Made by a program: the position numbers and the translations under genes
Shown here: piece by piece, positions 1-64,000 of the stretch
Position numbering within the stretch: the first letter of the stretch is position 1
Layout: each line of letters opens with the position of its first letter
Assembly: GCA_944325635.1 (NCBI GenBank)
Contig: CALVBD010000006.1
Coordinates: forward strand, 1 to 64,000
Origin: Candidatus Gastranaerophilales bacterium
GTDB taxonomy: Bacteria > Cyanobacteriota > Vampirovibrionia > Gastranaerophilales > Gastranaerophilaceae
Direction of reading: 5' to 3'
Length of the DNA: 64,000 nucleotides
The notes under the pieces: model-generated
The model's database searches: none
What the model was told of the DNA's origin: nothing
The model's input: only the letters and a program-made list of their open reading frames with translations

Positions 1-330
1 CGCCCACGATTTTACTTTATTAAGGTTTTTTGGCTTGTTGGTAGCTTGCGCTACCTTCCCCTCCATTTTTCGATACTCAATCGAAAAACGGAGTCCTTGC
101 CAATCGCCCACGATTTTACTTTATTAAGGTTTTTTGGCTTGTTGGTAGCTTGCGCTACCTTCCCCTCCATTTTTCGATACTCAATCGAAAAACGGAGTCC
201 TTGCCAATCGCCCACGATTTTACTTTATTAAGGTTTTTTGGCTTGTTGGCAGCTTGCGCTACCTTCCCCTCCATTTTTCGATACTTAATCGAAAAACGGA
301 GTCCTTGCCAATCGCCCGCGCTTTTTTACT
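1..330. repeat. 104-bp tandem repeat, three full copies plus a partial fourth
   Basis: The unit starting CGCCCACGATTTTACTT begins at 1, 105 and 209, and a diverged partial copy starts at 313. The copies are nearly identical (GTAGCTTGCG against GCAGCTTGCG, CTCAATCG against CTTAATCG). Each unit holds two hairpins: GGTAGC-TTGC-GCTACC, and TTTTTCGAT-ACTCA-ATCGAAAAA. The period is not a multiple of three and apparent reading frames shift between copies, so I read it as non-coding. The array touches the window edge, so its true copy number is unknown. Confidence 0.9.
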
Positions 331-539
331 TGGTTGCTCGCATTAAACGGGTATGCTGTCGCTTCACCCTCTGCTCGCAATCCGCAAAGCTTAGCAAAAA
401 ACTTTATTATGTTACGAGTTTCGTTTTTCGCTTCGCATTTCTCGTTAGCTTTATTTAATTGTCAATTCTTTGACTTGCAGGCAGCTTGCGCCGACTCAAG
501 CTTACATTAGCTTAACATTAACATAGTCAGGCGTCAAGC
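331..539. other. Intergenic stretch with no recognisable gene
   Basis: This runs from the last partial tandem repeat to the stop codon of the first minus-strand gene. It contains short direct similarities such as TTTCGCTTCGC but no open frame with a ribosome binding site, no tRNA and no clear terminator. The phrase GCAGCTTGCGCCGACTCAAG near 483 faintly recalls the tandem repeat and the dispersed repeat further on. Confidence 0.5.
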
Positions 540-1247
540 TTAATATCTCATCGCATCCACTTGCCGCAAAATATCCTGTAATACAGAAACCAGTTTTGCA
601 GAAACCTCACGGATTTCCTGATTACCGTAAGCATCCAGCTTTTCCCTAATTTTTGCCATTTTAATAAGCAAATTACAGTCTAAATCCATATAATTTGAAG
701 CCTGTAAAATTATATATTCAGAAGCTTCAGGCACAAGATCTCCTTTAAGTCTTATCACTCCGCGGAAAATTACAAGTAATGTTTTTATAACATTATCAGC
801 AAGCTTTTTCATTTCGCCGTCAGAATTCATATTTAACAGATAACTGTTACGAAACTTTAGATATAAATTTTTTAACTCAGACTCACATTGAAGTCTCAAA
901 TAGTGCTTATCAACATTAATATCTTTAGCTAAATTCGTTCCATATACTACACGATGCTTATCTTTTATGTCGGAATATTCCAGTGCATACACATCAAAAG
1001 AAGAATACCATTCAGCCTTTCCCATAACAACCGGGATAGGGTTTTTAGCTTTTACCCATTTCTGTACAGGTTTAGAAATATTTTTCAAATCATCTGAAGT
1101 TAAGTGCTCCAAAACTATCATTAAATTTATGTTGGATTTCAAATTTTCAGGTTCTACTGATACCTGCGATCCAAACATGATAACCGATAAGAGGTTATCT
1201 CCGAGTATATCTTCTAACTGTTTAACAAATTTATCCAATTTAACCAT
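540..1247 (-). CDS. Nucleotidyltransferase-like protein with degenerate active site
   Basis: This 235-residue protein begins MVKLDKF. I chose the ATG at 1247 because AGGGAG precedes it at good spacing and it lies two bases after the upstream TPM gene's stop; an ATG at 1268 would overlap that gene. Residues 20-45 resemble the start of a MNT-type nucleotidyltransferase fold, with Gly26-Ser27 followed by hydrophobic strands. The metal-binding DxD expected about eleven residues later reads Asn39-Ile-Asn41. The rest is helical with no motif I recognise. It is probably a binding or regulatory pseudoenzyme co-transcribed with the TPM protein. The family call rests on the fold signature only. Confidence 0.6.
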   Translation of the reverse strand: MVKLDKFVKQLEDILGDNLLSVIMFGSQVSVEPENLKSNINLMIVLEHLTSDDLKNISKPVQKWVKAKNPIPVVMGKAEWYSSFDVYALEYSDIKDKHRVVYGTNLAKDINVDKHYLRLQCESELKNLYLKFRNSYLLNMNSDGEMKKLADNVIKTLLVIFRGVIRLKGDLVPEASEYIILQASNYMDLDCNLLIKMAKIREKLDAYGNQEIREVSAKLVSVLQDILRQVDAMRY

Positions 1248-1249
1248 AT

Positions 1250-1942
1250 TTACCAACTCCCTGAACATCCGCTTCCGCCAAAGCCTCCGCCTCCGCCAAA
1301 GCCGCCGAAACTACCGGCATTAAAGTGACCTCTGCGCCCGCGACCGCCGCCAAATAATGCACAAATAAAGATAAACGGCCAAGCCCAAAAAGGAATGTCC
1401 TCTTTTTTACCTGAAGAAGCAGACCTTGCCGGAACATTTCCGTATCTTGTAACTTTAACGTTTTCAGATACTGCAACAGCTCTTGCTAACATATAAGCAC
1501 CGCGGAAAATACCTTTTTCATATTGCCCTTCACGATAATAAGGCAAAATATCATAATCTCGAATTTCTTCAATTTTTCTGACGCCGACAGATTGCTCCAG
1601 TCCGGTTCCTAATTGAATACTCATCAAACGATCGCCTGTTGAGGTTAGAAAAACTACCCCATTATTTTTTACTTTATCGCCGAGCTTGTACTCTCTACCA
1701 ATTTGTATCGCAACACTATTAACATCCTGCCCGTTTAATGACGGAAGTGTAACAACAGCAATATCAGCACCGGTCTTTTTTTGCAAATCCCAGAGCATCA
1801 TATTTATATCATTTACACTCTGGTTAGATAAAACCTTAGCCTCATCAGCAACAAAACCGGTAAAGTTTAATTCAATAGCATTTGCCCCGAGACTTCCGAG
1901 CAATAACAAACCGACAATAAATAACCAGCACTTTTTTAGCAT
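1250..1942 (-). CDS. TPM-domain membrane protein (YgcG family)
   Basis: The protein has 230 residues. Residues 1-22 form a signal peptide ending GANA. Residues 27-150 match the TPM domain (FVADEAKVLSNQ, ADIAVVTLPSLNG, NNGVVFLTS). One membrane segment lies near 187-203 (FWAWPFIFICALF), followed by a glycine-rich tail ending SGCSGSW, the usual end of this family. TPM proteins sit on the outer side of the inner membrane; a phosphatase or chaperone-like role has been proposed for some members, but the substrate here is unknown. Transcription appears to start at or next to the ATG. The degenerate nucleotidyltransferase gene follows after two bases, so the two form an operon. Confidence 0.88.
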   Translation of the reverse strand: MLKKCWLFIVGLLLLGSLGANAIELNFTGFVADEAKVLSNQSVNDINMMLWDLQKKTGADIAVVTLPSLNGQDVNSVAIQIGREYKLGDKVKNNGVVFLTSTGDRLMSIQLGTGLEQSVGVRKIEEIRDYDILPYYREGQYEKGIFRGAYMLARAVAVSENVKVTRYGNVPARSASSGKKEDIPFWAWPFIFICALFGGGRGRRGHFNAGSFGGFGGGGGFGGSGCSGSW

Positions 1943-1978
1943 GGTTTTATCTTAACATTACAATATATATCTTGTCAA
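1943..1978 (-). promoter_or_regulatory. Promoter of TPM gene, leaderless type
   Basis: On the minus strand a perfect TTGACA (1973-1978) is followed by an 18-base spacer, TAAGAT (1949-1954), then AAAACC and the ATG. Six bases between -10 and ATG would place the transcript start on the start codon. No Shine-Dalgarno sequence is present. Confidence 0.6.
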
Positions 1979-1988
1979 TATGAATTAT

Positions 1989-2219
1989 TTACTTCGTATT
2001 AGAATGGCTGAAATGCGCCATTAGTTTTCCGAACCCGTTACGCATTTTGATAAACGGATTTGAAACATGTTTCTTCTCTTTTGATACAAACTTATCAGTT
2101 GTATCCATATTTTTAGGAATAGGTGTACCGTAATCTTTAGGCGGTTCAACTCTTAATGATTTTATAGCTGATCCAATTGTAGATACAGGATTGTCACAAA
2201 TTCCAAAAATTTTACCCAT
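1989..2219 (-). CDS. Small hypothetical protein
   Basis: This is a basic protein of 76 residues with no membrane segment, signal peptide or motif that I recognise. It starts MGKIFGICDNPV and is preceded by AAAGGAG seven bases before the ATG, a strong translation signal that supports it as real. It has many Lys, Pro and Ser residues and is probably soluble. It lies between the TPM gene and tRNA-Cys on the same strand, with about 30 bp to the tRNA. No function can be assigned. Confidence 0.6.
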   Translation of the reverse strand: MGKIFGICDNPVSTIGSAIKSLRVEPPKDYGTPIPKNMDTTDKFVSKEKKHVSNPFIKMRNGFGKLMAHFSHSNTK

Positions 2220-2249
2220 ATAATAACTCCTTTAATAAAATAATAAAAA

Positions 2250-2321
2250 AGGCGACACCCAGATTCGAACTGGGGGATAAGAGCTTTGCAGGCTCCTGCC
2301 TTACCACTTGGCCATGTCGCC
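2250..2321 (-). tRNA. tRNA-Cys (GCA)
   Basis: Read on the minus strand, the acceptor stem GGCGACA/TGTCGCC closes a full cloverleaf. The anticodon stem is GGAGC/GCTCT (one G-T pair) around loop CTGCAAA, giving anticodon GCA for cysteine. The T arm is CCCAG-TTCGAAT-CTGGG. The discriminator base is T (position 2250) and CCA is not encoded. Confidence 0.97.
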
Positions 2322-2374
2322 TCAACCTGTTCTTTTATGATAAAAAAGACATAACCTAATGTCAAGCCGCCACT

Positions 2375-2593
2375 TTACTCAAAGTCAAAAAGATCTCTAA
2401 ATGGAATATCCAGCGCATCCGAAAGTTTTATTAATGTTTTTAAACCCGGCTTATTTATATTTACTTCAATTTTACCGAGGTAATCTAAACTAATGCCGGA
2501 TTTTTCGGCGAGCTTTTCCTGCGTCAAATGAGCGTTTTCCCGAAGCGTTTTTATACGTTTCCCCAACTTTTTATAAAATTCAGCCTCATCCAT
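2375..2593 (-). CDS. XRE-family helix-turn-helix regulator
   Basis: The protein has 72 residues and is almost entirely a Cro/C1-type HTH domain (residues 8-65: LGKRIKTLRENAHLTQEKLAEKSGIS ... KIEVNINKPGLKTLIKLSDALDI in order). The recognition helix region is SGISLDYLGKIE. There is no extra sensory domain, as is usual for small autoregulators. It is divergent from the prepilin gene starting at 2690, and the gap between them carries three ACTGG half-sites including a perfect inverted repeat. It may repress itself and perhaps the prepilin; that link is inference. Confidence 0.9.
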   Translation of the reverse strand: MDEAEFYKKLGKRIKTLRENAHLTQEKLAEKSGISLDYLGKIEVNINKPGLKTLIKLSDALDIPFRDLFDFE

Positions 2594-2601
2594 TTGTCAA
2601 T

Positions 2602-2649
2602 TTTACTGGATATAACATCGGGTTATTACTGGAAAAACTCCAGTAATAA
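2602..2649. promoter_or_regulatory. Candidate operator between XRE gene and prepilin
   Basis: A perfect 10-bp inverted repeat, TTATTACTGG (2623-2632) and CCAGTAATAA (2640-2649), is separated by seven bases. A further TTTACTGGATATAA half-site lies at about 2602. This arrangement suits a dimeric HTH regulator binding between two divergent starts. A hairpin in RNA is an alternative reading. Confidence 0.5.
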
Positions 2650-2689
2650 TTTTCAGGAACATAATTTATTATGTATTAGAAGGACATTT

Positions 2690-3359
2690 ATGAAAAAGGC
2701 TTTTACTCTGGCTGAAGTTCTAATAACACTCGGAATTATAGGCGTTGTAGCTGCGATGACACTGCCTAGCTTAGTCGGAAATTATAAGAAAAAAGTTACG
2801 GTTACAAGATTAAAAAAAATTCTACTCTACAATGCAGCAGGCAATTCAGTTAGCAGAAAAAGATTACGGTGATATTGAGTATTGGATGCCGCCGCAAGAA
2901 GCTGCTAGCAACAGCACAGAATTTGAAAAATGGTTTAATAAATATCTGGCAAAAAGCTTTAAAATAATTTCACAAAAATCATTGGACTCTGCATATTATG
3001 AAGTAGGTTTAGCAGACGGAAGCGGTTTTGTCACATATTCTACAACGACATCAAGAATTTATTTCTTCTTCTGCACAGAACTACGATACTGCGGCATAGA
3101 ACGATATGATGGGCAAAACTCATTTTTGTTTATGTTAGGGAAAATTAATAACAAATATAAATTTGTGACATCTAATGTAGAATATCAAACAGCAAGCAGA
3201 GAAAAACTCCTTGAGAAATGTAAATATGGAAACACTGATAATGCGGATGTAAGTATAGCAGCTAAACGCCATGCCTGTGCAAGACTTATTGAATACGACG
3301 GCTGGGAAATTAAAGACGACTATCCGTGGAGGCAGACAATACTGGAACCCAAAGATTAA
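2690..3359 (+). pseudogene. Type IV prepilin-like protein, frameshifted at an A8 run
   Basis: ATG at 2690 follows AGAAGGA at six bases. The first frame gives MKKA-FTLAEVLITLGIIGVVAAMTLPSL, a class III-type signal with Ala before the cleavage point and Glu at +5, then YKKKVTVTRLKKI. After the A8 run at 2812-2819 this frame ends within about 50 bases. Removing one A (A7) gives LKKFYSTMQQAIQLAEKDYGD and joins the long downstream frame to 3359, for about 222 residues. The downstream part starts like the usual post-helix segment of these pilins. It may be a mutation, slippage-prone switch or sequencing error. Processing would be by prepilin peptidase at the inner membrane. Confidence 0.8.
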
Positions 3360-3366
3360 TAAAAAA

Positions 3367-3393
3367 AGAACCGCCATTTCTGACGGTTCTTCT
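3367..3393. terminator. Terminator between prepilin and adhE (bidirectional)
   Basis: AGAACCG (3367-3373) pairs with CGGTTCT (3384-3390). A-rich sequence precedes it and TCTTTTATTT follows it, so it could stop transcripts from both convergent genes. Confidence 0.75.
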
Positions 3394-3410
3394 TTTATTT
3401 GTTTCGCGAA

Positions 3411-6086
3411 CTATTTTTTAGTATCGTAGTAATCTCTTACAACACCTTCGTAAGCGTCTTTGTAGATTGCTTTAATATCTTCCATCAACGGATAAGCCGG
3501 GTTAGCACCTGTGCACTGATCGTCGAATGCCAATTCAACCATTTCGTCTAATTTAGCGTTGAAGTCAGCTTCTTTAACCCCAAAGTCTTTGATTGAATTT
3601 GGAAGATTTACTGCCTTCATCAATTTGTCGATAGCTTCAATCAACAATTCGACTTTTTCATCATCGTTCTTACCGCCTAAGCCAAGTTCATCTGCAATCT
3701 GACCATATTTAGCTTTTGCATTAGGGAACTTGTATTGAGGGAAGATACATTGTTTTTTCGGACAATCAACTGCGTTGTATTTGATTACCTGTCTGATTAA
3801 CAATGCGTTAGCAACACCGTGCGGTACATTGAACATAGCACCGAGTTTGTGAGCCATTGAGTGGCACAAACCTAAGAATGCGTTTGCAAATGCCATACCT
3901 GCAATAGTTGCTGCATAGTGCATTTTTTCTCTTGCAATCGGATCGTTTGCTCCTTCAGCCCAAGATCTTTCAAGGTATCTGAATACGAGTTTTGTAGCTT
4001 CCAATGCATTTGAATTTGTGAAGTTTGTAGCCATAGCAGATACGTAAGCTTCGATTGAGTGAACCAAAGCGTCAATACCTGATGCAGCTGTCAAACCTTT
4101 TGGCATACCGTCAACAAAGTTAGGGTCGATGATTGCCATATTCGGTGTCAATGCGTAATCAGCGATTGCGTATTTTACGTGAGTTTCATCGTCTGTAATG
4201 ATTGCAAACGGTGTAACTTCAGAACCTGTACCTGATGTTGTAGGAATTGCAACCATTGTTGCTTTTTTACCTAATTCAGGAATTCTGCAGATTCTCTTTC
4301 TGATATCCATAAATCTCATAGAGATGTCTTCGAATACTGTGTCAGGCTGTTCATACATTAACCACATAATTTTAGCAGCATCCATCGGAGAACCGCCACC
4401 GAGTGAGATGATTACATCAGGTTCATAAGGTCTGATGATTTCCATAGCCTGATTGATTGTTGATAATGTAGGATCCGGTTTAACATCAAAGAAAATCTGG
4501 TGGTCAATACCGATTTCATCCAATACATTAACGATGCTGTCAACAGCGCCTGAATTGAACAAGAATCTGTCAGTTACAATAAAGGCACGTTTTTTGCCTT
4601 GGAGTTCACGGAGAGCTAAATCAACAGCACCTCTCTTGAAGTAAACTTTAGGCGGAACTTTAAACCAGAGCATATTTTCTCTCCTTTCTGCAACTGTCTT
4701 GTAGTTCAATAAGTTTTCAACGCCGATATTACCTGAAACAGCGTTTTTACCCCAAGAACCGCATCCGAGAGAAAGTGACGGTTCAAGTTTGAAGTTGTAT
4801 AAGTCACCGATACCGCCCTGTGCTGATGGTGAGTTGATTAATACACGGCAAGCAGGCATTCTTTCTGCGAATTTGTCAACTCTTTCCTGGCTGCGGGTAT
4901 CTGTGTAAAGGTCTGCAGAGTGGCCTGCACCGCCTTTTGAAACGAGTTCGTAAGTCATTTCTGTTGCTTCTTCGAAATCTTTTGCTCTGTACATTGTTAA
5001 TACAGGAGACAATTTTTCTCTTGAGAACGGATCATCCCAGTCAACTTTCGGTCTTTCAGCAAGGATAATTTTTGCAGTCTGAGGAATTTTAAATCCTGCA
5101 AGTTCTGCAATTTTGTGAGCCGGCTGACCTACGATTGCAGGGTGAGCAGTACCACGTTTCGGATCAATAAACGGAAGATCAATCATTTTCTTTTCTTCCG
5201 CAGCATTGATGAGGTATGCACCTCTGTATATGAATTCTTTTTTAACTTCTTCGTAAACACTGTCAACAACAATAACTGATTGTTCAGAAGCACAAATCAT
5301 ACCGTTATCGAAAGTTTTTGACATCATAATTGAAGAAACAGCCATTTTAATATCTGCGGTTTCGTCAATAACAGCAGCAGCGTTACCAGGGCCTACACCT
5401 AATGCAGGGTTGCCTGATGAATATGCAGCAGTAACCATGCCAGGGCCGCCTGTTGCCAAAATGCAAGAAATATCTTTGTGTTTCATTAATTGATTTGATA
5501 AGTCAATTGACGGAACATCAATCCATCCGATAATATCTTCCGGAGCACCTGCTTTAACAGCAGCTTCAAGAACTATTCTTGCAGCTTCAATTGTACATTT
5601 TGTTGCTCTCGGGTGTGGGGAAAAGATAATAGCGTTTCTTGTTTTCAAAGCAATTAATGATTTGAAAATTGCAGTAGAAGTCGGGTTAGTTGTAGGAATA
5701 ATACCTGCAATAACGCCGAGGGGTTCTGCAACAACCTTAATACCGTTTGCTTTGTCTTCTTTGATGATTCCGCAAGTTTTTACATTTTTATGTTTGTTAT
5801 AAATGTATTCTGATGCGAAGTGGTTTTTGATAATTTTATCTTCAAGAACACCCATACCGGTTTCTTCAACAGCCATTCTTGCTAAAGGAATACGTGCTTT
5901 ATCTGCAGCTGTAGCAGCAGCTTTGAAAATTGCATCCACCTGTTCCTGAGTAAAATTAGAATAAATTTTTTGAGCCTTTTTAACTCTTTCAATAAGCAAT
6001 TCCAATTGCTCTGCGTTGTCAACCAGACTGGACTTATTTAAAGTCTTTTCCAGATTTTCAACGGTCTTTTTGCTTTTTGTTGTCAT
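3411..6086 (-). CDS. adhE: Bifunctional acetaldehyde/alcohol dehydrogenase
   Basis: At 891 residues this has the normal length of AdhE. The N-terminal aldehyde dehydrogenase half (about 1-450) has GIIPTTNPTST and the catalytic cysteine near residue 265 in GMICASEQ. The C-terminal iron alcohol dehydrogenase half (about 470-880) has GGGSPMDAAK, PTTSGTGSEVTPF and the metal-ligand region HSMAHKLGAMFNVPHG. It reduces acetyl-CoA to acetaldehyde and then to ethanol, re-oxidising two NADH during fermentation; the enzyme forms cytoplasmic filaments (spirosomes) in other bacteria. AAAGGAG lies ahead of the ATG. The upstream region carries a Rex-like operator, so NADH/NAD+ control is likely. It is monocistronic and bounded by a terminator. 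Confidence 0.98.
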   Translation of the reverse strand: MTTKSKKTVENLEKTLNKSSLVDNAEQLELLIERVKKAQKIYSNFTQEQVDAIFKAAATAADKARIPLARMAVEETGMGVLEDKIIKNHFASEYIYNKHKNVKTCGIIKEDKANGIKVVAEPLGVIAGIIPTTNPTSTAIFKSLIALKTRNAIIFSPHPRATKCTIEAARIVLEAAVKAGAPEDIIGWIDVPSIDLSNQLMKHKDISCILATGGPGMVTAAYSSGNPALGVGPGNAAAVIDETADIKMAVSSIMMSKTFDNGMICASEQSVIVVDSVYEEVKKEFIYRGAYLINAAEEKKMIDLPFIDPKRGTAHPAIVGQPAHKIAELAGFKIPQTAKIILAERPKVDWDDPFSREKLSPVLTMYRAKDFEEATEMTYELVSKGGAGHSADLYTDTRSQERVDKFAERMPACRVLINSPSAQGGIGDLYNFKLEPSLSLGCGSWGKNAVSGNIGVENLLNYKTVAERRENMLWFKVPPKVYFKRGAVDLALRELQGKKRAFIVTDRFLFNSGAVDSIVNVLDEIGIDHQIFFDVKPDPTLSTINQAMEIIRPYEPDVIISLGGGSPMDAAKIMWLMYEQPDTVFEDISMRFMDIRKRICRIPELGKKATMVAIPTTSGTGSEVTPFAIITDDETHVKYAIADYALTPNMAIIDPNFVDGMPKGLTAASGIDALVHSIEAYVSAMATNFTNSNALEATKLVFRYLERSWAEGANDPIAREKMHYAATIAGMAFANAFLGLCHSMAHKLGAMFNVPHGVANALLIRQVIKYNAVDCPKKQCIFPQYKFPNAKAKYGQIADELGLGGKNDDEKVELLIEAIDKLMKAVNLPNSIKDFGVKEADFNAKLDEMVELAFDDQCTGANPAYPLMEDIKAIYKDAYEGVVRDYYDTKK

Positions 6087-6146
6087 AAGTTTTTTCTCCT
6101 TTAAGTAACTTATTGATTGCTATTTATTTAATTCCGTGTTGTTATA

Positions 6147-6194
6147 ATATTAACAAGAGAGTAACAGAATTTCAATTCGTGATTTATTTCACAA
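6147..6194 (-). promoter_or_regulatory. adhE promoter with Rex-like operator
   Basis: On the minus strand TTGAAA (6170-6175), a 17-base spacer and TAATAT (6147-6152) form a promoter. Just upstream, 6177-6194 reads TCGTGATTTATTTCACAA on the plus strand; against the Rex consensus half-sites TTGTGA-N6-TCACAA it matches 11 of 12 positions. The same sequence also fits a CRP-type TGTGA-N6-TCACA site with one mismatch. adhE is a classic Rex target in other anaerobes. Confidence 0.6.
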
Positions 6195-6313
6195 TTACAT
6201 TTTATAGCAAATATTCGCAAAAAGCAAGTGTATTTTTTACAATCTTTATCTATTTTTAATATTTACACTAACCGGATGAAAACTTTTGTCCTGTCGTGCG
6301 TTATACTTCTTTT

Positions 6314-7018
6314 ATGAATGATTTTTCAAGAAAAGTTAAATATTTTATACTCGGATTACGCGAAAAGTTTCTCTCAACAATGCTTTCAAAGCATCTTGAT
6401 ACTAGTTTTACTAACTCCACCTCCAAAACAATTATATCAAGTACCGAAACAGTTAATTTCTCGTCAGAAACAGAAAAAAATATTAAACTTGTTGAAGAAA
6501 ATGTGGCTGAGATAATGAAAGCATGCGGCAATAATCCGCAAAAATATATTGAATATATAGAAGCAGAAGGTACAAAGGTTTTCAGAGTCGTAAACGCACA
6601 GAAAATCCTAGAAAAAATTAACGAGAATGAGGGTCTCATAACCGAACTTAAAGGAAGAAAAGCTTTTTATTTAAACTTTGCACTCAGACAAGGATTCTCA
6701 ACAATATTTAAACCAGCTATAGTTATGAGTATCGGCGAAATTGAACCATATTACATGTTAAGAGAATTCTACAAATGGTACTCATTAAAAAAAGGGCTTC
6801 CGGGTTTTAATTTTTCAGCGCAGGAAAACTTCAAAAAATATCTAAAAAACATAAATGATCCGTCACTAAAAAAACTCAATTACAAAGCAATGCTTGAACT
6901 AAAAGAAGCAATCGCCAGAGACAGTGAAGCAAACGAATTTGTAATAAATACAGTTAAAGCCGCTGAAGGCGCCAAAAAGGCTTTTAAAAACCTCAACGAC
7001 GGCGGTACCAACATATAA
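6314..7018 (+). CDS. Hypothetical protein, helical
   Basis: The protein has 234 residues and I do not recognise it. It begins MNDFSRKVKYF; a GTG six codons earlier (6296) is less likely because TATACT (6302-6307) lies exactly six bases before the ATG, suggesting a leaderless transcript, and there is no ribosome binding site for either start. Residues 30-55 are Ser/Thr-rich; the rest is charged and mostly helical (EKNIKLVEENVAEIMK, LKELNYKAML-type segments) with no clear transmembrane helix. It has no partner gene on its strand and is followed by a region containing a minus-strand terminator and a dispersed repeat. Confidence 0.65.
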   Translation: MNDFSRKVKYFILGLREKFLSTMLSKHLDTSFTNSTSKTIISSTETVNFSSETEKNIKLVEENVAEIMKACGNNPQKYIEYIEAEGTKVFRVVNAQKILEKINENEGLITELKGRKAFYLNFALRQGFSTIFKPAIVMSIGEIEPYYMLREFYKWYSLKKGLPGFNFSAQENFKKYLKNINDPSLKKLNYKAMLELKEAIARDSEANEFVINTVKAAEGAKKAFKNLNDGGTNI

Positions 7019-7041
7019 AAAGAGGGCACATCCTGCCCTCT
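7016..7041 (-). terminator. Minus-strand terminator downstream of rhodanese and repeat
   Basis: On the minus strand AGAGGGCA (7041-7034) pairs with TGCCCTCT (7028-7021) around a five-base loop and is followed by TTTTTATAT. The plus strand lacks a T run after the hairpin. Confidence 0.7.
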
Positions 7042-7054
7042 CTAAACTATGACA

Positions 7055-7245
7055 AAACCTTTCATATTTGTCCGGGAAAATTTAGCGCCCGCAGTAGTAA
7101 AGCAAAAATTTTGCGTGGCGTTAAAAAAACGGTTTACGAACTAAGGCAAAACATGCTTACCTGAGAGCAAAGCCGTGCGGCCTATTAAATGCGAGCCCCC
7201 TCCTCAGGTGAGAGTTGCACGAATGCGTTGAGCCGACACAAAATA
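7055..7245 (-). repeat. Diverged copy of dispersed intergenic repeat with an insert
   Basis: Read on the minus strand, GTGTCGGCTCAACGC ... CGTGCA ... CTCACCT and later CGCCAC-CAAAA ... AAATTTTCCCGGACAAAT match the copies at 8529 and 16121 in the same order. About 85-90 extra bases sit between the two halves and include a perfect inverted repeat ACCTGAG/CTCAGGT (7159-7165 and 7203-7209). It lies between convergent genes. A structured RNA is also possible, but I could not match it to tmRNA, 6S, SRP or RNase P RNA. Confidence 0.5.
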
Positions 7246-7266
7246 GCGGAACAAAATCAGATTATT

Positions 7267-7647
7267 CTATGTGGTAACAAACCTGAAATCCTCTTTCCAA
7301 CTTTTAAATCCGCCTTTAAGAATCATGCAGGGATATCCATAATCAGACAATATCAGGGCTGCTTTTTCTGCAAGGTCGCAATACCCGTTATATGAATAAA
7401 CTACAGTTGTACCGTTTTTGTCGAGTTTGCTTAAGTTATCAGCAAGTTCATCCTTAGGGATTGACACAGCATTAGGAATATGAGAAACCTCATAATCTGC
7501 AGAAAGCCTGACATCAAGCAGTGTCACATCTCCTTCAGCCATAAGATTTTTTAAATCTACAGGCCCTGTGGTAAACGCTAAAGACTCCTCAAAAAACTTT
7601 TTAGCACGAGCAGTGTCAAATCGGATTTGTTTAATTTTATCATCCAT
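7267..7647 (-). CDS. Rhodanese-like domain protein
   Basis: This is a single rhodanese domain of 126 residues: GDVTLLDVRLSADYEVSHIPNA is the typical N-terminal half, followed by VVYSYNGYCDLAEKAALIL and GYPCMILKGGFKSW. Rhodaneses carry sulfur on a loop cysteine. Here the usual first loop position (VVYC) is Ser, while a second cysteine is kept in NGYC, as in relatives with VVYCxxxxC loops, so activity cannot be assumed. It is probably cytoplasmic, with no signal peptide. Its start is supported by GGAAAGGAT upstream. It is transcribed toward the dispersed repeat and a terminator. Confidence 0.88.
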   Translation of the reverse strand: MDDKIKQIRFDTARAKKFFEESLAFTTGPVDLKNLMAEGDVTLLDVRLSADYEVSHIPNAVSIPKDELADNLSKLDKNGTTVVYSYNGYCDLAEKAALILSDYGYPCMILKGGFKSWKEDFRFVTT

Positions 7648-7822
7648 ATTATTTATCCTTTCCCTTTTAATAATTTGGCACCTGAACTATATAAGTCGTT
7701 AATGCCTTAAATTCTTTCAAGAGAAAGGATAAAATAATTTATGGAATTTGTTATCTGGTAATATGGAGTATATTCTTATCAGTGAATAGGGGTAAATGAA
7801 TATTTGTTTAACAACAGGTGAA

Positions 7823-8110
7823 TTAAGCAAGTGTGTCTATGCTTTTTACCTTATTGTTAGGGTTAGCTGATTGAACAGCGATATTATAAGTCTTGACAAA
7901 TTTATTAATCACCGAAGTAAATAAGTTATTTCTAACAGCATCAGCCTTTTGAGAAAGATGCATGTTACTTGTAAAGCCTCTTTTAGCATCCGGAGCCTGA
8001 AGTGACAAGATAGCCATGCTCGGAGTTACGTTATTTGGATTAGCGTCGCCAAAAGAAACGTATTTTTTTGTATTTAAGTTTACTGAATTAATTGGATTGA
8101 TTGTTAACAT
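7823..8110 (-). CDS. Small hypothetical protein with N-terminal VSFG motif
   Basis: I start this 95-residue protein at MLTINPINSVNL (8110), since GAGGAGG lies six bases before that ATG; an ATG at 8170 has no such signal. Residues 10-20 read NTKKYVSFGD, recalling the N-termini of two other hypotheticals in the window (NVGFNG at 28422, NVSFRG at 56220). The remainder is polar, with NPNN repeated twice and a mostly helical central part. No signal peptide, membrane segment or known domain is seen. Function unknown. Confidence 0.65.
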   Translation of the reverse strand: MLTINPINSVNLNTKKYVSFGDANPNNVTPSMAILSLQAPDAKRGFTSNMHLSQKADAVRNNLFTSVINKFVKTYNIAVQSANPNNKVKSIDTLA

Positions 8111-8322
8111 AATTGTCCTCCTCTCGTGAGGTTTTCTTATTAAGTGTTTTTTTAACACTTCATCTAACACTTTTACTATAAATCATAAAAAATATTTTGT
8201 CAACCCTTTTTATGAACTTTTATTAAAAAGTCTAGAGTATAGTATTTATCAATATTCCGGCATAAAGTGCTAAAAGTACACTTATTACTGTCATTCGGCT
8301 TTTATACCTGCTCTGAAAATAT

Positions 8323-8365
8323 ACCCGATCGGGTGATTTGTAAAAATTCGCCTTATTTTTCTAAT
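8323..8365 (+). promoter_or_regulatory. Palindrome upstream of candidate promoter, site A
   Basis: ACCCGATCGGGT (8323-8334) is a perfect 12-bp palindrome. TTTGTA (8337-8342) follows, then a 17-base spacer and TCTAAT (8360-8365). The same order is seen at 8376 and 15154. Confidence 0.4.
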
Positions 8366-8375
8366 GCCGAATAAA

Positions 8376-8425
8376 TTACCCATGCGGGTAATTGTAAAAA
8401 ATACACTCATTCTGTTAAATATAAT
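8376..8425 (+). promoter_or_regulatory. Palindrome upstream of candidate promoter, site B
   Basis: TTACCC-ATGC-GGGTAA (8376-8391) is directly followed by TTGTAA (8392-8397). TTAAAT lies 17 bases later and an ideal TATAAT (8420-8425) lies 22 bases later. Which -10 is used cannot be told from sequence. Confidence 0.4.
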
Positions 8426-8431
8426 TAAATC

Positions 8432-8491
8432 TTTTTCATACTTCCAGCTATTCTTAATTCCAACGAGCCCCCTCAAAAGGGCTCTTTTTTT
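8432..8491 (+). ncRNA. Possible small RNA between promoter-like site and terminator
   Basis: A TATAAT at 8420-8425 precedes, by about 40 bases, a strong plus-strand terminator with no gene between. A transcript starting near 8432 would be about 60 nt. I see no homology to a named RNA family and the start is guessed, so this is only a candidate. Confidence 0.25.
8465..8491 (+). terminator. Orphan plus-strand intrinsic terminator
   Basis: GAGCCC (8465-8470) pairs with GGGCTC (8479-8484) across CCTCAAAA, followed by seven T. No plus-strand coding gene precedes it; the nearest upstream genes run on the minus strand. Confidence 0.8.
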
Positions 8492-8528
8492 ACATTAAAA
8501 TATGCGGCACAGATATAATAAGGCCTCT

Positions 8529-8655
8529 TCTAATCAAGAGTCACCGCTTTCCACCGACTCAACGCCGCCGTGCAACGGCTCACCTTTTCAAGCGGCAACT
8601 CGAAAAATTTGCTCACGCACCTTATAGCGAAATTTTTTCGGACAGTTTTATTTAA
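8529..8655 (+). repeat. Dispersed intergenic repeat, copy 1
   Basis: From CTAATCAAGAGTCACCGC to TCGGACAGTTTTATTT this segment aligns along its length with 16121-16245 (shared blocks CTCAACGCCGCCGTGCA, CGGCTCACCTTTTCAA, GCGAAATTTT, CGGACA). The end of the repeat runs into the stop codon of the minus-strand FkbM gene. GC-rich blocks could fold into a hairpin (GCCGCCGTGCAACGGC). Confidence 0.75.
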
Positions 8656-9577
8656 CAGCTTCGCATAACAAAACTGTCTCATCAGAAAGAAAACAAGGAC
8701 TTGTTTTTACTATCTTAAATTTATAACCCAAATTCCAGCTTTCTATAAGCGGTTTTATCAGAAAGAAATCATGCCCGCCATGATAAATTGAAATTATCAT
8801 ATTTGGTCTTTGCGTTTTTATTGTATTATATGCGCCACGCAGAAACATTTGTTCCGCACCTTCTATATCAACCTTTATTAAACCTATTTCCATAGGATTA
8901 TCCCTAATCCAGTCATCCAATCTTTGAATTGTTATATCAGAAGAATGTTCATTATCTCTTTCACGAACAACAGAGGCTCCTATATCGGCGCCGTATAATT
9001 TTACCTGAGCGTTTTCCTCTCCAAGACCTATATTCACAGGCACAACATTATCAGCATGGTTCAATTCAAGAGTTTGTAAAAGTAAATCGTAATTCTTTTG
9101 GCATGGTTCAAAGGCAAAAACATTTCTGATTGTAAAATCTTTTAATACAATAGCACTGTCGCCGATAAAGGCCCCTACATCTAAAATATTTTTATTTCTA
9201 TCAACATTCAGAAATTCATCAATGTGATATTTTTTCTTAAATATACCATATTCAAAGTAGTCTATAGGTAAAATATACTTATTCCATGCAAAAAGATTAT
9301 TACCGAGAGCTACTATTTGTTCGACAAAATCACTCACCTTTTCCTTATCCTCTGCTTCTTCAGCAGAAAGGTGAGAGGAGTCAAAACCATTTGACTGAAA
9401 ATTTCTTATTCTGTGCAAAATTTTACTTACAACCTCAACACTCTTATCGTCAAGGTCTTTAATTAAGCTTAAATACTCTTCTTTAATCGAATCTTTATTA
9501 AAATATTCATAAAAAGAATCATACCAGTGAGGAGTAGGGAAAAGGTTATAATCAGGAGCTTTATTACCGCTATACAT
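8648..9577 (-). CDS. FkbM-family methyltransferase
   Basis: About 309 residues. The SAM-binding core is clear: NILDVGAFIGDSAIVL (motif I), NVFAFEPCQKNYDLL, ending with IGLIKVDIEGAEQMFLRGA, the family's signature near the C-terminal third. FkbM-type enzymes O-methylate sugars or small molecules; in gut bacteria many act on surface glycans, but the substrate here is unknown. I prefer the ATG at 9577, with AAAAGGTGA eight bases upstream, over GTG at 9589; both overlap the 3' end of lysC, so the genes are translationally linked. The 150-residue N-terminal part, up to motif I, is unrecognised. Confidence 0.88.
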   Translation of the reverse strand: MYSGNKAPDYNLFPTPHWYDSFYEYFNKDSIKEEYLSLIKDLDDKSVEVVSKILHRIRNFQSNGFDSSHLSAEEAEDKEKVSDFVEQIVALGNNLFAWNKYILPIDYFEYGIFKKKYHIDEFLNVDRNKNILDVGAFIGDSAIVLKDFTIRNVFAFEPCQKNYDLLLQTLELNHADNVVPVNIGLGEENAQVKLYGADIGASVVRERDNEHSSDITIQRLDDWIRDNPMEIGLIKVDIEGAEQMFLRGAYNTIKTQRPNMIISIYHGGHDFFLIKPLIESWNLGYKFKIVKTSPCFLSDETVLLCEAVK

Positions 9578-10835
9578 CAGGCAAGTCACCTTTTACTTCC
9601 GCAGTAATATCGCTATTTAAGCCAAATACGTCATGCAAAGCTTTTACAGCTTTCTTAGCATCATCTTTTTCTACCAGACAGCTTATCTTAATTTCACTCG
9701 TTGAAATCATTTTTATGTTTATACCTTGTTTTGCAAGGGTTTCAAACATTGTTGATGCAATACCCGGTCTATCAATCATGCCCGCACCGACAATAGAAAC
9801 TTTTGCAATTTCGTTGTTTAACTGAATTTCTCCGCAGTTAAGCTCTTTTTTCAAGGAATTTAAAGTTGCCATGGTTTTATCTGTATCAGCAGCATCAATA
9901 GTAAAGGCAATATCATTTGTGTGAGAAACTTTTCTTGCATAAGATTGAATAATCATATCAACAGAGATATTTTCTTCAGCCAGTTTGCCGAAAATTCTTG
10001 CGGCCTGTCCCGGAATATCAGGGACATCACATACTACAATTCTTGCCTGCGACAAATCTGACGCTACACCTGCTACCGGTTTATAAATTTCCATTTTGTC
10101 AACTCCTAAAATTAAAGTACCTGTATTATCGGTTTTAAAACTGCTTCTTACGCGCAAAGGCACGTTAAACTGTTTTGCAGTTTCAACACTTCTCGGATGA
10201 AGAACGTTTGCCCCTGCATGAGCGAGTTCTAGCATTTCTTCGTAAGATATTTCATCCAGACGGGATGCGGTTGGAACTATTCGAGGATCTGTAGTATAGA
10301 CACCTTCTACATCCGTATAAATATCACAGCGTTCAGCATTTAATGCAGCAGCAAGAGCTACTGCAGAAGTATCAGATCCTCCACGCCCCAGCGTTGTAAT
10401 TTCTCCGTCCTCTGTCACTCCCTGAAAACCTGCTACAACAATAATTTTACCCTCTGCAAGATTTTTCTTAAGTTTCTCGGTTTTTATATCAATAATTCGG
10501 GCTTTTGAATGAACATTTTCTGTCATTATACCGATTTGCATCGCATTAAAACTTATCGCATCATAACCTGCGGCCTGAATTGCCATTGCTAAAAGCGCGA
10601 TTGAAACACCTTCACCAGTTGAAAGAAGCATGTCCATTTCTCTGCCGGATGGAACAGGTGATAAATCTTTTGCCATTTTAACAAGGTAATCAGTAGTATG
10701 CCCCATAGCCGAAACTACAACAACGACATCATTCCCATTCTTTTTTTCCTTTATAACCGTAGCGGCTACATTTTTTATTTTATCGGTATCAGCTACAGAG
10801 GTTCCCCCGAATTTTTGGACGATAATTTTTCTCAA
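9570..10835 (-). CDS. lysC: Aspartate kinase
   Basis: At 421 residues this is a monofunctional aspartokinase. KFGGTSV near the N-terminus, VVSAMGHTTD, and FQGVTEDGEITTLGRGGSD in order define the amino-acid kinase domain; residues about 265-415 hold two ACT domains (SVDMIIQS, INIKMISTSEIKIS) that usually bind lysine and/or threonine for feedback inhibition. It phosphorylates aspartate at the entry to lysine, threonine and methionine synthesis. Translation starts at TTG (10835) behind AGAAAGAAG. It follows the TPR gene after 13 bases and overlaps the FkbM gene, forming a mixed operon with no lysine-pathway neighbours. Confidence 0.96.
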   Translation of the reverse strand: MRKIIVQKFGGTSVADTDKIKNVAATVIKEKKNGNDVVVVVSAMGHTTDYLVKMAKDLSPVPSGREMDMLLSTGEGVSIALLAMAIQAAGYDAISFNAMQIGIMTENVHSKARIIDIKTEKLKKNLAEGKIIVVAGFQGVTEDGEITTLGRGGSDTSAVALAAALNAERCDIYTDVEGVYTTDPRIVPTASRLDEISYEEMLELAHAGANVLHPRSVETAKQFNVPLRVRSSFKTDNTGTLILGVDKMEIYKPVAGVASDLSQARIVVCDVPDIPGQAARIFGKLAEENISVDMIIQSYARKVSHTNDIAFTIDAADTDKTMATLNSLKKELNCGEIQLNNEIAKVSIVGAGMIDRPGIASTMFETLAKQGINIKMISTSEIKISCLVEKDDAKKAVKALHDVFGLNSDITAEVKGDLPDV

Positions 10836-10848
10836 TTTTTTCTTCTTT

Positions 10849-12342
10849 CTATAAATTATTCAAAATATTTGTGAGTTCTGTCCGCTCCTGAGGGTATTTA
10901 AAGGCTTCAGGATCAAGTTCATTAATCTTATCTGCAAGAGTCAGAACTTCCTTTACATTATATTCACAAATGTTATCTTTGACAAGTATGTAACTTACAT
11001 AAAAAAGCAGATTAAGAATTTCTGTATTATTTTCTTCTATTTTTACAGCTTTTCGTAGTTTTCTCTGCGCCTCTGCGTATTCTTTTTTAGTGATTAAATA
11101 TTTTGAATAATCAATATATGATTTTAAGAACGATGGAAAATTTTTAATGGCATTTTCGTAATATTCTTTTGTCAAAATATCATTCCCGAGATTTTCATAC
11201 GACTTAGCAATATAGTAATTGCAGACATAATCAGAAGAATCCTCTTTTAAAATCTGCTTGAAATATTCAACAGCCTTATCGTATTCAGCTTTTTTGAAAG
11301 CTATCATCGCTTTTCCCTTCAGGGCAGGATAGCATTCAGGTTCTTTGTCAAGAGCCTCTGAAATAAGAAATTCTGCATCCGTCAGGTCTCCGTTAGCGGC
11401 AAGGCAAAGCCCCAATCCGCCTTTTGCAAAATTTTCCTCAGGAGAAATTTCCAGAACTTTCTCAAACTTTACTCTTGCCTTATCGTAATTTTCAAAATAC
11501 TGCTCCATCAAGCCCCATTCATAATATAAATCAGGTTTTGAGGAATTATGGATTTCGGCATGAATAAAATTTTCCTCCGCTTTTTTATATTCAAGCTGTT
11601 CTCTGTAAATCTTGCCTAAAATAAGATAAGGGTTCAGCATCATAGGATTAAACTCAAGGGCTTTTTTTGCATAATATTCAGCATTTTTGTAGTCCTTTTT
11701 AATATATTTTAAATGTGCATACTCATAAGTATTTGATTCATTTGGAGCTACTGTAGAAAGAAAATTCAGTTTTAATTCGGCATCTTCATAGCGTTCTAAT
11801 CGCATTTCCATGATTGCGGCAAAAAGCATTGCCATAAAATTATATTTATTAAGTCGCGTAGCTTCTACAAATTTTTCATGAGCTTCTGCATATCTTTTCT
11901 GCTTCATTAAAGACATACCCCAGCCTGCAAACACATCCGTATTTGATGGATTTATCTTATTAGCATTTTCAAATGCTTTTTCAGCATCTTCAAAAAGCTT
12001 GCACTGTATTTGCGAAAATCCGAGTTTTGTCCAAATTTCTTTATCCTGAGGGTTAATATTAGCAGACTTTTTATAAGCTATCATTGCATCGTCAAACCGC
12101 CCTGTTTTTTCTGCACAAATGCCCAGGTATTTATACACAAGAGGATCCTCCTGCGGCAATTCTACAGCCTCATTCAGAATACTTTCCGCTACGGCATAAT
12201 CTCCTTTATCAATATACTTTTTGGCACGATTGACGATTGCCTTGCTTGGCAAAGATTGCACAATTGTATCTTCTTTGTATCTGTCTATCGAAAAATTAAG
12301 TTTTTTGATATATTCTATGATTTTTTTAAATTTATCAAGCAA
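10849..12342 (-). CDS. Tetratricopeptide-repeat protein
   Basis: This 497-residue protein is built from about a dozen TPR units from residue 35 to the end, for example LVYKYLGICAEKTGRFDDAM, AWGMSLMKQKRYAEAHEKF-type helices and KAYFKQILKEDSSDY-like turns. No signal peptide or membrane segment is seen, so it is likely a cytoplasmic scaffold. It starts at TTG (12342) with GAGAGGTGG immediately upstream and overlaps the end of the KdsC-like gene by 28 bases, implying translational coupling. Its partner is unknown; the operon context (phosphatase, TPR, aspartate kinase, methyltransferase) does not settle its role. Confidence 0.85.
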   Translation of the reverse strand: MLDKFKKIIEYIKKLNFSIDRYKEDTIVQSLPSKAIVNRAKKYIDKGDYAVAESILNEAVELPQEDPLVYKYLGICAEKTGRFDDAMIAYKKSANINPQDKEIWTKLGFSQIQCKLFEDAEKAFENANKINPSNTDVFAGWGMSLMKQKRYAEAHEKFVEATRLNKYNFMAMLFAAIMEMRLERYEDAELKLNFLSTVAPNESNTYEYAHLKYIKKDYKNAEYYAKKALEFNPMMLNPYLILGKIYREQLEYKKAEENFIHAEIHNSSKPDLYYEWGLMEQYFENYDKARVKFEKVLEISPEENFAKGGLGLCLAANGDLTDAEFLISEALDKEPECYPALKGKAMIAFKKAEYDKAVEYFKQILKEDSSDYVCNYYIAKSYENLGNDILTKEYYENAIKNFPSFLKSYIDYSKYLITKKEYAEAQRKLRKAVKIEENNTEILNLLFYVSYILVKDNICEYNVKEVLTLADKINELDPEAFKYPQERTELTNILNNL

Positions 12343-12809
12343 TCTGCCACCTCTCTGAAAGCACCGTCCCCGCCGTCATGTTTTGTTATTTGAATACCTT
12401 TAATCTTTTTTATCTTATCAGGAGCATGAGGTACTGTTATCTTGTATTTCGCGTAATTAAGGCATTCTAAATCATTTACATCGTCTCCGATATATAAATA
12501 TTCATTTTGTGTTAATGAATACTTTTCTACTATGGATTGGAGAACATTTATTTTAAGTCTTATATCCTGATGAACTTCCTCTATTAAAAATTTTCTTGCA
12601 AGCAAATCTATTGCCGAATTTTTTTCTCCTGAAATTATACCGATTTTTATATCATTTTTCTTCAAAAGAGAAAATGCCATTATATCTTTAAAATTAACTT
12701 TTCGGCTCATAGAAAAATCCTCGCCGATGTAAACACAATTATCAGTTACAACACCGTCAAAATCAGTAATGACCATTTTTATCGTATCAGGCAGTTTAAT
12801 CTTTCCCAT
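12315..12809 (-). CDS. KdsC-family HAD phosphatase
   Basis: The protein has 164 residues, the size of KdsC-type capless HAD phosphatases. The nucleophile motif is VITDFDGVVTDN near residue 15, motif II is GIISGEKNSA, and motif IV is YIGDDVNDLECL; the C-terminal GGDGAFREVAD is typical of KDO 8-phosphate phosphatase. It would release KDO from KDO 8-phosphate for lipopolysaccharide, or act on a related nonulosonate phosphate. No kdsA or kdsB is in view, so the exact substrate is open. AAAGGAAG precedes the ATG. It is first in the minus-strand operon leading into the TPR gene. Confidence 0.82.
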   Translation of the reverse strand: MGKIKLPDTIKMVITDFDGVVTDNCVYIGEDFSMSRKVNFKDIMAFSLLKKNDIKIGIISGEKNSAIDLLARKFLIEEVHQDIRLKINVLQSIVEKYSLTQNEYLYIGDDVNDLECLNYAKYKITVPHAPDKIKKIKGIQITKHDGGDGAFREVADCLINLKKS

Positions 12810-12887
12810 TTTTGCTTCCTTTAAAGTATTAACATAAAATCCTTTGTCTGCTATAATTGTACCATAAAATAAAATGTAAGGGGAAAT

Positions 12888-14159
12888 ATGCTCTGGTATC
12901 TTTTAAATTTGGGAATTATAGCTGTATTTATAAGTCTTTTTCTTATTACAAGACAAACCAATAAACGCTGGTCAAAGATTAACGATTATCTCGGAACCGT
13001 TACAAACACGGTTAATTCCATTCGCTACGGTAACCTTTCCACTAAAATCGAAAAACTTGAACACCCTACTTACCAGAATGTAACAGATAGTATCAACAGG
13101 ATGGTGGAAACACTTAACGACAGAGAAAAAATGATTATCGAATATCAGGCAGAACTTATGCGCCAGAACAAACTTCTTGAATCAGTAATCAACTCTCTTT
13201 CTGACGGGATACTGATTGTAAATGAACATCTTCATATTCTGCGTGCAACTCCGCAAATCAGTACCTGGTTCGGAGTTAAAGGACACGATGTTATAGGGAA
13301 AAATATTCTGGACTTTTTGCAATTTCCGGAAAACTTTAATCTTGAAAGACTTCACAACAAAGACGTCTTTATTAAACATACCCCGACAAACAACTTTACT
13401 ATAAGCTCCATAAGACTATCTCTTGACGATAACAAAAAACGCTATGTATTAATTATAAAAGATGTCACAAATGAACGGGAAATTGAAACTTTAAAAGAAG
13501 ATTTTGTTGCAACATTGACACATGACTTAAAAGTTCCGATAGTGGCAGAGGCAAATATTCTGGATTTTTTGCTCGCCGGTAAATTCGGAGAAATTAACGA
13601 AAAACAGGAAGTTGCCTTAAAAAACATGAAATCTTCCAACAAAGAACTTATTGAGCTTGTTCAAATTGTGCTTGAAACATATAAAATCAAAGAAAAAGGC
13701 ATAAAACTTCTCAAAGAAAATATAAAACTCAACGGTTTTATTAACGGGATTATTGATGATATAACTCCGTTTGCGGCAATGGCAGGTCTAAAAGTGAACT
13801 TTAATCCGACAAGAGATATAAAAGTAACGGCAGATCCTATGCAGCTTCAGCGAGTTATAAAAAACCTTATAAACAACGCAATTTCACATAGTAACACTAA
13901 AAAAGATATTGACATTAAAACAGGGGAAATCCCGGGATTTATTACAATTTCCGTAATTGATTACGGACAGGGGATACCACAAAAAGATCTAAAACTTATA
14001 TTCAATAAATATTATTCAGCCGCAAAAAAATTTCGTAAAATTGGTACCGGCTTAGGACTTTACCTTTCACAGCAAATCATCCGTTCGCACGGCGGAGAAA
14101 TTACCGTAGAAAGCGAAGAAAATGTCCAAACAGAGTTTTGTATAAAGATACCTTCATAG
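12888..14159 (+). CDS. Sensor histidine kinase with HAMP and PAS domains
   Basis: This 423-residue protein has one N-terminal membrane helix (4-20), a HAMP-like linker to about 75, a coiled coil, a PAS domain (about 90-195, SDGILIVNEHLHILRATPQ), a HisKA dimerisation domain with the phospho-acceptor in LTHDLKVPI near residue 212, and a C-terminal ATPase domain with NLINNAISHS, DYGQGIP and GTGLGLYLS. Pro after the His motif and all ATP-lid boxes are intact, so it should autophosphorylate. No response regulator is adjacent, making it an orphan. AGGGGAAAT lies just before the ATG and TATAAT at 12852. The signal is unknown. Confidence 0.93.
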   Translation: MLWYLLNLGIIAVFISLFLITRQTNKRWSKINDYLGTVTNTVNSIRYGNLSTKIEKLEHPTYQNVTDSINRMVETLNDREKMIIEYQAELMRQNKLLESVINSLSDGILIVNEHLHILRATPQISTWFGVKGHDVIGKNILDFLQFPENFNLERLHNKDVFIKHTPTNNFTISSIRLSLDDNKKRYVLIIKDVTNEREIETLKEDFVATLTHDLKVPIVAEANILDFLLAGKFGEINEKQEVALKNMKSSNKELIELVQIVLETYKIKEKGIKLLKENIKLNGFINGIIDDITPFAAMAGLKVNFNPTRDIKVTADPMQLQRVIKNLINNAISHSNTKKDIDIKTGEIPGFITISVIDYGQGIPQKDLKLIFNKYYSAAKKFRKIGTGLGLYLSQQIIRSHGGEITVESEENVQTEFCIKIPS

Positions 14160-14171
14160 TATAATTTTCTT
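14138..14171 (+). promoter_or_regulatory. Leaderless promoter for comF
   Basis: TTGTAT (14138-14143), a 16-base spacer and TATAAT (14160-14165) are followed by TTTCTT and the comF ATG. The promoter overlaps the stop codon of the kinase gene. No ribosome binding site is present. Confidence 0.55.
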
Positions 14172-14819
14172 ATGAAAGATTTTTTACTCGGTCTTTTAGA
14201 CTGGATTTACAAGAAAAAATGTTACTTTTGCAAAAGTTCCAAAGAATGCGTCATAATGTGTTCAAAATGTTATGACGAAATGGATTATCTGCCAGTCAGA
14301 GTCAACAGAATTATAGATGGGAAACAAGTTTACTGCGCCGGAGTTTATGCCAAAATTCTACAGAAAATGATTCGTGCGCTCAAATATCACAACAAAAAAG
14401 ATTTGGCTTATTTTCAGGCAAAATTTATGTACGAATATTGGCTTAAGGTTACAGAGGACAAAGATTTTCAGGTTGTTCCGGTTCCGATATATTACAAGAG
14501 AAAGAAAAAACGCAGGTACAATCACATGGAGCTTGTTGCAATTGAATTTTGTAAGCTTGGCGGATATGAGTACAATCCCGGTTTAATTGAACGAGTAAAA
14601 GACACACGTCCGCAATACAAACTTTCGAAAGCAGAACGTTTGAAAAATCTTACCAATGCTTTTAAAGTTCACACTGAAAAACTCCGGAAAGGAAAAATTC
14701 TGCTGATAGATGATATTTGTACAACAGGCTCAACTTTTGCAGAAATGATTAAAGAATTAAAAAAATATGATGTTAATGATATAGTATGTTTTGCAACAAC
14801 AACCCCGTTTGAGGATTAA
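14172..14819 (+). CDS. comF: ComF-family phosphoribosyltransferase-like protein
   Basis: This 215-residue protein has an N-terminal zinc-ribbon pattern (CYFCKSS ... CSKCYDEM, residues 14-38) and a C-terminal phosphoribosyltransferase fold with the PRPP loop ILLIDDICTTGSTF near residue 180. The VVPVPIYYKRKKKRRYNH block is typical of ComF/GntX proteins. Members take part in DNA uptake for natural transformation in several bacteria, working with type IV pilus-type machinery; others are linked to DNA processing. The pilM/N/O genes lie 2 kb away on the other strand, which fits but does not prove a competence role. It appears to be translated from a leaderless mRNA and is followed after one base by a small gene. 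Confidence 0.9.
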   Translation: MKDFLLGLLDWIYKKKCYFCKSSKECVIMCSKCYDEMDYLPVRVNRIIDGKQVYCAGVYAKILQKMIRALKYHNKKDLAYFQAKFMYEYWLKVTEDKDFQVVPVPIYYKRKKKRRYNHMELVAIEFCKLGGYEYNPGLIERVKDTRPQYKLSKAERLKNLTNAFKVHTEKLRKGKILLIDDICTTGSTFAEMIKELKKYDVNDIVCFATTTPFED

Positions 14820-14820
14820 C

Positions 14821-15138
14821 ATGATTTTAAAAGAATTTTCTAAATACTTACAAGCCCGCAATGAGGATTTAATCTCAAACAAGACAACCGCCACAAAACT
14901 TTTGTGTGAATGGATACGAGTTGTCATAAATAAAAATCCTAAAAACCATGTTGATAAAATTGTCCATAGAGAAATAATGCTCGCTGAAAATTCTGCAGGA
15001 GATTTTTTTATTGTCGGGAAATCCGACAGCGGAAGAGTTCTAGTAAATGCACTTTATAATTTTGCACTCAGCTATGAACACTATATTATGAGTAAGTGGC
15101 TTCAGGATAAAAAAGCAAACGATTTTTCAGATAAATAA
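14821..15138 (+). CDS. Small hypothetical protein downstream of comF
   Basis: 105 residues, unrecognised. The start at 14821 (MILKEFSKYLQ) is chosen because GAGG at the comF stop sits seven bases upstream, and only one base separates the two genes, pointing to coupled translation. The sequence is soluble and mixed helix/strand (GDFFIVGKSDSGRVLVNALYN in its C-terminal half). No cysteine pairs or catalytic motif. Coupling to comF suggests a related task, but nothing in the sequence names it. Confidence 0.65.
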   Translation: MILKEFSKYLQARNEDLISNKTTATKLLCEWIRVVINKNPKNHVDKIVHREIMLAENSAGDFFIVGKSDSGRVLVNALYNFALSYEHYIMSKWLQDKKANDFSDK

Positions 15139-15153
15139 ATCCCCTCTAAATAA

Positions 15154-15197
15154 TACCCGCTCAGGTAATTTCAATAAAAAATTGTTATAAGTACAAT
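15154..15197 (+). promoter_or_regulatory. Promoter of radical SAM gene with site C palindrome
   Basis: TACCCGCTCAGGTA (15154-15167) is followed by TTTCAA (15169-15174), a 17-base spacer and TACAAT (15192-15197). The geometry copies sites A and B near 8.3 kb. The gene's ribosome binding site, AGAGGGGG, lies further downstream. Confidence 0.5.
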
Positions 15198-15228
15198 AAT
15201 TTTAAAAATAAGAGGGGGATTTAGAAAA

Positions 15229-16086
15229 ATGAAATCATCTATTTTTACTGCGCCTATCAGCCGCTTAAAAGAATTCAATAATCTTTTCATAGAACTTACC
15301 GAAAAAAATTGCAACCAGAGATGCAAACACTGTTATATTAATTTTCCTCTGTCAAAAAAAGTAAAAGACTTCATTCCTATTGACATAATAAAAAAGGCAT
15401 TAAATGATACAATGCAGGAGAATTTGCAGTGCATTTATCTTACAGGTGCGGAACCTATGACGCATCCTGACTTCAACAGTATTTTAAGACTGTGCCTCAA
15501 AAGATGTAATGTTTGTATTTGTACAAACGGAAGCTTTATAAATGAAAAAAAAGCAAGATTTTTAAAACGTGTTGAAGATGAAAGTAATTTCGAAATTATT
15601 TTCAAACTTTCCATTGACCACTATAACGAAATCAAAAATGATGATATACGCGGCAGAGGAACATACAGACAGGTCCTAAATGCAGTAAAAAGCCTTGTAA
15701 AATATAATTTCAATCCTATTCTGTGTATAACAAATTACTACAAAGAAGATAAAAACATCCTACTGGCCGAATTCAAAAAAATCTGTGACAAAATAGGTTT
15801 TGAAACAATGCCTCACAACTTCGCAATAAATGAATGTTATGAAAAAACAAAACAAATCGAAATAAATTCTGACAAATGGGAAAGCCTGGATTGTGAATAT
15901 GGAAGGATTTTAACGACCAAAGGGATTTATACCTGTCCGTTCCTCTCAAATGATCATCGAGGACGCTGTGGAAGCGATTTCACCGATTTCTCTGACAAAA
16001 CACTCCTTGAAACATCACTATGCGCAAACTGTATAAAAAATAAAAACCTGATGTTCGGAATAAATTTTACATCATTCAATTGCTAA
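15229..16086 (+). CDS. Radical SAM protein with C-terminal cysteine motif
   Basis: The protein has 285 residues. Cys28, Cys32 and Cys35 (CNQRCKHC) bind the radical SAM 4Fe-4S cluster, and LTGAEPMTHPDF is the GGEP-like SAM-binding motif. The C-terminal part has further cysteines (YTCPF, GRCGSD, SLCANC) spaced like a SPASM or twitch auxiliary-cluster region, as in enzymes that modify peptides or coenzymes. No precursor peptide gene is evident next to it, so the substrate is unknown. It is monocistronic, with its own promoter and terminator. It may act on a peptide encoded elsewhere. Confidence 0.85.
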   Translation: MKSSIFTAPISRLKEFNNLFIELTEKNCNQRCKHCYINFPLSKKVKDFIPIDIIKKALNDTMQENLQCIYLTGAEPMTHPDFNSILRLCLKRCNVCICTNGSFINEKKARFLKRVEDESNFEIIFKLSIDHYNEIKNDDIRGRGTYRQVLNAVKSLVKYNFNPILCITNYYKEDKNILLAEFKKICDKIGFETMPHNFAINECYEKTKQIEINSDKWESLDCEYGRILTTKGIYTCPFLSNDHRGRCGSDFTDFSDKTLLETSLCANCIKNKNLMFGINFTSFNC

Positions 16087-16091
16087 ATACG

Positions 16092-16120
16092 AGAAAACCC
16101 TCTTTAAATGAGGGTTTTCT
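16092..16120 (+). terminator. Terminator of radical SAM gene
   Basis: AGAAAACCCTC (16092-16102) pairs perfectly with GAGGGTTTTCT (16110-16120) around TTTAAAT. The stem includes the T-rich tail. Confidence 0.8.
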
Positions 16121-16245
16121 ACTAATCTAGTGTCGCCGCTTTCCGCCGGCTCAACGCCGCCGTGCAGCGGCTCACCTTTTCAAACGCCACTCAAAAATTT
16201 CGCTCACGAACCTTATCGCGAAATTTTCTCGGACAAATTTATTTT
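16121..16245 (+). repeat. Dispersed intergenic repeat, copy 2
   Basis: It aligns with 8529-8655 from CTAATC to CGGACAAATTTATTT with scattered substitutions and one small gap. Like copy 1, its tail abuts the stop codon of a convergent minus-strand gene, here the PilO-like gene. The pairing GCCGCCGTGCAGCGGC is kept through a compensating change (CAACGGC in copy 1, CAGCGGC here). Confidence 0.75.
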
Positions 16246-16829
16246 TAAACTTTTAAAGCATACAATTTCAGTTTGAAGTTTATCAGAAGCAGAGTTTTAT
16301 TCTTTTCGTAAGGGATAATCTCAATTTTTGAAATATCCAGAAAATGTTCATGCTTATATAAATCCTTTATAAACCCTTCAAAATTTTTGTATGTTGCAAC
16401 CATTTGCATATCCAGAGTACAAGCACTTAATTTATCGGCGGCACTTTTTACAAATGGATCATCCTCCGGATTGTAAGTATATTTGATAGACCTTGTCTTA
16501 ATAGAATTTGCTTTAAGAATTTTTAATATATCATCAAACTGGGCAGCGACAACGCCTTCTGCATCCAAACCGCTTTCAAGAGGTTTATACATTTCTTTTG
16601 TACCGGTCAAATTAGTATCAGTTGCCTTCATCACAGCTTGTTTTTTAGTATCAAGAAGTCGTTCCTTTTCCGCCAATATATCGGATTGAGTTTTATACTC
16701 CGAAGAAGTCTGGCTGATAGTCTGAATAGATGGAACTATTTTCATCACAAGCAGATATATAACAACGAATATTAAAAGCCCTAGTATAGCTAATGCATTT
16801 TTAAATAACTTTAACTTCTCTTTATCCAT
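16245..16829 (-). CDS. pilO: PilO-like inner-membrane type IV pilus protein
   Basis: 194 residues with the PilO plan: a short cytoplasmic start, one membrane helix (about 12-32, ALAILGLLIFVVIYLLVMK), a coiled-coil periplasmic segment (35-70) and a ferredoxin-like C-terminal domain (ILKANSIKTRSIKYTY, MQMVATYKNFEGFIKDLYK, LLLINFKLKLYAL). In type IV pilus systems PilO pairs with PilN and links the inner-membrane platform to the secretin. It follows the PilM-PilN fusion after 20 bases on the same strand. AAGGAT lies about eleven bases before the ATG. No pilP or pilQ follows. Confidence 0.72.
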   Translation of the reverse strand: MDKEKLKLFKNALAILGLLIFVVIYLLVMKIVPSIQTISQTSSEYKTQSDILAEKERLLDTKKQAVMKATDTNLTGTKEMYKPLESGLDAEGVVAAQFDDILKILKANSIKTRSIKYTYNPEDDPFVKSAADKLSACTLDMQMVATYKNFEGFIKDLYKHEHFLDISKIEIIPYEKNKTLLLINFKLKLYALKV

Positions 16830-16849
16830 ATAAAAAAACTATCCTTATA

Positions 16850-18607
16850 TTACTTTTTCCCGATATCAGGAATTGGTGTATTTCCAAGCAGACCGTTATC
16901 TGCACCTTTATCTCCCTGAGCATCCGCCGGAGCATTAGGATCCTTTTGTTCGCCGTCTTTTCCTGTCAATTTTCCGAACAATGCGGACAACTGCTCTTTA
17001 TCCATGTTAGTAATTTCAAATTCATAATTTTGGGAATTTGAAGACGACAACAAATCATCAACAGAACCGGATTGCATTTCCAATTTTTGAAGTCTTAATT
17101 TAGTACTTATAAGTGAATCCTTCATATTTTTGAAGAATACATATACATCTTCAACATTGGTAGCAGCACCTTTAATATCAACCAGTCCGTCTCCCTGAGC
17201 CATAAAATAGGTAACCCACACTGTATCAGGGATTGCCTGCCCTATAGCAGAATAGCTCATAAGTTTTGAACGGTTATTCTTAAGAACCAGATCTACTTCA
17301 CCTTTCAAATCAAAACTTCCTGCAGAACTTTGCTCCTGATCGAGTTTAGATACTTGTTCATCCAACTCTTGTGCTTTAAGAGTTACGGCATCAAGTGCTT
17401 GTTGTTTGTCAGCTTCAATTTTAGGAAGCATAACAAATGACATCAGCGCCATAAAACCGCCTATTATTGCGAGTAAAATAGTTGATAATGTTGTTGCTGC
17501 ACTCGGAGTAATTTCAAAAGTTTTATCACCTATGGTGATAGGGACAGGAGCTTCGGTAGAGGAACCTGCAAGAAACCCTCCGCTCTTCGCAGAACCGGAC
17601 TGCTTAACAAATACAAATTTCAAAGGAAAATTCGAATAATTTGTCGCGGCAACACCTATTACCTGCATTGAAATCTTTAATACGTTATCAGGCAATACAT
17701 CCAAACTTACAGGCATAACCTCGTGTTTTTTAAAGGTATTATTTTCAAAGAAGTCAATAGTACCGACACCCTGAATCTTTGATGCCAGAAGCTCTGCACT
17801 TACCATATCAGTTTCAGATATAATATATAAATAATTTGCAGGATAACTCATTAAAGTAATTTGCGCAGAAGAATTAATTGCATTATAAATATCATCCCCT
17901 TCAAAGGTTTTTATTGCAAGAGGTTCTTCATAGTAATCAACAATAGTTTTTCCAACCAGAGAAACCAGAGAATATCCTGTTGAATTAACTATCATAAGAT
18001 TCCAGGTAACATTATCCTGCATTTGCGCAGTTGTAAGTCCGGTAAAATCCAGAGCCCGCAAATATGATGCAACGGAAACATCTATATTAACAAGTGTAGA
18101 CCCTAAAGAAGCGAGAGCTGCTTTAATATTCTCAATTACAGGTGCTTGAATTGCGGCATATAAAATCTTTCTGCTGTCTGTCCCCTGATTTACGTTAACG
18201 TCCTGCCAAGCAATAGTAGGCTCCATACGTCTGAAAATATATGTTTGCTCAACTTCCGACGTAATACTGACAAGCAGTTGATCATCAGAGAGAATAAGCG
18301 GTAAATTCATGGTTCCCATAGAAACAAGCGGCAGGTTTACAATAACATTACACTTTGGATTAATATTTAATTCTTCATACATCTCCAAAACCGCATCTTT
18401 AAAAGCGTCATAGTCTGCAATTTCTTTAGACGTTTCATTATATGCCAGGCTACGAACTGCATAGGCCTTTACAGATTTCGGAGATGTTGTGACATCAAGC
18501 TGACACATTTCCAACCCTACACCTGGTGTAATAGAAAGAAATACATACTCTTTACTTCCACCGCCGCTGAATTGCGACAACATCTTACTTAAAAAATCTT
18601 CACTCAT
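16850..18607 (-). CDS. PilM-PilN fusion protein
   Basis: 585 residues. The first ~360 have the actin-like PilM pattern (FLSITPGVGLEMCQLD, NVIVNLPLVSMGTMNLPL, TYIFRRMEPTIAWQDV) and a second sub-domain to TKIQGVG-like strands. One membrane helix lies near 370-390 (STILLAIIGGFMALMSFVM), followed by a coiled coil and a PilN-like periplasmic domain (SAIGQAIPDTVWVTYF, VYVFFKNMKDSL). In most bacteria PilM (cytoplasmic) and PilN (membrane) are separate and bind through PilN's N-terminus; here they are joined. The C-terminus (540-585) is a disordered Asp/Pro/Gly tail. PilO follows. Pilus or pseudopilus assembly is likely. Confidence 0.78.
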   Translation of the reverse strand: MSEDFLSKMLSQFSGGGSKEYVFLSITPGVGLEMCQLDVTTSPKSVKAYAVRSLAYNETSKEIADYDAFKDAVLEMYEELNINPKCNVIVNLPLVSMGTMNLPLILSDDQLLVSITSEVEQTYIFRRMEPTIAWQDVNVNQGTDSRKILYAAIQAPVIENIKAALASLGSTLVNIDVSVASYLRALDFTGLTTAQMQDNVTWNLMIVNSTGYSLVSLVGKTIVDYYEEPLAIKTFEGDDIYNAINSSAQITLMSYPANYLYIISETDMVSAELLASKIQGVGTIDFFENNTFKKHEVMPVSLDVLPDNVLKISMQVIGVAATNYSNFPLKFVFVKQSGSAKSGGFLAGSSTEAPVPITIGDKTFEITPSAATTLSTILLAIIGGFMALMSFVMLPKIEADKQQALDAVTLKAQELDEQVSKLDQEQSSAGSFDLKGEVDLVLKNNRSKLMSYSAIGQAIPDTVWVTYFMAQGDGLVDIKGAATNVEDVYVFFKNMKDSLISTKLRLQKLEMQSGSVDDLLSSSNSQNYEFEITNMDKEQLSALFGKLTGKDGEQKDPNAPADAQGDKGADNGLLGNTPIPDIGKK

Positions 18608-18720
18608 CTTCTTAATATTTTCTCTATAATGTAACTAATTCTTATTTTTATTATACAATATATTTACCGGATTAATCAAATTTAACAAAAATTTACACTG
18701 TATGGAGGAGAAGTCTTTAC

Positions 18721-19629
18721 ATGAACGCAATAATAACCGAAATAAATAAGCTTAAAAAAGAAAAAAATGCCGTAATACTTGCTCACTGTTATCAAAATAT
18801 TGAAATTGATGAGGTTGCGGATTATGTTGGAGATTCTCTATATCTTAGCCAGATGGCTGCAAAAACAGACGCTGAGATTATCGTTTTTGCAGGAGTGTAT
18901 TTTATGGCACAAACAGCAAAAATTCTTAATCCGAAAAAGAAAGTGCTTCTTCCGCGTCTTGAATCAGGATGTCTTATGGCTGATATGATTAACCTGAAAC
19001 AACTCCGGGAATTTAAATTAAAATATCCCGGCATACCGACTGTATGTTATATAAATTCAACGGCTGAAGTCAAAACCGAATGCGACATCTGCTGCACAAG
19101 TTCCAATGCTTTGAAAATAGTAAAAAGTCTTAATGCCCCGAAAGTTTTATTCCTCCCTGATACATATTTAGGGAAATGGGTGGAATCTCAGCTTGAAACA
19201 ACCGAGGTAATAACATATCCGGGATATTGCCCGACGCATCTGAGAATTAAGCCTCAGGATATTTCGGATGCAAAGAAAAAATATCCTGAAGCAAAAGTTC
19301 TTGCACATCCGGAATGCCATAAAGAAGTTGCAATACTGGCGGATTATGTCGGCAGCACAACAGGGATTATAAAATATGCAGCAGAAAGTCCTGCAAAACA
19401 ATTCATTATTGCAACTGAAAAAGGTGTCGTTGACAGATTAAAACGTGATTATCCGCAAAAAGAATTTATTCTCATAAAAGATAATATTATTTGTCCAAAC
19501 ATGAAATGGCATACTTTAGACGATATTTATAATGCGCTTAAAAATGAACAGCATGAAATTAATGTCGCAGGTGATGTCGCACAAAAAGCACTCCGGTGCA
19601 TTGATAGAATGTTAGAGGTTTCAAAATAA
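18721..19629 (+). CDS. nadA: Quinolinate synthase
   Basis: 302 residues, the usual NadA length. AHCYQNIEIDEVADYVGDSL opens the first of three pseudo-repeats; the three cluster cysteines are in ESGCLMADM, CDICCTS and HPECH regions. NadA condenses iminoaspartate with dihydroxyacetone phosphate to quinolinate, using a 4Fe-4S cluster as Lewis acid, in de novo NAD synthesis. GGAGGAG lies upstream of the ATG. nadB and nadC are not in the window. The stop overlaps the start of rlmB (TAATG), so they are co-translated; this pairing is a matter of layout, not pathway. Confidence 0.97.
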   Translation: MNAIITEINKLKKEKNAVILAHCYQNIEIDEVADYVGDSLYLSQMAAKTDAEIIVFAGVYFMAQTAKILNPKKKVLLPRLESGCLMADMINLKQLREFKLKYPGIPTVCYINSTAEVKTECDICCTSSNALKIVKSLNAPKVLFLPDTYLGKWVESQLETTEVITYPGYCPTHLRIKPQDISDAKKKYPEAKVLAHPECHKEVAILADYVGSTTGIIKYAAESPAKQFIIATEKGVVDRLKRDYPQKEFILIKDNIICPNMKWHTLDDIYNALKNEQHEINVAGDVAQKALRCIDRMLEVSK

Positions 19630-20378
19630 TGAATGATATAATCTTTGGTAAAAACTCCGTGCTGGAAGCTCTATTATCAGGCAAACGGGAAATAAACAAA
19701 ATTCTAATTTCAAAAAACATACATTCAGATAATAAAACAGAAAAGATTAAAGACCTTGCCCGTGAACGCGGAATTGTATTTCAATTTGTGGCAAAAGAAA
19801 AATTCACGGAATATGCTCAATTTAATCATCAAGGCATAATAGCCCAGATTTCGCCGATAAAATACGCAGACTTTGATGAATTTCTGGAAATGCCGCATGA
19901 AAATTCATCTCTGGTAATTCTCGACGGAGTTGAAGATTCACATAACCTCGGTGCCATTATAAGAACATGCGTGTGCGCCGGAGTCAACGGAATTGTAATT
20001 CCTTCAAGACGAAATGTTCAGGTTAATTCCGTTGTAGAAAAAACAAGTGCCGGGGCAATTAACCATATACCGATTATAAAAGTCAACAGCCTGACCAACG
20101 TAGTCCAAAAGTTAAAAGAAAACAACTGGTGGGTAATTGCAGCGGACGCTTCCGCAAAAGATAATTATTATAATGTTAACTACACTGATATGAATTTTGC
20201 AATAATAATGGGAGCAGAACACGCAGGTGTATCGAAATCTTTACTTAAAGCCTCCGATTTTATTGTTAAAATTCCAATGGAAAATAATTTCAACTCTTTG
20301 AATGTTTCAAATGCTCTTTCTGCCATTATATTTGAAACAGTGAGACAAAAGTTAACAAAGGGACAAACTAAAAAATAA
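19629..20378 (+). CDS. rlmB: 23S rRNA 2'-O-methyltransferase, RlmB/TrmH type
   Basis: 249 residues with an N-terminal substrate-binding domain ([23 protein letters not shown]) and the SpoU knot domain. The three knot motifs are all present: [17 protein letters not shown] (motif 1), [11 protein letters not shown] (motif 2) and [12 protein letters not shown] (motif 3). These enzymes methylate the 2'-O of a guanosine in 23S rRNA (G2251 in E. coli RlmB); a tRNA target cannot be ruled out by sequence. The start ATG overlaps the nadA stop by one base. The sigma factor gene follows after 31 bases. Confidence 0.93.
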
Positions 20379-20409
20379 TATATATAATTTTAGTAAACGG
20401 AGAGTCTTT

Positions 20410-21408
20410 ATGAAAAAAGAAATTGAAAAATTAGGTATGCTTACAGATGAAATATCGGAAGAAGGTGTAGATTTTTCTCAGCTTCAGGAAGAAGAAGACG
20501 AAGATGTGCTGCATTCAGTTGAAGACCCGAAAGTACAGGAAAGCCTGTCCTCCGTAAGCTCCGATGACAGCGTTAAAATATATTTACAGCAAATCGGAAA
20601 AATTCCGCTTCTTTCACCGGAACAGGAACTTGATCTTGCAAAACAAATCTACGAAACACAATCCGATTTCGCAAAGAACCTCTTAGTTAACGCCAACCTG
20701 AGACTGGTTGTCAGTATTGCAAAAAAATATATAGGTCGCGGTCTATCCTTTTTAGATTTAATCCAGGAAGGCAATTTAGGGTTGATGAAAGCGGCAGGAA
20801 GATTTGATTATACTAAAGGTTACAAATTTTCCACATACGCAACATGGTGGATTCAGCAGTCCATTACAAGGGCTATCGCTGATAAAGCACGAATTATCAG
20901 GCTGCCTATTCACATGATTGAATCTCTCGGTAAAATCAGGCGTACTACTATAGATTTGACTACAGAACTCGGTCACTCGCCGACAAAACAGGAAATAGCT
21001 TACAGACTTGGTATTCCTGTCAGCAAGCTTAATTCAATTATAAAATCTGCACAGTCGACAATAAGCATGGAAACCCCGGCAAATTCATCGGAAGATTCAT
21101 CTAAAATTGCGGATTTTATTGTCGATGACACTACAATTACACCTGACGGCAGAGTTTCACAGGAAAACCTCTTTGAAGATATCCGGAAAATGCTAAGCCA
21201 GTTAAGTCAGAAAGAACGTGATGTACTTATTCTCCGCTACGGGCTTGATAACAGCGGAACAAAAAAGACTCTTGACGAAATAGGCTCACAGTACGGAGTA
21301 TCCCGTGAAAGAATCCGTCAGATAGAAAACAGAGCTATTGCAAAACTTAAAAAGCTCTGTAAAAATAAAAAACTTACAGTTGGTTTAAAAAACTATTTCG
21401 GAGAATAA
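20410..21408 (+). CDS. Principal-type RNA polymerase sigma-70 factor
   Basis: 332 residues. After an acidic N-terminal part of about 50 residues come region 1.2 ([20 protein letters not shown]), region 2 with [21 protein letters not shown] and the -10 recognition helix [13 protein letters not shown], region 3, and region 4 with [17 protein letters not shown] for -35 contact. There is no region 1.1 or non-conserved insert, as in cyanobacterial SigA/group 2 factors. It could be RpoD/SigA itself or a close group 2 paralogue. It follows rlmB by 31 bases, with GGAGAG before ATG, and ends in a strong terminator. Confidence 0.93.
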
Positions 21409-21410
21409 AA

Positions 21411-21439
21411 AAGAGGCTTTTAAAAGCCTCTTTTTTTTT
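21411..21439. terminator. Terminator between sigma factor and small gene
   Basis: A perfect 22-bp palindrome AAGAGGCTTTT/AAAAGCCTCTT (21411-21432) is followed by T residues to 21439. The opposite strand is also A/T flanked, so it can serve the convergent gene at 21438. Confidence 0.88.
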
Positions 21440-21677
21440 ATTTGTCATTACTTAACTCCGATTGTAATACAGGTATAATCTCACAAAGCATTGTTTTATA
21501 TTCGTTACATTTTTGGGTCAAAATTTCAGCTAAACAGACAATCTTCTCTGCACCTCCGGAAACTTCATCACTAAAATCCCCAAAATTTTTTATTATCTCA
21601 GCAAGCATGACTATCTGTTCAAAATCCATCTCTAAATCATATAATTTTTCCCTAATTCCATTAAAATTATCATTCAT
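21438..21677 (-). CDS. Small acidic hypothetical protein
   Basis: 79 residues, acidic and helical (REKLYDLEMDFEQIVMLAEIIKNF split over two helices, then KIVCLAEILTQKCNEYK). No known domain. GGAG lies seven bases before the ATG, supporting it. It is divergent from the XRE regulator at 21776, and a perfect inverted repeat between them may let that regulator control it. An antitoxin-like or regulator-partner role is conceivable but unsupported. Confidence 0.6.
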   Translation of the reverse strand: MNDNFNGIREKLYDLEMDFEQIVMLAEIIKNFGDFSDEVSGGAEKIVCLAEILTQKCNEYKTMLCEIIPVLQSELSNDK

Positions 21678-21708
21678 TTTATAACTCCAACTTAAATTTT
21701 ATCAATAG

Positions 21709-21729
21709 TAGTTGATAATACATCAACTA
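21709..21729. promoter_or_regulatory. Candidate XRE operator
   Basis: TAGTTGAT (21709-21716) and ATCAACTA (21722-21729) form a perfect inverted repeat with a five-base spacer between divergent genes. Half-site spacing of about 13 bp suits a dimeric HTH regulator. Confidence 0.55.
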
Positions 21730-21775
21730 TACTCGATAAAAATTTGAACGCAAGCAATTTATAATGGAGGATAAC

Positions 21776-22003
21776 ATGAATAGCCCAAAAAGAAAAAATC
21801 TCAGAGAAAAACTTGCTGCTAATATAAGAAAATATAGAGCTGTTAGAAATTGGACTCAAGAAAAATTAGCAGAGGCTGCCGATTCCAGTCAACAATATAT
21901 CTGCTTGATTGAAAAAGGTAAGGTCAAAGTTAGCTTGGAAGTTGCTTGCGATATTGCAGAGGCTTTCGGAGTTACTCTTGATGATTTAATCTCTGAACCT
22001 TGA
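21776..22003 (+). CDS. XRE-family helix-turn-helix regulator
   Basis: 75 residues consisting of one Cro/C1-type HTH (LAANIRKYRAVRNWTQEKLA, recognition helix SSQQYICLIEKG, then LEVACDIAEAFGVTLDDL). I place the start at 21776 because GGAGG lies just before this ATG; the ATG at 21764 contains that ribosome binding site. TATAAT sits a few bases further upstream. It probably represses itself and the divergent small gene through the inverted repeat between them. It is unlike the other XRE protein at 2375 in its N-terminus, so it is not a recent duplicate. Confidence 0.9.
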   Translation: MNSPKRKNLREKLAANIRKYRAVRNWTQEKLAEAADSSQQYICLIEKGKVKVSLEVACDIAEAFGVTLDDLISEP

Positions 22004-22084
22004 TTTTTTTGCTGATTTGTAATTTAATGTAAATACAGCAAATTTTTTATTTGCGAGTTTTTATAGAAAGAAGACAATTCAATA

Positions 22085-22954
22085 TTGCCTAAACAAATTA
22101 CATTAGCAAAATTTGCAGGTTTTTGTTACGGAGTAAAAAGAGCCGTAGAAACCGTAAAAAAATTAAAAGCCGAAAATCCGGATAAAAATGTCTCCGTTCT
22201 CGGAGAACTTATTCATAATACGGATGTAATAAAAGAGCTTGAAGAACTTGGTATTAGAACATTAAAAGACATTCCGGAACACGGTGACGGAATATGTGTT
22301 GTAAGAAGCCACGGCGAAAGCCCTGAAGTTATTGAAAAAATCAAAAATGCAGGCTTTACCCCTGTTGATTTAACCTGCCCTGACGTAAAAAAAGTCCAGC
22401 AAAAAGCAGTTGAACTCGCAAAAGATGGCTATTACTTAGTCATTGTAGGAAAATCTGAACATCCTGAAGTGATTGCAATAAAAGCTAATGCCAAACTCTG
22501 GAGCGATAAAGTAGTTGTCGCAACTTCCGTTGAACAGCTCAAACCTTTTGAAACAGAAATTAAAACACATAAAAAAACAGGCGTCGTTGTTCAAACAACA
22601 CAAAGAATTACAACACTTAACGAAATCGTTGAATATTTAACCTCAATTTCAAAAGAATTACATATTGCAAATACAATATGCCAGAGTACGGCAATGAGAC
22701 AGAGTGAAGCAAAAGAACTCGCAAAAGAAAATGATCTTGTTATCGTTGTAGGCTCTAAAAAAAGTGCGAATACAACCCACCTTGCAGAAATCCTAAAAGA
22801 TATTACAAGTACAATTCACATTGAAAATGATACTGAATTGGATAATTATAAAGACTTGATTGAAAAAGCTCAGAAAATAGGTATAACAGCAGGTGCTTCC
22901 ACACCGCAAAATATCATTGAAAAAGTTATTAAAAAAATCGAAAAAGGAGAATAA
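22085..22954 (+). CDS. ispH: 4-hydroxy-3-methylbut-2-enyl diphosphate reductase
   Basis: 289 residues. The three cluster cysteines are in GFCYGVKRAV, DLTCPDVKKV and NTICQSTAMR; substrate-binding histidines are in ELIHNTDVI, RSHGESPE and SEHPEV. IspH makes isopentenyl and dimethylallyl diphosphate in the last step of the MEP pathway, using a 4Fe-4S cluster. The start is TTG (22085), with AAAGAAG about a dozen bases upstream, so translation may be modest. rpsA follows after seven bases; the ispH-rpsA neighbourhood is also known from Firmicutes, where the two can be fused. Confidence 0.96.
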   Translation: MPKQITLAKFAGFCYGVKRAVETVKKLKAENPDKNVSVLGELIHNTDVIKELEELGIRTLKDIPEHGDGICVVRSHGESPEVIEKIKNAGFTPVDLTCPDVKKVQQKAVELAKDGYYLVIVGKSEHPEVIAIKANAKLWSDKVVVATSVEQLKPFETEIKTHKKTGVVVQTTQRITTLNEIVEYLTSISKELHIANTICQSTAMRQSEAKELAKENDLVIVVGSKKSANTTHLAEILKDITSTIHIENDTELDNYKDLIEKAQKIGITAGASTPQNIIEKVIKKIEKGE

Positions 22955-22961
22955 TACAAAT

Positions 22962-24038
22962 ATGACAACAACATTAGAAAAAACAAACATGGCAGATGAA
23001 TTTGAAAGATTATTAAATGAATCTTTCTCAAAATCATACTCAGTAGCTGATATCGTTGAAGGTACGGTTATGAAAAAAGACAGCGACGGATATCTCGTAA
23101 GCGTCCGTGGTGCTAAAACAGAAGCTTACTTACCAAATAAAGAACTTCCGTCTTCAGATTCTGAAACTATTGAAGTTGGAGATGTTAAAGAATTCTATGT
23201 CCTTAAAGAAGAAAATGATGCAGAAGGAATGCTTTTATCACTTAAAAGACTTGCATTTGCTCAGGCTTGGGCTCAGCTTAATGATGCTAAAGTTCAGGGA
23301 GACACGATTCTTGCAAAAGTTGTTTCTGTTGTAAAAGGCGGCGTTCTTGTTGACGTTGCAGATTTGAAAGGTTTTATCCCGTCATCACAATTAAGAACCG
23401 GCACTCCGTTTGACGGAATTATTGATACAAAAATCGAAGTTAAAGTTCTTGAAGCTGACCCTAAGAAAAACAAATTAATACTTTCTCAAAGATTGGCTGT
23501 TGCAGAACAGAGAGATCAGGTTGTGGATAATATTCTTTCAACTCTTGAAGAAGGTCAGGTAGTTAAAGGTGAAGTCGTAAGAATTGCAGATTTTGGCGCA
23601 TTCATCGACATTAACGGAATTGACGGACTTCTTCCTATCTCGGAAATTTCATGGCAGAGAATTAAACATCCATCTGATGTTATTTCGTTAGGAGAAACTG
23701 TTGAAGTTAAAATCATTAAAATTGACACTGAATTAAAAAGAATTTCGCTTTCTTTAAAAAGAATGGGTGAAGATCCGTGGCAGCAAATTGAAGGCCAGTT
23801 TGAAGAAGGTCAGGTAATCACCGGAACAGTTAATAAAGTAACAGGTTTTGGTGCATTTATCAACATTTTCCCTGGAGTTGAAGCTCTTCTTCCGGTATCG
23901 GAAATGGCAGAAGAAAACGTTAATCCGTTTAACAAATACAAAGTAGGCGACAGTGTAGAAGTTCTTATTAAGAAATTCACACCACAGGAACACAGAATTG
24001 CATTGAGCGTAAAAGATATCAATAAAGACGCAGAATAA
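22962..24038 (+). CDS. rpsA: 30S ribosomal protein S1
   Basis: I start at the ATG at 22962, which follows AAGGAGA, giving 358 residues. Four S1 RNA-binding domains are visible: about 25-98 (GTVMKKDSDGYLVSVRG), 110-180 (AKVVSVVKGGVLVDV), 195-270 (GEVVRIADFGAFIDING) and 280-350 (GTVNKVTGFGAFINIF). The four-domain form is shorter than the six-domain E. coli S1 and is common outside Proteobacteria. It helps the small subunit bind and unfold mRNA. It follows ispH in an operon and ends in a GC-rich terminator. Confidence 0.94.
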   Translation: MTTTLEKTNMADEFERLLNESFSKSYSVADIVEGTVMKKDSDGYLVSVRGAKTEAYLPNKELPSSDSETIEVGDVKEFYVLKEENDAEGMLLSLKRLAFAQAWAQLNDAKVQGDTILAKVVSVVKGGVLVDVADLKGFIPSSQLRTGTPFDGIIDTKIEVKVLEADPKKNKLILSQRLAVAEQRDQVVDNILSTLEEGQVVKGEVVRIADFGAFIDINGIDGLLPISEISWQRIKHPSDVISLGETVEVKIIKIDTELKRISLSLKRMGEDPWQQIEGQFEEGQVITGTVNKVTGFGAFINIFPGVEALLPVSEMAEENVNPFNKYKVGDSVEVLIKKFTPQEHRIALSVKDINKDAE

Positions 24039-24055
24039 TCAGTTATAGAATAAAG

Positions 24056-24085
24056 AACGCCGGCTTTTAAAAAGCCGGCGTTTTT
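24056..24085 (+). terminator. rpsA terminator
   Basis: AACGCCGGCTTTT (24056-24068) pairs with AAAAGCCGGCGTT (24070-24082), followed by T residues. Confidence 0.88.
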
Positions 24086-24109
24086 ACTACAAATTTCGCA
24101 CCTTTCCTC

Positions 24110-27100
24110 TTAAGCTTTATAAAACATAGCCTTTTTACCCGGATAAATTGCACTCATACCAGGCTGTAAAGCTGACTGTACCCCTCCGTTCATCGGAGTA
24201 GAAGAATAAATTTTTTCACGTCCTTTAGAACCTGCAAGGATTTCTTCACAACGTTCAAGTGTTGATTCTGTAAACAGATATTTATGGTCAGTAACATATT
24301 TAGAGGCATCTCTTTTATCAGAGGCACCGCATGTTAACATTGTATTAATAACCTTGTATATAACATCAGACGGCATGCCAGGAGTTTTAAGAATTTGTTT
24401 ACCATACCCTTGTTTAACAAGCCCTGTTAAAAGATTTGGACAATACTGACAAATTTTAGAGAATACAGTTCCCTGCCAAGCCTGCGGAATTTTACTGATT
24501 AATTTATATTGTTCCTGCGGAGTAGCGGAGAGGAAGCTCTGGACAAAAGCCATTTTTTGTTCATCAGCATCCGGAAGTAAATTCTCTTGAGCTGTAGTAC
24601 CGGTAAGTTCTTGATATTTCTGATTAAATTCTGCAACCTCCTGAGCAACCTCTTGAGTATAACGACTTTCAGTTGCCTGAGTTTGACGTTCAATGACATC
24701 AGAACCGACGGCTTCCACGGCTTTTGCATCACACTTATCAAGCTGAGCATTAACTGCATCAATAGCTTTTTGATTGCCTGTATCGTAAGACAACTTAATT
24801 GCTTCAGCCTGAACAGACTCATCTAATTGATAAATATTAGAAGAAGCGTATTCGAGTACTTCATCATATTTAGAAGTCATGGTTGTTTCGAACAAATCAC
24901 CCTGAACAGAAGCATCGCAATGTTTAATTATATCACTCCAACCCTTCTGGGCCTCTATTTGAGTATCTTTTCCTTCGAGGTTTTCAGTAGCTTTGAAACC
25001 GATTTCAAAGTATTCACTTGTAGCATCCTTTGCGATAAATGGCGTTGCATCTTTTAAAGCCTGGTTAACAACCACACTTTTCGGATTAGCAGCCAAAGCA
25101 GCCGCCTGCTGCTTTAACTGGAGTTTACCGTCAGGTTTTTCGCCTTCTGCAGGTTTCATAGCCTCGGTAATATCTTCTCTGTGTTCATATTCAGCAAGAA
25201 CAGCCGTACTTTTAATCTTAGCTTCCGGTAATTTAAAGGTTCTTACAGTTTTACCTAATACGCCTTTGCCTAAAGCTTGTGAGAAATTAGTGTTGCGAGC
25301 ATACCTGCGAATTGTTTCAGTATGATCTTTTGTAGTCCCTTCCAATTTTTCGAGTTGTTCGCGTGCTGCCTTTGTATCATCTAACCCCATAGCTGTATCT
25401 GCAAGGTTTGCAGTGGCTTTAGTATTATCATTATCTTTATCGGTAGTTTCAATAGCTGCATTCAAAAGATTCTGTACTTGCTGTCTTTCATTCTTTTGAA
25501 GATTGGTTTTATTACCCATCCGCCTCATAACATCCGTCATCTCAGTGAAATAAACCTGATCTTTACCGGCAAGTCTCATAGCGTTAACTAAGTGCATAAG
25601 CTGGTCTTTATCCCCGCTATTATTAAGTATCAGCTCCTTATAAAACGCATCACGCTCTTCAGGTGTTTTATCTTGCAAATCTTTTTCCAAAGCTTTAGAC
25701 AGTTCTTTCTCATATTTTCTTTCAGCTTTTATATCGCCAGGTTTTATATCAGAACTTTTTAGACCGATTTCTTCTTCAAACTTATTTAAGTATGAATTCT
25801 TTTTAGTATTTTCTGCAGGCGCAACTTCTGATTTTACGGTATTAGCAGTTTCAATAATAGCATCTGCAACAGCTGCACTATGAGTATTTACAGCAGCAGA
25901 AGCTGCAGTCCGTCCGACTTCATCAACTACATATTCATTTAACGACTGGTTTTGACTGAATTCAGCAAGCGCATCAACGACATCCATGCTCTCTTGCTGT
26001 TCCTGCATTTGCTTATCAATTTTTTCATATCTTTTTAGTGTAGCCTGGTCTATAGAAGCACTGTCAAACTGGCTAAGAAACGAAGTCTTCAACTCATTAT
26101 ATGCTTCAAGTTCCGCTTTACTTCTTTCGTAAGAAGAAAGATTTTCGAGATCTTCTCTTGTGTAACCCTTTTTAATAGCAATAGCAAATGAAGTTCCGTA
26201 TTTCAAACGATACTTTAATTTTTTATCATCAGAAAAACTATCCCATTTTTCATCAGACAAACCTCGCTCTTTCTTGATTTCATTATCAATCAAGCCCGTT
26301 ATAACTTCATAACGCTGTTTACTATCCATCCCCTTTAATTCTTCTTTAAACTGATCGTCTAAAGAATCTTGCAATAAGAACAGACGTTGTTCTTCTGAAT
26401 AAGATTTCCACTGTTCTTCTGAGGTATTCTGCAGAATATCCATTTTTTTAATAGTAATCTTTTCAAGGTCTGCACTAGGAGCCAGGGTTTCAGCAAGAGT
26501 AGGCAAATCCTCCATCTTAATTGGAGCAGGAGCCTCTCCTGGCATCTTCTCAGCAGCACCTTGTGCCTGAGGTGCAGCAGATTGGGTTGCCGCATCAGGT
26601 GTATCAGCAGTAGTTTGTGCCGACGCTGGGGTCGTCGGAGTTGTTGCTGCAGGCGCTGCCTGTGCACTTGGAGCTGTTGTTCCATCCTGCTGTGTCGTCG
26701 GTGCTGCTGTTTGCGTAGTTGCCTGTTGGGAAGTTTGTGTTGTTGCAGCCGGCGTCGTTGGTGTTGATACAGAAGTATCAGCTCCCTGTGCTGCCGGTGT
26801 TGCAGAAGATTGTGCAGAAACATCAGCTTCCGGTGTGACTGGAGAAGAAGCTGACGGCTGCTGTGTTGTATTTTGCGGAGTTTGAGGCGCTGTACCTTTA
26901 TTTGCTTCCGACTGCATGTAATACTGGTTAAGCTGTGCAGTACGCTGCTCCTCCGGTAATGCCCGCCACTGCTCGACTGCGGCTGTATCATTAGGATCAA
27001 TTCCTAATGATTTTAACAATTTTATTTCTTCTTGTGTTAAATCTTTCTTTTTGGTACCTGCGAAAATGGTGTTGTCACTTTTCGACGCGGAACTTGCCCC

Positions 27101-27166
27101 CGCTGTTGTAGAGGAAGAGGTTCCGGTTGTTGTTTGACTTGTGACTATTCTTTCAATTTCTGACAT
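24110..27166 (-). CDS. Large hypothetical protein with Pro/Thr/Gln/Ala-rich linker
   Basis: About 1018 residues, unrecognised. I prefer the second ATG (27166), which has AGAGAG eight bases upstream, over 27172. There is no signal peptide or membrane helix. Residues ~30-95 contain EQWRALPEEQR; 95-215 is a low-complexity Thr/Ala/Gln/Pro linker; residues ~245-320 contain two more related segments, EQWKSYSEEQR and EKWDSFSDDKK. The rest to 1000 is helical and charged, with repeat-like turns reminiscent of a solenoid. It ends YPGKKAMFYKA. The repeated W-x3-S/P-x-E/D-x-R/K motif may be a protein-binding module. A structural or surface-associated role is possible; nothing proves it. Confidence 0.75.
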   Translation of the reverse strand: MSEIERIVTSQTTTGTSSSTTAGASSASKSDNTIFAGTKKKDLTQEEIKLLKSLGIDPNDTAAVEQWRALPEEQRTAQLNQYYMQSEANKGTAPQTPQNTTQQPSASSPVTPEADVSAQSSATPAAQGADTSVSTPTTPAATTQTSQQATTQTAAPTTQQDGTTAPSAQAAPAATTPTTPASAQTTADTPDAATQSAAPQAQGAAEKMPGEAPAPIKMEDLPTLAETLAPSADLEKITIKKMDILQNTSEEQWKSYSEEQRLFLLQDSLDDQFKEELKGMDSKQRYEVITGLIDNEIKKERGLSDEKWDSFSDDKKLKYRLKYGTSFAIAIKKGYTREDLENLSSYERSKAELEAYNELKTSFLSQFDSASIDQATLKRYEKIDKQMQEQQESMDVVDALAEFSQNQSLNEYVVDEVGRTAASAAVNTHSAAVADAIIETANTVKSEVAPAENTKKNSYLNKFEEEIGLKSSDIKPGDIKAERKYEKELSKALEKDLQDKTPEERDAFYKELILNNSGDKDQLMHLVNAMRLAGKDQVYFTEMTDVMRRMGNKTNLQKNERQQVQNLLNAAIETTDKDNDNTKATANLADTAMGLDDTKAAREQLEKLEGTTKDHTETIRRYARNTNFSQALGKGVLGKTVRTFKLPEAKIKSTAVLAEYEHREDITEAMKPAEGEKPDGKLQLKQQAAALAANPKSVVVNQALKDATPFIAKDATSEYFEIGFKATENLEGKDTQIEAQKGWSDIIKHCDASVQGDLFETTMTSKYDEVLEYASSNIYQLDESVQAEAIKLSYDTGNQKAIDAVNAQLDKCDAKAVEAVGSDVIERQTQATESRYTQEVAQEVAEFNQKYQELTGTTAQENLLPDADEQKMAFVQSFLSATPQEQYKLISKIPQAWQGTVFSKICQYCPNLLTGLVKQGYGKQILKTPGMPSDVIYKVINTMLTCGASDKRDASKYVTDHKYLFTESTLERCEEILAGSKGREKIYSSTPMNGGVQSALQPGMSAIYPGKKAMFYKA

Positions 27167-27267
27167 AACCATTTCTCTCTTAGTTTTTGTACCTATCCAT
27201 GTAAAAACATACTAAATTTGCTGATTTCAACATGCTTATAAAAATTTACATTTGTTAATATAAATTT

Positions 27268-28422
27268 CTACTTTGTCAGTCCTTCCTGATAATTAAGTTT
27301 TGAAATCAAACCTGACGGCATAACAAGGATGTGTTCAATGTTTGAGTCAACTTTATACGCATTATTAAATTGAGGTGCTCCCATAGCATTACGCAATGCC
27401 TTCACAAGTCCATCATCCATAATTGCGAATTTGCCGACGCCTTCTTTACTTATATTAACCTGACTATAGTCCATGCTGTCAAAAATATCATAGCTGAAGA
27501 ATTGTGAATTAATATCTCTTATGCCATCCACTTTCATTTCAGGACCAACCATAGCTCTGATACCTTCGTATTCACCCAGTTTTCCTATCGTCAGAACTTC
27601 AAAATCGTCATCATTTCCGTCTGTTGAATATCCGACAAGCTGGTAAGTACCGTAATCACCCTGAACTTCCGCTGTCACAATTTCTTTTCCGAAATTTGTG
27701 AAAGTTTTTTTGGCTTTTTCCATCCAGGAAGGATCTGTCGGAACATTCTGAAATCCCGTACTTACAGACGGTCTGATCTTACGTGTTAAATTTAAAGTTT
27801 CTATACCTGTATCATAATTAGGATTATTAACAATTGATTCAATATAATCAGAAACCTTTGACGCAGTCACATTGTAGATATCACCAGGATTATTCTTATC
27901 CTCTACCAGAAACTGTCTGATCCTGAATTTTCCGTATTCATTTCCGTCATCACCGTAAATTTCATAAGTGACATTTACAAGACCTTTTACCTTGCCCTGC
28001 AGACCGCCTAAATCATATATTCTGTCATCTTGGCTTGATACAGCAACTTCAACACTGTTTTTTGTTTCCGCACCTTTCGGATTTTTTATCAAATTAACCT
28101 CTGCATTCAATCCAAGATCAGTTGCATCTTCAAACTCTTTATGCGAAATAATGTTTCCCGATTCTCTAATATCGTCAATAGCATTAGCATTATTGTTATA
28201 TACAAGTGTTGTATGCGCAGTATTTGGAAGCTTATCTAATGCCTGAATATTTTGTGTTGTCAAAGGACTCATCGCAATAACCGCCGCAAGAGGTGCCGCT
28301 TTTACAAACGAAGTCACATTATGTGAAACATTATTTACTCTGTTTCCTGATTTTTTATTATTCCCGTTAAACCCTACATTATAATTTCTTGTTAATGCAT
28401 TACTGATAGGTGTTATAGCCAT
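27268..28422 (-). CDS. Hypothetical protein with N-terminal VGFNG motif
   Basis: 384 residues. The start MAITPISNALTRNYNVGFNG resembles the N-termini of two small hypotheticals here (VSFGD, VSFRG). Residues 40-57 are hydrophobic (KAAPLAAVIAMSPLTTQ) and could be a membrane or signal segment not at the extreme N-terminus. The remainder is a beta-rich, Asp/Asn-rich region (TYEIYGDDGNEYGKFRI, LVGYSTDGNDDDFEVL), suggesting a globular, possibly Ca-binding extracytoplasmic domain. No family is recognised. It lies 100 bases downstream of nothing on its own strand and upstream of the 1018-residue gene, so the two may be co-transcribed. Confidence 0.7.
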   Translation of the reverse strand: MAITPISNALTRNYNVGFNGNNKKSGNRVNNVSHNVTSFVKAAPLAAVIAMSPLTTQNIQALDKLPNTAHTTLVYNNNANAIDDIRESGNIISHKEFEDATDLGLNAEVNLIKNPKGAETKNSVEVAVSSQDDRIYDLGGLQGKVKGLVNVTYEIYGDDGNEYGKFRIRQFLVEDKNNPGDIYNVTASKVSDYIESIVNNPNYDTGIETLNLTRKIRPSVSTGFQNVPTDPSWMEKAKKTFTNFGKEIVTAEVQGDYGTYQLVGYSTDGNDDDFEVLTIGKLGEYEGIRAMVGPEMKVDGIRDINSQFFSYDIFDSMDYSQVNISKEGVGKFAIMDDGLVKALRNAMGAPQFNNAYKVDSNIEHILVMPSGLISKLNYQEGLTK

Positions 28423-28760
28423 ATTCTTACTCCATTTTTAGCAAAAAATTTCCACATAACTTTCCGTATATAAAAATCAGGCATTCAAAATTTTGATACC
28501 TAAAGTTTATATACTTACTTCATCTTCCCCTTTTTCGCTTGATTATATCAGGCTTTTAGTGTTTTGTAAAATAGTATATATGATTTTAATCTTTCTTAAT
28601 ATTTACTATAAAAGTAGCACCTTACATGCCATCTTGTATTAATTCTTTTTTTGTTGTAATTTACATGTGTGTATGATATTTACACAGACATTAGCCTCTG
28701 GCATAAATATAAAAAAGTCCGACATTATCGGTAAATGAATAAAAAAGAAGGAGAACTCAA
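28423..28760. promoter_or_regulatory. Intergenic region with promoters for divergent genes
   Basis: This AT-rich gap of 338 bases holds the start regions for the VGFNG-motif gene and for fba. A short inverted repeat TGTGTA-TGATATT-TACACA lies at 28668-28686, about 75 bases before the fba start. AGAAGGAG precedes the fba ATG. I see no RNA gene or riboswitch consensus. Confidence 0.4.
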
Positions 28761-29720
28761 ATGAGTGAAAGAAAATTAGTTGGAACAGGAGAAATGTTCA
28801 AAAAAGCACTCGCAGGCGGTTATGCTATCGGTGCTTACAACGTTAACAACATGGAAATTTTGCAGGGTATTGCAGAAGCTGCTGAAGAAACTCAGTCACC
28901 TATTATTTTACAGGTTTCTGCAGGTGCAAGAAAATACGCTAACCAGACTTACTTAATCAAATTGGTTGAAGCTGCGTTAGCTACAACTACAGTACCTATC
29001 GCTTTACACTTAGACCACGGTGCTGATTTCGAAATTTGTAAAGCTTGTATTGACGGCGGTTTCTCATCAGTTATGATTGACGGTTCAAGATTCCCATTGG
29101 AAGAAAATATCAAATTAACAAAACAGGTTGTTGATTACGCTCATCCGCGCGGTGTTTCTGTTGAAGCTGAACTCGGTAAATTAGCCGGTGTTGAAGATGA
29201 TGTTAAAGTTCACGCTAAAGATTCAACATATACTGATCCTGAAGAAGCTGCAAGATTTGTAAAAGAAACAGGCTGTGATTCATTGGCTGTTGCTATCGGA
29301 ACTTCTCACGGTGCTTACAAATTCAAAGGCGAAGCTAAATTAGACTTTGAAAGACTTGCAGAAATTAAAAAGGCTGTTAACGAAGCTGTTGGATATGACT
29401 TCCCGTTAGTACTCCACGGTTCTTCATCTGTTCCTGCTGAATTTGTTGCTAAATGTAATAAATATGGCGGACAGCTTCCTGATGCACAGGGTGTTCCGGA
29501 AGATATGCTTAACTACGCTTCTAAACACGGCGTTGCAAAAATCAACATTGATACTGATTTAAGACTTGCAATGACTTCAACAATCAGAGAATTCTTTGTT
29601 GAACACCCTGAAAAATTTGACCCGAGAGAATATATGGGTCCAGGAAGAACTGCTGTTAAAGAAATGGTTATGCACAAAATGCGCGACGTTCTCGGAACTG
29701 CAGGACACGCTAAAGACTAA
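28761..29720 (+). CDS. fba: Class II fructose-1,6-bisphosphate aldolase
   Basis: 319 residues. Zinc and catalytic residues are seen in ALHLDHGADF, VEAELGKLAGVED, GTSHGAYKF and LHGSSSVP; INIDTDLRLA near residue 260 is the family's phosphate-binding end. This is a class IIA/B-type cytoplasmic enzyme that splits fructose 1,6-bisphosphate to dihydroxyacetone phosphate and glyceraldehyde 3-phosphate. GAAGGAG precedes the ATG. Codon use is noticeably biased (GCT, GGT, GTT rich), as expected for a highly expressed gene. It is monocistronic with a strong terminator. It works in the same glycolytic flux that feeds adhE. Confidence 0.97.
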   Translation: MSERKLVGTGEMFKKALAGGYAIGAYNVNNMEILQGIAEAAEETQSPIILQVSAGARKYANQTYLIKLVEAALATTTVPIALHLDHGADFEICKACIDGGFSSVMIDGSRFPLEENIKLTKQVVDYAHPRGVSVEAELGKLAGVEDDVKVHAKDSTYTDPEEAARFVKETGCDSLAVAIGTSHGAYKFKGEAKLDFERLAEIKKAVNEAVGYDFPLVLHGSSSVPAEFVAKCNKYGGQLPDAQGVPEDMLNYASKHGVAKINIDTDLRLAMTSTIREFFVEHPEKFDPREYMGPGRTAVKEMVMHKMRDVLGTAGHAKD

Positions 29721-29744
29721 TTATTGTATATTAGGCAAATATCT

Positions 29745-29776
29745 AAAGACCGCTTCTAATGAAGCGGTCTTTTTTA
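29745..29776 (+). terminator. fba terminator
   Basis: AAAGACCGCTTC (29745-29756) pairs with GAAGCGGTCTTT (29761-29772) around TAAT, followed by T residues. It overlaps the stop of the convergent prepilin gene. Confidence 0.88.
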
Positions 29777-30630
29777 TTTATAAAGAGATTTTATCATATC
29801 TGCAGTAAGTTTTCCGCCGCTTTCTGCAGTCATGCAATCTCCTGCACCCACTATTAACTGTGATATTGAAGCTTGACCTGTTCTGGCATTATTCCTAATC
29901 GCCATAACAAAAATATCATATCCCCATTTATTAGGCCCTTTTTTACCGTTCACATCATAGGCAAAGCTTGTCCCCTTATCACCATTATAAGCACTTATTA
30001 TAATACTTCCATCTGCCAGAACATAACTGGCGGTTGTATTATCCAGCTGGCTTTTAGTCCACATTGCGCAGCCCGCAATCATTTGTTTGCCGTAATCATC
30101 CATATAATCATCATCACCCGGTTTTGCGCTCTGACTTTCTTGTGCAATCTCGTCACGTCCTTTGTATTGCGGAATACAGCCTTTTTGTAAAGAATTTTTA
30201 TCACAAGTTTTTATAATCTTTATCTGTTTTCTTACAAGCGGCCAAAATTGTGGACAATCATCAACTTCGCCTGTTTGATTTTTAGGAACAGGAGAACCAT
30301 CCAACTGGGTTGATGAGGTGCAAACGCCAAGAGAATTATAGTTTGAACATTTTGTCGGGACTAAACTGTAAGTCCGCCTATAACAAGAAGGCATACCACC
30401 CCAGTCAGATTGCGCTTTAATAACTGCCTGAGACAGCATTGAATATCCTTTTTTAAACTGATTTCTTAAAACTACTTCCTGATATTTTTTTGTCAAAACC
30501 GGAAGAGTCATTGCAGCAACAATTCCGATTATACCAAGAGTTATCAGAACCTCTGCTAATGTAAACCCGCTAACTGAGAGGGATTTAGTTTGCCCCCCCC
30601 CCCAAATGCAGTCATATCAACAATTTTCAT
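29774..30630 (-). pseudogene. Type IV prepilin-like protein, out of frame at a G11 run
   Basis: Translation should start at ATG 30630, six bases after AAGGAGG. The start gives MKIVDMTAFGGGGKLN and then stops after 24 codons. The run of 11 G (30593-30603, read as C on the plus strand) causes this: with 12 G the frame would read FGGGGQTKSLSVSG-FTLAEVLITLGIIGIVAAMTLPVL and continue to 29774, about 285 residues. No start codon precedes the prepilin signal in its own frame. The C-terminal part has NGKKGPNKWGYDIFVM, a loop shared with the prepilin at 44921. It may be a phase-off gene, a true mutation or an assembly error. Confidence 0.82.
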
Positions 30631-30683
30631 AAATACCTCCTTCTTTTTTTATTATTATAATCTATTTGTAATTAATTTTCAAT

Positions 30684-30715
30684 AAAAAAGACTCCTTGTA
30701 TAAGGAGTCTTTTTT
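30684..30715 (-). terminator. ftsZ terminator (bidirectional form)
   Basis: AAAAAAGACTCCTT (30684-30697) pairs with AAGGAGTCTTTTTT (30702-30715). On the minus strand it lies just after the ftsZ stop and ends in a T run. Confidence 0.85.
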
Positions 30716-30732
30716 CAGATATCTATTCTAAA

Positions 30733-31914
30733 TTATTTCTTCAAAAAGTCAGGGATTTCAATGTTTGTGAAGCTTGATGAAACTTCCGGCATTGGTCTTC
30801 TGACATTTGACTGCTGAACACCTGCTGAGGTATTAAATGAACTTGCAAAGAAATCAGATGCACTCATTTGTTTAATTGCATTTTCATTTTTAGAAGCTTC
30901 TGTTGCAGGATTTTTCAATTCAAAACCTGTTGCTATAACAGTTACCTGAATTTCATTGTTAATATTTTCATTAACGGCAGTACCGATAATTACAGTTGCA
31001 TCTTCGGTTACAGCATCATGGATAATATTTGCTGCATCTGAAATTTCATGAAGTGTCATATCAGGACCGCCTGTAATATTAACGATTACACCGGTTGCAC
31101 CGTTGATAGAAGATTCAAGCAATTGAGAATTGATAGCGATTTCAGCTGCTTTAACAGCTCTGCCTTCACCTGTGCCGCGGCCGATACCCATAAGAGCTGA
31201 ACCTGATGCCTGCATAACACATTTAACATCGGCGAAGTCAACGTTGATAAGACCAGGAACCGTAATAATATCAGAAATACCCTGAACACCTCTTAAAAGA
31301 ACTTCATCAACAATAATGAATGATTCAGTAAGAGAAACTTGTCTGTCAACAACCTGAAGCAATTTGTCATTTGGAACTACGATAACGGCATCAACAGCTT
31401 CTCTGAGTTTTTCAAGACCTTGATTTGCCTGATTTTGTCTTTTACGACCTTCCCAAGAGAAAGGTTTAGTAACAACCGCAATTGTCAAAATCCCCAATTC
31501 TTTAGCAATTTTAGCAACTACAGGAGCTGCACCCGTACCTGTACCACCGCCCATACCGGCTGTGATAAATACCATATCAGCACCGTCAAGAGCTTCGGTA
31601 ATTTCCTGTTGAGCTTCTTCCGCAGCTTTTTCACCTACCGAAGGATCTCCGCCTGCACCAAGACCGGCTGTTGATTTTGCACCTAATTGAATTTTATTTT
31701 TAGTCTGGCCGTATTCCAGAACCTGTAAATCTGTATTCATTAACCAGAATTCAACACCTGACAATCCTGATTTAATCATTCTGTTAACAGCATTACCGCC
31801 GCCGCCGCCTACACCGACTACTTTGATATTTGTAGGGTTGATAGGTGAACGGGAAGGTGCTTGAGCATTTGGTTCATCTTTTTTAGCAAAGATATCTGAT
31901 ACGAAATTTTCCAC
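30733..31914 (-). CDS. ftsZ: Cell division protein FtsZ
   Basis: 393 residues. The GTPase domain has [11 protein letters not shown], the tubulin signature [12 protein letters not shown] and the T7 loop NVDFADVK. A flexible linker of about 50 residues leads to the C-terminal peptide IEIPDFLKK, which binds partners such as SepF. FtsZ forms the cytokinetic ring on the inner membrane. Upstream AAAGAGGTAAAC gives the ribosome binding site. sepF lies 1.1 kb upstream on the same strand with nadK between, so the ring protein and its membrane anchor are neighbours. No ftsA is seen, consistent with SepF serving as the anchor. Confidence 0.98.
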
Positions 31915-32107
31915 TATGTTTACCTCTTTTATTAAATATTTACTTTATCTTTTCAATAATTCTGCACCCTGTATACAGGGCACCCCCAATGGTATAATAA
32001 CATACTATTTTAAATAGGCAAAAAGTACAATAATTTCGCAACAATTATGAACAAAAATTAATAATTCAATACATACTTCCGACTCGCGGAAGTCACTCCG
32101 GTAAAGA

Positions 32108-32911
32108 TTATTTTATATGAGCAGGAGATATGCCCCAGTGCAGCTTATCGCGAAGAATTGCATAAAAATCCGTATTATCAAGCAGGGCAAGTTTGGCAGT
32201 GTAAGAAGATTTAGAAATAGTAATCTCTGCGGAAGTTTCAAAATACTCCTGACCATCCGCAGAGATTACATAAGTTTTTTCTGCAGAACAGGAGGATATT
32301 GAAATTATCTCATTATCGGGAATAACAAGCGGTCTTGCCGCAAGAGTATGCGGACATATAGGAACAACAACAAAAGCATTCAAAGACGGAAACAAAACAG
32401 GACCGCCGGCAGAAAGCCCGTAAGCCGTAGAACCTGTAGGGGTTGAAATTATAATCCCGTCAGCCAAATAATCACAGACAGGCTTATCGTTGATTTTTAG
32501 TGTAAAACGTGACGTTCTTCCAGTGGTTGACCCTTTTACTACAAAATCATTCAATGCTATTGAGCGTTCGTATTGAAGCATAACTCTGTCCTCAACGACA
32601 AATGCCCCCTGTACAATTTTTTTTACAGAATGTTCAAGCTCAGCTTCTGAAGATTGCGAAAGAAATCCAAGTCTTCCAAGGTTTACACCGAAAACAGGAG
32701 TAGAATACTTTGAATAAAACCTTGCACACTTCAAAATTGTCCCGTCCCCGCCGATTACAAAAACAAAGTCATAACCCGATTTAAGACTGTCAATATCCAA
32801 AATTTCAGCAGAGATATTATATTTTTTTAAAATATTTTCAAGTTTTACACGAACCTGCAAAGAACGTTCTATTTCGGGATTATAGGCAATTGCAAAAGAT
32901 TTTATATTCAT
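32108..32911 (-). CDS. nadK: NAD kinase
   Basis: 267 residues. GGDGTILKCARF holds the catalytic Asp, NLGRLGFLS and GSTAYGLSAGGP follow in order, and a C-terminal beta-rich domain completes the family pattern. It phosphorylates NAD to NADP in the cytoplasm. There is no Shine-Dalgarno sequence before the ATG; TATGAT lies 14 bases before it, so the 5' leader may be very short. A terminator stands between it and sepF, suggesting its own promoter despite the shared strand. Confidence 0.95.
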   Translation of the reverse strand: MNIKSFAIAYNPEIERSLQVRVKLENILKKYNISAEILDIDSLKSGYDFVFVIGGDGTILKCARFYSKYSTPVFGVNLGRLGFLSQSSEAELEHSVKKIVQGAFVVEDRVMLQYERSIALNDFVVKGSTTGRTSRFTLKINDKPVCDYLADGIIISTPTGSTAYGLSAGGPVLFPSLNAFVVVPICPHTLAARPLVIPDNEIISISSCSAEKTYVISADGQEYFETSAEITISKSSYTAKLALLDNTDFYAILRDKLHWGISPAHIK

Positions 32912-32961
32912 AACAGCTAAAACATATCATAATTAACTAAAATACACAAGCATAAAAAAAG

Positions 32962-32990
32962 GGAACGGTAAATACCGTTCCTTTATTTTA
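32962..32990 (-). terminator. sepF terminator
   Basis: GGAACGGTA (32962-32970) pairs with TACCGTTCC (32973-32981). The minus strand ends CCCTTTTTTTATG, a T run placed just downstream of the sepF stop. Confidence 0.8.
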
Positions 32991-33022
32991 AACTATCCTC
33001 TTTCTTCTTATCCCATATATGA

Positions 33023-33526
33023 TTACTGCAGAGGTACTCTCCACAATGAATCATTAAATTTGTTTTGATTTGTCTTGATATCTACAGACAAAGTTACGTT
33101 ACTTGGAGTGAATACAAATACAAGGTCTCCGACTTTTTGCGGTTTGCCGTTAAGAGCATGTGCAGCACCGCATACAAAATCAATAGTTCTCTGTGATTGT
33201 TCTTTATCTAACAAGTGAAGATTAAGAACAAGTGTTTTTCTATCTTTAAGGTGTTGAACGATTTGGGCAGCGTCATCAAATGAACGAGGTTCCATAACAA
33301 GAACTTCATAACCTCTGAAGTTAGGATGATTAACAACTTTCAATTCATTTGTTTTATCCTGTTTAGGCTGATATGAGTATGCAGGATCAATTGCAAGATT
33401 ATCCTGAACTTCATAAGCTTCTTCATTCATTTCATCAGCCATTTCGTCAAAAATGGTTTCTCTTGGTTCAAATCCTTTTACCAAAAAATCAACTACTGAT
33501 TTAATTTTGTCTGTAACTACTGCCAC
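33023..33526 (-). CDS. sepF: Cell division protein SepF
   Basis: 167 residues. An N-terminal amphipathic segment (KIKSVVDFLVKGF) likely binds the membrane, followed by an acidic linker and the SepF core at about 70-155 (NHPNFRGYEVLVMEPRSFDDA, ALNLHLLDKEQSQRTIDFV-type strands and helix, VGDLVFVFTPSNVTLS). SepF anchors FtsZ filaments to the membrane and aligns them, and can replace FtsA. It is preceded on the same strand by yggS after 32 bases, the order found in cyanobacteria and Firmicutes. AGGAGG precedes the start. Confidence 0.94.
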   Translation of the reverse strand: MAVVTDKIKSVVDFLVKGFEPRETIFDEMADEMNEEAYEVQDNLAIDPAYSYQPKQDKTNELKVVNHPNFRGYEVLVMEPRSFDDAAQIVQHLKDRKTLVLNLHLLDKEQSQRTIDFVCGAAHALNGKPQKVGDLVFVFTPSNVTLSVDIKTNQNKFNDSLWRVPLQ

Positions 33527-33558
33527 CGTTTTTCCTCCAATATTAAATTTATCTTACT

Positions 33559-34221
33559 TTAACTAAATAATTTTCGTCCTATTCTTAGCATTGTAGCACC
33601 TGAACGGGCTGCAACCACATAATCCTGACTCATCCCCATAGACACTTCAGGAAGTTTACAGTTAAACTTTTCCTCGAGTAATTTCTTTGTAGAAACTACA
33701 TCCTTGAAGAGTTTTTCCAACTCATTTTCTGCAGCACCGAGCGGTGCCATATTCATAAGTCCTTCAATTCTTATACCTTCAAGACTTTTTATCTCAACAA
33801 ATGCATCGATTAACTCTGTCTTATCAAAGCCGAATTTTTGAACTTCATGAGCGTTATTGAGCTGTAACAATACTTTTTGAACTTTTCCAATTTCCATAGC
33901 CGAATGTGAAATTGCCGAAGCAAGCTTTACACTATCAACGGATTGTATATAATCAAAATTCTCTACAACCTTTTTAACCTTATTGGTTTGTAAATGACCA
34001 ATAAAATGGAATTTTGAATTTTGCTTTATCTCATCAGGGAGCTGATTAATTTTTTCAATAGCCTCAACTGCTCGTGATTCTCCAAAATTTCTCAACCCGG
34101 CCTGATATGCAGCAACAATTGCATCCTGTCCAAAGTATTTAGTAACTGCAACTATATTTGGTGTATAAGGTGCGATTTCTTCCTGTATACGCGTAAGATT
34201 CTCTTTTACTGTCTCGAACAT
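33559..34221 (-). CDS. yggS: PLP homeostasis protein, YggS/PLPBP family
   Basis: 220 residues forming a single TIM-barrel alanine racemase-like domain. The PLP-binding lysine is in IVAVTKYFG near residue 28; RNFGESRAVEA, FHFIGHLQTNKVKKV and SMGMSQDYVVAARSGATMLRIGR are hallmark blocks. The protein binds pyridoxal phosphate and affects vitamin B6 and amino-acid balance without known catalysis. It commonly precedes sepF. GAGGG lies about twelve bases before the ATG. Confidence 0.96.
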   Translation of the reverse strand: MFETVKENLTRIQEEIAPYTPNIVAVTKYFGQDAIVAAYQAGLRNFGESRAVEAIEKINQLPDEIKQNSKFHFIGHLQTNKVKKVVENFDYIQSVDSVKLASAISHSAMEIGKVQKVLLQLNNAHEVQKFGFDKTELIDAFVEIKSLEGIRIEGLMNMAPLGAAENELEKLFKDVVSTKKLLEEKFNCKLPEVSMGMSQDYVVAARSGATMLRIGRKLFS

Positions 34222-34518
34222 AAATAATCTAACCCTCTACAAGAAATATCTCTTTTATGAGCATATATTAATTGTACTCTTATTCACTCATACGGACAAC
34301 TATTTTGTATTAAGTGTAAATTCATCCCCTTAATAAGCTTGAAAACCATGATAATGACATGATTTCAGGCATATTAACATAACTTAAATTTTGGTTACAA
34401 TTTGTAATACTAAATACAAAAAGCATGCCCGTTTCCCCAAGTTGTAAAAGTACGATAATATTACTCTACAATCAGGATAAACTATCCTGTTGTAAAGTAA
34501 CTCCTTCAAAAGGTGTAT
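34222..34518. other. Intergenic region upstream of yggS
   Basis: 297 bases, AT-rich. The only structure I see is CAGGATA-AAC-TATCCTG (34473-34489), near the end of the convergent-side gene at 34519; it lacks a T run on either strand, so I hesitate to call it a terminator. No RNA gene is recognised. Confidence 0.4.
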
Positions 34519-35511
34519 TTATTTACATGGAACACGGCAAATTGTATAGAAATTTTGTGAAGTTTTAAGTGTTGCACTTGTATATGTTACGACACCGTCT
34601 TCAAAAGACAGGGCAAGCGCCTCTATAGGACTAATTTCTACTTTACCCCATACAGAATACCCAGGCGCTGATGGTAAACCCAGACTCTTTGCCTTTTCTG
34701 GCTGATATACCAGGTCCCTGAATCTTAAATTGTCTGAAGAGCCGGATGTAGGACTATATGTACCGTATGCTTTATAATTTTGCTTAATACGATCCGGAAT
34801 TGTAAAAGAATTCCCGCGATAAACTACCCCTGCCAATTCAAATAAGTCATCCATAGTTGGCATTGCATTTACTGTGCCACAGGCTTTTACTGCACCTGCC
34901 CAGGCATCCTGTTGCCCTTCTGCAGGGCAGGCATTAATTCCCAAAGCCTCTTTGCTTGTATCACACTCTGCCTTATCCATAGATGAAGCCTGTTTAGGAA
35001 ACGTATAGCATTTATCTCCGACCTTTATAATATTTGCAGGAGCTGCAGCAGCCTTATCCTGCTCTGAGGTGTTTTCTTGCGATGCAGCTTGTTCAAGAGG
35101 TTTTTCAGGAACCTGCGGCTGAATAGCTTTATTCTCAGGTTCTACCTGCAAAGGTGTTATTCTTATCTGCTGCTGACGCTTAACGTCTTCCGGACTTAAT
35201 TCATCCTCCTGCGAATCCACGTTTGTATCTGTTTGTGAAGATGTTTTCTGCATTCCCCAGTCATTTAACATTTGTTGCTCGGGAGAAATTAATGTTTCTG
35301 TAGTTGAAACGGGAGACTGTGTATTTTTATTTACATCCTGGACAGGTTTTTCTGTAACTTCTTTTGATTTACTATCCTTTGGCATACTTGTAAAATTTAA
35401 CTGGTCATCATTTGAAGGTTTGGTTTGCATTCCCGGCGCCATAATTAATATAATTGCCACGATTATAAAAACCGTTACAATTGCGAGTCTACCGTAATTA
35501 TTTTGAAGCAT
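34519..35511 (-). CDS. Membrane-anchored hypothetical protein with Cys-containing C-terminal domain
   Basis: 330 residues. One N-terminal membrane helix (about 9-27, AIVTVFIIVAIILIMAPGM) is followed by a long disordered, Gln/Pro/Ser/Glu-rich region (30-165) and a globular C-terminal domain with six cysteines (DKCYTF, AECDTS, NACPAEG, KACGTV, YTICRVPCK). MPTMDDLFELAGV and YSVWGKVE suggest a beta-rich extracytoplasmic fold, perhaps disulfide-bonded. AGGAGGAC lies before the ATG. No family is assigned. It stands alone, transcribed toward the yggS region. A surface or periplasmic role is likely from topology. Confidence 0.72.
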   Translation of the reverse strand: MLQNNYGRLAIVTVFIIVAIILIMAPGMQTKPSNDDQLNFTSMPKDSKSKEVTEKPVQDVNKNTQSPVSTTETLISPEQQMLNDWGMQKTSSQTDTNVDSQEDELSPEDVKRQQQIRITPLQVEPENKAIQPQVPEKPLEQAASQENTSEQDKAAAAPANIIKVGDKCYTFPKQASSMDKAECDTSKEALGINACPAEGQQDAWAGAVKACGTVNAMPTMDDLFELAGVVYRGNSFTIPDRIKQNYKAYGTYSPTSGSSDNLRFRDLVYQPEKAKSLGLPSAPGYSVWGKVEISPIEALALSFEDGVVTYTSATLKTSQNFYTICRVPCK

Positions 35512-35561
35512 AACGTCCTCCTATATTGTTTGCTTTATAATAACATTTTTTTTAATAAAAA

Positions 35562-35595
35562 AAAAGACCTCTTTATTTTTGATTATCAAGAGGCC
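35562..35595 (-). terminator. Possible minus-strand terminator upstream of the 330-residue gene
   Basis: On the minus strand GGCCTCTT and AAGAGGTC are separated by about 14 bases and followed by a run of nine T. It would stop minus-strand reading from beyond ykgJ, for example antisense read-through from proA. Confidence 0.45.
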
Positions 35596-35701
35596 AAGGT
35601 TGGTTATTTTGGTTATGTTATAGTATTGTTATGGTATTTATAATTCGGTAGTGTTTCGTACTTATAAATACCCCTGAAAAAAATCTTTTGCGGGTAGGGA
35701 A

Positions 35702-36148
35702 ATGAAAAATTTACAAATCGTTACAAAGATAGAAAATTTTATTCTGCCAATCAGAAAATTTATCCTTTCAAAAATTCTGAGGCGGAAATACTACCGCACA
35801 GGCAAATGCAAAGCCTGCGGAAAATGCTGTACAAAAATTTATGTAAAACACTACAAACACGTCATTCAGGATGAAAAAGAGTTTGAAAAACTAAAATACC
35901 TGCACAGATTTTATACTTATTTAAAAGTTATAGATAAAGACGAAACAGGGCTTGTGTTTGAGTGCATGAATTTAGACCCCGTAACGCATAAGTGTAAAAT
36001 CCACAAAACCCGCCCGGGAATTTGCAGAAGATACCCGCAGGAGGAACTTTTCTCTATGGGCGGCGCCTTATCTGACGACTGCGGATATCAGATGAAGCCT
36101 ATTGTTTCATTTGAAGAAGTCCTGCATAAAGAAATGAAAAAGCATTAA
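35702..36148 (+). CDS. YkgJ-type cysteine-cluster protein
   Basis: 148 residues with the Fe/S or zinc-binding cysteine pattern of this family: CKACGKCCTK (residues ~37-46), then FECMNLDP, HKCKIHKTRPGICRRYP and DDCGYQ. The family is widespread and of unknown activity; cluster binding is inferred from the pattern. AGGG is close before the ATG, with GCGGGTAGGG. It is convergent with proA, with two bases between stops. No membrane segment beyond a basic amphipathic N-terminus. Confidence 0.88.
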   Translation: MKNLQIVTKIENFILPIRKFILSKILRRKYYRTGKCKACGKCCTKIYVKHYKHVIQDEKEFEKLKYLHRFYTYLKVIDKDETGLVFECMNLDPVTHKCKIHKTRPGICRRYPQEELFSMGGALSDDCGYQMKPIVSFEEVLHKEMKKH

Positions 36149-36149
36149 C

Positions 36150-37403
36150 CTATAGCGGCAAATCTCTGTGGTGGAAAGTTTTTTCGCCTGATGCGTAATC
36201 CGCGACAATGTGTCCGTTTCCGATGAGTTTGTATTTGTAAATAGTTAAGCCTTCAAGCCCGACTGGTCCTCTGGCGTGGGTTTTGTTTGTGGAAATCCCC
36301 ACTTCCGCGCCGAAGCCGTAGCGAAAACCGTCTGCAAAACGGGTTGATGTATTAAAATATACCCCTGCAGAATCCACTTTATTCATAAATTTTTCTGCAT
36401 TTTCAATATTTTTCGTAATAATACTTTCCGTATGTCCTGAGCCAAAGGTATTTATATGTTCTATTGCCTCATCGACATTACGGACAGTTTTTACAGAAAG
36501 AATTTTATCACCGTACTCGTGCGACCAGCTTTCCGGGTTGAATTCCAGTTTAATTTCTGCAAGCTGCAGGGCAGCAAGCAATTTATCCTTTTCTGTAAAA
36601 TTTTCATGGATTAGAAGGGTTTCCACGGAATTACAGGCGCTCGGATATTGAGTTTTGGCGTCAACTATAACTTTTTCTGCCATCTCCAAATCCGCACTTT
36701 CATCGACAAAGATATGGCAAATTCCGTCGGCATGCCCGAGAACAGGAATTTTCGTATTTTCTTTAATAAATTTTACAAGACTGTTGCCGCCGCGCGGGAT
36801 AATCAGATTAATATATTTGTCGCATTTTAACATTTCCGCAACGTCGTCACGTGAAAAAACTTGATTTAATACATTTTTCGGAAAACCGTCCACTTTTTCA
36901 AGCGCGGAATTTATTATTCCGAGAATTGTACGGTTTGTGTTTTTAGATTCTTTTCCGCCTTTCAGAATAACAGCGTTGGAGGATTTAATTGCAAGCGACG
37001 AAATCTGTGAAATAACATCCGGACGCGCCTCAAAGATTATCCCCAAAACCCCTATCGGACAGGAAACCTTATATAATGTCAGCCCTTCATCCAGTTCTCT
37101 TACAAGAAGTTTTTTATTCACAGGATCGTCTAATTTTGCGATATCGCGTATTCCCTGAATCATATCGCGCATTTTATTTTCGTCGAGTTTAAGACGGTTA
37201 AAAGTGGATTTATTAATTTCGCCGGACTGCACAAGGGTTTCTGCGGCTGCCAAATCCTCTTTATTTGCCGCAAAAATTTCATCTTTACTCGCCTCAATTG
37301 CATCTGCGACTTTTAAAAGTGCTTTATTTTTAATATCAGCCGGCAAATCTGCAATTTCCAGAGAAGCTTTTTTGGCAGCTTTTGCAATTTCAATAAAATC
37401 CAT
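36150..37403 (-). CDS. proA: Gamma-glutamyl phosphate reductase
   Basis: 417 residues. VSCPIGVLGIIFEARPDV and IKSSNAVILKGGKES are typical; the catalytic cysteine is in QYPSACNSVETL, and the C-terminus has HARGPVGLEGLT. ProA reduces gamma-glutamyl phosphate to glutamate semialdehyde, the second step to proline. AGAGGTAAT gives the ribosome binding site. It follows proB after 62 bases on the same strand, so the order is proB then proA. proC is not in view. Confidence 0.97.
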   Translation of the reverse strand: MDFIEIAKAAKKASLEIADLPADIKNKALLKVADAIEASKDEIFAANKEDLAAAETLVQSGEINKSTFNRLKLDENKMRDMIQGIRDIAKLDDPVNKKLLVRELDEGLTLYKVSCPIGVLGIIFEARPDVISQISSLAIKSSNAVILKGGKESKNTNRTILGIINSALEKVDGFPKNVLNQVFSRDDVAEMLKCDKYINLIIPRGGNSLVKFIKENTKIPVLGHADGICHIFVDESADLEMAEKVIVDAKTQYPSACNSVETLLIHENFTEKDKLLAALQLAEIKLEFNPESWSHEYGDKILSVKTVRNVDEAIEHINTFGSGHTESIITKNIENAEKFMNKVDSAGVYFNTSTRFADGFRYGFGAEVGISTNKTHARGPVGLEGLTIYKYKLIGNGHIVADYASGEKTFHHRDLPL

Positions 37404-37465
37404 AATTACCTCTTTTCAAAATTTCCGCAGTTACACAGGTAGCGTACCAAGGCGGAGCCTGCGCA

Positions 37466-38608
37466 TTATAAAATTGTTATATTGTCACGGGTTATAATCG
37501 CGTCGTAATTCTTAAAATTTAAAATTTTCATAATATCGTCGGAATGGTTGCCCATAACACGTTTACACGAAACCGAATCATAATTCACAATACCGCGTGC
37601 AAATTCGTTTCCTTCTTCATCAAGGATAGATACAACATCGCCCTTATCAAAGGTATTAATAACACTTGTAACACCGATTGGAAGAAGGCTCTTTCTTTTT
37701 TCGCAAAGAGCTTTTTTGGCGCCGTTGTTGACGACGATTTTTCCAATAATATTTGTGGCATAGCCAATCCAACGTTTTTTATCCGAAAGTCCCTCGTTTT
37801 GCGGGAGGAACATTGTACCGTAATCTTCGCCGGCAAAAATCTTTTTAATAATATAAGGAACAGTACCGTTTGCAATCAGAACTTTCCCGCCGAAACGTGT
37901 CACCATACGCGCAGCTTCCAGTTTTGTTCTCATGCCGCCTCTGCCGCCTTCCGATGCATCAGTTCCCATTGCACATATTTCATCCGTAACCTCATCGACT
38001 TCTCTTATTATTTTGGCATTCGGATTGGTTTTTGGATTTTCATTATACAAGCCGTCGACATCAGAAAGTATAACAAGTAAATCTGCATCAAGTTCGCTTG
38101 CTACAAGTGCAGAAAGTTTATCGTTATCCGAAAAACAAACCTGCATATTTTCGTAACGCGGGATTATATCAACGTTTGAAACCGTGTCATTCTGGTTAAT
38201 AACAGGAACAGTACCGAGTTCGAGGAGTTTATTCAGGGTTGTGCGGAGGCTTAAATATCTTGTCCTTATAGAAAAGTCGTCTTCCGTTAGAAGAATTTGA
38301 GCCGCAACAAGCCCGTAGGAATCAAAACCGTTTTCATAAATCGACATCAGTTTACTCTGCCCGATAGCGGCACACGCCTGTTTTAGAGCGGTACCTTTAG
38401 AGCCTTCAAGCCCGAGACGCTTCCTGCCAAGCCCCACGGCACCTGAAGTTACGATAATAACCTCTTTCCCTGCTTTTACGAGTGCTGCTATGTTTTCAAT
38501 AAATGAAAACACTCTCGGCAAGGAAACAGAGCCGTCTTCTCCTCTTAGAATATTAGTGCCGAATTTAAATACAATACGCTTTGCGTTAATAAAATCTTGT
38601 CTATCCAT
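37466..38608 (-). CDS. proB: Glutamate 5-kinase
   Basis: 380 residues from the ATG at 38608; a TTG at 38626 has less support. The amino-acid kinase domain has VFKFGTNILRG, VTSGAVGLGRKRLG, INQNDTVSN and GRGGMRTKLEAA; a PUA domain occupies about 285-370. ProB phosphorylates glutamate in proline synthesis and is usually inhibited by proline. TATAAT lies exactly six bases before the ATG with no ribosome binding site, pointing to a leaderless mRNA. The MntA gene ends 23 bases upstream, so proB has its own promoter in that short gap. Confidence 0.96.
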   Translation of the reverse strand: MDRQDFINAKRIVFKFGTNILRGEDGSVSLPRVFSFIENIAALVKAGKEVIIVTSGAVGLGRKRLGLEGSKGTALKQACAAIGQSKLMSIYENGFDSYGLVAAQILLTEDDFSIRTRYLSLRTTLNKLLELGTVPVINQNDTVSNVDIIPRYENMQVCFSDNDKLSALVASELDADLLVILSDVDGLYNENPKTNPNAKIIREVDEVTDEICAMGTDASEGGRGGMRTKLEAARMVTRFGGKVLIANGTVPYIIKKIFAGEDYGTMFLPQNEGLSDKKRWIGYATNIIGKIVVNNGAKKALCEKRKSLLPIGVTSVINTFDKGDVVSILDEEGNEFARGIVNYDSVSCKRVMGNHSDDIMKILNFKNYDAIITRDNITIL

Positions 38609-38631
38609 AATTCTATTATATATCAAAAATT

Positions 38632-38916
38632 CTAATTCAATTTAACTAAATCTTTCTTAATCAAATCATAAAAATTTTTATCAATAGAGTTGTAATCCGT
38701 AAAATTCAGAACATACGGCAATCTGCTTTCGTCAAATTTAAACTTCAATTCAGATTTAAACTTTTGAAAATCCTCACATTTTACAAGGATATCTAAATCT
38801 GAAAGAGGTGAGAAACCTCCTGTTACACGCGAGCCATAGGCAAAAAATTCTCCGGTATAATCCTTCAGGATATTTTTAATAATAGAAATTTCTTCTTCAG
38901 TAATGCCCGCTATCAT
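38632..38916 (-). CDS. mntA: MntA-type nucleotidyltransferase antitoxin
   Basis: 94 residues, a minimal MNT nucleotidyltransferase. Gly28-Ser29 followed by Asp40-x-Asp42 (FAYGSRVTGGFSPLSDLDIL) keeps the full GSx10DxD site. In HepT-MntA systems this enzyme adds AMP to a tyrosine of the HEPN toxin and so inactivates it. It overlaps the end of the HEPN gene by four bases (ATGA), as usual for these pairs. Unlike the protein at 540, the active-site residues are intact. Confidence 0.92.
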   Translation of the reverse strand: MIAGITEEEISIIKNILKDYTGEFFAYGSRVTGGFSPLSDLDILVKCEDFQKFKSELKFKFDESRLPYVLNFTDYNSIDKNFYDLIKKDLVKLN

Positions 38917-39317
38917 TCTTTTATCTCATCAAATTTTTCTGATAAAAAATCCGCATCTTTTATAAATTCAGGAATTATTTCAACCAATTTTCTTGATTTT
39001 TCAAGATTATATTCATGAGCGGTATTATTACGTTTTTCATAGTATCCGCGCCAGTTTTCCCAATCCTGAATAAACCCGTAGCCCTGCATAAATCTGAAAA
39101 CATTATTAACAGTAAGCTCTTCTTCAAATTTACCGTAAACCTTTTTGAGAACTTTTTTCATCAATTTGCGAGCAATCTCAAGAGTATATTCAAATCTTTT
39201 TATGCAGGAATCCTCCAGCATATCAGCAAGGTCAGTATCCTTATTTTTATTAAGAATTTCCATACCTGCTTTCAAAGTTTTCAGCGCAGATTTAAAGTTT
39301 GAAAAATCAATACTCAT
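38913..39317 (-). CDS. hepT: HepT-type HEPN toxin
   Basis: 134 residues, all-helical, of the HI0074/nucleotidyltransferase-substrate-binding type. The motif Arg96-x4-His101-x-Tyr103 (KRNNTAHEYN) matches RX4HXY: Arg and His form the HEPN RNase site and the Tyr is the position AMPylated by MntA in studied systems. The product is probably an RNase toxin kept silent by its partner. TATCAT lies six bases before the ATG with no ribosome binding site, and a perfect inverted repeat overlaps that -10, suggesting autoregulation by the complex. Confidence 0.9.
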   Translation of the reverse strand: MSIDFSNFKSALKTLKAGMEILNKNKDTDLADMLEDSCIKRFEYTLEIARKLMKKVLKKVYGKFEEELTVNNVFRFMQGYGFIQDWENWRGYYEKRNNTAHEYNLEKSRKLVEIIPEFIKDADFLSEKFDEIKE

Positions 39318-39323
39318 AAAAAA

Positions 39324-39346
39324 ATGATACCATATTTTTATGGTAT
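39324..39346 (-). promoter_or_regulatory. hepT-mntA promoter and overlapping operator
   Basis: ATACCATA (39327-39334) and TATGGTAT (39339-39346) form a perfect inverted repeat. On the minus strand the -10 TATCAT (39329-39324) with an upstream TG (extended -10) overlaps its inner half. Six bases separate the -10 from the ATG. Confidence 0.6.
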
Positions 39347-39434
39347 TTGCAATTTTTTAGGGAAGAGTAATGGATAAAAAGCAAAGGCAGGTAATTACTA
39401 CGGAATAACTCAATACTCATCCCGGTTCATATCT

Positions 39435-39496
39435 TATTCACCCCTCACCCGGGACTCCGTCCCACCCTCTCCCTCAAGGGGCGAGGGGAGTCGCAT
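39435..39496. repeat. GC-rich intergenic repeat
   Basis: CACCCCTCACCCGGGACTCC ... CCTCTCCCTC-AAGGGGCGAGGGGAG forms an imperfect hairpin and is much richer in GC than its surroundings. Related wording (CCCCTCACCCC ... CTCTCCC ... GGGAGAGGG) occurs at 42371 and 46738. Such elements are scattered in many bacterial genomes. Confidence 0.55.
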
Positions 39497-39522
39497 TTCC
39501 ACCAAAGAGAGCAAAGTTTAAA

Positions 39523-42081
39523 TTATTCCACCTGATTGTTGTCTAAAAGACTTGTCTGGGAAACGTTCTGTTCAGCCTCTGCTGCGTCAACAGCCGCATT
39601 GTCTTTTATAATCGTTTCGTCGTTATCAGGGTTTACGATTTTGTTAACCGATACAACAACATCGTTATCAACAAGGTTCTGAGCGCGAACACCGGTTGCC
39701 GGTCTGCCCTGACAGCTTATCGAGCCTGCGTTCAGCCTTGAAACAACTCCGTTTGCCGTAACCATCATTATATCGTCAGAATCTTTTACGATAGTCAGTG
39801 CAACAAGTCTTGATGTATTTGATTTGAATTTTGTTGCGATTAATCCGATGCCGCCTCTGTTCTGGGTTCTGAATTCGGAAAGCTTTGTACGTTTGCCGAA
39901 ACCGTCAGACGTTACAACAAGCAAATCAGCGTCATAGTCGCGCGGAACAATGTCGCATCCGATAATTTCATCGCCTGTTCGAAGTTTCATTGAAGTAACC
40001 CCTCTTGCGCTTCTGCCCAGAGGTCTTAAATCTTCAATCGGGAATCTTATTGCCATACCGCAGGAGGTTCCGATGATAATTTCATCGCGTCCTGTTGCAA
40101 GTTTAACCCATTTGAGTTCATCCCCTTCTTCCAGACCGATTGCGATAATACCGTTGCGGCGAATGTTTACAAAGTTATCAAGTTCAATACGTTTGATGTA
40201 GCCTTTTTTCGTCAGCATAATAAGGTTTAATTCATGCGAGAAATTGCTTACAGGTACAACGGCCGTAATCATTTCATCCTGATCTATAGGCAGAACATTA
40301 ATGATAGGTAAACCCTTAGCCTGACGACCGCCTTCAGGGAAGTCATATACATTCAGACTGTAAACAGTTCCCTTGGATGAGAAGAACAACACCTTATCGT
40401 GCATCATTGCTGTGAAGAAGTGCTGAATATCGTCATCTTCCTTGGTCTTAATGCCTGATTTACCGCGTGTCGCACGGTTCTGGCGTTCAAATGTATCAAG
40501 AGAAATACGTTTCAAATATCCTTGATGAGTGATAAATACAGCCATCGGAGTGTTAGGGGTTAAGTCCTCAATCGTCACTTCGCCCTGTTCCGGAAGAATT
40601 TGAGTTTTTCTGTCGTCACCGTATTTTTCTTTATCTTCTAACAATTCAGTTTTAATAATATCAAGAATTTTCTGGCGGCTTGAGAGAATTTCTTCGTATT
40701 CCGCAATTTTCTTCAAGAGTTCATCATATTCAGCCTTAACTTTATCCTGCTCCAATCCTGTCAATCTTCTCAATTGCATTTCAAGGATTGCGTTAGCCTG
40801 ATCAGCGTCAAGTCCGAACCTCGACATCAAGCCTTCTCTTGCTTCATCGGTTGTTTTGGATTTTTTGATAAGTTCAATAACTTCATCAATTGAACCGAGT
40901 GCAATGATTAAACCTGCCAAAATATGCGCGCGTACTTTAGCTTTTTTGAGGAAGAAGATTGTTCTTCTTGTGACGATTTCAACCCTGTGTTCAACAAATT
41001 CCGAAAGAACTTCGTACAAATTCATTAATCTAGGCTGTTTACCGCAGAGTGCAAGCATGTTTACGCCGAAAGTTGTTGCAAGCTGGGTGTATTTAAATAA
41101 GTTATTTTTAACAACATCAGGTTTTGCGTCACGTTTAAGTTCAATAACAATTCGCATACCTTCGCGGTCGGATTCGTCGCGGATGTCGGAAATTCCTGTA
41201 ATTCTCTGATCTTTAACAAGTTCTGCAATTTTTTCAATAAGCATGGACTTATTAACCTGATAAGGGATTTCGGTTACGACAATTGCCGTGCGCGCCTGAC
41301 GCCCGCCGCCGCCTGCAATTTCTTCAAACCCTGCAACCGCCTGCATTTTTATCGAACCGCGGCCGGTTTCATATGCCTGCTTAATATCATTCAGTCCGAT
41401 AATTGTAGCCGCAGTCGGGAAGTCAGGTCCTTTTATATATTCCATTAACTCAGAAACCGTAATATTCGGATTATCAATGAGTGCAATTGTGCCATCAACG
41501 ACTTCCGCAAGGTTATGCGGCGGAATGTTGGTCGCCATGCCGACAGCAATACCGGAACATCCGTTCAACAAAAGCATCGGCAGTCTTACCGGAAGAACCG
41601 ACGGCTCCTGCAGTGAGCCGTCAAAGTTCGGCTCAAATTCGACTGTTTCGCAGTCAATATCAGCAAGCATTGAGGTGGTAATCTTGTGCATACGGGCTTC
41701 CGTATAACGCATAGCAGCCGCGCCGTCGCCATCGACCGAACCGAAGTTTCCATGCCCATCAACAACAAGGTATCTGGTGTTAAAATCCTGAGCGAGACGA
41801 ACCAGCGCTTCATAAACGGAACTGTCACCGTGCGGGTGGTATTTACCCAGAACTTCACCAACGATACGGGCACATTTTTTGAACGGTTTATCCGGTGTCA
41901 TTCCGAGTTCGTTCATTGCGTAAAGAATACGTCTGTGAACAGGTTTCAACCCGTCGCGAACATCCGGAAGCGCACGCCCTACGATTACTGACATCGCGTA
42001 ATCAATGTAGCAGCGCTTCATTTCTTCTCTAATATTAACCGGAACAATCTTTCCGTCCTCAAAAATATTTTGCTGGCTCAA
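39523..42081 (-). CDS. gyrA: DNA gyrase subunit A
   Basis: 852 residues from TTG at 42081, which follows AAGGAG by six bases; the TTG at 42102 would place that ribosome binding site inside the gene. [24 protein letters not shown] opens the breakage-reunion domain (split here over two motifs), [10 protein letters not shown] contains the catalytic tyrosine, and residues ~505-815 form the six-bladed DNA-wrapping domain. The quinolone-pocket sequence [12 protein letters not shown] keeps Ser and an acidic residue, so no classical resistance change is visible. GyrA with GyrB introduces negative supercoils. gyrB is not in the window. Confidence 0.98.
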
Positions 42082-42193
42082 AATCTTCTCCTTATTATCC
42101 AAGTCATTCTATATCAATAGTGTAGCATAAAAACAAGAAAATTGGTATTTTTAAATTTTGTTAAGAGGAGATGAGTGAAATGTGAAGGGTAAA

Positions 42194-42341
42194 GTCGGTT
42201 GGGCATACCTGCCCAACTATAATCCTCACGCTTCACTCATCACACTTCACACTTCTAAAAGCTGGATTCTTTCGGGCTTCGCCCTCAGAATGACGTAACA
42301 TTTTTCATAGTGCCTTAGTTGGGCAGGTATGCCCAACCGAC
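42194..42341. repeat. Non-coding element bounded by perfect 26-bp inverted repeats
   Basis: Arms at 42194-42219 and 42316-42341 are exact reverse complements; each arm is itself a hairpin (TTGGGCA-TACC-TGCCCAA). Between them lies about 96 bp with no open frame, including TTTCGGGCTTCGCCCTCAGAATGACG. The arrangement is like a miniature inverted-repeat element, but I see no target-site duplication with certainty. A related single hairpin (AGTTGGGCTGGAAAGCCCAAC) lies at 46709. Confidence 0.7.
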
Positions 42342-42370
42342 AAATTCCTTAGTACTTAATATCTTTTAAC

Positions 42371-42410
42371 TGCCCCCTCACCCCAACCCCTCTCCCTTAG
42401 GGAGAGGGAA
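42371..42410. repeat. GC-rich hairpin repeat
   Basis: GCCCCCTCACCCCAACCCC-TCTCCC-TTAG-GGGAGAGGG forms a hairpin and resembles 39435-39496 and 46738-46770. It lies in the 464-bp gap between gyrA and rfbC; apart from this and the inverted-repeat element the gap has only the rfbC promoter region (TATAAT at 42535). Confidence 0.6.
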
Positions 42411-42566
42411 GTAAAATTCCAGCCCTTCGTCTTTTCAGTTAAAAATTCCTTTTACCATTTCAACATCTTATGCTGAACCTTTCACTCCTCACTCTTCACT
42501 TATAAAAAATCTGACATATTATCTATTTTATGATATAATAGTTGTCAGAAGAATTAAGGAGCCTGT

Positions 42567-43124
42567 ATGCCGTTTGAATTTGAAAGACAATCTATTCCGG
42601 ATGTAATCCTTGTAAAACCGAAAGTTTTCGGCGATAACCGCGGATTTTTTATGGAAACTTATAAAAAATCAGAATTTGCCCAAAACGGAATTGGCGTTGA
42701 ATTTAATCAGGATAACCACTCAAAATCCTCGGCACATGTCTTAAGAGGGCTTCACTATCAGGCAAAACCTTACGGGCAGGCAAAACTTGTCAGGTGCGTC
42801 CGCGGCAGAATTTACGATGTCGCAGTTGATATCAGACCAAATTCCAAAACCTTCGGTCAATATGTAAAAGTCGAACTTTCTGAAAATAATAAAAACATGC
42901 TTTATATTCCGGAAGGATTTGCCCACGGGTTTGTTGTTCTCTCTGATGAAGCCGAACTCTGCTACAAAGCAAGCGGAGAATATAATAAAGATGCAGATAG
43001 AGGGATTTTGTGGAACGACAAAGATATTAATATCAACTGGGAAATAGATTTTAAACCGGTTCTTAGCGATAAAGACAAAGTTCAACCTACATTAAAAGAA
43101 ATAAATAAAGAGGAGCTTTTATGA
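42567..43124 (+). CDS. rfbC: dTDP-4-dehydrorhamnose 3,5-epimerase
   Basis: 185 residues, the normal RmlC length. VFGDNRGFFMETYKKSEF, HVLRGLHYQ (catalytic His region) and YIPEGFAHGFVVLSD mark the cupin active site. It epimerises dTDP-4-keto-6-deoxyglucose on the way to dTDP-L-rhamnose. TATAAT lies 30 bases upstream and AAGGAG precedes the ATG. It overlaps rfbB by four bases, beginning the plus-strand rhamnose operon. Confidence 0.97.
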   Translation: MPFEFERQSIPDVILVKPKVFGDNRGFFMETYKKSEFAQNGIGVEFNQDNHSKSSAHVLRGLHYQAKPYGQAKLVRCVRGRIYDVAVDIRPNSKTFGQYVKVELSENNKNMLYIPEGFAHGFVVLSDEAELCYKASGEYNKDADRGILWNDKDININWEIDFKPVLSDKDKVQPTLKEINKEELL

Positions 43125-44101
43125 AATTATTAGTCACAGGCGGCGCCGGATTTATCGGAAGCTGTTTTATAAGATATATGCTTGAACACCATCCGGATTA
43201 CCACATTGTAAACCTTGATGCTCTAACTTATGCAGGCAATCTTGAAAATCTGTACGATGTTAAAGATAATCCGAATTATGAATTTGTATACGGCGACATC
43301 TGCGATAAGCATCTTGTAATGCAGGTTGTATCGGGAGTTGACGCAATTGTAAACTTCGCGGCAGAAAGCCACGTTGACCGCTCAATCGCAGGGCCTGAAG
43401 TGTTTATTGAAACAAATATTAAAGGAACATCAATTCTTTTGCAGGCGGCAAAAGCTTTCCATATAGAAAGATATTTGCAAGTGTCCACTGATGAAGTTTA
43501 CGGAAGCCTCGGAAAAGATGGTTATTTCACAGAAGAAACTCCGCTCGCTCCAAACAGTCCTTACTCGGCATCAAAAGCCAGTGCGGATTTAATAGTACGG
43601 TCGTATTTTGAAACATACGGACTTCCGACACTGATTACACGCTGCTCAAATAATTACGGACCTTATCAGTATCCTGAAAAATTAATTCCTTTCTTTATCG
43701 CAAGATTACTAAAAAATGAAAAAGTTCCTGTTTATGGCGACGGAATGAATGTCCGCGATTGGATTTACGTATATGATCATTGTTCGGCAATTGATACGGT
43801 GCTTCATAAAGGTACTCCTGGGCAAATATACAATATTGGCGGACATAACGAAAAAACAAACCTAGAAATTACACGCCTTATTTTAGAAGCAATGAATAAG
43901 GATGAAAGTTACATAGAATACGTAGAGGACAGATTAGGCCACGACCGCCGTTACGCTATATGCAACGATAAGATTACAGGAGAACTAGGCTGGAAACCTG
44001 CGGTATCCTTTGAAGAAGGTATACTTCTGACAATTGACTGGTACTTAAATAATCAAAAATGGATTAAGTCAGTCGAACAGCGGAAAGGACAAATTATATA
44101 A
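43121..44101 (+). CDS. rfbB: dTDP-glucose 4,6-dehydratase
   Basis: 326 residues, an extended SDR enzyme: TGGAGFIGSCFIRYM binds NAD, STDEVYGSLG and YSASKASADL contain the Thr and Tyr-x3-Lys active site, and CSNNYGPYQYPEKL is typical of RmlB. It makes dTDP-4-keto-6-deoxyglucose. GAGGAG precedes the ATG inside the rfbC end. The stop overlaps the rfbD start by one base (TAATG), so rfbC, rfbB and rfbD are tightly coupled. Confidence 0.97.
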   Translation: MKLLVTGGAGFIGSCFIRYMLEHHPDYHIVNLDALTYAGNLENLYDVKDNPNYEFVYGDICDKHLVMQVVSGVDAIVNFAAESHVDRSIAGPEVFIETNIKGTSILLQAAKAFHIERYLQVSTDEVYGSLGKDGYFTEETPLAPNSPYSASKASADLIVRSYFETYGLPTLITRCSNNYGPYQYPEKLIPFFIARLLKNEKVPVYGDGMNVRDWIYVYDHCSAIDTVLHKGTPGQIYNIGGHNEKTNLEITRLILEAMNKDESYIEYVEDRLGHDRRYAICNDKITGELGWKPAVSFEEGILLTIDWYLNNQKWIKSVEQRKGQII

Positions 44102-44919
44102 TGAAAATTCTTGTCACAGGAGCTAACGGCATGCTGGGGCAGGATTTATGCCCTATACTGGAAGATATGGGGGCTTTTGTTATAGAAACCGACGTTGATT
44201 CGCTTGATATTACAAAACCTGCTGATGTTGAAAGAATTCTGACTGCAGAACATCCCGATGCGGTAATTCATTGTGCGGCGTATACAAATGTTGATAAGGC
44301 CGAAGAAGATTTTGAAACAGCAAAACTTATAAATGCCGCAGGAACGGAAAATATTGCAAAAGTTTGCGGCAAATTAGATATTCCGCTTGTGTATATTTCA
44401 ACAGATTATGTATTTGACGGCACAAAAACAGAACCGTATAAACCTGATGACAAGACAAACCCTATCAATAATTACGGTTTGACAAAACTTATGGGCGAAG
44501 AAGCAGTCAAAAAATACTGCAAGAAATATTACATAGCACGTACAAGCTGGCTATACGGACATTACGGCAAAAATTTCGTTGAAACAATGCTTACTCTTGC
44601 TCAAAAAGGCAGTATAAAAGTTGTAGACGATCAAATCGGATGCCCTACCTGGACTGTAGAACTTGCAAACGGGATTGTAAAATTATTCCAAAAGCCGTAC
44701 GGAACATATCACGTCTGCGGCTCAGGCTCCACAAGCTGGTACGGTTTTGCACAAGAAATTTTTGCACAGGCGGGAGTTGAGGTAAATTTACAGCCTTGTA
44801 CTACGGATGAATTTCCTCGACCTGCAAAGCGTCCGAAATACAGCATTATGGATAACCAGCACATTTGCCGTGACTGGAAAGCTGCGCTGCGCGACTATTT
44901 ACAGCTGCGGAATATTTAA
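44101..44919 (+). CDS. rfbD: dTDP-4-dehydrorhamnose reductase
   Basis: 272 residues, slightly short but complete. TGANGMLGQDL is the NADPH loop; STDYVFDGTK, NNYGLTKLMGE (Tyr-x3-Lys) and RTSWLYG follow. RmlD reduces the keto group to finish dTDP-L-rhamnose. It ends one base before the stop of the oppositely oriented prepilin gene, which separates it from rfbA. Confidence 0.96.
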   Translation: MKILVTGANGMLGQDLCPILEDMGAFVIETDVDSLDITKPADVERILTAEHPDAVIHCAAYTNVDKAEEDFETAKLINAAGTENIAKVCGKLDIPLVYISTDYVFDGTKTEPYKPDDKTNPINNYGLTKLMGEEAVKKYCKKYYIARTSWLYGHYGKNFVETMLTLAQKGSIKVVDDQIGCPTWTVELANGIVKLFQKPYGTYHVCGSGSTSWYGFAQEIFAQAGVEVNLQPCTTDEFPRPAKRPKYSIMDNQHICRDWKAALRDYLQLRNI

Positions 44920-44920
44920 A

Positions 44921-45709
44921 TCATTTCAGCATCATTTCTTCTGCAGACTGTCCGCCTTTTTCAATAAGTTCGCAGACAGCAGTCAAGCCAAGTACGGCTG
45001 ATTTTTCGTTCCTTTTATATAAATTCAGATAGAATAAATCATATCCCCATTTGTTCGGACCTTTTGTTCCGTTTACATCAAAACCGAAAAAGAGAGTATT
45101 ATGAAAAGGTTTAAAATCAGGGTCGTACACATCCCCGTAGATATATATAATTGAGCCGTCATTTAAATTAAAACCAACATGTTCATTAATAGGAAAGGAA
45201 CAATTATTATTAACGATAGTACCGCCTGCAGCAAGAACTTCTGCCTTTGTTTTATATTTTGGACGGCAAGCGGAATTATTATGGTCGCAAATTTTGACGG
45301 ATTTATACTGTTCAAAAACCTTTTGCCAGAATTCATTACACTGATCATATCTGTATCCGCTACCGCCTACAGTTAATGTATAACATTCATAAGGAATTCC
45401 GTTTTCTGAGTTCACTGTATTGATTGCAGTTTGTAAGTTTGCATACGTTTTTTTAAATTGTGATTCCAGAACTTTATGCTGATATTTCCCCGTTAGTACA
45501 GGAAGTGTCATAGCACTAACTACACCAATAATTCCGAGGGTTATAAGAACTTCCGCAAGGGTAAATGCATTTTTAACACCTGACAGGCAAGAAAAGCCAA
45601 AGCGGCTCAGCCTTAATAACAATCCCCTTGTTTCTCTGCTTTTTAGTGTCGGAGAGTTGTATCTACGATGCCCCCCCCCCCCAAATCCAGTTATATCAAG
45701 GTTTTTCAT
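44921..45709 (-). CDS. Type IV prepilin-like protein with G12-encoded leader, in frame
   Basis: 262 residues from the ATG at 45709, nine bases after AAAGGAG; an ATG at 45736 lies before that signal. The start is MKNLDITGFGGGGH, with the four glycines encoded by 12 consecutive G (45671-45682). A long leader to residue 49 is followed by A-FTLAEVLITLGIIGVVSAMTLPVL, a prepilin cleavage site with Ala at -1 and Glu at +5. The C-terminal loop NGTKGPNKWGYDLFYL is shared with the broken prepilin at 29774. It would be cleaved by prepilin peptidase and enter a pilus or pseudopilus. It sits inside the rhamnose gene cluster on the other strand. Confidence 0.85.
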   Translation of the reverse strand: MKNLDITGFGGGGHRRYNSPTLKSRETRGLLLRLSRFGFSCLSGVKNAFTLAEVLITLGIIGVVSAMTLPVLTGKYQHKVLESQFKKTYANLQTAINTVNSENGIPYECYTLTVGGSGYRYDQCNEFWQKVFEQYKSVKICDHNNSACRPKYKTKAEVLAAGGTIVNNNCSFPINEHVGFNLNDGSIIYIYGDVYDPDFKPFHNTLFFGFDVNGTKGPNKWGYDLFYLNLYKRNEKSAVLGLTAVCELIEKGGQSAEEMMLK

Positions 45710-45794
45710 ACTCTCAATCTCCTTTATTATTTTCATGTTATTATAAATTTATTATATAATATTTAACAATCAATTTCAAGAATAAGGATATTTT

Positions 45795-46673
45795 ATGAAA
45801 GGTATCGTTTTAGCCGGAGGCGCCGGAACAAGGTTACATCCAAGTACAATAGCTGTATCAAAACAGTTAATGCCTGTTTATGATAAACCGATGATTTATC
45901 ATCCGATTTCCGTTCTTATGCTTGCGGGAATAAAGGATATTTTGATAATTTCCACCCCTCAGGATCTGCCGAATTTTAAAAGACTCCTCGGCGACGGTGC
46001 ACCTTTCGGGGTAAAATTTTCATACAGAGAGCAGCCATCTCCTGACGGGCTTGCACAGGCGTTTATTCTCGGGGAAGAGTTTATCGGGGATGATAATGTA
46101 GCACTCATTCTCGGAGATAATATTTTTTACGGCGACGGATTTTCCGCAAAGTTAAAAAATGCGGCAGAAAATACAAAATCCGGTAAAGCAACAGTTTTCG
46201 GATATAAGGTTAAAGATGCACATAGATTCGGGGTCGTTGAATTTGACAACAACGGCAAAGTTTTATCCCTTGAAGAAAAACCTGACAAACCAAAATCTGA
46301 CTATGCGGTTACCGGCTTATATTTTTATGATAATAAAGTTGTTGAATATGCAAAAAAATTAAAGCCTTCTGCCCGCGGAGAGTTGGAAATTACCGATTTG
46401 AACAATGTTTATCTTTCTGAAGGCAATCTGAATGTTGAAATCTTAGGTCGCGGCTTTGCATGGCTTGACACGGGAACGCATCATTCGCTATTGCAGGCGT
46501 CTCAATTTGTCCATACGATTGAAGAAAACCAGGGAATAAAAATTGCCTGTCTGGAAGAAGTTGCATATCGAATGGGTTTTGTTGACAAAGAAACGCTTGA
46601 AAAACATATTTCAAAATACAAAAACAATGAATATTTCAACTACGTTGCAAATGTGATTAAGAAAAACGCGTAG
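45795..46673 (+). CDS. rfbA: Glucose-1-phosphate thymidylyltransferase
   Basis: 292 residues, the RmlA length. [20 protein letters not shown] opens the nucleotidyltransferase fold, with [30 protein letters not shown] and [11 protein letters not shown] further on. It makes dTDP-glucose, the first step of rhamnose synthesis. AAGGAT precedes the ATG. It should belong with rfbC-rfbB-rfbD but is separated by the reversed prepilin gene and needs its own promoter. Confidence 0.97.
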
Positions 46674-47091
46674 AAAAGCATTCCCCAATCCGTTTTTGCA
46701 AAGAATCTTAGTTGGGCTGGAAAGCCCAACCTACAAACTTTCACCCTCTGCTAGAGGGAGAGGGAAGATTAATTTGCCTCCCTTTGTAAGGGAGGTGGCG
46801 CGTGAGCGCCGGAGGGTTTTATATATTATCTTCACGTCATCCCGGGCTATGACCCTGGATCGCATTATCGTTCCCTCCAAAGGGAATGCAATCCCGCATA
46901 GCTTGAAAAACAAGATTTTATTGAGATTCTGTGGAAAACCAGACATTTTGCGCGAAATCAAAGATTTCGGCAAAAGTAATCAAACAAGTTCAGAATGACA
47001 TGTTCAATATTCCGCTTCTATCAGTCTTTCTTAGCTTCCGAAATGACGGATCTGCAATTTTCTTCCTTTTCAAGGGGGAACAGTCGGCTTA
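46674..47091. repeat. Intergenic region made of several palindromic repeats
   Basis: In order: AGTTGGGCT-GGAA-AGCCCAAC (about 46709-46730, like the arms of the 42194 element); CACCCTCTGCTAGAGGGAGAGGG; GCCTCCCTTTGTAAGGGAGGTGGCG followed by GCGTGAGCGCC; CGTCATCCCGGGCTATGACC; and further AAATGACGGATCTG. All are GC-rich, hairpin-forming and unlike the flanking genes. Open frames across it are translations of the repeats and lack ribosome binding sites. Confidence 0.6.
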
Positions 47092-49161
47092 CTATATTTT
47101 CTTAAACTTGTTTAAAAGATTGGACGGAGAACTATTCGTCGACTGTACCTCAGAAGCAGGAGTTAAAACAGGCTGAGACGTTTCTGTTTCGTTTACGAAA
47201 ACCCTCGGGTCATCTATCCTCTCCATCGCTTTCATAATCCCAATTTTACCGGCTTTTTTCTGAATATTCGTAAGCCAAGCATTAAATGCATACGGAATTC
47301 CGATTACCAGAGCAAGAACCGGCGCACCTGCGACAGCCACAGTATTCCAGAATGTTTTATAGTTCCCGTAATTGACTTTTAGTTCCATTGGCACTTCAAC
47401 GCCCATCTTTTTCATATTCTTTCTTGCTTTTATTTTTAAGATATCAAACGTAAAATGGCGTCCCCAGGTCGGAAGAAAACCTTTTTTGAAATGTTTATTT
47501 AGAGCCTCCGTAAGAGATTTTTTATCAGATCCGCTTGAAATTACTTTTTGGAATTCTTCTTTGAATGCGTCGTATACTTTTTTAAATTCAGGATGTTCCT
47601 TAAGTTTGCCACCGCCGTTAATCATTACGTTATTGAATTCTTTTCTCAATTCTTTATCATTTTTCAAAAGGTCATAACCTTTATCAACAATCCCCTTGAA
47701 CGGAGATGTTTTATCAAGGGTAAGATTTGAGAAAGTTTTTAGGATTTTATCAATAGGGAGTTTTCCTTTGATAAGGGCAAGCGATAAAGCCGTCATTGCA
47801 ACGGCATAACTAATCCCGAATACCGCACCGAACGCTTGTTTTGCGATTTCCGTTCCTGCTTCTATATCTTCTGAATAGCGCTGGGACATCTCATCAATTT
47901 CGTCGAACGCCATAAAGACTTTCTGCTGCAAATGTTTTGCGTCCTGCAATTGTTTATCTGAAATTTCCGTATCTTCTTTCAGGATTTTGATAATTTTTTC
48001 ATTCTTTTTAAGTTCTTTTTCTTTATATTCTTTGTACTCATTTGCATTTTTCAAATATGTTCCGAGGAACGCAAAATTTTGTGCAATTTTTTGGAAGAAA
48101 GATTTTTTCTGATCCTCTGCTTTAATATCTTTTGCCTTTGCCTTTTGTTCCTCTGTAAACGACATCAATGCAGCAGGATCTTTCATCAAATCCTGTCTTG
48201 CTTTATATCTCCCGATACGGGAAGCTTCTTTTTGAACAGAGGTTCCGGCTGTCAAAAGTGTAAGCGTTGTTAATGTCGTTGCTGCAGTCGAAACAATTCC
48301 GCTGTATTTAGCTGTTTTTCCGCCGAAGAGTTTCAGGATTTTATTCAGAGCGACACCGACCGGTACTGCTAAAATCGCCGAAAATACGCCAAGCGTATCA
48401 AAGGCATTCTCTGCGTTTTCTGAATATTCTTCTGCCCTGATATTGATATCTTTTACCGCATCTATAATTAATTCTTTATCCTCATCGGCTTTTGCAAGCT
48501 GCTGAGTGGTATAGGTTCTTGATTTTAACCTGTCAATTTCACCGTCATCTTTTTGTGATTTGGCTTCTTCATAGGCCTTTTTATCTTTAAAAATTTGTTT
48601 AATATTAGAAAAACTTTTGAGGAAACTTTTCTTCTCTTTTTCATCCGGAAGTTCTTCCGCTTTTTTAATGGCTGCTTCAATTTGTTCAGGGGTATAAATT
48701 ACGAAATTTCTGACATCTTTCAATTCATCCTGCTTTGCCTGAAAACGTCCGATACGAGAAGCCTCTTTTTGCTTTGCTGTTCCCCAGAGTATAAACCCTA
48801 TACTTACTGCAAATGTGGTGATTAAACTTCCGATATTAAGTATTTGCTGTGCTTTTAAAGATTTCATTTTCATTCCGAGAAGTGGTAGGAATGTTAACGG
48901 CAAAAGTGCAAATATACTCATTGCCGATGAAAACATTTCCATATCTTCACAGTTATTTTCCGAACGGTTATCAAGCATTTCTGCAGCACGAATAACAGTT
49001 TTTGCCCTGGCTTCGGTTAATTCTACCTTATCTTTTGGAAGCTGTAAATTCTTTGCAAGATACTGTTTCTGAGCTTTTTCATCAGCCTGCTGCTGTTCCC
49101 ACTTGTCATAGATATTGTAATTATTTTTTACTTCACGTACGGAATTTATGAACTGACCCAT
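47092..49161 (-). CDS. Multi-pass membrane protein with a triplicated unit
   Basis: 689 residues, unrecognised. Three times, a pair of hydrophobic helices is followed by a conserved basic segment: QKEASRIGRFQAKQDELKD (~131), QKEASRIGRYKARQDLMKD (~310) and QKKAGKIGIMKAMERIDDP (~637). Units 1 and 2 are close; unit 3 is more diverged and preceded by a longer insert. Long charged helices lie between them. The sequence suggests an internally duplicated inner-membrane protein with large cytoplasmic helical parts. No ribosome binding site is obvious before the ATG. It lies just downstream of the ATPase gene on the same strand, 70 bases away. Confidence 0.75.
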   Translation of the reverse strand: MGQFINSVREVKNNYNIYDKWEQQQADEKAQKQYLAKNLQLPKDKVELTEARAKTVIRAAEMLDNRSENNCEDMEMFSSAMSIFALLPLTFLPLLGMKMKSLKAQQILNIGSLITTFAVSIGFILWGTAKQKEASRIGRFQAKQDELKDVRNFVIYTPEQIEAAIKKAEELPDEKEKKSFLKSFSNIKQIFKDKKAYEEAKSQKDDGEIDRLKSRTYTTQQLAKADEDKELIIDAVKDINIRAEEYSENAENAFDTLGVFSAILAVPVGVALNKILKLFGGKTAKYSGIVSTAATTLTTLTLLTAGTSVQKEASRIGRYKARQDLMKDPAALMSFTEEQKAKAKDIKAEDQKKSFFQKIAQNFAFLGTYLKNANEYKEYKEKELKKNEKIIKILKEDTEISDKQLQDAKHLQQKVFMAFDEIDEMSQRYSEDIEAGTEIAKQAFGAVFGISYAVAMTALSLALIKGKLPIDKILKTFSNLTLDKTSPFKGIVDKGYDLLKNDKELRKEFNNVMINGGGKLKEHPEFKKVYDAFKEEFQKVISSGSDKKSLTEALNKHFKKGFLPTWGRHFTFDILKIKARKNMKKMGVEVPMELKVNYGNYKTFWNTVAVAGAPVLALVIGIPYAFNAWLTNIQKKAGKIGIMKAMERIDDPRVFVNETETSQPVLTPASEVQSTNSSPSNLLNKFKKI

Positions 49162-49231
49162 TTACACAAAAATTTTCTTATATTTAAGTCCTACATTTAT
49201 ATAAAAAATACAACGTGAAAAAATTTGCTAT

Positions 49232-52213
49232 TTATGCCTGACCTAGCTTAATATTGTTAACCTGACAAAAAGATTTCAGGGCATTTTTTGCTTTTTGGAT
49301 ATCAATATGTACATAATTATTACGTGTCTGTCTGACTAGATCCGAGGCTTTAAAATACATTTTTGCCGCACCGTTCAGATATTCCTGCTGCTGTGGTGAA
49401 TGTATAAGCCCTATTTCCTGATAATATTTACCAAAAAGCAAATATAATCTTGATAATAAATCATTAAGATTAAATTTTCTTGCAAGCATTATGGCACTTT
49501 CAAGATTCATCTTTGCAGTATCAAAATCAGAAGTTGCCATTGAGGCCTTTACAATTGTCGTTTTCAAAAGAATAGTAAAGAAGTAGTTATCAATTTTCGG
49601 ATTTTGAGCAACCTCAAGCGCCTGAGATGCAATTTCCTGAGCAGCATATGGCCCTTCTGTCACAAGTGCGGCTTCCGCTATTAAATACCAGGTTAACAAT
49701 GCGCCGAGCGCCATTTTTTCTTTTGAAAAATATGCTATCTGATCATTATAAATTTCAATGGCATGTTTTGTCTGGTTATTATCTTTAAAAATTTTGCCCA
49801 GCAGGGACTTCAACATATTTTTAGTAAAATTATCTCCGCAGTTATTCGCAAAAGTTACGACCTGGAACAAATCTTCCTGCAGTCCATTATAACGTTTCCG
49901 CATAAAGTTATTTATAATATTAATCAAATTCCAGCGCAAAATCGCCTCATCATCCATGGACGTTTCTCTATAATTTTTGAGAATTTCTTCCAGAAGTTTT
50001 TCGGATGAGGTGAAATCTCCCTTCATTGTATTGGCAAATGCAAGTCCTAGTTTACATTTACAAATAAATAAATTATCACTTATGTTGTTGCGCTCAATTA
50101 TATCAAACAGAATTGTCAAAATTTCAAACGAACGATCGTTACCCTGTAATATCAAAGCATTTGCAAGAATAAGATAAGTTTTGAGCCAAGTCTCATACAA
50201 CAACTCAAACGGAATATTTTGTTTAGTGTATGTCTTACCAAGATATGCGTCAAATACAGGCATAATCTCATTATCAATCATATTAATAATCTGTCCGCAA
50301 TTTCCGATATACAAAAGAGAATTCAATTTTGAACATTTGACAAGTGCAGTTTCCAAATCCATATCAGAATTTATTTTCGAAAGTACGACATCTACACATT
50401 CTACATTACCGAAATAATTTCCGACTCTTTCACAACAGTGAGCCATATACCCAAGCAATTCAATCTCACGCGGAGTATCTCCGATAGCCTGAGCATTTGC
50501 AATAGCATCAGGCAGATAATCCATTGCCTCTTTAGGGTTAAAATCAGCAAGAAGTTTGCCTAAACGTTCTGAAATATTATACCTTGTTTTTAATGTAGCA
50601 CTCTCATCAAGTTCGTTTATTAATGCAAGACACTGCTTTTGAGAAATTGCGTAAAGATTAGTGTCGCCTATATATGCTGCAAGTCTTGTATTTCTTGTCC
50701 ATATATCCAACGCGAGTTTAGGATGTTTTAGGTTTTGAGCAATAATTCCGAAAATAGCATTTGAATTCAATGTAAAATTTCCGAGCGCATTACAGACTTT
50801 TGTATTTAAATCAATAAAACCTTCATCATCTTTTGCAGTTTTAATAATCGTTTCCCATAAAAGCAAATCTTTAAACTGATAGAAAATATCACTCAACGGC
50901 GAAACATAATTAGACTGCTCAAGATAGGAAATAACTTCGCTGAATCTGGTATCATTAAACCCGAAAATTTGTTTTAATAAATTTAGATTAATCTTATCGC
51001 CCAGAATTGCAGAGGCTATCAAAAAAACATACGCGGTTTTATTAGATTCTTTTAAAACTCTTAAACGTTCATTAATCAAATCAGAATAAGTGTCGGGAAG
51101 TTTAAATGTAAAATCGGAAATGTGACAATCAAAACGCAAGCTTAATGCCTGTTCAAGAAAAGCAGGATTTCCATGAGCAGCTAAAAATAAGTTTCTCTTT
51201 TCCGTATCGTTCATATATGGGAAACCCTGAACATTTTCTTCTTTATAATTTACAAATTCAATCATCTGCGCCGGCGTCAGAGCAGAAATACTTATATCAA
51301 GATAAATATCATCCGTCTCTTTTTTCATTAAATTGAAATAACTTTTTGCAGGTTTCGGCTCATTATATAAAAGCAGAAGATTAAGTTCATTCCATATATT
51401 CTCTTTCTTGATAAATTCATTCAAAAATTCATAAGAAAAACCGTCTATATTTTCAAAATTATCTACAACTATTACAAATTTACTATACGAAATTATTTTT
51501 TCAAAAACTTTATTTAATAAATCAAAAGTCTTAACTTTATTAGTATTCAACTCCTCAAAAGTCCCCATCTGTGAAGGATAGAGAAAATTCAAAAAATCAT
51601 AAACTTCTGCATGATTAAGATACGGAAATTCATTCTGGAAAAACTTTGTTGCATCTTTCTTAAACTTTAAACTGTTCAGACAAAAATTTGGCAGATTAAA
51701 AAGATTCAGCATCATATCCTGAATTAAACCGCCGGGCGTCAACTGAGTAATAGGAGTACATTTACCGTAAAACCATACGTAATGCTTATCTTTCAGTGCA
51801 TTCATCACATGGGACAATACAACACTTTTTCCGATACCTCTATCGCCGCTTAATGAGAACACCTTTTTGGAATGATCTAAAAAGCCTTTCACAAGAGTAT
51901 TTTTAGCAGCCTCCTGACTCATAAATTTGGCAGGATATTCAAAACTGTTAAAATCCTCAGGGATAACCTCCTTAACCTTTACCGGCTCAATAAAAGGATA
52001 TCCGCATTTTCGGCATTTTTTTGCATTTAATTGGTTAACGCTGTTGCATTCTGGACAAAGCTTAAGAAGTTCCTCCCCGCATTTTCGGCAAACAATATCA
52101 AATATTGAATTCACCGTATGACAATTCTTACATATCAACCCTGTACGTGTCTTGCAATACGGACACTTCAAGGTATTATCCGGAATTGTTTTTTTACAGA
52201 TTGGACATTTCAT
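49232..52213 (-). CDS. Zinc-ribbon STAND-like ATPase with TPR-type C-terminus
   Basis: 993 residues. Residues 1-75 hold about four CxxC zinc knuckles (CPICKKTIPDNTLKCPYC, CKNC, CRKCGE, CPEC, CRKCGYPF). An AAA/STAND-type NTPase follows, with Walker A GDRGIGKSVV near 123 and Walker B FVIVVDNFEN near 247. The remaining 550 residues are helical repeats like those of MalT-type signalling ATPases. Such proteins sense a ligand and oligomerise; the zinc ribbons suggest nucleic-acid or protein contact. The gene follows a sigma factor gene after 17 bases, so it may control or respond to that factor. The trigger is unknown. Confidence 0.85.
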   Translation of the reverse strand: MKCPICKKTIPDNTLKCPYCKTRTGLICKNCHTVNSIFDIVCRKCGEELLKLCPECNSVNQLNAKKCRKCGYPFIEPVKVKEVIPEDFNSFEYPAKFMSQEAAKNTLVKGFLDHSKKVFSLSGDRGIGKSVVLSHVMNALKDKHYVWFYGKCTPITQLTPGGLIQDMMLNLFNLPNFCLNSLKFKKDATKFFQNEFPYLNHAEVYDFLNFLYPSQMGTFEELNTNKVKTFDLLNKVFEKIISYSKFVIVVDNFENIDGFSYEFLNEFIKKENIWNELNLLLLYNEPKPAKSYFNLMKKETDDIYLDISISALTPAQMIEFVNYKEENVQGFPYMNDTEKRNLFLAAHGNPAFLEQALSLRFDCHISDFTFKLPDTYSDLINERLRVLKESNKTAYVFLIASAILGDKINLNLLKQIFGFNDTRFSEVISYLEQSNYVSPLSDIFYQFKDLLLWETIIKTAKDDEGFIDLNTKVCNALGNFTLNSNAIFGIIAQNLKHPKLALDIWTRNTRLAAYIGDTNLYAISQKQCLALINELDESATLKTRYNISERLGKLLADFNPKEAMDYLPDAIANAQAIGDTPREIELLGYMAHCCERVGNYFGNVECVDVVLSKINSDMDLETALVKCSKLNSLLYIGNCGQIINMIDNEIMPVFDAYLGKTYTKQNIPFELLYETWLKTYLILANALILQGNDRSFEILTILFDIIERNNISDNLFICKCKLGLAFANTMKGDFTSSEKLLEEILKNYRETSMDDEAILRWNLINIINNFMRKRYNGLQEDLFQVVTFANNCGDNFTKNMLKSLLGKIFKDNNQTKHAIEIYNDQIAYFSKEKMALGALLTWYLIAEAALVTEGPYAAQEIASQALEVAQNPKIDNYFFTILLKTTIVKASMATSDFDTAKMNLESAIMLARKFNLNDLLSRLYLLFGKYYQEIGLIHSPQQQEYLNGAAKMYFKASDLVRQTRNNYVHIDIQKAKNALKSFCQVNNIKLGQA

Positions 52214-52230
52214 AGTTAAATTCCCGTTTG

Positions 52231-52812
52231 TTAATTAAACGCCTCTTTAACCTTTTCCATCAATTTAAACAATCTTTTAGAAATTTCTGATTGAGAGAGA
52301 TTTAACTCCGAAGCGATTTCCTTCTGGGTCATACCTTCATCATAACGTAATTTATAAATTCTTAAATATTGTTTGTCAGGTTCGGCATCATTAATTAAGT
52401 ATATCGCATCAACAATTTTTTGCAAAATTTCTTTTTGGACTGCGATATCTTCAGGATTGCTGTCATAATCTGCCTGAGGATATGAAATTACTACATGCGA
52501 GTAATTATCCTCATGATAAGATGATTCCGGAGTCTGCACAGCATCCATAGAAACATCTCTTACCTGCGAAAATCCTTCTCTGGTACGTCTTAATCTACCT
52601 GAGTCTTTGAGAACATTTAATATACTTGTTGTTGCAATTTTTCGCAAATAGGCTTCCAAAGTAACATCAGAGGTAATTGTATTAACTATCGGCATTGAAC
52701 GTTTGCACATTTCATTAAAGAAATCGTCATACAAATCCTCATTATTTGCGAATTTCCTATCATTTTTTATAATTCTCTCTATTAAATTTAACTTTTCTTG
52801 TGTTAATTCCAC
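52231..52812 (-). CDS. Sigma-70-family factor (ECF-like)
   Basis: 193 residues. Residues ~22-90 resemble region 2 (DDFFNEMCKRSMPIVNTI, YLRKIATTSILNVLKDS) and residues 135-190 are a clear region 4 (YLRIYKLRYDEGMTQKEIAS, ELNLSQSEISKRLFKLMEKV). Region 3 is missing, as in ECF-type factors. The start is GTG (52812) behind AAGGAA; TATAAT lies 40 bases upstream. No classical anti-sigma gene is adjacent; the upstream membrane protein (52849) or the downstream ATPase may take that part, which is inference. Its targets are unknown. Confidence 0.85.
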   Translation of the reverse strand: MELTQEKLNLIERIIKNDRKFANNEDLYDDFFNEMCKRSMPIVNTITSDVTLEAYLRKIATTSILNVLKDSGRLRRTREGFSQVRDVSMDAVQTPESSYHEDNYSHVVISYPQADYDSNPEDIAVQKEILQKIVDAIYLINDAEPDKQYLRIYKLRYDEGMTQKEIASELNLSQSEISKRLFKLMEKVKEAFN

Positions 52813-52848
52813 TTAAAAAATTCCTTATCTTATAAGATTATAGCATAA

Positions 52849-55800
52849 TTAAAAATTAATTATAAGAGCCAAACGGAAATCTGGCGTAGGAACCTCTCCT
52901 GTAGCTGGTTTGATGACATTTAACGTATCTTTAACAGTTTGTAACACAATTTTATCTATTTGGCTTGAACCACTTGATTTTACTACGTTAGAAGCCTTCA
53001 AATTCCCGTCACTGCTTAACTTTAAGTCGACCTTCATCTGATTAGAATAGGCATATTCATTAACCAGAAGTAAGTCGCTTGATAAAGTTAGCTTAATACT
53101 CTTGCCCGCAGTTTGTAAATATTTCTTAATATTATCACTGTAAGAAAGGTAATCAGGGACTTCCCATGACAGTTTGCTAACACCGGTATAAGATACAGGA
53201 GTTGCGGCAGGTTTAGCTGAACTTTCAGGCTTTTTAACATCCTTAGGACTCTCTTTTTTTACATTAACAGGTTCTTTTTGAGGAGCAGGAATTGTCTGAA
53301 CTTCAGGAGTATTATTAGCAAGAATGTCTGTATTGTCTGCTATAGGCCCCTGAACATTCTCATTATTTGCAACAGCAGATTCTGAACTTGTACTATTTTC
53401 TGCTACCGGTAATTGTTCAGGAACTTCTTGTGCCAATGGTTCAGAGTCAACTGAAGCATTTTTATTTTTTAGTGAAAAACCGGCAATACCACCAACTACC
53501 AATACCGCAGCAACTGCAGCAATTGCAAACATTTTAACCGGAAGTTTTTGAGTATTTTTATATATTGAAGGAATTTGCTCCAAATCTTCATCAAAATTAC
53601 CAAAATCCTGTATTTCCGAAGTTGCGTCATCAGAAGTTTCATTAAACAGCATGCCTATATCGGAACCATTTTTATTATCATCTTCAACGGCAGATTGATT
53701 TTCTTCTGCTGTAACGTCTTCTGACTGAGGCAATTCATTTCCTTCACTCGAATTATCTGCAGTTTCATTTAATTCTTCGTTCTGAATTTCAGGATTTTCC
53801 AATGCATCCTCAATTGTAGGAATTTCTTCACTTTTAGCTTCGACATTTTCCAGTTCATCTTTATGAACAAGAGACTCCAAATCTGTTACCGGTTCGTCAC
53901 CTGCAGGCTCGTCAGAAGTCTGATCAACAATATCATCTACTGTAAGTTTTTCAATATCTTCTAAAGGAGGCATTGCATCTGCTTTCTGCGACAAATCATC
54001 CGCAGAAATTGCCTGCTCAGGAGCGGCTTGCGGATTTTCCACTGTTGCAGCAGCACCGGATGAGACTTCCTGGGTATCCTCTAAATCCCCCAAACCCATA
54101 TCTTCACCATCAAAATCAGGTATTGTATCCAATTCGGAAGAAAGCGCATTAAGAGCCTCTTCCTCCTCCTTTGCTTTAGAATCTTTTTGCTGCTGTTTGG
54201 CCGGCACCATACCGGAATTTATATTTAAATCATCCATGTTAACAGCTTCAAAAGTTTCCTCTGCAGTTTCAAGTTTTGGCATTATCATATTATCTGTAAT
54301 TGAAAGGCTGTCCATATCATAGGATTCAGCATTATAATTATCCGCAGGGAGAGGTTCTAACGGGGTAAAATCATTCATATTTAACATCGGAACAGTTTCT
54401 TCACCGTTCAACTCATTAAAACATGGTTTTTCGTGCGAAAGCTCGATATTATTAAACTCAATAGTTTCACTAATATTCTGATCCAAATTATTAGGAACAG
54501 CATTAACATCTGAGATATCCAGAACTTCCATCTCGTCACCGGAGGATACTTCAACCTGCTGAGAAATTTCCGACGGAGGCATTGCATCAAAATCAACAGT
54601 TTCACTGCTGTCATTAACGTCATTTACCATTTGCAGGCCTTCATCAAAAGATTTTTCTGATGTTTCATCCTGCTTTTCATCAAATACAGGTTCATCAAAA
54701 TTCATATCGGCGAAGAAATCATCAGTATTACTTTCGACAAAATCATGGGAGGTTTCTTCAGAGGTTTGTTCTTGAATTGTTTCCTGCTGATTATCTGCAC
54801 CCTTGGAAGTGTCTGCATCAGACTCGCCCAAAGACGGTAAATCTTCCACGGATGTATTTGTCAAATTTGCAGAAGCTTCAGTATCCGCAGCTTCTGCTGA
54901 ATTTTCAACAGAAGAAGCCGGAAGCATATCAGATTCTCCAGAAAGAGGTTCCATCGGCACTTCCGGAAGAGAAAGATCTGCACTTTCCTGCATAACCTCC
55001 TGCATATCTGTCATTGAAGCATTAGTAAACATATTTGTTACATCCTGGACTGCTTCTTCTGCTATATTTGCAGCCGTATCAACAACAGCATCAACAGCGC
55101 CTTCCGCAGCATCACTCGCCGTAACAGCCTCTACAAGAGTTCCTGCAGCAGCTGCGCCCGCGATAAAACTTCCGGCATTTTCCAAGTTGCTTACTTCCTC
55201 TCCTGAAGTTTGTGACTCAACTGTATTATTATCATCAATATCCGAAACAGCTGAGTTTTCCTCAACAGTAGTCTCTGCTTCTTGTTGAGGTCTGATATCA
55301 TCAATAGTTGCATCTATAATATTTTCTCGTGCAACATCTTCCGGAACTGTTACATCAGGAGAACGTTCTGCCTTATAGGACAAAATTTCAAAATTTTCAA
55401 ATTCTATAAATCTGTCTCTTAGTTGAGAACTTTTTGTTAAATATTGCAAAAGTTCTTTTATTTCTTCTTTGGAGGCACTCTGATCAACCAGAGAAACCAT
55501 TAATGTTTCTGCAGTATCTTTAATATTTTCAGGTAAAGTCTGCGTTGTATTACCTTTGAATGCTTCTATATATGCTTTCAAATTCAAAGGAGATGTCAAC
55601 TTTTCTTTTTCAATAAAGTAATAGTCTTTATTTTGATTATTTTTATTAATAAGCTTAGGTTCAAAGAAACCGAGGAATTTTACATGAGAGCGATCTTCAG
55701 ATAAAAGAAATACAAAATAAATATCAGGAAGAATATCGTATTCAAAATGAGATTTAGGAATAAAAATCTGATTTTCGTCAAAGACAACACGTACATCAAT

Positions 55801-56049
55801 ATGAATATTATTAAGCATGATATCCGAAATATCAAATTCTTCTAAAATTTTATGTACATTATGCAAATTATAAGTTTTATCACTGCTTATATTTTCAAGA
55901 GCCAGATATTTCAAACCAAGTTCTGCACCGAGTGCATTGAAAAATGCACGGCTCCTTACTTCATTATTTAAAAGCCCTTTTGTTAAAAGCTTCGCTTCTT
56001 CTTTGTCATTTTCTTCTACATAAATTAAAGTTTCTTGTTCCATGCCCAT
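52849..56049 (-). CDS. Large single-span membrane protein with TonB-C-like end
   Basis: 1066 residues. Residues 1-240 form a globular cytoplasmic domain (RAFFNALGAELGLKYLALEN, PDIYFVFLLSEDRSHVKFLGF) that recalls cyanobacterial DUF1822 proteins, a weak match by eye. Residues 245-835 are an extremely acidic, low-complexity linker. One membrane helix lies near 838-858 (AIAAVAAVLVVGGIAGF). After a Pro/Lys-rich stretch, residues ~985-1066 look like a TonB C-terminal domain (MKVDLKLSSDGNLKASNVVKS...). Cytoplasmic domain inside, TonB-C outside fits transmembrane signalling to the sigma factor encoded 36 bases downstream. AGGAGG precedes the ATG. Confidence 0.72.
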   Translation of the reverse strand: MGMEQETLIYVEENDKEEAKLLTKGLLNNEVRSRAFFNALGAELGLKYLALENISSDKTYNLHNVHKILEEFDISDIMLNNIHIDVRVVFDENQIFIPKSHFEYDILPDIYFVFLLSEDRSHVKFLGFFEPKLINKNNQNKDYYFIEKEKLTSPLNLKAYIEAFKGNTTQTLPENIKDTAETLMVSLVDQSASKEEIKELLQYLTKSSQLRDRFIEFENFEILSYKAERSPDVTVPEDVARENIIDATIDDIRPQQEAETTVEENSAVSDIDDNNTVESQTSGEEVSNLENAGSFIAGAAAAGTLVEAVTASDAAEGAVDAVVDTAANIAEEAVQDVTNMFTNASMTDMQEVMQESADLSLPEVPMEPLSGESDMLPASSVENSAEAADTEASANLTNTSVEDLPSLGESDADTSKGADNQQETIQEQTSEETSHDFVESNTDDFFADMNFDEPVFDEKQDETSEKSFDEGLQMVNDVNDSSETVDFDAMPPSEISQQVEVSSGDEMEVLDISDVNAVPNNLDQNISETIEFNNIELSHEKPCFNELNGEETVPMLNMNDFTPLEPLPADNYNAESYDMDSLSITDNMIMPKLETAEETFEAVNMDDLNINSGMVPAKQQQKDSKAKEEEEALNALSSELDTIPDFDGEDMGLGDLEDTQEVSSGAAATVENPQAAPEQAISADDLSQKADAMPPLEDIEKLTVDDIVDQTSDEPAGDEPVTDLESLVHKDELENVEAKSEEIPTIEDALENPEIQNEELNETADNSSEGNELPQSEDVTAEENQSAVEDDNKNGSDIGMLFNETSDDATSEIQDFGNFDEDLEQIPSIYKNTQKLPVKMFAIAAVAAVLVVGGIAGFSLKNKNASVDSEPLAQEVPEQLPVAENSTSSESAVANNENVQGPIADNTDILANNTPEVQTIPAPQKEPVNVKKESPKDVKKPESSAKPAATPVSYTGVSKLSWEVPDYLSYSDNIKKYLQTAGKSIKLTLSSDLLLVNEYAYSNQMKVDLKLSSDGNLKASNVVKSSGSSQIDKIVLQTVKDTLNVIKPATGEVPTPDFRLALIINF

Positions 56050-56219
56050 TTTTTATTCCTCCTATTAATATTGATTACACATGGTGTAAAAATATTCCAA
56101 AAATTTTGTAAAGATTTGTAAAGATTATTGTAAAAATTTTTAATTTGCGTCAAAATTAAAACATCAGTCGTTTTAATAAAAGTGTCTAAAAGTGTGAAGT
56201 TATAAAGGAGGTTTTACTT

Positions 56220-56654
56220 ATGATCAGCGCAGTGTCTAATGTGAGTTTTCGAGGCGATGTTCCGAATTCGGACTGGCAGAAATTAATTGAAAGTGAAGGG
56301 CAATATACCCAAAAACCTGCGGATAAGGCGCCGCAAGATAGAGTAGACCTCTCTACAAAGGCTGATAACCCGGAGAAAAAAGGCGGGAGCAAGGCCGGAA
56401 AAGTTATAGGCGGAATAATAGCTGCAGTTGTTGTTGCAGGACTTGCCCTGTTTGGATTATCCAGAGGGAATATTTTAAAAATTGATAAAGACGCAAAAGG
56501 TGTAGCTAAAATAGGAAGTAAACTTGCCGAGGCAGGAGAATGGGTCGGAACAAAAATCATTGATCCTATTCTGGGACTATTTAAAGGCAAAGGCGCTAAA
56601 AAAGCTGCCGAAACTGTACAAAATGCTTCTGAAGCTGCAACTGAGACAAAATAA
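56220..56654 (+). CDS. Small single-span hypothetical protein with VSFRG start
   Basis: 144 residues. The N-terminus MISAVSNVSFRGD shares the V-S/G-F-x-G pattern with genes at 7823 and 27268. Residues 20-60 are polar, one membrane helix lies at about 62-82 (VIGGIIAAVVVAGLALFGLS), and the C-terminal part is helical, Ala/Lys-rich. AAAGGAGG is seven bases before the ATG. It is divergent from the 1066-residue membrane protein. No function assigned. Confidence 0.72.
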   Translation: MISAVSNVSFRGDVPNSDWQKLIESEGQYTQKPADKAPQDRVDLSTKADNPEKKGGSKAGKVIGGIIAAVVVAGLALFGLSRGNILKIDKDAKGVAKIGSKLAEAGEWVGTKIIDPILGLFKGKGAKKAAETVQNASEAATETK

Positions 56655-56675
56655 GTAAAACACACCATAATACAT

Positions 56676-56703
56676 AAAAAACTCCCTTAACAGGGAGTTT
56701 TTT
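56676..56703. terminator. Bidirectional terminator
   Basis: AAAAAACTCCC (56676-56686) pairs with GGGAGTTTTTT (56693-56703) between convergent genes, overlapping the hemW stop. Confidence 0.88.
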
Positions 56704-57790
56704 ATTGCAAAAAATCAGCTAAAACCACATTACTCACAAGAATTCCTTCATCAGAAAGTTTGTAGCCTTCATAAGTTTTAACAATATGTTTTGAGTCAAG
56801 ATACTTTTTCAAAATATCTGAATATTTTTTTTCAAAATCAATAGAAAATTTATCGTTAATTGATTGAATATTTATCCCATTCATTTTACGAAAACCGAGA
56901 AAAATTTCTTCCTCCAATTGCTCATCTAATGTAACACGATGAGTGAGGTTATGAATATGTGGAAACTTAAAATAAGTTTCAAAATCTTCATAATTTGAAT
57001 ATCTGATACCGTCAGTATAACCGTGTGCTGCAATTCCAAAACCATAATATGTGTTGTTATCCCAGTAATTCAGGTTATGACGTGACTCAAAACCTTTTTT
57101 GGCAAAGTTGCTTATCTCATAATGTTCAAAATTCAATGCCGACAAAATTTCTATTGCTCTTAAATACATATCCGCCTGCATATCTGTATCCGGCAAATTC
57201 TCTGGAAAATTATCATAAAAATAACAACCTTCATCAATTTTTAAACCGTAAAGCGAAATATGTTTAACACCTAAGCTGGCTGCTGTGCTCAAATCATTTT
57301 CAAAACCTCGCAATGTTTGCATCGGAAGTCCATAAATAAAGTCAAGGCTCACATTTTCAAACCCAACATCCGCGGCAAGTTTTACAGAAGCTTTTACCTG
57401 TTCAGAATTGTGCCGCCGCCCGATAAGTTTGAGAATTTCATCGTCGAAAGTTTGACAGCCGATACTCAGCCGATTTACACCTATATCTTTCAGCCCGGCC
57501 AAATATTCCGCAGTCAACGATTCAGGATTAAGTTCAACAGTAACCTCGGTATTGTGTTCTAATCTGAAATTTGTGATTATGCTCTCGAGTTCCTTGACAG
57601 ATAAAACCGATGGAGTTCCACCGCCAATATACAAAGTATTCAAAAGTTCTTCTTTATAAAAATACTTAATTTCTTTTTGTAAAGCCTGAAGATACTGTTC
57701 CTTTAATTCCAGGTCAGGATATGAAATAAAAGAGCAGTACCTGCACTTTGATTTACAAAACGGAATATGAATGTATGCATTTTTAACCAT
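56702..57790 (-). CDS. hemW: HemW-type radical SAM protein
   Basis: 362 residues. YIHIPFCKSKCRYCSF holds the CxxxCxxC cluster cysteines 12, 16 and 19, and YIGGGTPSVL is the SAM motif; RLSIGCQTFDDEIL and DFIYGLPMQT follow the HemN/HemW pattern. The short form with the HemW start fits a heme chaperone rather than the oxygen-independent coproporphyrinogen III oxidase HemN, although annotation pipelines often confuse the two. It follows fliR after 14 bases and closes the flagellar gene run on this strand. TATAAA lies eight bases before the ATG with no clear ribosome binding site. Confidence 0.9.
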   Translation of the reverse strand: MVKNAYIHIPFCKSKCRYCSFISYPDLELKEQYLQALQKEIKYFYKEELLNTLYIGGGTPSVLSVKELESIITNFRLEHNTEVTVELNPESLTAEYLAGLKDIGVNRLSIGCQTFDDEILKLIGRRHNSEQVKASVKLAADVGFENVSLDFIYGLPMQTLRGFENDLSTAASLGVKHISLYGLKIDEGCYFYDNFPENLPDTDMQADMYLRAIEILSALNFEHYEISNFAKKGFESRHNLNYWDNNTYYGFGIAAHGYTDGIRYSNYEDFETYFKFPHIHNLTHRVTLDEQLEEEIFLGFRKMNGINIQSINDKFSIDFEKKYSDILKKYLDSKHIVKTYEGYKLSDEGILVSNVVLADFLQ

Positions 57791-57804
57791 AAGTTTATTT
57801 TATA

Positions 57805-58584
57805 TCAAAATATGTTCGCATAAGACAAAAAATAATCGGTAATTACATTCAAAAGCATCGGTAAAATCCAGACCATAATCGCCGCACCGAATACAGGTTT
57901 AAAAAGAAAGCTCAATTGGAATACGTTTACCTGCGGAGCTGTTTTTGAAATTACACCCAGTATAATATCCTGCCCGAGAGTCGCAAGCAAAATAGGTGAC
58001 GCAATCTGGAGCCCCATATACAACACATTTGATGTCATTTTGATTAAATAATCCATATTCACAATCTTTGCAAGCGGTACAGAAGTAGCAAAGAGCGGAA
58101 ATATTTCAAAACTTCTCATAAACGCTTTGATAAGCCAGTAAATTCCGCCAAGCTGAATAAAAATTAATACGCCCAAAAGCGAAATTATTTTGGTTAAAAT
58201 AGAAACCTGACTTGATGTTGTCGGGTCAAGAACCATCGCGGAGGACAATCCCATCTGCATGTTAATCATATCAGCTCCTGCATCTATTGCAAGCAAAATT
58301 AATTGAGCCATATAACCTATCATTGCTCCTACCGCGAAATTAAGAATTATCGAAAGAAGCATAGAATCTTCCATTCCCATTTTATCAGGCTTGATTAGTG
58401 CTGTAATACAAATTGTCATTAAAAGTGCCAGTGCAATTTTAACCATGCCAGGCACCTCTTTTCTGTTAAAAACAGGAGCAAATCTGAAAAATCCTAGCAT
58501 TCTTGCAAAGACATAAATACCGGACAAAAGTGCGGTATTTATCTGAGGAAATAATTTAACTATTTCTGCAAGAATTTGCTCCAT
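57805..58584 (-). CDS. fliR: Flagellar export gate protein FliR
   Basis: 259 residues with about six membrane helices (YVFARMLGFFRFAPVF, ALALLMTICITALI, FAVGAMIGYMAQLILLAIDAG and later segments). The conserved G-x-D-x-I-N-x-Q-x-G-x-S block (DAGADMINMQMGLSSAMVLDP, read with its neighbours) marks the FliR/SctT family. One FliR packs with five FliP and four FliQ in the export gate. The start lies one base after the fliQ stop. flhB, which normally follows fliR, is absent; hemW follows instead. Confidence 0.94.
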   Translation of the reverse strand: MEQILAEIVKLFPQINTALLSGIYVFARMLGFFRFAPVFNRKEVPGMVKIALALLMTICITALIKPDKMGMEDSMLLSIILNFAVGAMIGYMAQLILLAIDAGADMINMQMGLSSAMVLDPTTSSQVSILTKIISLLGVLIFIQLGGIYWLIKAFMRSFEIFPLFATSVPLAKIVNMDYLIKMTSNVLYMGLQIASPILLATLGQDIILGVISKTAPQVNVFQLSFLFKPVFGAAIMVWILPMLLNVITDYFLSYANIF

Positions 58585-58585
58585 A

Positions 58586-59077
58586 TCAGTTTCCTAAAAT
58601 TTTTCTTGTTTCAACTAAATCAGGCCTTGGATTAGGCATTCTGTTAGACGGAATATCACGGATTCGTTCTTCATTACGGATAAACGGAATTTTCCCCGGA
58701 TTTTTCATAATATAATCTATATTCTGCTGGTTCCTGAATTTATCCGGTGCCATATTCCCATACGGAGAAGTGTATCTGTAGTAATCAGCCGCAAGCACAT
58801 AATTATCATTTTTCGGAACAACCTGAAAAGCCAAATTCATCCCGTCAGTAAATAAATTGGTCAAAACTCTGATAAAACCGTAACCTCCTATAACAATTAC
58901 CAGAAATACCGCAAGAATTTTCGGTGCCGCAGCAATTGTTTGTTCCTGAACCTGAGTAACAGCCTGTAATATACCGATAACAAGCCCTATTGCCGCAGCA
59001 ACCAGTACACACGGCATTGAAATTGCGAGCATTACCAGAAACCCTCTTGCCAAATATTCAGCTAAAACTTCTATCAT
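58586..59077 (-). CDS. fliQ: Flagellar export gate protein FliQ with C-terminal extension
   Basis: 163 residues. The first ~85 are a normal FliQ: two membrane helices (FLVMLAISMPCVLVAAAIGL, ILAVFLVIVIGGYGFI) with LQAVTQVQEQTIAAAPK between them. A further ~75 polar, Pro/Arg/Asn-rich residues follow (DNYVLAADYYRY, NPGKIPFIRNEERI), where other FliQ proteins end near 90. It lies between fliP (20 bases) and fliR (1 base). The tail is in frame with no break; its role is unknown. Confidence 0.92.
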   Translation of the reverse strand: MIEVLAEYLARGFLVMLAISMPCVLVAAAIGLVIGILQAVTQVQEQTIAAAPKILAVFLVIVIGGYGFIRVLTNLFTDGMNLAFQVVPKNDNYVLAADYYRYTSPYGNMAPDKFRNQQNIDYIMKNPGKIPFIRNEERIRDIPSNRMPNPRPDLVETRKILGN

Positions 59078-59097
59078 ATCAACCTCTCTAATTTTTG

Positions 59098-59739
59098 TTA
59101 ATTGTAACTTGTGACTAACCCCTGAACTATAAGCGCCCAGCCGTCAACCGCAATAAATATCAAAAGTTTAAACGGCAATGAAATGATTGTCGGAGATAAC
59201 ATAAACATACCAAGTGCAAGAAGAATATTCGCAACAACAAGGTCAAGCACGATAAACGGCACAAAGATTACAAATCCGATTTCAAATGCGGTTTTAAGCT
59301 CGCTTATAATATAAGCCGGAGCGACCTCCCATATAGTAATTTCATCAGGGGAAGCCGGCGGTCGTTTCTTTGATAACTCAATAAAGAATGATAAATCAGA
59401 TTCTCTGGTTTGTTTCATCATAAATTCTTTCAAAGGTTTTGAGCCTTCATCAATTGCTGCAATTATATTTTGGTTCTTCTGGTAAGGAACGCTTCCCATT
59501 TCATACATTTTCTGAAAAGTTCCGCCCATAGTAAAAAACGTCAATATCATCGAAAGCCCGATAATAACAATAGATGGCGGTACCTGCTGTGTTCCCATTG
59601 CGGTTTTGAGCATTGAAAATACAATTACAAACCTTAAAAAACTTGTCATACAGCAAAAGACTAAAGGCAATAACGAAAATAACGTCATTACCAATAATAT
59701 CTGTATAACCGGATTTAAATCACTTAAAACATTCTGCAT
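59098..59739 (-). CDS. fliP: Flagellar export gate protein FliP
   Basis: 213 residues. LLVMTLFSLLPLVFCCMTSFLR, RFVIVFSMLKTAMGTQQVPP and FEIGFVIFVPFIVLDLVVAN (each ≤ one helix) plus GMFMLSPTIISLPFKLLIF define FliP/SctR. There is no N-terminal signal peptide, unlike E. coli FliP, so it is of the shorter, SctR-like length. FliP forms the core of the export channel. It follows fliO after 11 bases. The presence of fliO favours a flagellar over an injectisome assignment. Confidence 0.95.
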   Translation of the reverse strand: MQNVLSDLNPVIQILLVMTLFSLLPLVFCCMTSFLRFVIVFSMLKTAMGTQQVPPSIVIIGLSMILTFFTMGGTFQKMYEMGSVPYQKNQNIIAAIDEGSKPLKEFMMKQTRESDLSFFIELSKKRPPASPDEITIWEVAPAYIISELKTAFEIGFVIFVPFIVLDLVVANILLALGMFMLSPTIISLPFKLLIFIAVDGWALIVQGLVTSYN

Positions 59740-59750
59740 TGTATACGTCC

Positions 59751-60155
59751 TTAGTTATTAATTTTTCTTACCATATTGTGAAGAACATTATTATCCTTTT
59801 TCGGAAATGCTGAAATTATCGGCAAATCCTCAACACTTGTCACGTTATGCTGAAATTCGTGTCTTGAAGTCCTCGTAGAAACAGGCTGAAAGTCATCTGC
59901 TTTTTCAACATCAAGTTTTGAAATCAATGTCGTCTTATCGGCATCACCTGCAATAAGAAACCTTTCCTGTCCGGCTCTTACGACATACAAATTTTTGCGC
60001 GGCGAAACGGAAAGTGATTCTTCTATACTCAAAAATCCTGATTTTTTACTAAAACCTTCACTTAACGCAAATTTTTTGTACAACATGAGGGCAAAGAATA
60101 TTAACCCTATCATTGCCATAGTATAAACTGCAAAATTAACTAAGTATCCTCCCAT
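59751..60155 (-). CDS. fliO: FliO-like flagellar assembly protein
   Basis: 134 residues with one N-terminal membrane helix (about 6-26, NFAVYTMAMIGLIFFALML) and a small cytoplasmic beta domain (LSIEESLSVSPRKNLYVVRAG, ERFLIAGDADKTTLIS), the FliO plan. FliO helps FliP assemble. It follows the SpoA-domain gene after 23 bases and precedes fliP by 11, the usual fliO-P-Q-R order. The C-terminus is polar and variable. Confidence 0.85.
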   Translation of the reverse strand: MGGYLVNFAVYTMAMIGLIFFALMLYKKFALSEGFSKKSGFLSIEESLSVSPRKNLYVVRAGQERFLIAGDADKTTLISKLDVEKADDFQPVSTRTSRHEFQHNVTSVEDLPIISAFPKKDNNVLHNMVRKINN

Positions 60156-60178
60156 AATCCCCTCGATTCTTAATTTAA

Positions 60179-61420
60179 CTAAATATCTTCGTCTTCAAGT
60201 TCAAAATCGCTGTAATCGAACTCATCTTCTTCATCGCCTCCGGCATTGTTATCAACTGTAGGAGGTCCTGCAGGAGCAGGGCTGTTATCATATTCAACAG
60301 GAGCTGCGGCAGGTGCTGCACCTCCTTGCGGTGCTTGAGGAGTTTGTGCCTGCTCTTCAATCTCATCAGCGCTTTTTTGAACAATGTCACTAACTTTAAC
60401 ACCGTATCTGTCGTTAATAATAACAAGTTCTCCGTGCCCGATAACTTTATTTTCAACACGGAGGGTCACTTTATTTTCGTATAAAGCTGCTACATCAACA
60501 ACAAGACCTTCTTCGATTTTCTTCAAATCTCCGAGAGTAATCTTTACGGGATCCAATTCTGCGTACATATCAACTTCTATACTGTCCCATAAGTTATTTG
60601 GTTCTTCACTCATCTCTTCTCCTCCGTTATCATCCAGCGGATGAACTAATTCCATATTGGGTTCTATAAACATTTTATTGGTGTAATCCTGCAAAAATAC
60701 CTTCCATACTTTGAGGTCACTTCTTTCAAGAACAATTATGTCCTCAGGTTCAAGACCTTTCAAGTCTTTTACGGTAAACCTTGTTGCACCTATTTCGATT
60801 TTTACTTTAACCGGACATCTGTAGAAATCTTTGTTTTCAAATTTCAATCCTTTACAAACAATTTTATTTGGCTTTAAACGTCCGTCCGGAACTGAAATAA
60901 TAAATTTTCCCATAGCATTTTCTTCTTCATCTTTAATGAGAAAGGTTACATGGGTCATATCAAAATTTGTACGTTTAAAGTTTACAACCGGCGGGGGTTC
61001 CAAAAACTGCAGAATAATCTGATAAACATAATCGTTAAATGCAGTCATAATCTCACCTTCAAGATCGGTGAGTTTGTTAATATTAAAAGCTCTGTTAGGT
61101 CTGCCGAGTGCTCTGTTTAAAAGCAGCGCTACAGCCTGCTCGGAAACCCTGAGAAACATATCATAAAATTTATCAATCCGGACTTTTGTAACAAAGTAGG
61201 ATTCTTTGGTTTGCAGAAGGTTAATATTTCTGCTTACACCCATCAACTCACATCTTAAACCGGGCGAAAAAAATCCATCGCTTGATTTTTGCATGGCAAG
61301 CGGGAAAAGTTTCTGAAACCAATCGTATTCAGCATATAGATTATCTGATGTAGATTTACATTTTTCCATTATGGTTGTAACTATCCCCTTATTTAGTCCG
61401 GTAAATTGAGTTTTCCCCAA
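60179..61420 (-). CDS. Tandem SpoA-domain flagellar switch protein (FliM/FliN-like)
   Basis: 413 residues. Two SpoA domains are seen: about 205-270 (RCPVKVKIEIGATRFTVKDL, EPEDIIVLERSD) and 285-350 (VDMYAELDPVKITLGDLKKI, NKVIGHGELVIINDRYGV). The N-terminal 200 residues show no FliM GGxG motif that I can see. A Pro/Ala/Gln-rich stretch and acidic tail end the protein. It could be a FliM-FliN composite or an SctQ-like C-ring protein. The start is TTG (61420); TATAAT lies nine bases upstream and no ribosome binding site is evident. It is first of the fliO-P-Q-R run. Confidence 0.78.
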   Translation of the reverse strand: MGKTQFTGLNKGIVTTIMEKCKSTSDNLYAEYDWFQKLFPLAMQKSSDGFFSPGLRCELMGVSRNINLLQTKESYFVTKVRIDKFYDMFLRVSEQAVALLLNRALGRPNRAFNINKLTDLEGEIMTAFNDYVYQIILQFLEPPPVVNFKRTNFDMTHVTFLIKDEEENAMGKFIISVPDGRLKPNKIVCKGLKFENKDFYRCPVKVKIEIGATRFTVKDLKGLEPEDIIVLERSDLKVWKVFLQDYTNKMFIEPNMELVHPLDDNGGEEMSEEPNNLWDSIEVDMYAELDPVKITLGDLKKIEEGLVVDVAALYENKVTLRVENKVIGHGELVIINDRYGVKVSDIVQKSADEIEEQAQTPQAPQGGAAPAAAPVEYDNSPAPAGPPTVDNNAGGDEEDEFDYSDFELEDEDI

Positions 61421-61503
61421 AACTACAATATTATATTCCGCACGACTTCACATCAACCTTTTAATGGATTTTTTGTAAAAATCAACGTTATTTGTATGAA
61501 AAA

Positions 61504-62661
61504 TTACTTTCCTTGCGGTATTGTAAACCAGAATGTACTTCCATGGTTCAACTTTGATTTAAAACCGATTTTGCCCCCATGTGCTTCCGCTATTTTTTTA
61601 CACAAAGCAAGCCCGACGCCGGAACCCTGCTGTCGTTTCAACTGATTTCGGTTCACCTGCGAAAAGAAATTGAAAATCTTGTCGTAATCCCGTTTTCTTA
61701 TTCCGTCGCCGGTATCTGTTATTTCAAATACAAACTCATGAGAATCATTTATATAAGATACAATTTTAATTTTACCGTTCAAATTATCAAACTTTACGGC
61801 ATTTGAAATCAAATTCATAACAAGCTGTTGAAAGCGCCGTAAGTCCGCATTTATCTCAACATCCATAACGGTATATGAAAAATGAAGATTTTTCGATCGT
61901 ATAATTTCATCAAAACTCAAAACTATATCCTCGATAACATCCTTCGGACGAAAATTTTCATAATGCAACTCCATCTGCCCGAATTCCGACCTAGCCATAT
62001 CCAGAATATCCTGTATCAAACCTAGTAAAAACTTTGCACTTTTAGAAATATTCGAAATATATTTAAAATCCTCTCTATCCTTTATTCTGTGCTTCAACAT
62101 ATCTGAAAATCCTATTATTGAATTTAAAGGAGTTTTGTATTCATGGGAAATACTTGCAAGAAATTCTATTTTATCTTTGTTATTACGTTTTAACTCTTCC
62201 TGCAGAGTTATATTTTCCAAACGCGCATTCACACATTCTGAAATTATCTCCATAAAATTTTGATTTTTCAGATTAAAATCTTGACGTTTAGAGATTAACG
62301 CAATATAGCCGAATAAAAATTCACGCCATATTACCGGAACGATTATGACATTTTCTTTTGAAAGTTTATAGAAATACTCAAGCGTATCCTCCATATCATA
62401 ATTATTCAAAAACAAATCCTCGCCGAGTGTGTAGATTTGTTCAACTTCACCCTGAATCTTTTTATCACACTCCGGCGAATAATAAATCTTTTTCGCGAGA
62501 ATACTATTCGCCTCATTATCCACCAAATAAAACCAACAGGCATGCGCTTTTGTAAACTTTAAAAGTTCCTGTGCAGCATCTGTACAAAGCTCTCTTACTG
62601 ACGTTTTTGTATTAAGTTTCTTCAAAAATTTACAAAGAAATTTTTCAGATGTCATATTCAT
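61504..62661 (-). CDS. Cytoplasmic sensor histidine kinase with GAF-like domain
   Basis: 385 residues without membrane helices. A GAF-like domain spans about 15-145 (ELLKFTKAHACWFYLVDNEA), then a short coiled coil, HisKA with LASISHEYKTPLNSIIGF near 170, and an ATPase domain with NLISNAVKF, DTGDGIRKRD and GSGVGLALCKK. All catalytic boxes are intact. It is an orphan with no response regulator next to it. The ATG (62661) lies six bases after TATAAT on the minus strand, with no ribosome binding site. It precedes the flagellar switch gene by 83 bases, so control of motility or export is possible but unproven. Confidence 0.92.
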   Translation of the reverse strand: MNMTSEKFLCKFLKKLNTKTSVRELCTDAAQELLKFTKAHACWFYLVDNEANSILAKKIYYSPECDKKIQGEVEQIYTLGEDLFLNNYDMEDTLEYFYKLSKENVIIVPVIWREFLFGYIALISKRQDFNLKNQNFMEIISECVNARLENITLQEELKRNNKDKIEFLASISHEYKTPLNSIIGFSDMLKHRIKDREDFKYISNISKSAKFLLGLIQDILDMARSEFGQMELHYENFRPKDVIEDIVLSFDEIIRSKNLHFSYTVMDVEINADLRRFQQLVMNLISNAVKFDNLNGKIKIVSYINDSHEFVFEITDTGDGIRKRDYDKIFNFFSQVNRNQLKRQQGSGVGLALCKKIAEAHGGKIGFKSKLNHGSTFWFTIPQGK

Positions 62662-62663
62662 TG

Positions 62664-62675
62664 TATAATTATAAT
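62664..62675. promoter_or_regulatory. Overlapping divergent leaderless promoters, gmk and histidine kinase
   Basis: Plus strand: TATAAT (62664-62669), TATAAT, then ATG of gmk at 62676. Minus strand: TATAAT (62673-62668), TATACA, then ATG of the kinase at 62661. Both use the same 10-bp palindrome TATAATTATA and leave six bases between -10 and ATG. Confidence 0.6.
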
Positions 62676-63251
62676 ATGAACAAAAATTCAGACACTAAAA
62701 AATTATTTGTAATTTCCGGCTCCTCAGGAGTCGGAAAAGGTACTGTTTTAAAAGGTTTTTTGGAGAAAAACCCTAATTTTATGCTTTCAATTTCCTGTAC
62801 TACCAGAGCACCGAGAAAAGGCGAAGTTGACGGCGTAAATTATTTTTTTCTCACTAAAGAAGAATTTCAAAACTGTATAGATAATGACAAATTTTTGGAA
62901 TGGGCGGAATTTGCAGGCAACCGCTACGGAACCAAGAAAAAATATATTCAGCAGTGTCTTGAGGAAGGTAAAGATATTATCCTTGAAATTGATACGCAAG
63001 GTGCGCTGCAGGTAAAAAAACAAATGCCTGAAGCTGTATTGATTTTTATCTGCCCGCCGTCGATTGAGGCTCTGGAAAATCGTCTGCGCGGCCGCCATAC
63101 AGAAGACGAAGCCACAATCCAAAAACGGCTTCAGGAAGTAAAAACCGAACTTGAACGTGCTGAAAAATTTGATTACAAAGTCGTAAATGACGATTTAGAA
63201 AAAGCTATTGCAGAACTTGAAAAAATTATAATCGGAGAACAAAAATGTTAA
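62676..63251 (+). CDS. gmk: Guanylate kinase
   Basis: 191 residues from ATG 62676, MNKNSDTKKLF; an ATG at 62649 would overlap the divergent kinase gene. The P-loop is GSSGVGKGTVLKG, followed by SCTTRAPRKGEVDGVNYFF (GMP binding) and ILEIDTQGALQVKKQ. It phosphorylates GMP to GDP in the cytoplasm. TATAAT lies six bases before the ATG and there is no ribosome binding site. It overlaps the start of coaBC by seven bases; gmk next to coaBC (often with rpoZ) is a common bacterial order, but no rpoZ is seen here. Confidence 0.96.
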   Translation: MNKNSDTKKLFVISGSSGVGKGTVLKGFLEKNPNFMLSISCTTRAPRKGEVDGVNYFFLTKEEFQNCIDNDKFLEWAEFAGNRYGTKKKYIQQCLEEGKDIILEIDTQGALQVKKQMPEAVLIFICPPSIEALENRLRGRHTEDEATIQKRLQEVKTELERAEKFDYKVVNDDLEKAIAELEKIIIGEQKC

Positions 63252-64000
63252 GCGGGAAAAATATCTTAATCGGGATTACCGGAGGAATTGCCGCTTACAA
63301 AATCTGCGAACTCATAAGGATGTTCAAACGGCAGAATGCAAATGTTCGTGTTGTATGTACCCCGAACGCTTTAAATTTTGTCACAAAATTAACCCTCCGA
63401 AACCTCAGCCAAAACGAAGTAGGCGTTGAGGAATTTGATATTCCTGATTTCAAACCGGAACATATCTCTTATGCAGATGAAGCGGATATTATGATAATCG
63501 CGCCAGCAACCGCAAATACAATTTCAAAAATCGCCTCCGGAATTTGTGATAACCTTTTAACATCAATTACCTGCGCTTTTAAAAAGCCTGTTATAATTGC
63601 GCCTGCAATGAATTGTAATATGTGGGAAAGCCCTGCAATTCAGGAGAATTTAAAAAAGCTTGCCTCCCGCGGCTATAAAATTCTTGAACCTGAAAGCGGG
63701 TTTCTTGCCTGCGGATATGAAGGAAAAGGACGGCTCTGCAGTTTAGAAAAAATTTACGATGAAGCAGCCTCCATTCTTACAACAAAAACTAAAGGCAAAA
63801 AATACGTAATCACGGCAGGCGGCACAATTGAGGATATTGACCCTGTAAGATATATTTCAAATTATTCCTCGGGTAAAATGGGGCTTGCACTTGCTGATGA
63901 AACTTATCACTGCGGCAATGATGTCACGTTAATCACCACAGTCGATGTCACAAGACCTTACAAAATTATAAAAGTAAAATCTGCAATTGAAATGCAGGAG
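63245..64000 (+). CDS. coaBC: Bifunctional CoaBC, N-terminal 252 codons (runs off window)
   Basis: The gene is cut by the window end. The CoaC half (phosphopantothenoylcysteine decarboxylase, FMN-binding, about 1-180) has GITGGIAAYKICELIR, APATANTISKIASGICDNLL and the catalytic-loop motif PAMNCNMWESP. The CoaB half (synthetase) begins near residue 187, KYVITAGGTIEDIDPVRYIS, with SSGKMGLALA. Together they make 4'-phosphopantetheine from phosphopantothenate, cysteine and CTP in coenzyme A synthesis. The ATG overlaps the gmk stop by seven bases. No frame break is seen to the edge. Confidence 0.95.
   Translation, partial: MLSGKNILIGITGGIAAYKICELIRMFKRQNANVRVVCTPNALNFVTKLTLRNLSQNEVGVEEFDIPDFKPEHISYADEADIMIIAPATANTISKIASGICDNLLTSITCAFKKPVIIAPAMNCNMWESPAIQENLKKLASRGYKILEPESGFLACGYEGKGRLCSLEKIYDEAASILTTKTKGKKYVITAGGTIEDIDPVRYISNYSSGKMGLALADETYHCGNDVTLITTVDVTRPYKIIKVKSAIEMQE

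Follow-up and report, generated by a model that had tools for sequence, protein, structure and literature searches.

A portable poly-G leader as a probable default-OFF switch of prepilin genes in a Gastranaerophilales bacterium and its family

The analysed DNA (the window) is a stretch of 64,000 nucleotides from a Candidatus Gastranaerophilales bacterium. Its minus strand carries a tagged prepilin gene (positions 44921-45709), encoding a protein of 262 aa with a leader of 48 residues before the phenylalanine of the FTLAE motif. The predicted protein begins with MKNLDITGFGGGGHRRYN and leads up to KNA/FTLAEVLITLG (the slash marks the predicted processing site). The gene contains (i) the leader tag ATGAAAAACCTTGATATAACTGGATTT (MKNLDITGF; 45683-45709), (ii) a run of 12 G residues, the putative slippage tract (45671-45682), (iii) a Shine-Dalgarno sequence, AAGGAG (45719-45724) and (iv) a -10-like hexamer, TATAAT (45740-45745), with a second copy at 45751-45756, the last two features being read from the sequence. 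The lead of 27 nt and the G12 run make up 39 nt, which places FTLAE in frame, and the gene is ON as sequenced. In the ORF list its start is placed at an ATG at position 45736, upstream of AAGGAG; since this codon lies 5′ of the Shine-Dalgarno sequence, position 45709 is the likely start.

A second tagged prepilin gene is located on the same strand (29774-30630). Its tag, ATGAAAATTGTTGATATGACTGCATTT (MKIVDMTAF; 30604-30630), is followed by a G11 run (30593-30603), and the resulting 38 nt ((27+11) mod 3 = 2) place FTLAE out of frame with an offset of 2. This gene is OFF as sequenced, its prepilin frame being otherwise uninterrupted. The sequences and frame states of both genes are exactly those claimed in an earlier, sequence-only reading of the window. 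The N_methyl profile of Pfam matched tagged prepilins with E-values of 2e-4 and 4e-4, at and slightly under the cut-off (slightly under it for the gene at 45709). A profile of mature relatives matched solved type IV pilins of the PDB (E 3e-4 to 3e-3) along the N-terminal helix.

We extended the inspection to the whole genome (2.0 Mb, 13 contigs, 99.75% complete). This analysis revealed 56 runs of at least 8 G, mostly of 11, compared with about 3.6 expected from base composition, and approximately 46 separate runs of at least 10 G in 2 Mb, compared with about 0.12 expected, which rules out a chance origin or two isolated copies. Most of the runs of at least 10 G sit on prepilin leaders. A motif search detected at least 87 FTLAE prepilin genes, 40 with a G run and 47 without, a gene being counted as tagged when the run lies no more than 260 nt upstream of FTLAE (39 runs of 8 or more, and one of 7). 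A motif of the FTLAEVLITLGIIG type is present in these genes, in agreement with the class III signal peptide of type IV prepilins (a leader, then G or A before F-T-x-x-E, and a hydrophobic N-terminal helix), and a prepilin peptidase is also encoded (PF01478, E 8e-12, open frame of 333 aa). The untagged prepilins mostly have the usual short leader, e.g. MKKA/FTLAEV, and the leaders of the tagged ones are longer. A typical tagged gene starts with AGGAGG..ATGAAAACTATTGATATGACTGGATTTAC-G11-CAGCxTAG..., followed by the prepilin. The runs (G9-G17) are located 24-44 nt past the start codon, inside the coding sequence, and are long enough to slip. With start codons set by a script rule, which leaves alternative starts possible at some loci, a Shine-Dalgarno sequence is present in 36 of 38 tagged genes, and 32 of the 38 have TATAAT no more than 60 nt away from the ATG (shuffled mean, 5.8). 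The sequence-only reading had thus recognised a real tag but underestimated its extent: the tag is found on about 40 prepilin genes of this genome and across the family, so that a restriction to two copies, which that reading had named as the case against its proposal, is excluded.

The register of the tagged genes is strongly biased. Among 38 tagged loci of the genome, the distance from the ATG to the F codon has one nucleotide too many in 29 and two in 7, while 2 loci are in frame, one of which is the gene at 45709. This gene is therefore an exception, because the family as a whole is OFF by default, with a single register conserved. For the whole genus (g1), lead length, tract length and downstream phase are combined in 27 ways, which gave register +1 in 66 cases, +2 in 13 and 0 (ON) in 3; 34+G11, 33+G12, 32+G13 and 36+G9, for instance, share a total of 45 nt and, given a single downstream phase, are all +1. 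The running frame reaches a stop at a median of 8 nt past the run, by means of TAG, TAA or TGA; for the third frame the median is 19 nt (p = 1e-6). Tagged pilins are in frame in 16 of 154 sampled loci (binomial p = 3e-11 against one third) and in 19 of 114 loci of a class-wide scan (p = 5e-5); these two sets partly overlap, the sampling of other genera is not exhaustive, and the p-values overstate independence, because copies are related, and are therefore descriptive only. The earlier proposal of a switch controlling a family of pilins is in line with the portable tag, the ON and OFF states and the varying tract lengths, but a default OFF state held in one register had not been foreseen.

Several features of the leaders were considered separately. 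Translation starting after the G run was rejected, as most leaders contain no ATG, GTG or TTG between the run and FTLAE; a possible start codon at this position is found in L037 and L046, which may be exceptions. A start codon in the OFF frame directly upstream was also rejected, as the common tag has a TGA in that frame. Two tagged prepilin genes (L059 of genome G000 and L303 of genome G006) have ATA in place of the ATG start, preceded by a normal Shine-Dalgarno sequence. Hairpins with TGA in the loop follow the run at several loci of genomes G010 (L195, L199, L202, L205) and G021 (L330, L339, L345-L347), with stems that vary by copy (CAGAC/GTCTG, CTGAC/GTCAG, CGAC/GTCG and CCGGC/GCCGG). Such a hairpin is characteristic of some loci of these two genomes but is not a general feature (19 of 154 loci, compared with 9.6 in shuffled sequences). 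Four loci (L180, L227, L236 and L083) contain an extra FTLAE motif within the leader, e.g. GFTLAEDATHVDMSKGSRKSA/FTLAEV and GFTLAEVSSTLSHGNYKFA/FTLAEV, which suggests a decoy or a duplicated cleavage site.

The distribution of the tag was examined in related genomes, seemingly metagenome assemblies, with one genome per species. The pattern ATGA-(20-34)-G9 was found in 76 of 146 genomes of the family, representing 29 of 41 genera, and its frequency in genomes with many matches was mostly well over the reversed control; these matches include non-prepilin tags, and some examples in G025, G063 and G132 resemble repeats. When the prepilin motif was required in addition, matches came from 44 of the 240 genomes examined in the class, every one belonging to this family; tag and motif did not occur together in any of the 96 genomes sampled from the other families of the class, and the reversed pattern never matched. 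Scans of a viral contig set for the tag, performed with regard to a phage origin, gave no match. The leaders are genus-specific, e.g. MKNLFRNVYGGG in g22, MNKSxNRHGGG in g41 and MKNDIVNMYAGGG in g10. The peptide consensus of the sequence-only reading (MK-x-x-D-x-T-x-F) accordingly holds only within the genus of the window. The modal tract and register are G11/+1 in g1, G13/+1 in g10, G10/+2 in g22 and g7, and G9/+2 in g38, so that the ON state corresponds to the mode minus one G in g1 and g10, and plus one G in g22, g7 and g38.

Tract lengths differ stepwise around these modes, a variation that the sequence-only reading had proposed to look for. In g10, copies with lead and downstream phase 0 comprise one G9, four G11, 13 G12 (ON), 23 G13, one G14 and one G15 tract, and in g22, with the flank phase fixed, 13 tracts are G10 and two are G11 (ON). 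Both frame states therefore exist at a fixed flank phase in these two genera, i.e. a change of one unit shifts the frame. L340 carries G12 (ON) and L331 and L338 carry G13 (OFF), with approximately 98-100% identity over 60 nt downstream. Near-copy pairs with different tract length are only 4 of about 24. The length spread is wide at G13 and narrow at G10, which fits polymerase slippage. Loss of MutS was rejected as a cause of tract instability, since a MutS_I domain is present in an open frame of 874 aa.

The tag is portable, as had been proposed. When the label tagged or untagged was mapped on a tree of 74 pilin bodies, 23 changes were required, compared with about 25 after shuffling, and at least 13 of them are forced by well-supported branches; on this tree the leader has a nearly random distribution. 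Between species, the pilin bodies of L068 and L313 are 97% identical and their ATG-to-FTLAE stretches 76%, and for L065 and L314 the respective values are 86% and 30%. The tag is also carried by a gene of another kind: in L049 (G000:C1 690437-693445) a 34-nt prepilin-type tag (IIASKLR-GGG) with G11 and register +1 stands on an RgpF-type (rhamnan synthesis) glycan gene; L310, the corresponding gene of G006, carries a related tag that also has G11 and is +1. In L033 (G000:C1 98426-101434) a G17 run with offset 2 is followed by a start resembling a signal peptide and by repeats of the Chlamydia PMP type; this locus encodes a non-pilin surface protein, which is probably subject to switching as well. 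Two further loci have no pilin tag and look like ordinary poly-G loci, namely L066, a Stealth-type glycan gene with G12 close to its start, and L067, an FkbM methyltransferase gene containing G8. L031 and L032 (G000:C1, about 30 kb) are adjoining similar genes with G11 and G10 in their coding sequence and approximately 270 codons open upstream.

The silent copies appear to be maintained. Pairs of orthologues that are OFF both here and in genome G006 gave dN/dS values of 0.07, 0.10 and 0.13, and the gene at 45709 (ON) compared with its OFF orthologue gave 0.11; the near-identical pair L080/L304 has too few changes for dN/dS. These values indicate that silent tagged copies are under purifying selection and, together with the intact frames, rule out dead pseudogenes.

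On the strength of these comparisons, we consider it probable that the leader is a portable, default-OFF phase-variation cassette which acts by replication slippage and controls the pilin repertoire. In this view, each tagged gene comes with a promoter and a strong ribosome-binding site of its own, and its leader of 9-12 codons ends in poly-G. In most cells the length of the run would put the prepilin frame one nucleotide off, and the ribosome would stop a few codons past the run, with no pilin made. Replication slippage by one G, by -1 in this genus and g10 or by +1 in g22, g7 and g38, would fuse leader and pilin in frame. Cleavage by the prepilin peptidase ahead of FTLAE would subsequently take off the leader, glycines included, and the mature pilin would therefore bear no trace of the switch. 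With about 40 independent default-OFF switches per genome, single cells would display few pilins from a large silent repertoire. We infer that slippage occurs at replication, is reversible within populations and toggles pilus composition. Among the three slip readings (replication, transcription, translation), that of replication is favoured because copies vary stepwise. Transcriptional slippage, which the sequence-only reading had named beside replication, seems the less likely of its two options, given that G/C runs showed no transcription insertions genome-wide in E. coli and Buchnera (PMC5574713).

The conservation of the register is, however, stricter than simple switching would predict. 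In our view it reflects selection that keeps the genes OFF at a distance of a single slip from ON, although recoding at the level of expression would fit too. According to this unlikely, though not negligible, explanation, the out-of-frame run is itself functional, and the ribosome or RNA polymerase slips on it, so that every copy yields a small fixed fraction of full-length pilin; ribosomes would shift +1 in this genus and -1 in others, with the early stop setting the ratio. One register strictly held over many combinations of lead and tract agrees with this, as do the three phase combinations with the same register in g7, the early stop of the running frame, and the strong purifying selection despite the OFF state. 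The orthologues L038 and L291, with leaders 64% identical, both have 67 nt from ATG to FTLAE. Locus L166 (G000:C1 343308) bears on the choice between recoding and phase variation: its tract is interrupted (G6AG3), yet the +1 register is kept and the pilin frame is intact, as recoding would have it. On the other hand, the direction needed differs by genus (+1 in g1 and g10, -1 in g22, g7 and g38) and is conserved only within a genus, whereas programmed frameshifting implies a conserved direction and site. In-frame copies, which make up about one third in g10, would escape such control. The sole tRNA-Gly(CCC) found has a normal anticodon loop of 7 nt, which argues against ribosomal recoding and led us to reject a sufD-type frameshift suppressor tRNA reading GGGG. 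Recoding by RNA polymerase is disfavoured, as G/C runs are not slip-prone in E. coli and Buchnera (PMC5574713). It is likewise doubtful that the off-by-one register is the working state, with dozens of pilins made solely via ribosome slips on G9-G13, in a recoding system common to about 40 genes per genome, and replication slippage occasionally locking single pilins fully ON.

It is improbable that the tracts are in reality in frame and that homopolymer miscalling, by one base throughout the assemblies, simulates a default-OFF state. The apparent metagenomic origin of the compared genomes, the N gaps within G runs of genome G085 and the tract lengths of Bifidobacterium breve that differed from the annotation (PMC9187656) would favour such an error. 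Systematic miscalling is nevertheless unlikely because its sign would differ between genera, being +1 in g1 and g10 but -1 in g22, g7 and g38; moreover, it would not depend on length (G9 to G13 in g1), and copies within one genome differ from each other. Very improbable is a silent archive, in which tagged genes serve as gene-conversion donors for expressed untagged pilins and the G run is a recombination aid or relic. Tagged and untagged sister pilins exist, some of them close (L051 at C1:788402 and L217 at C1:790080), and leaders are swapped between pilin bodies, but most tagged copies retain a promoter, ribosome-binding site and start codon, none of which a silent donor needs, and purifying selection acts on entire bodies, few of which are truncated. 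Finally, it is hardly credible that the run is chiefly the target of a C-rich regulatory RNA with frame effects secondary, for although many loci share one common run near the start codon and RepG of Helicobacter offers a precedent for a C-rich RNA acting on a G run (PMC8295292), the conserved out-of-frame register and the post-run stop would be left unexplained.

The probable replication-slippage cassette resembles three described systems. A direct precedent is offered by B. breve UCC2003, likewise a gut commensal, in which two sortase pilus clusters (bbr_0113 and bbr_1889) have an intragenic G10/G11 run. These genes are out of frame in the annotated genome, as here, and become productive by -1(+3n) replication slippage at the DNA level (PMC9187656). 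The B. breve system consists of two clusters of sortase pili with no shared leader described, whereas here about 40 independent genes encode type IV-type prepilins, with a portable leader, a conserved OFF register and a run inside a leader predicted to be cleaved off. The poly-G loci of Campylobacter jejuni and Neisseria belong to diverse genes that are not known to share a leader and that occur in a mixture of ON and OFF states. Their phasomes are similar in that one genome has numerous homopolymer runs in its surface genes, and in frame-based ON/OFF switching (PMC4965091, PMC5953494). The present system differs in its single leader design, one protein family, a near-fixed distance from the ATG and approximately 90% of copies OFF. 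In the pilE/pilS system of Neisseria gonorrhoeae, silent promoterless donors supply one expression locus. A large, mostly silent pilin repertoire and the involvement of a G-rich element are common to both (PMC3547852). In contrast to pilS, most copies here have their own promoter and start, and are one G from ON.

Poly-G phase variation is already known, and no description of a default-OFF portable pilin leader was found in the open-access literature searched. A mobile leader which sets about half of the pilin repertoire OFF, one G from ON, and which has genus-specific versions throughout the family, resembles a repertoire that is silent by default more than it does a set of scattered contingency loci. 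The start sites of most tagged genes will be misplaced by gene callers. A default-silent repertoire predicts that each cell would carry a small random subset of pilins. With such a switch, the reason for retaining this large number of pilins becomes accessible to testing, as does a possible selection among them by hosts, phages or neighbours.
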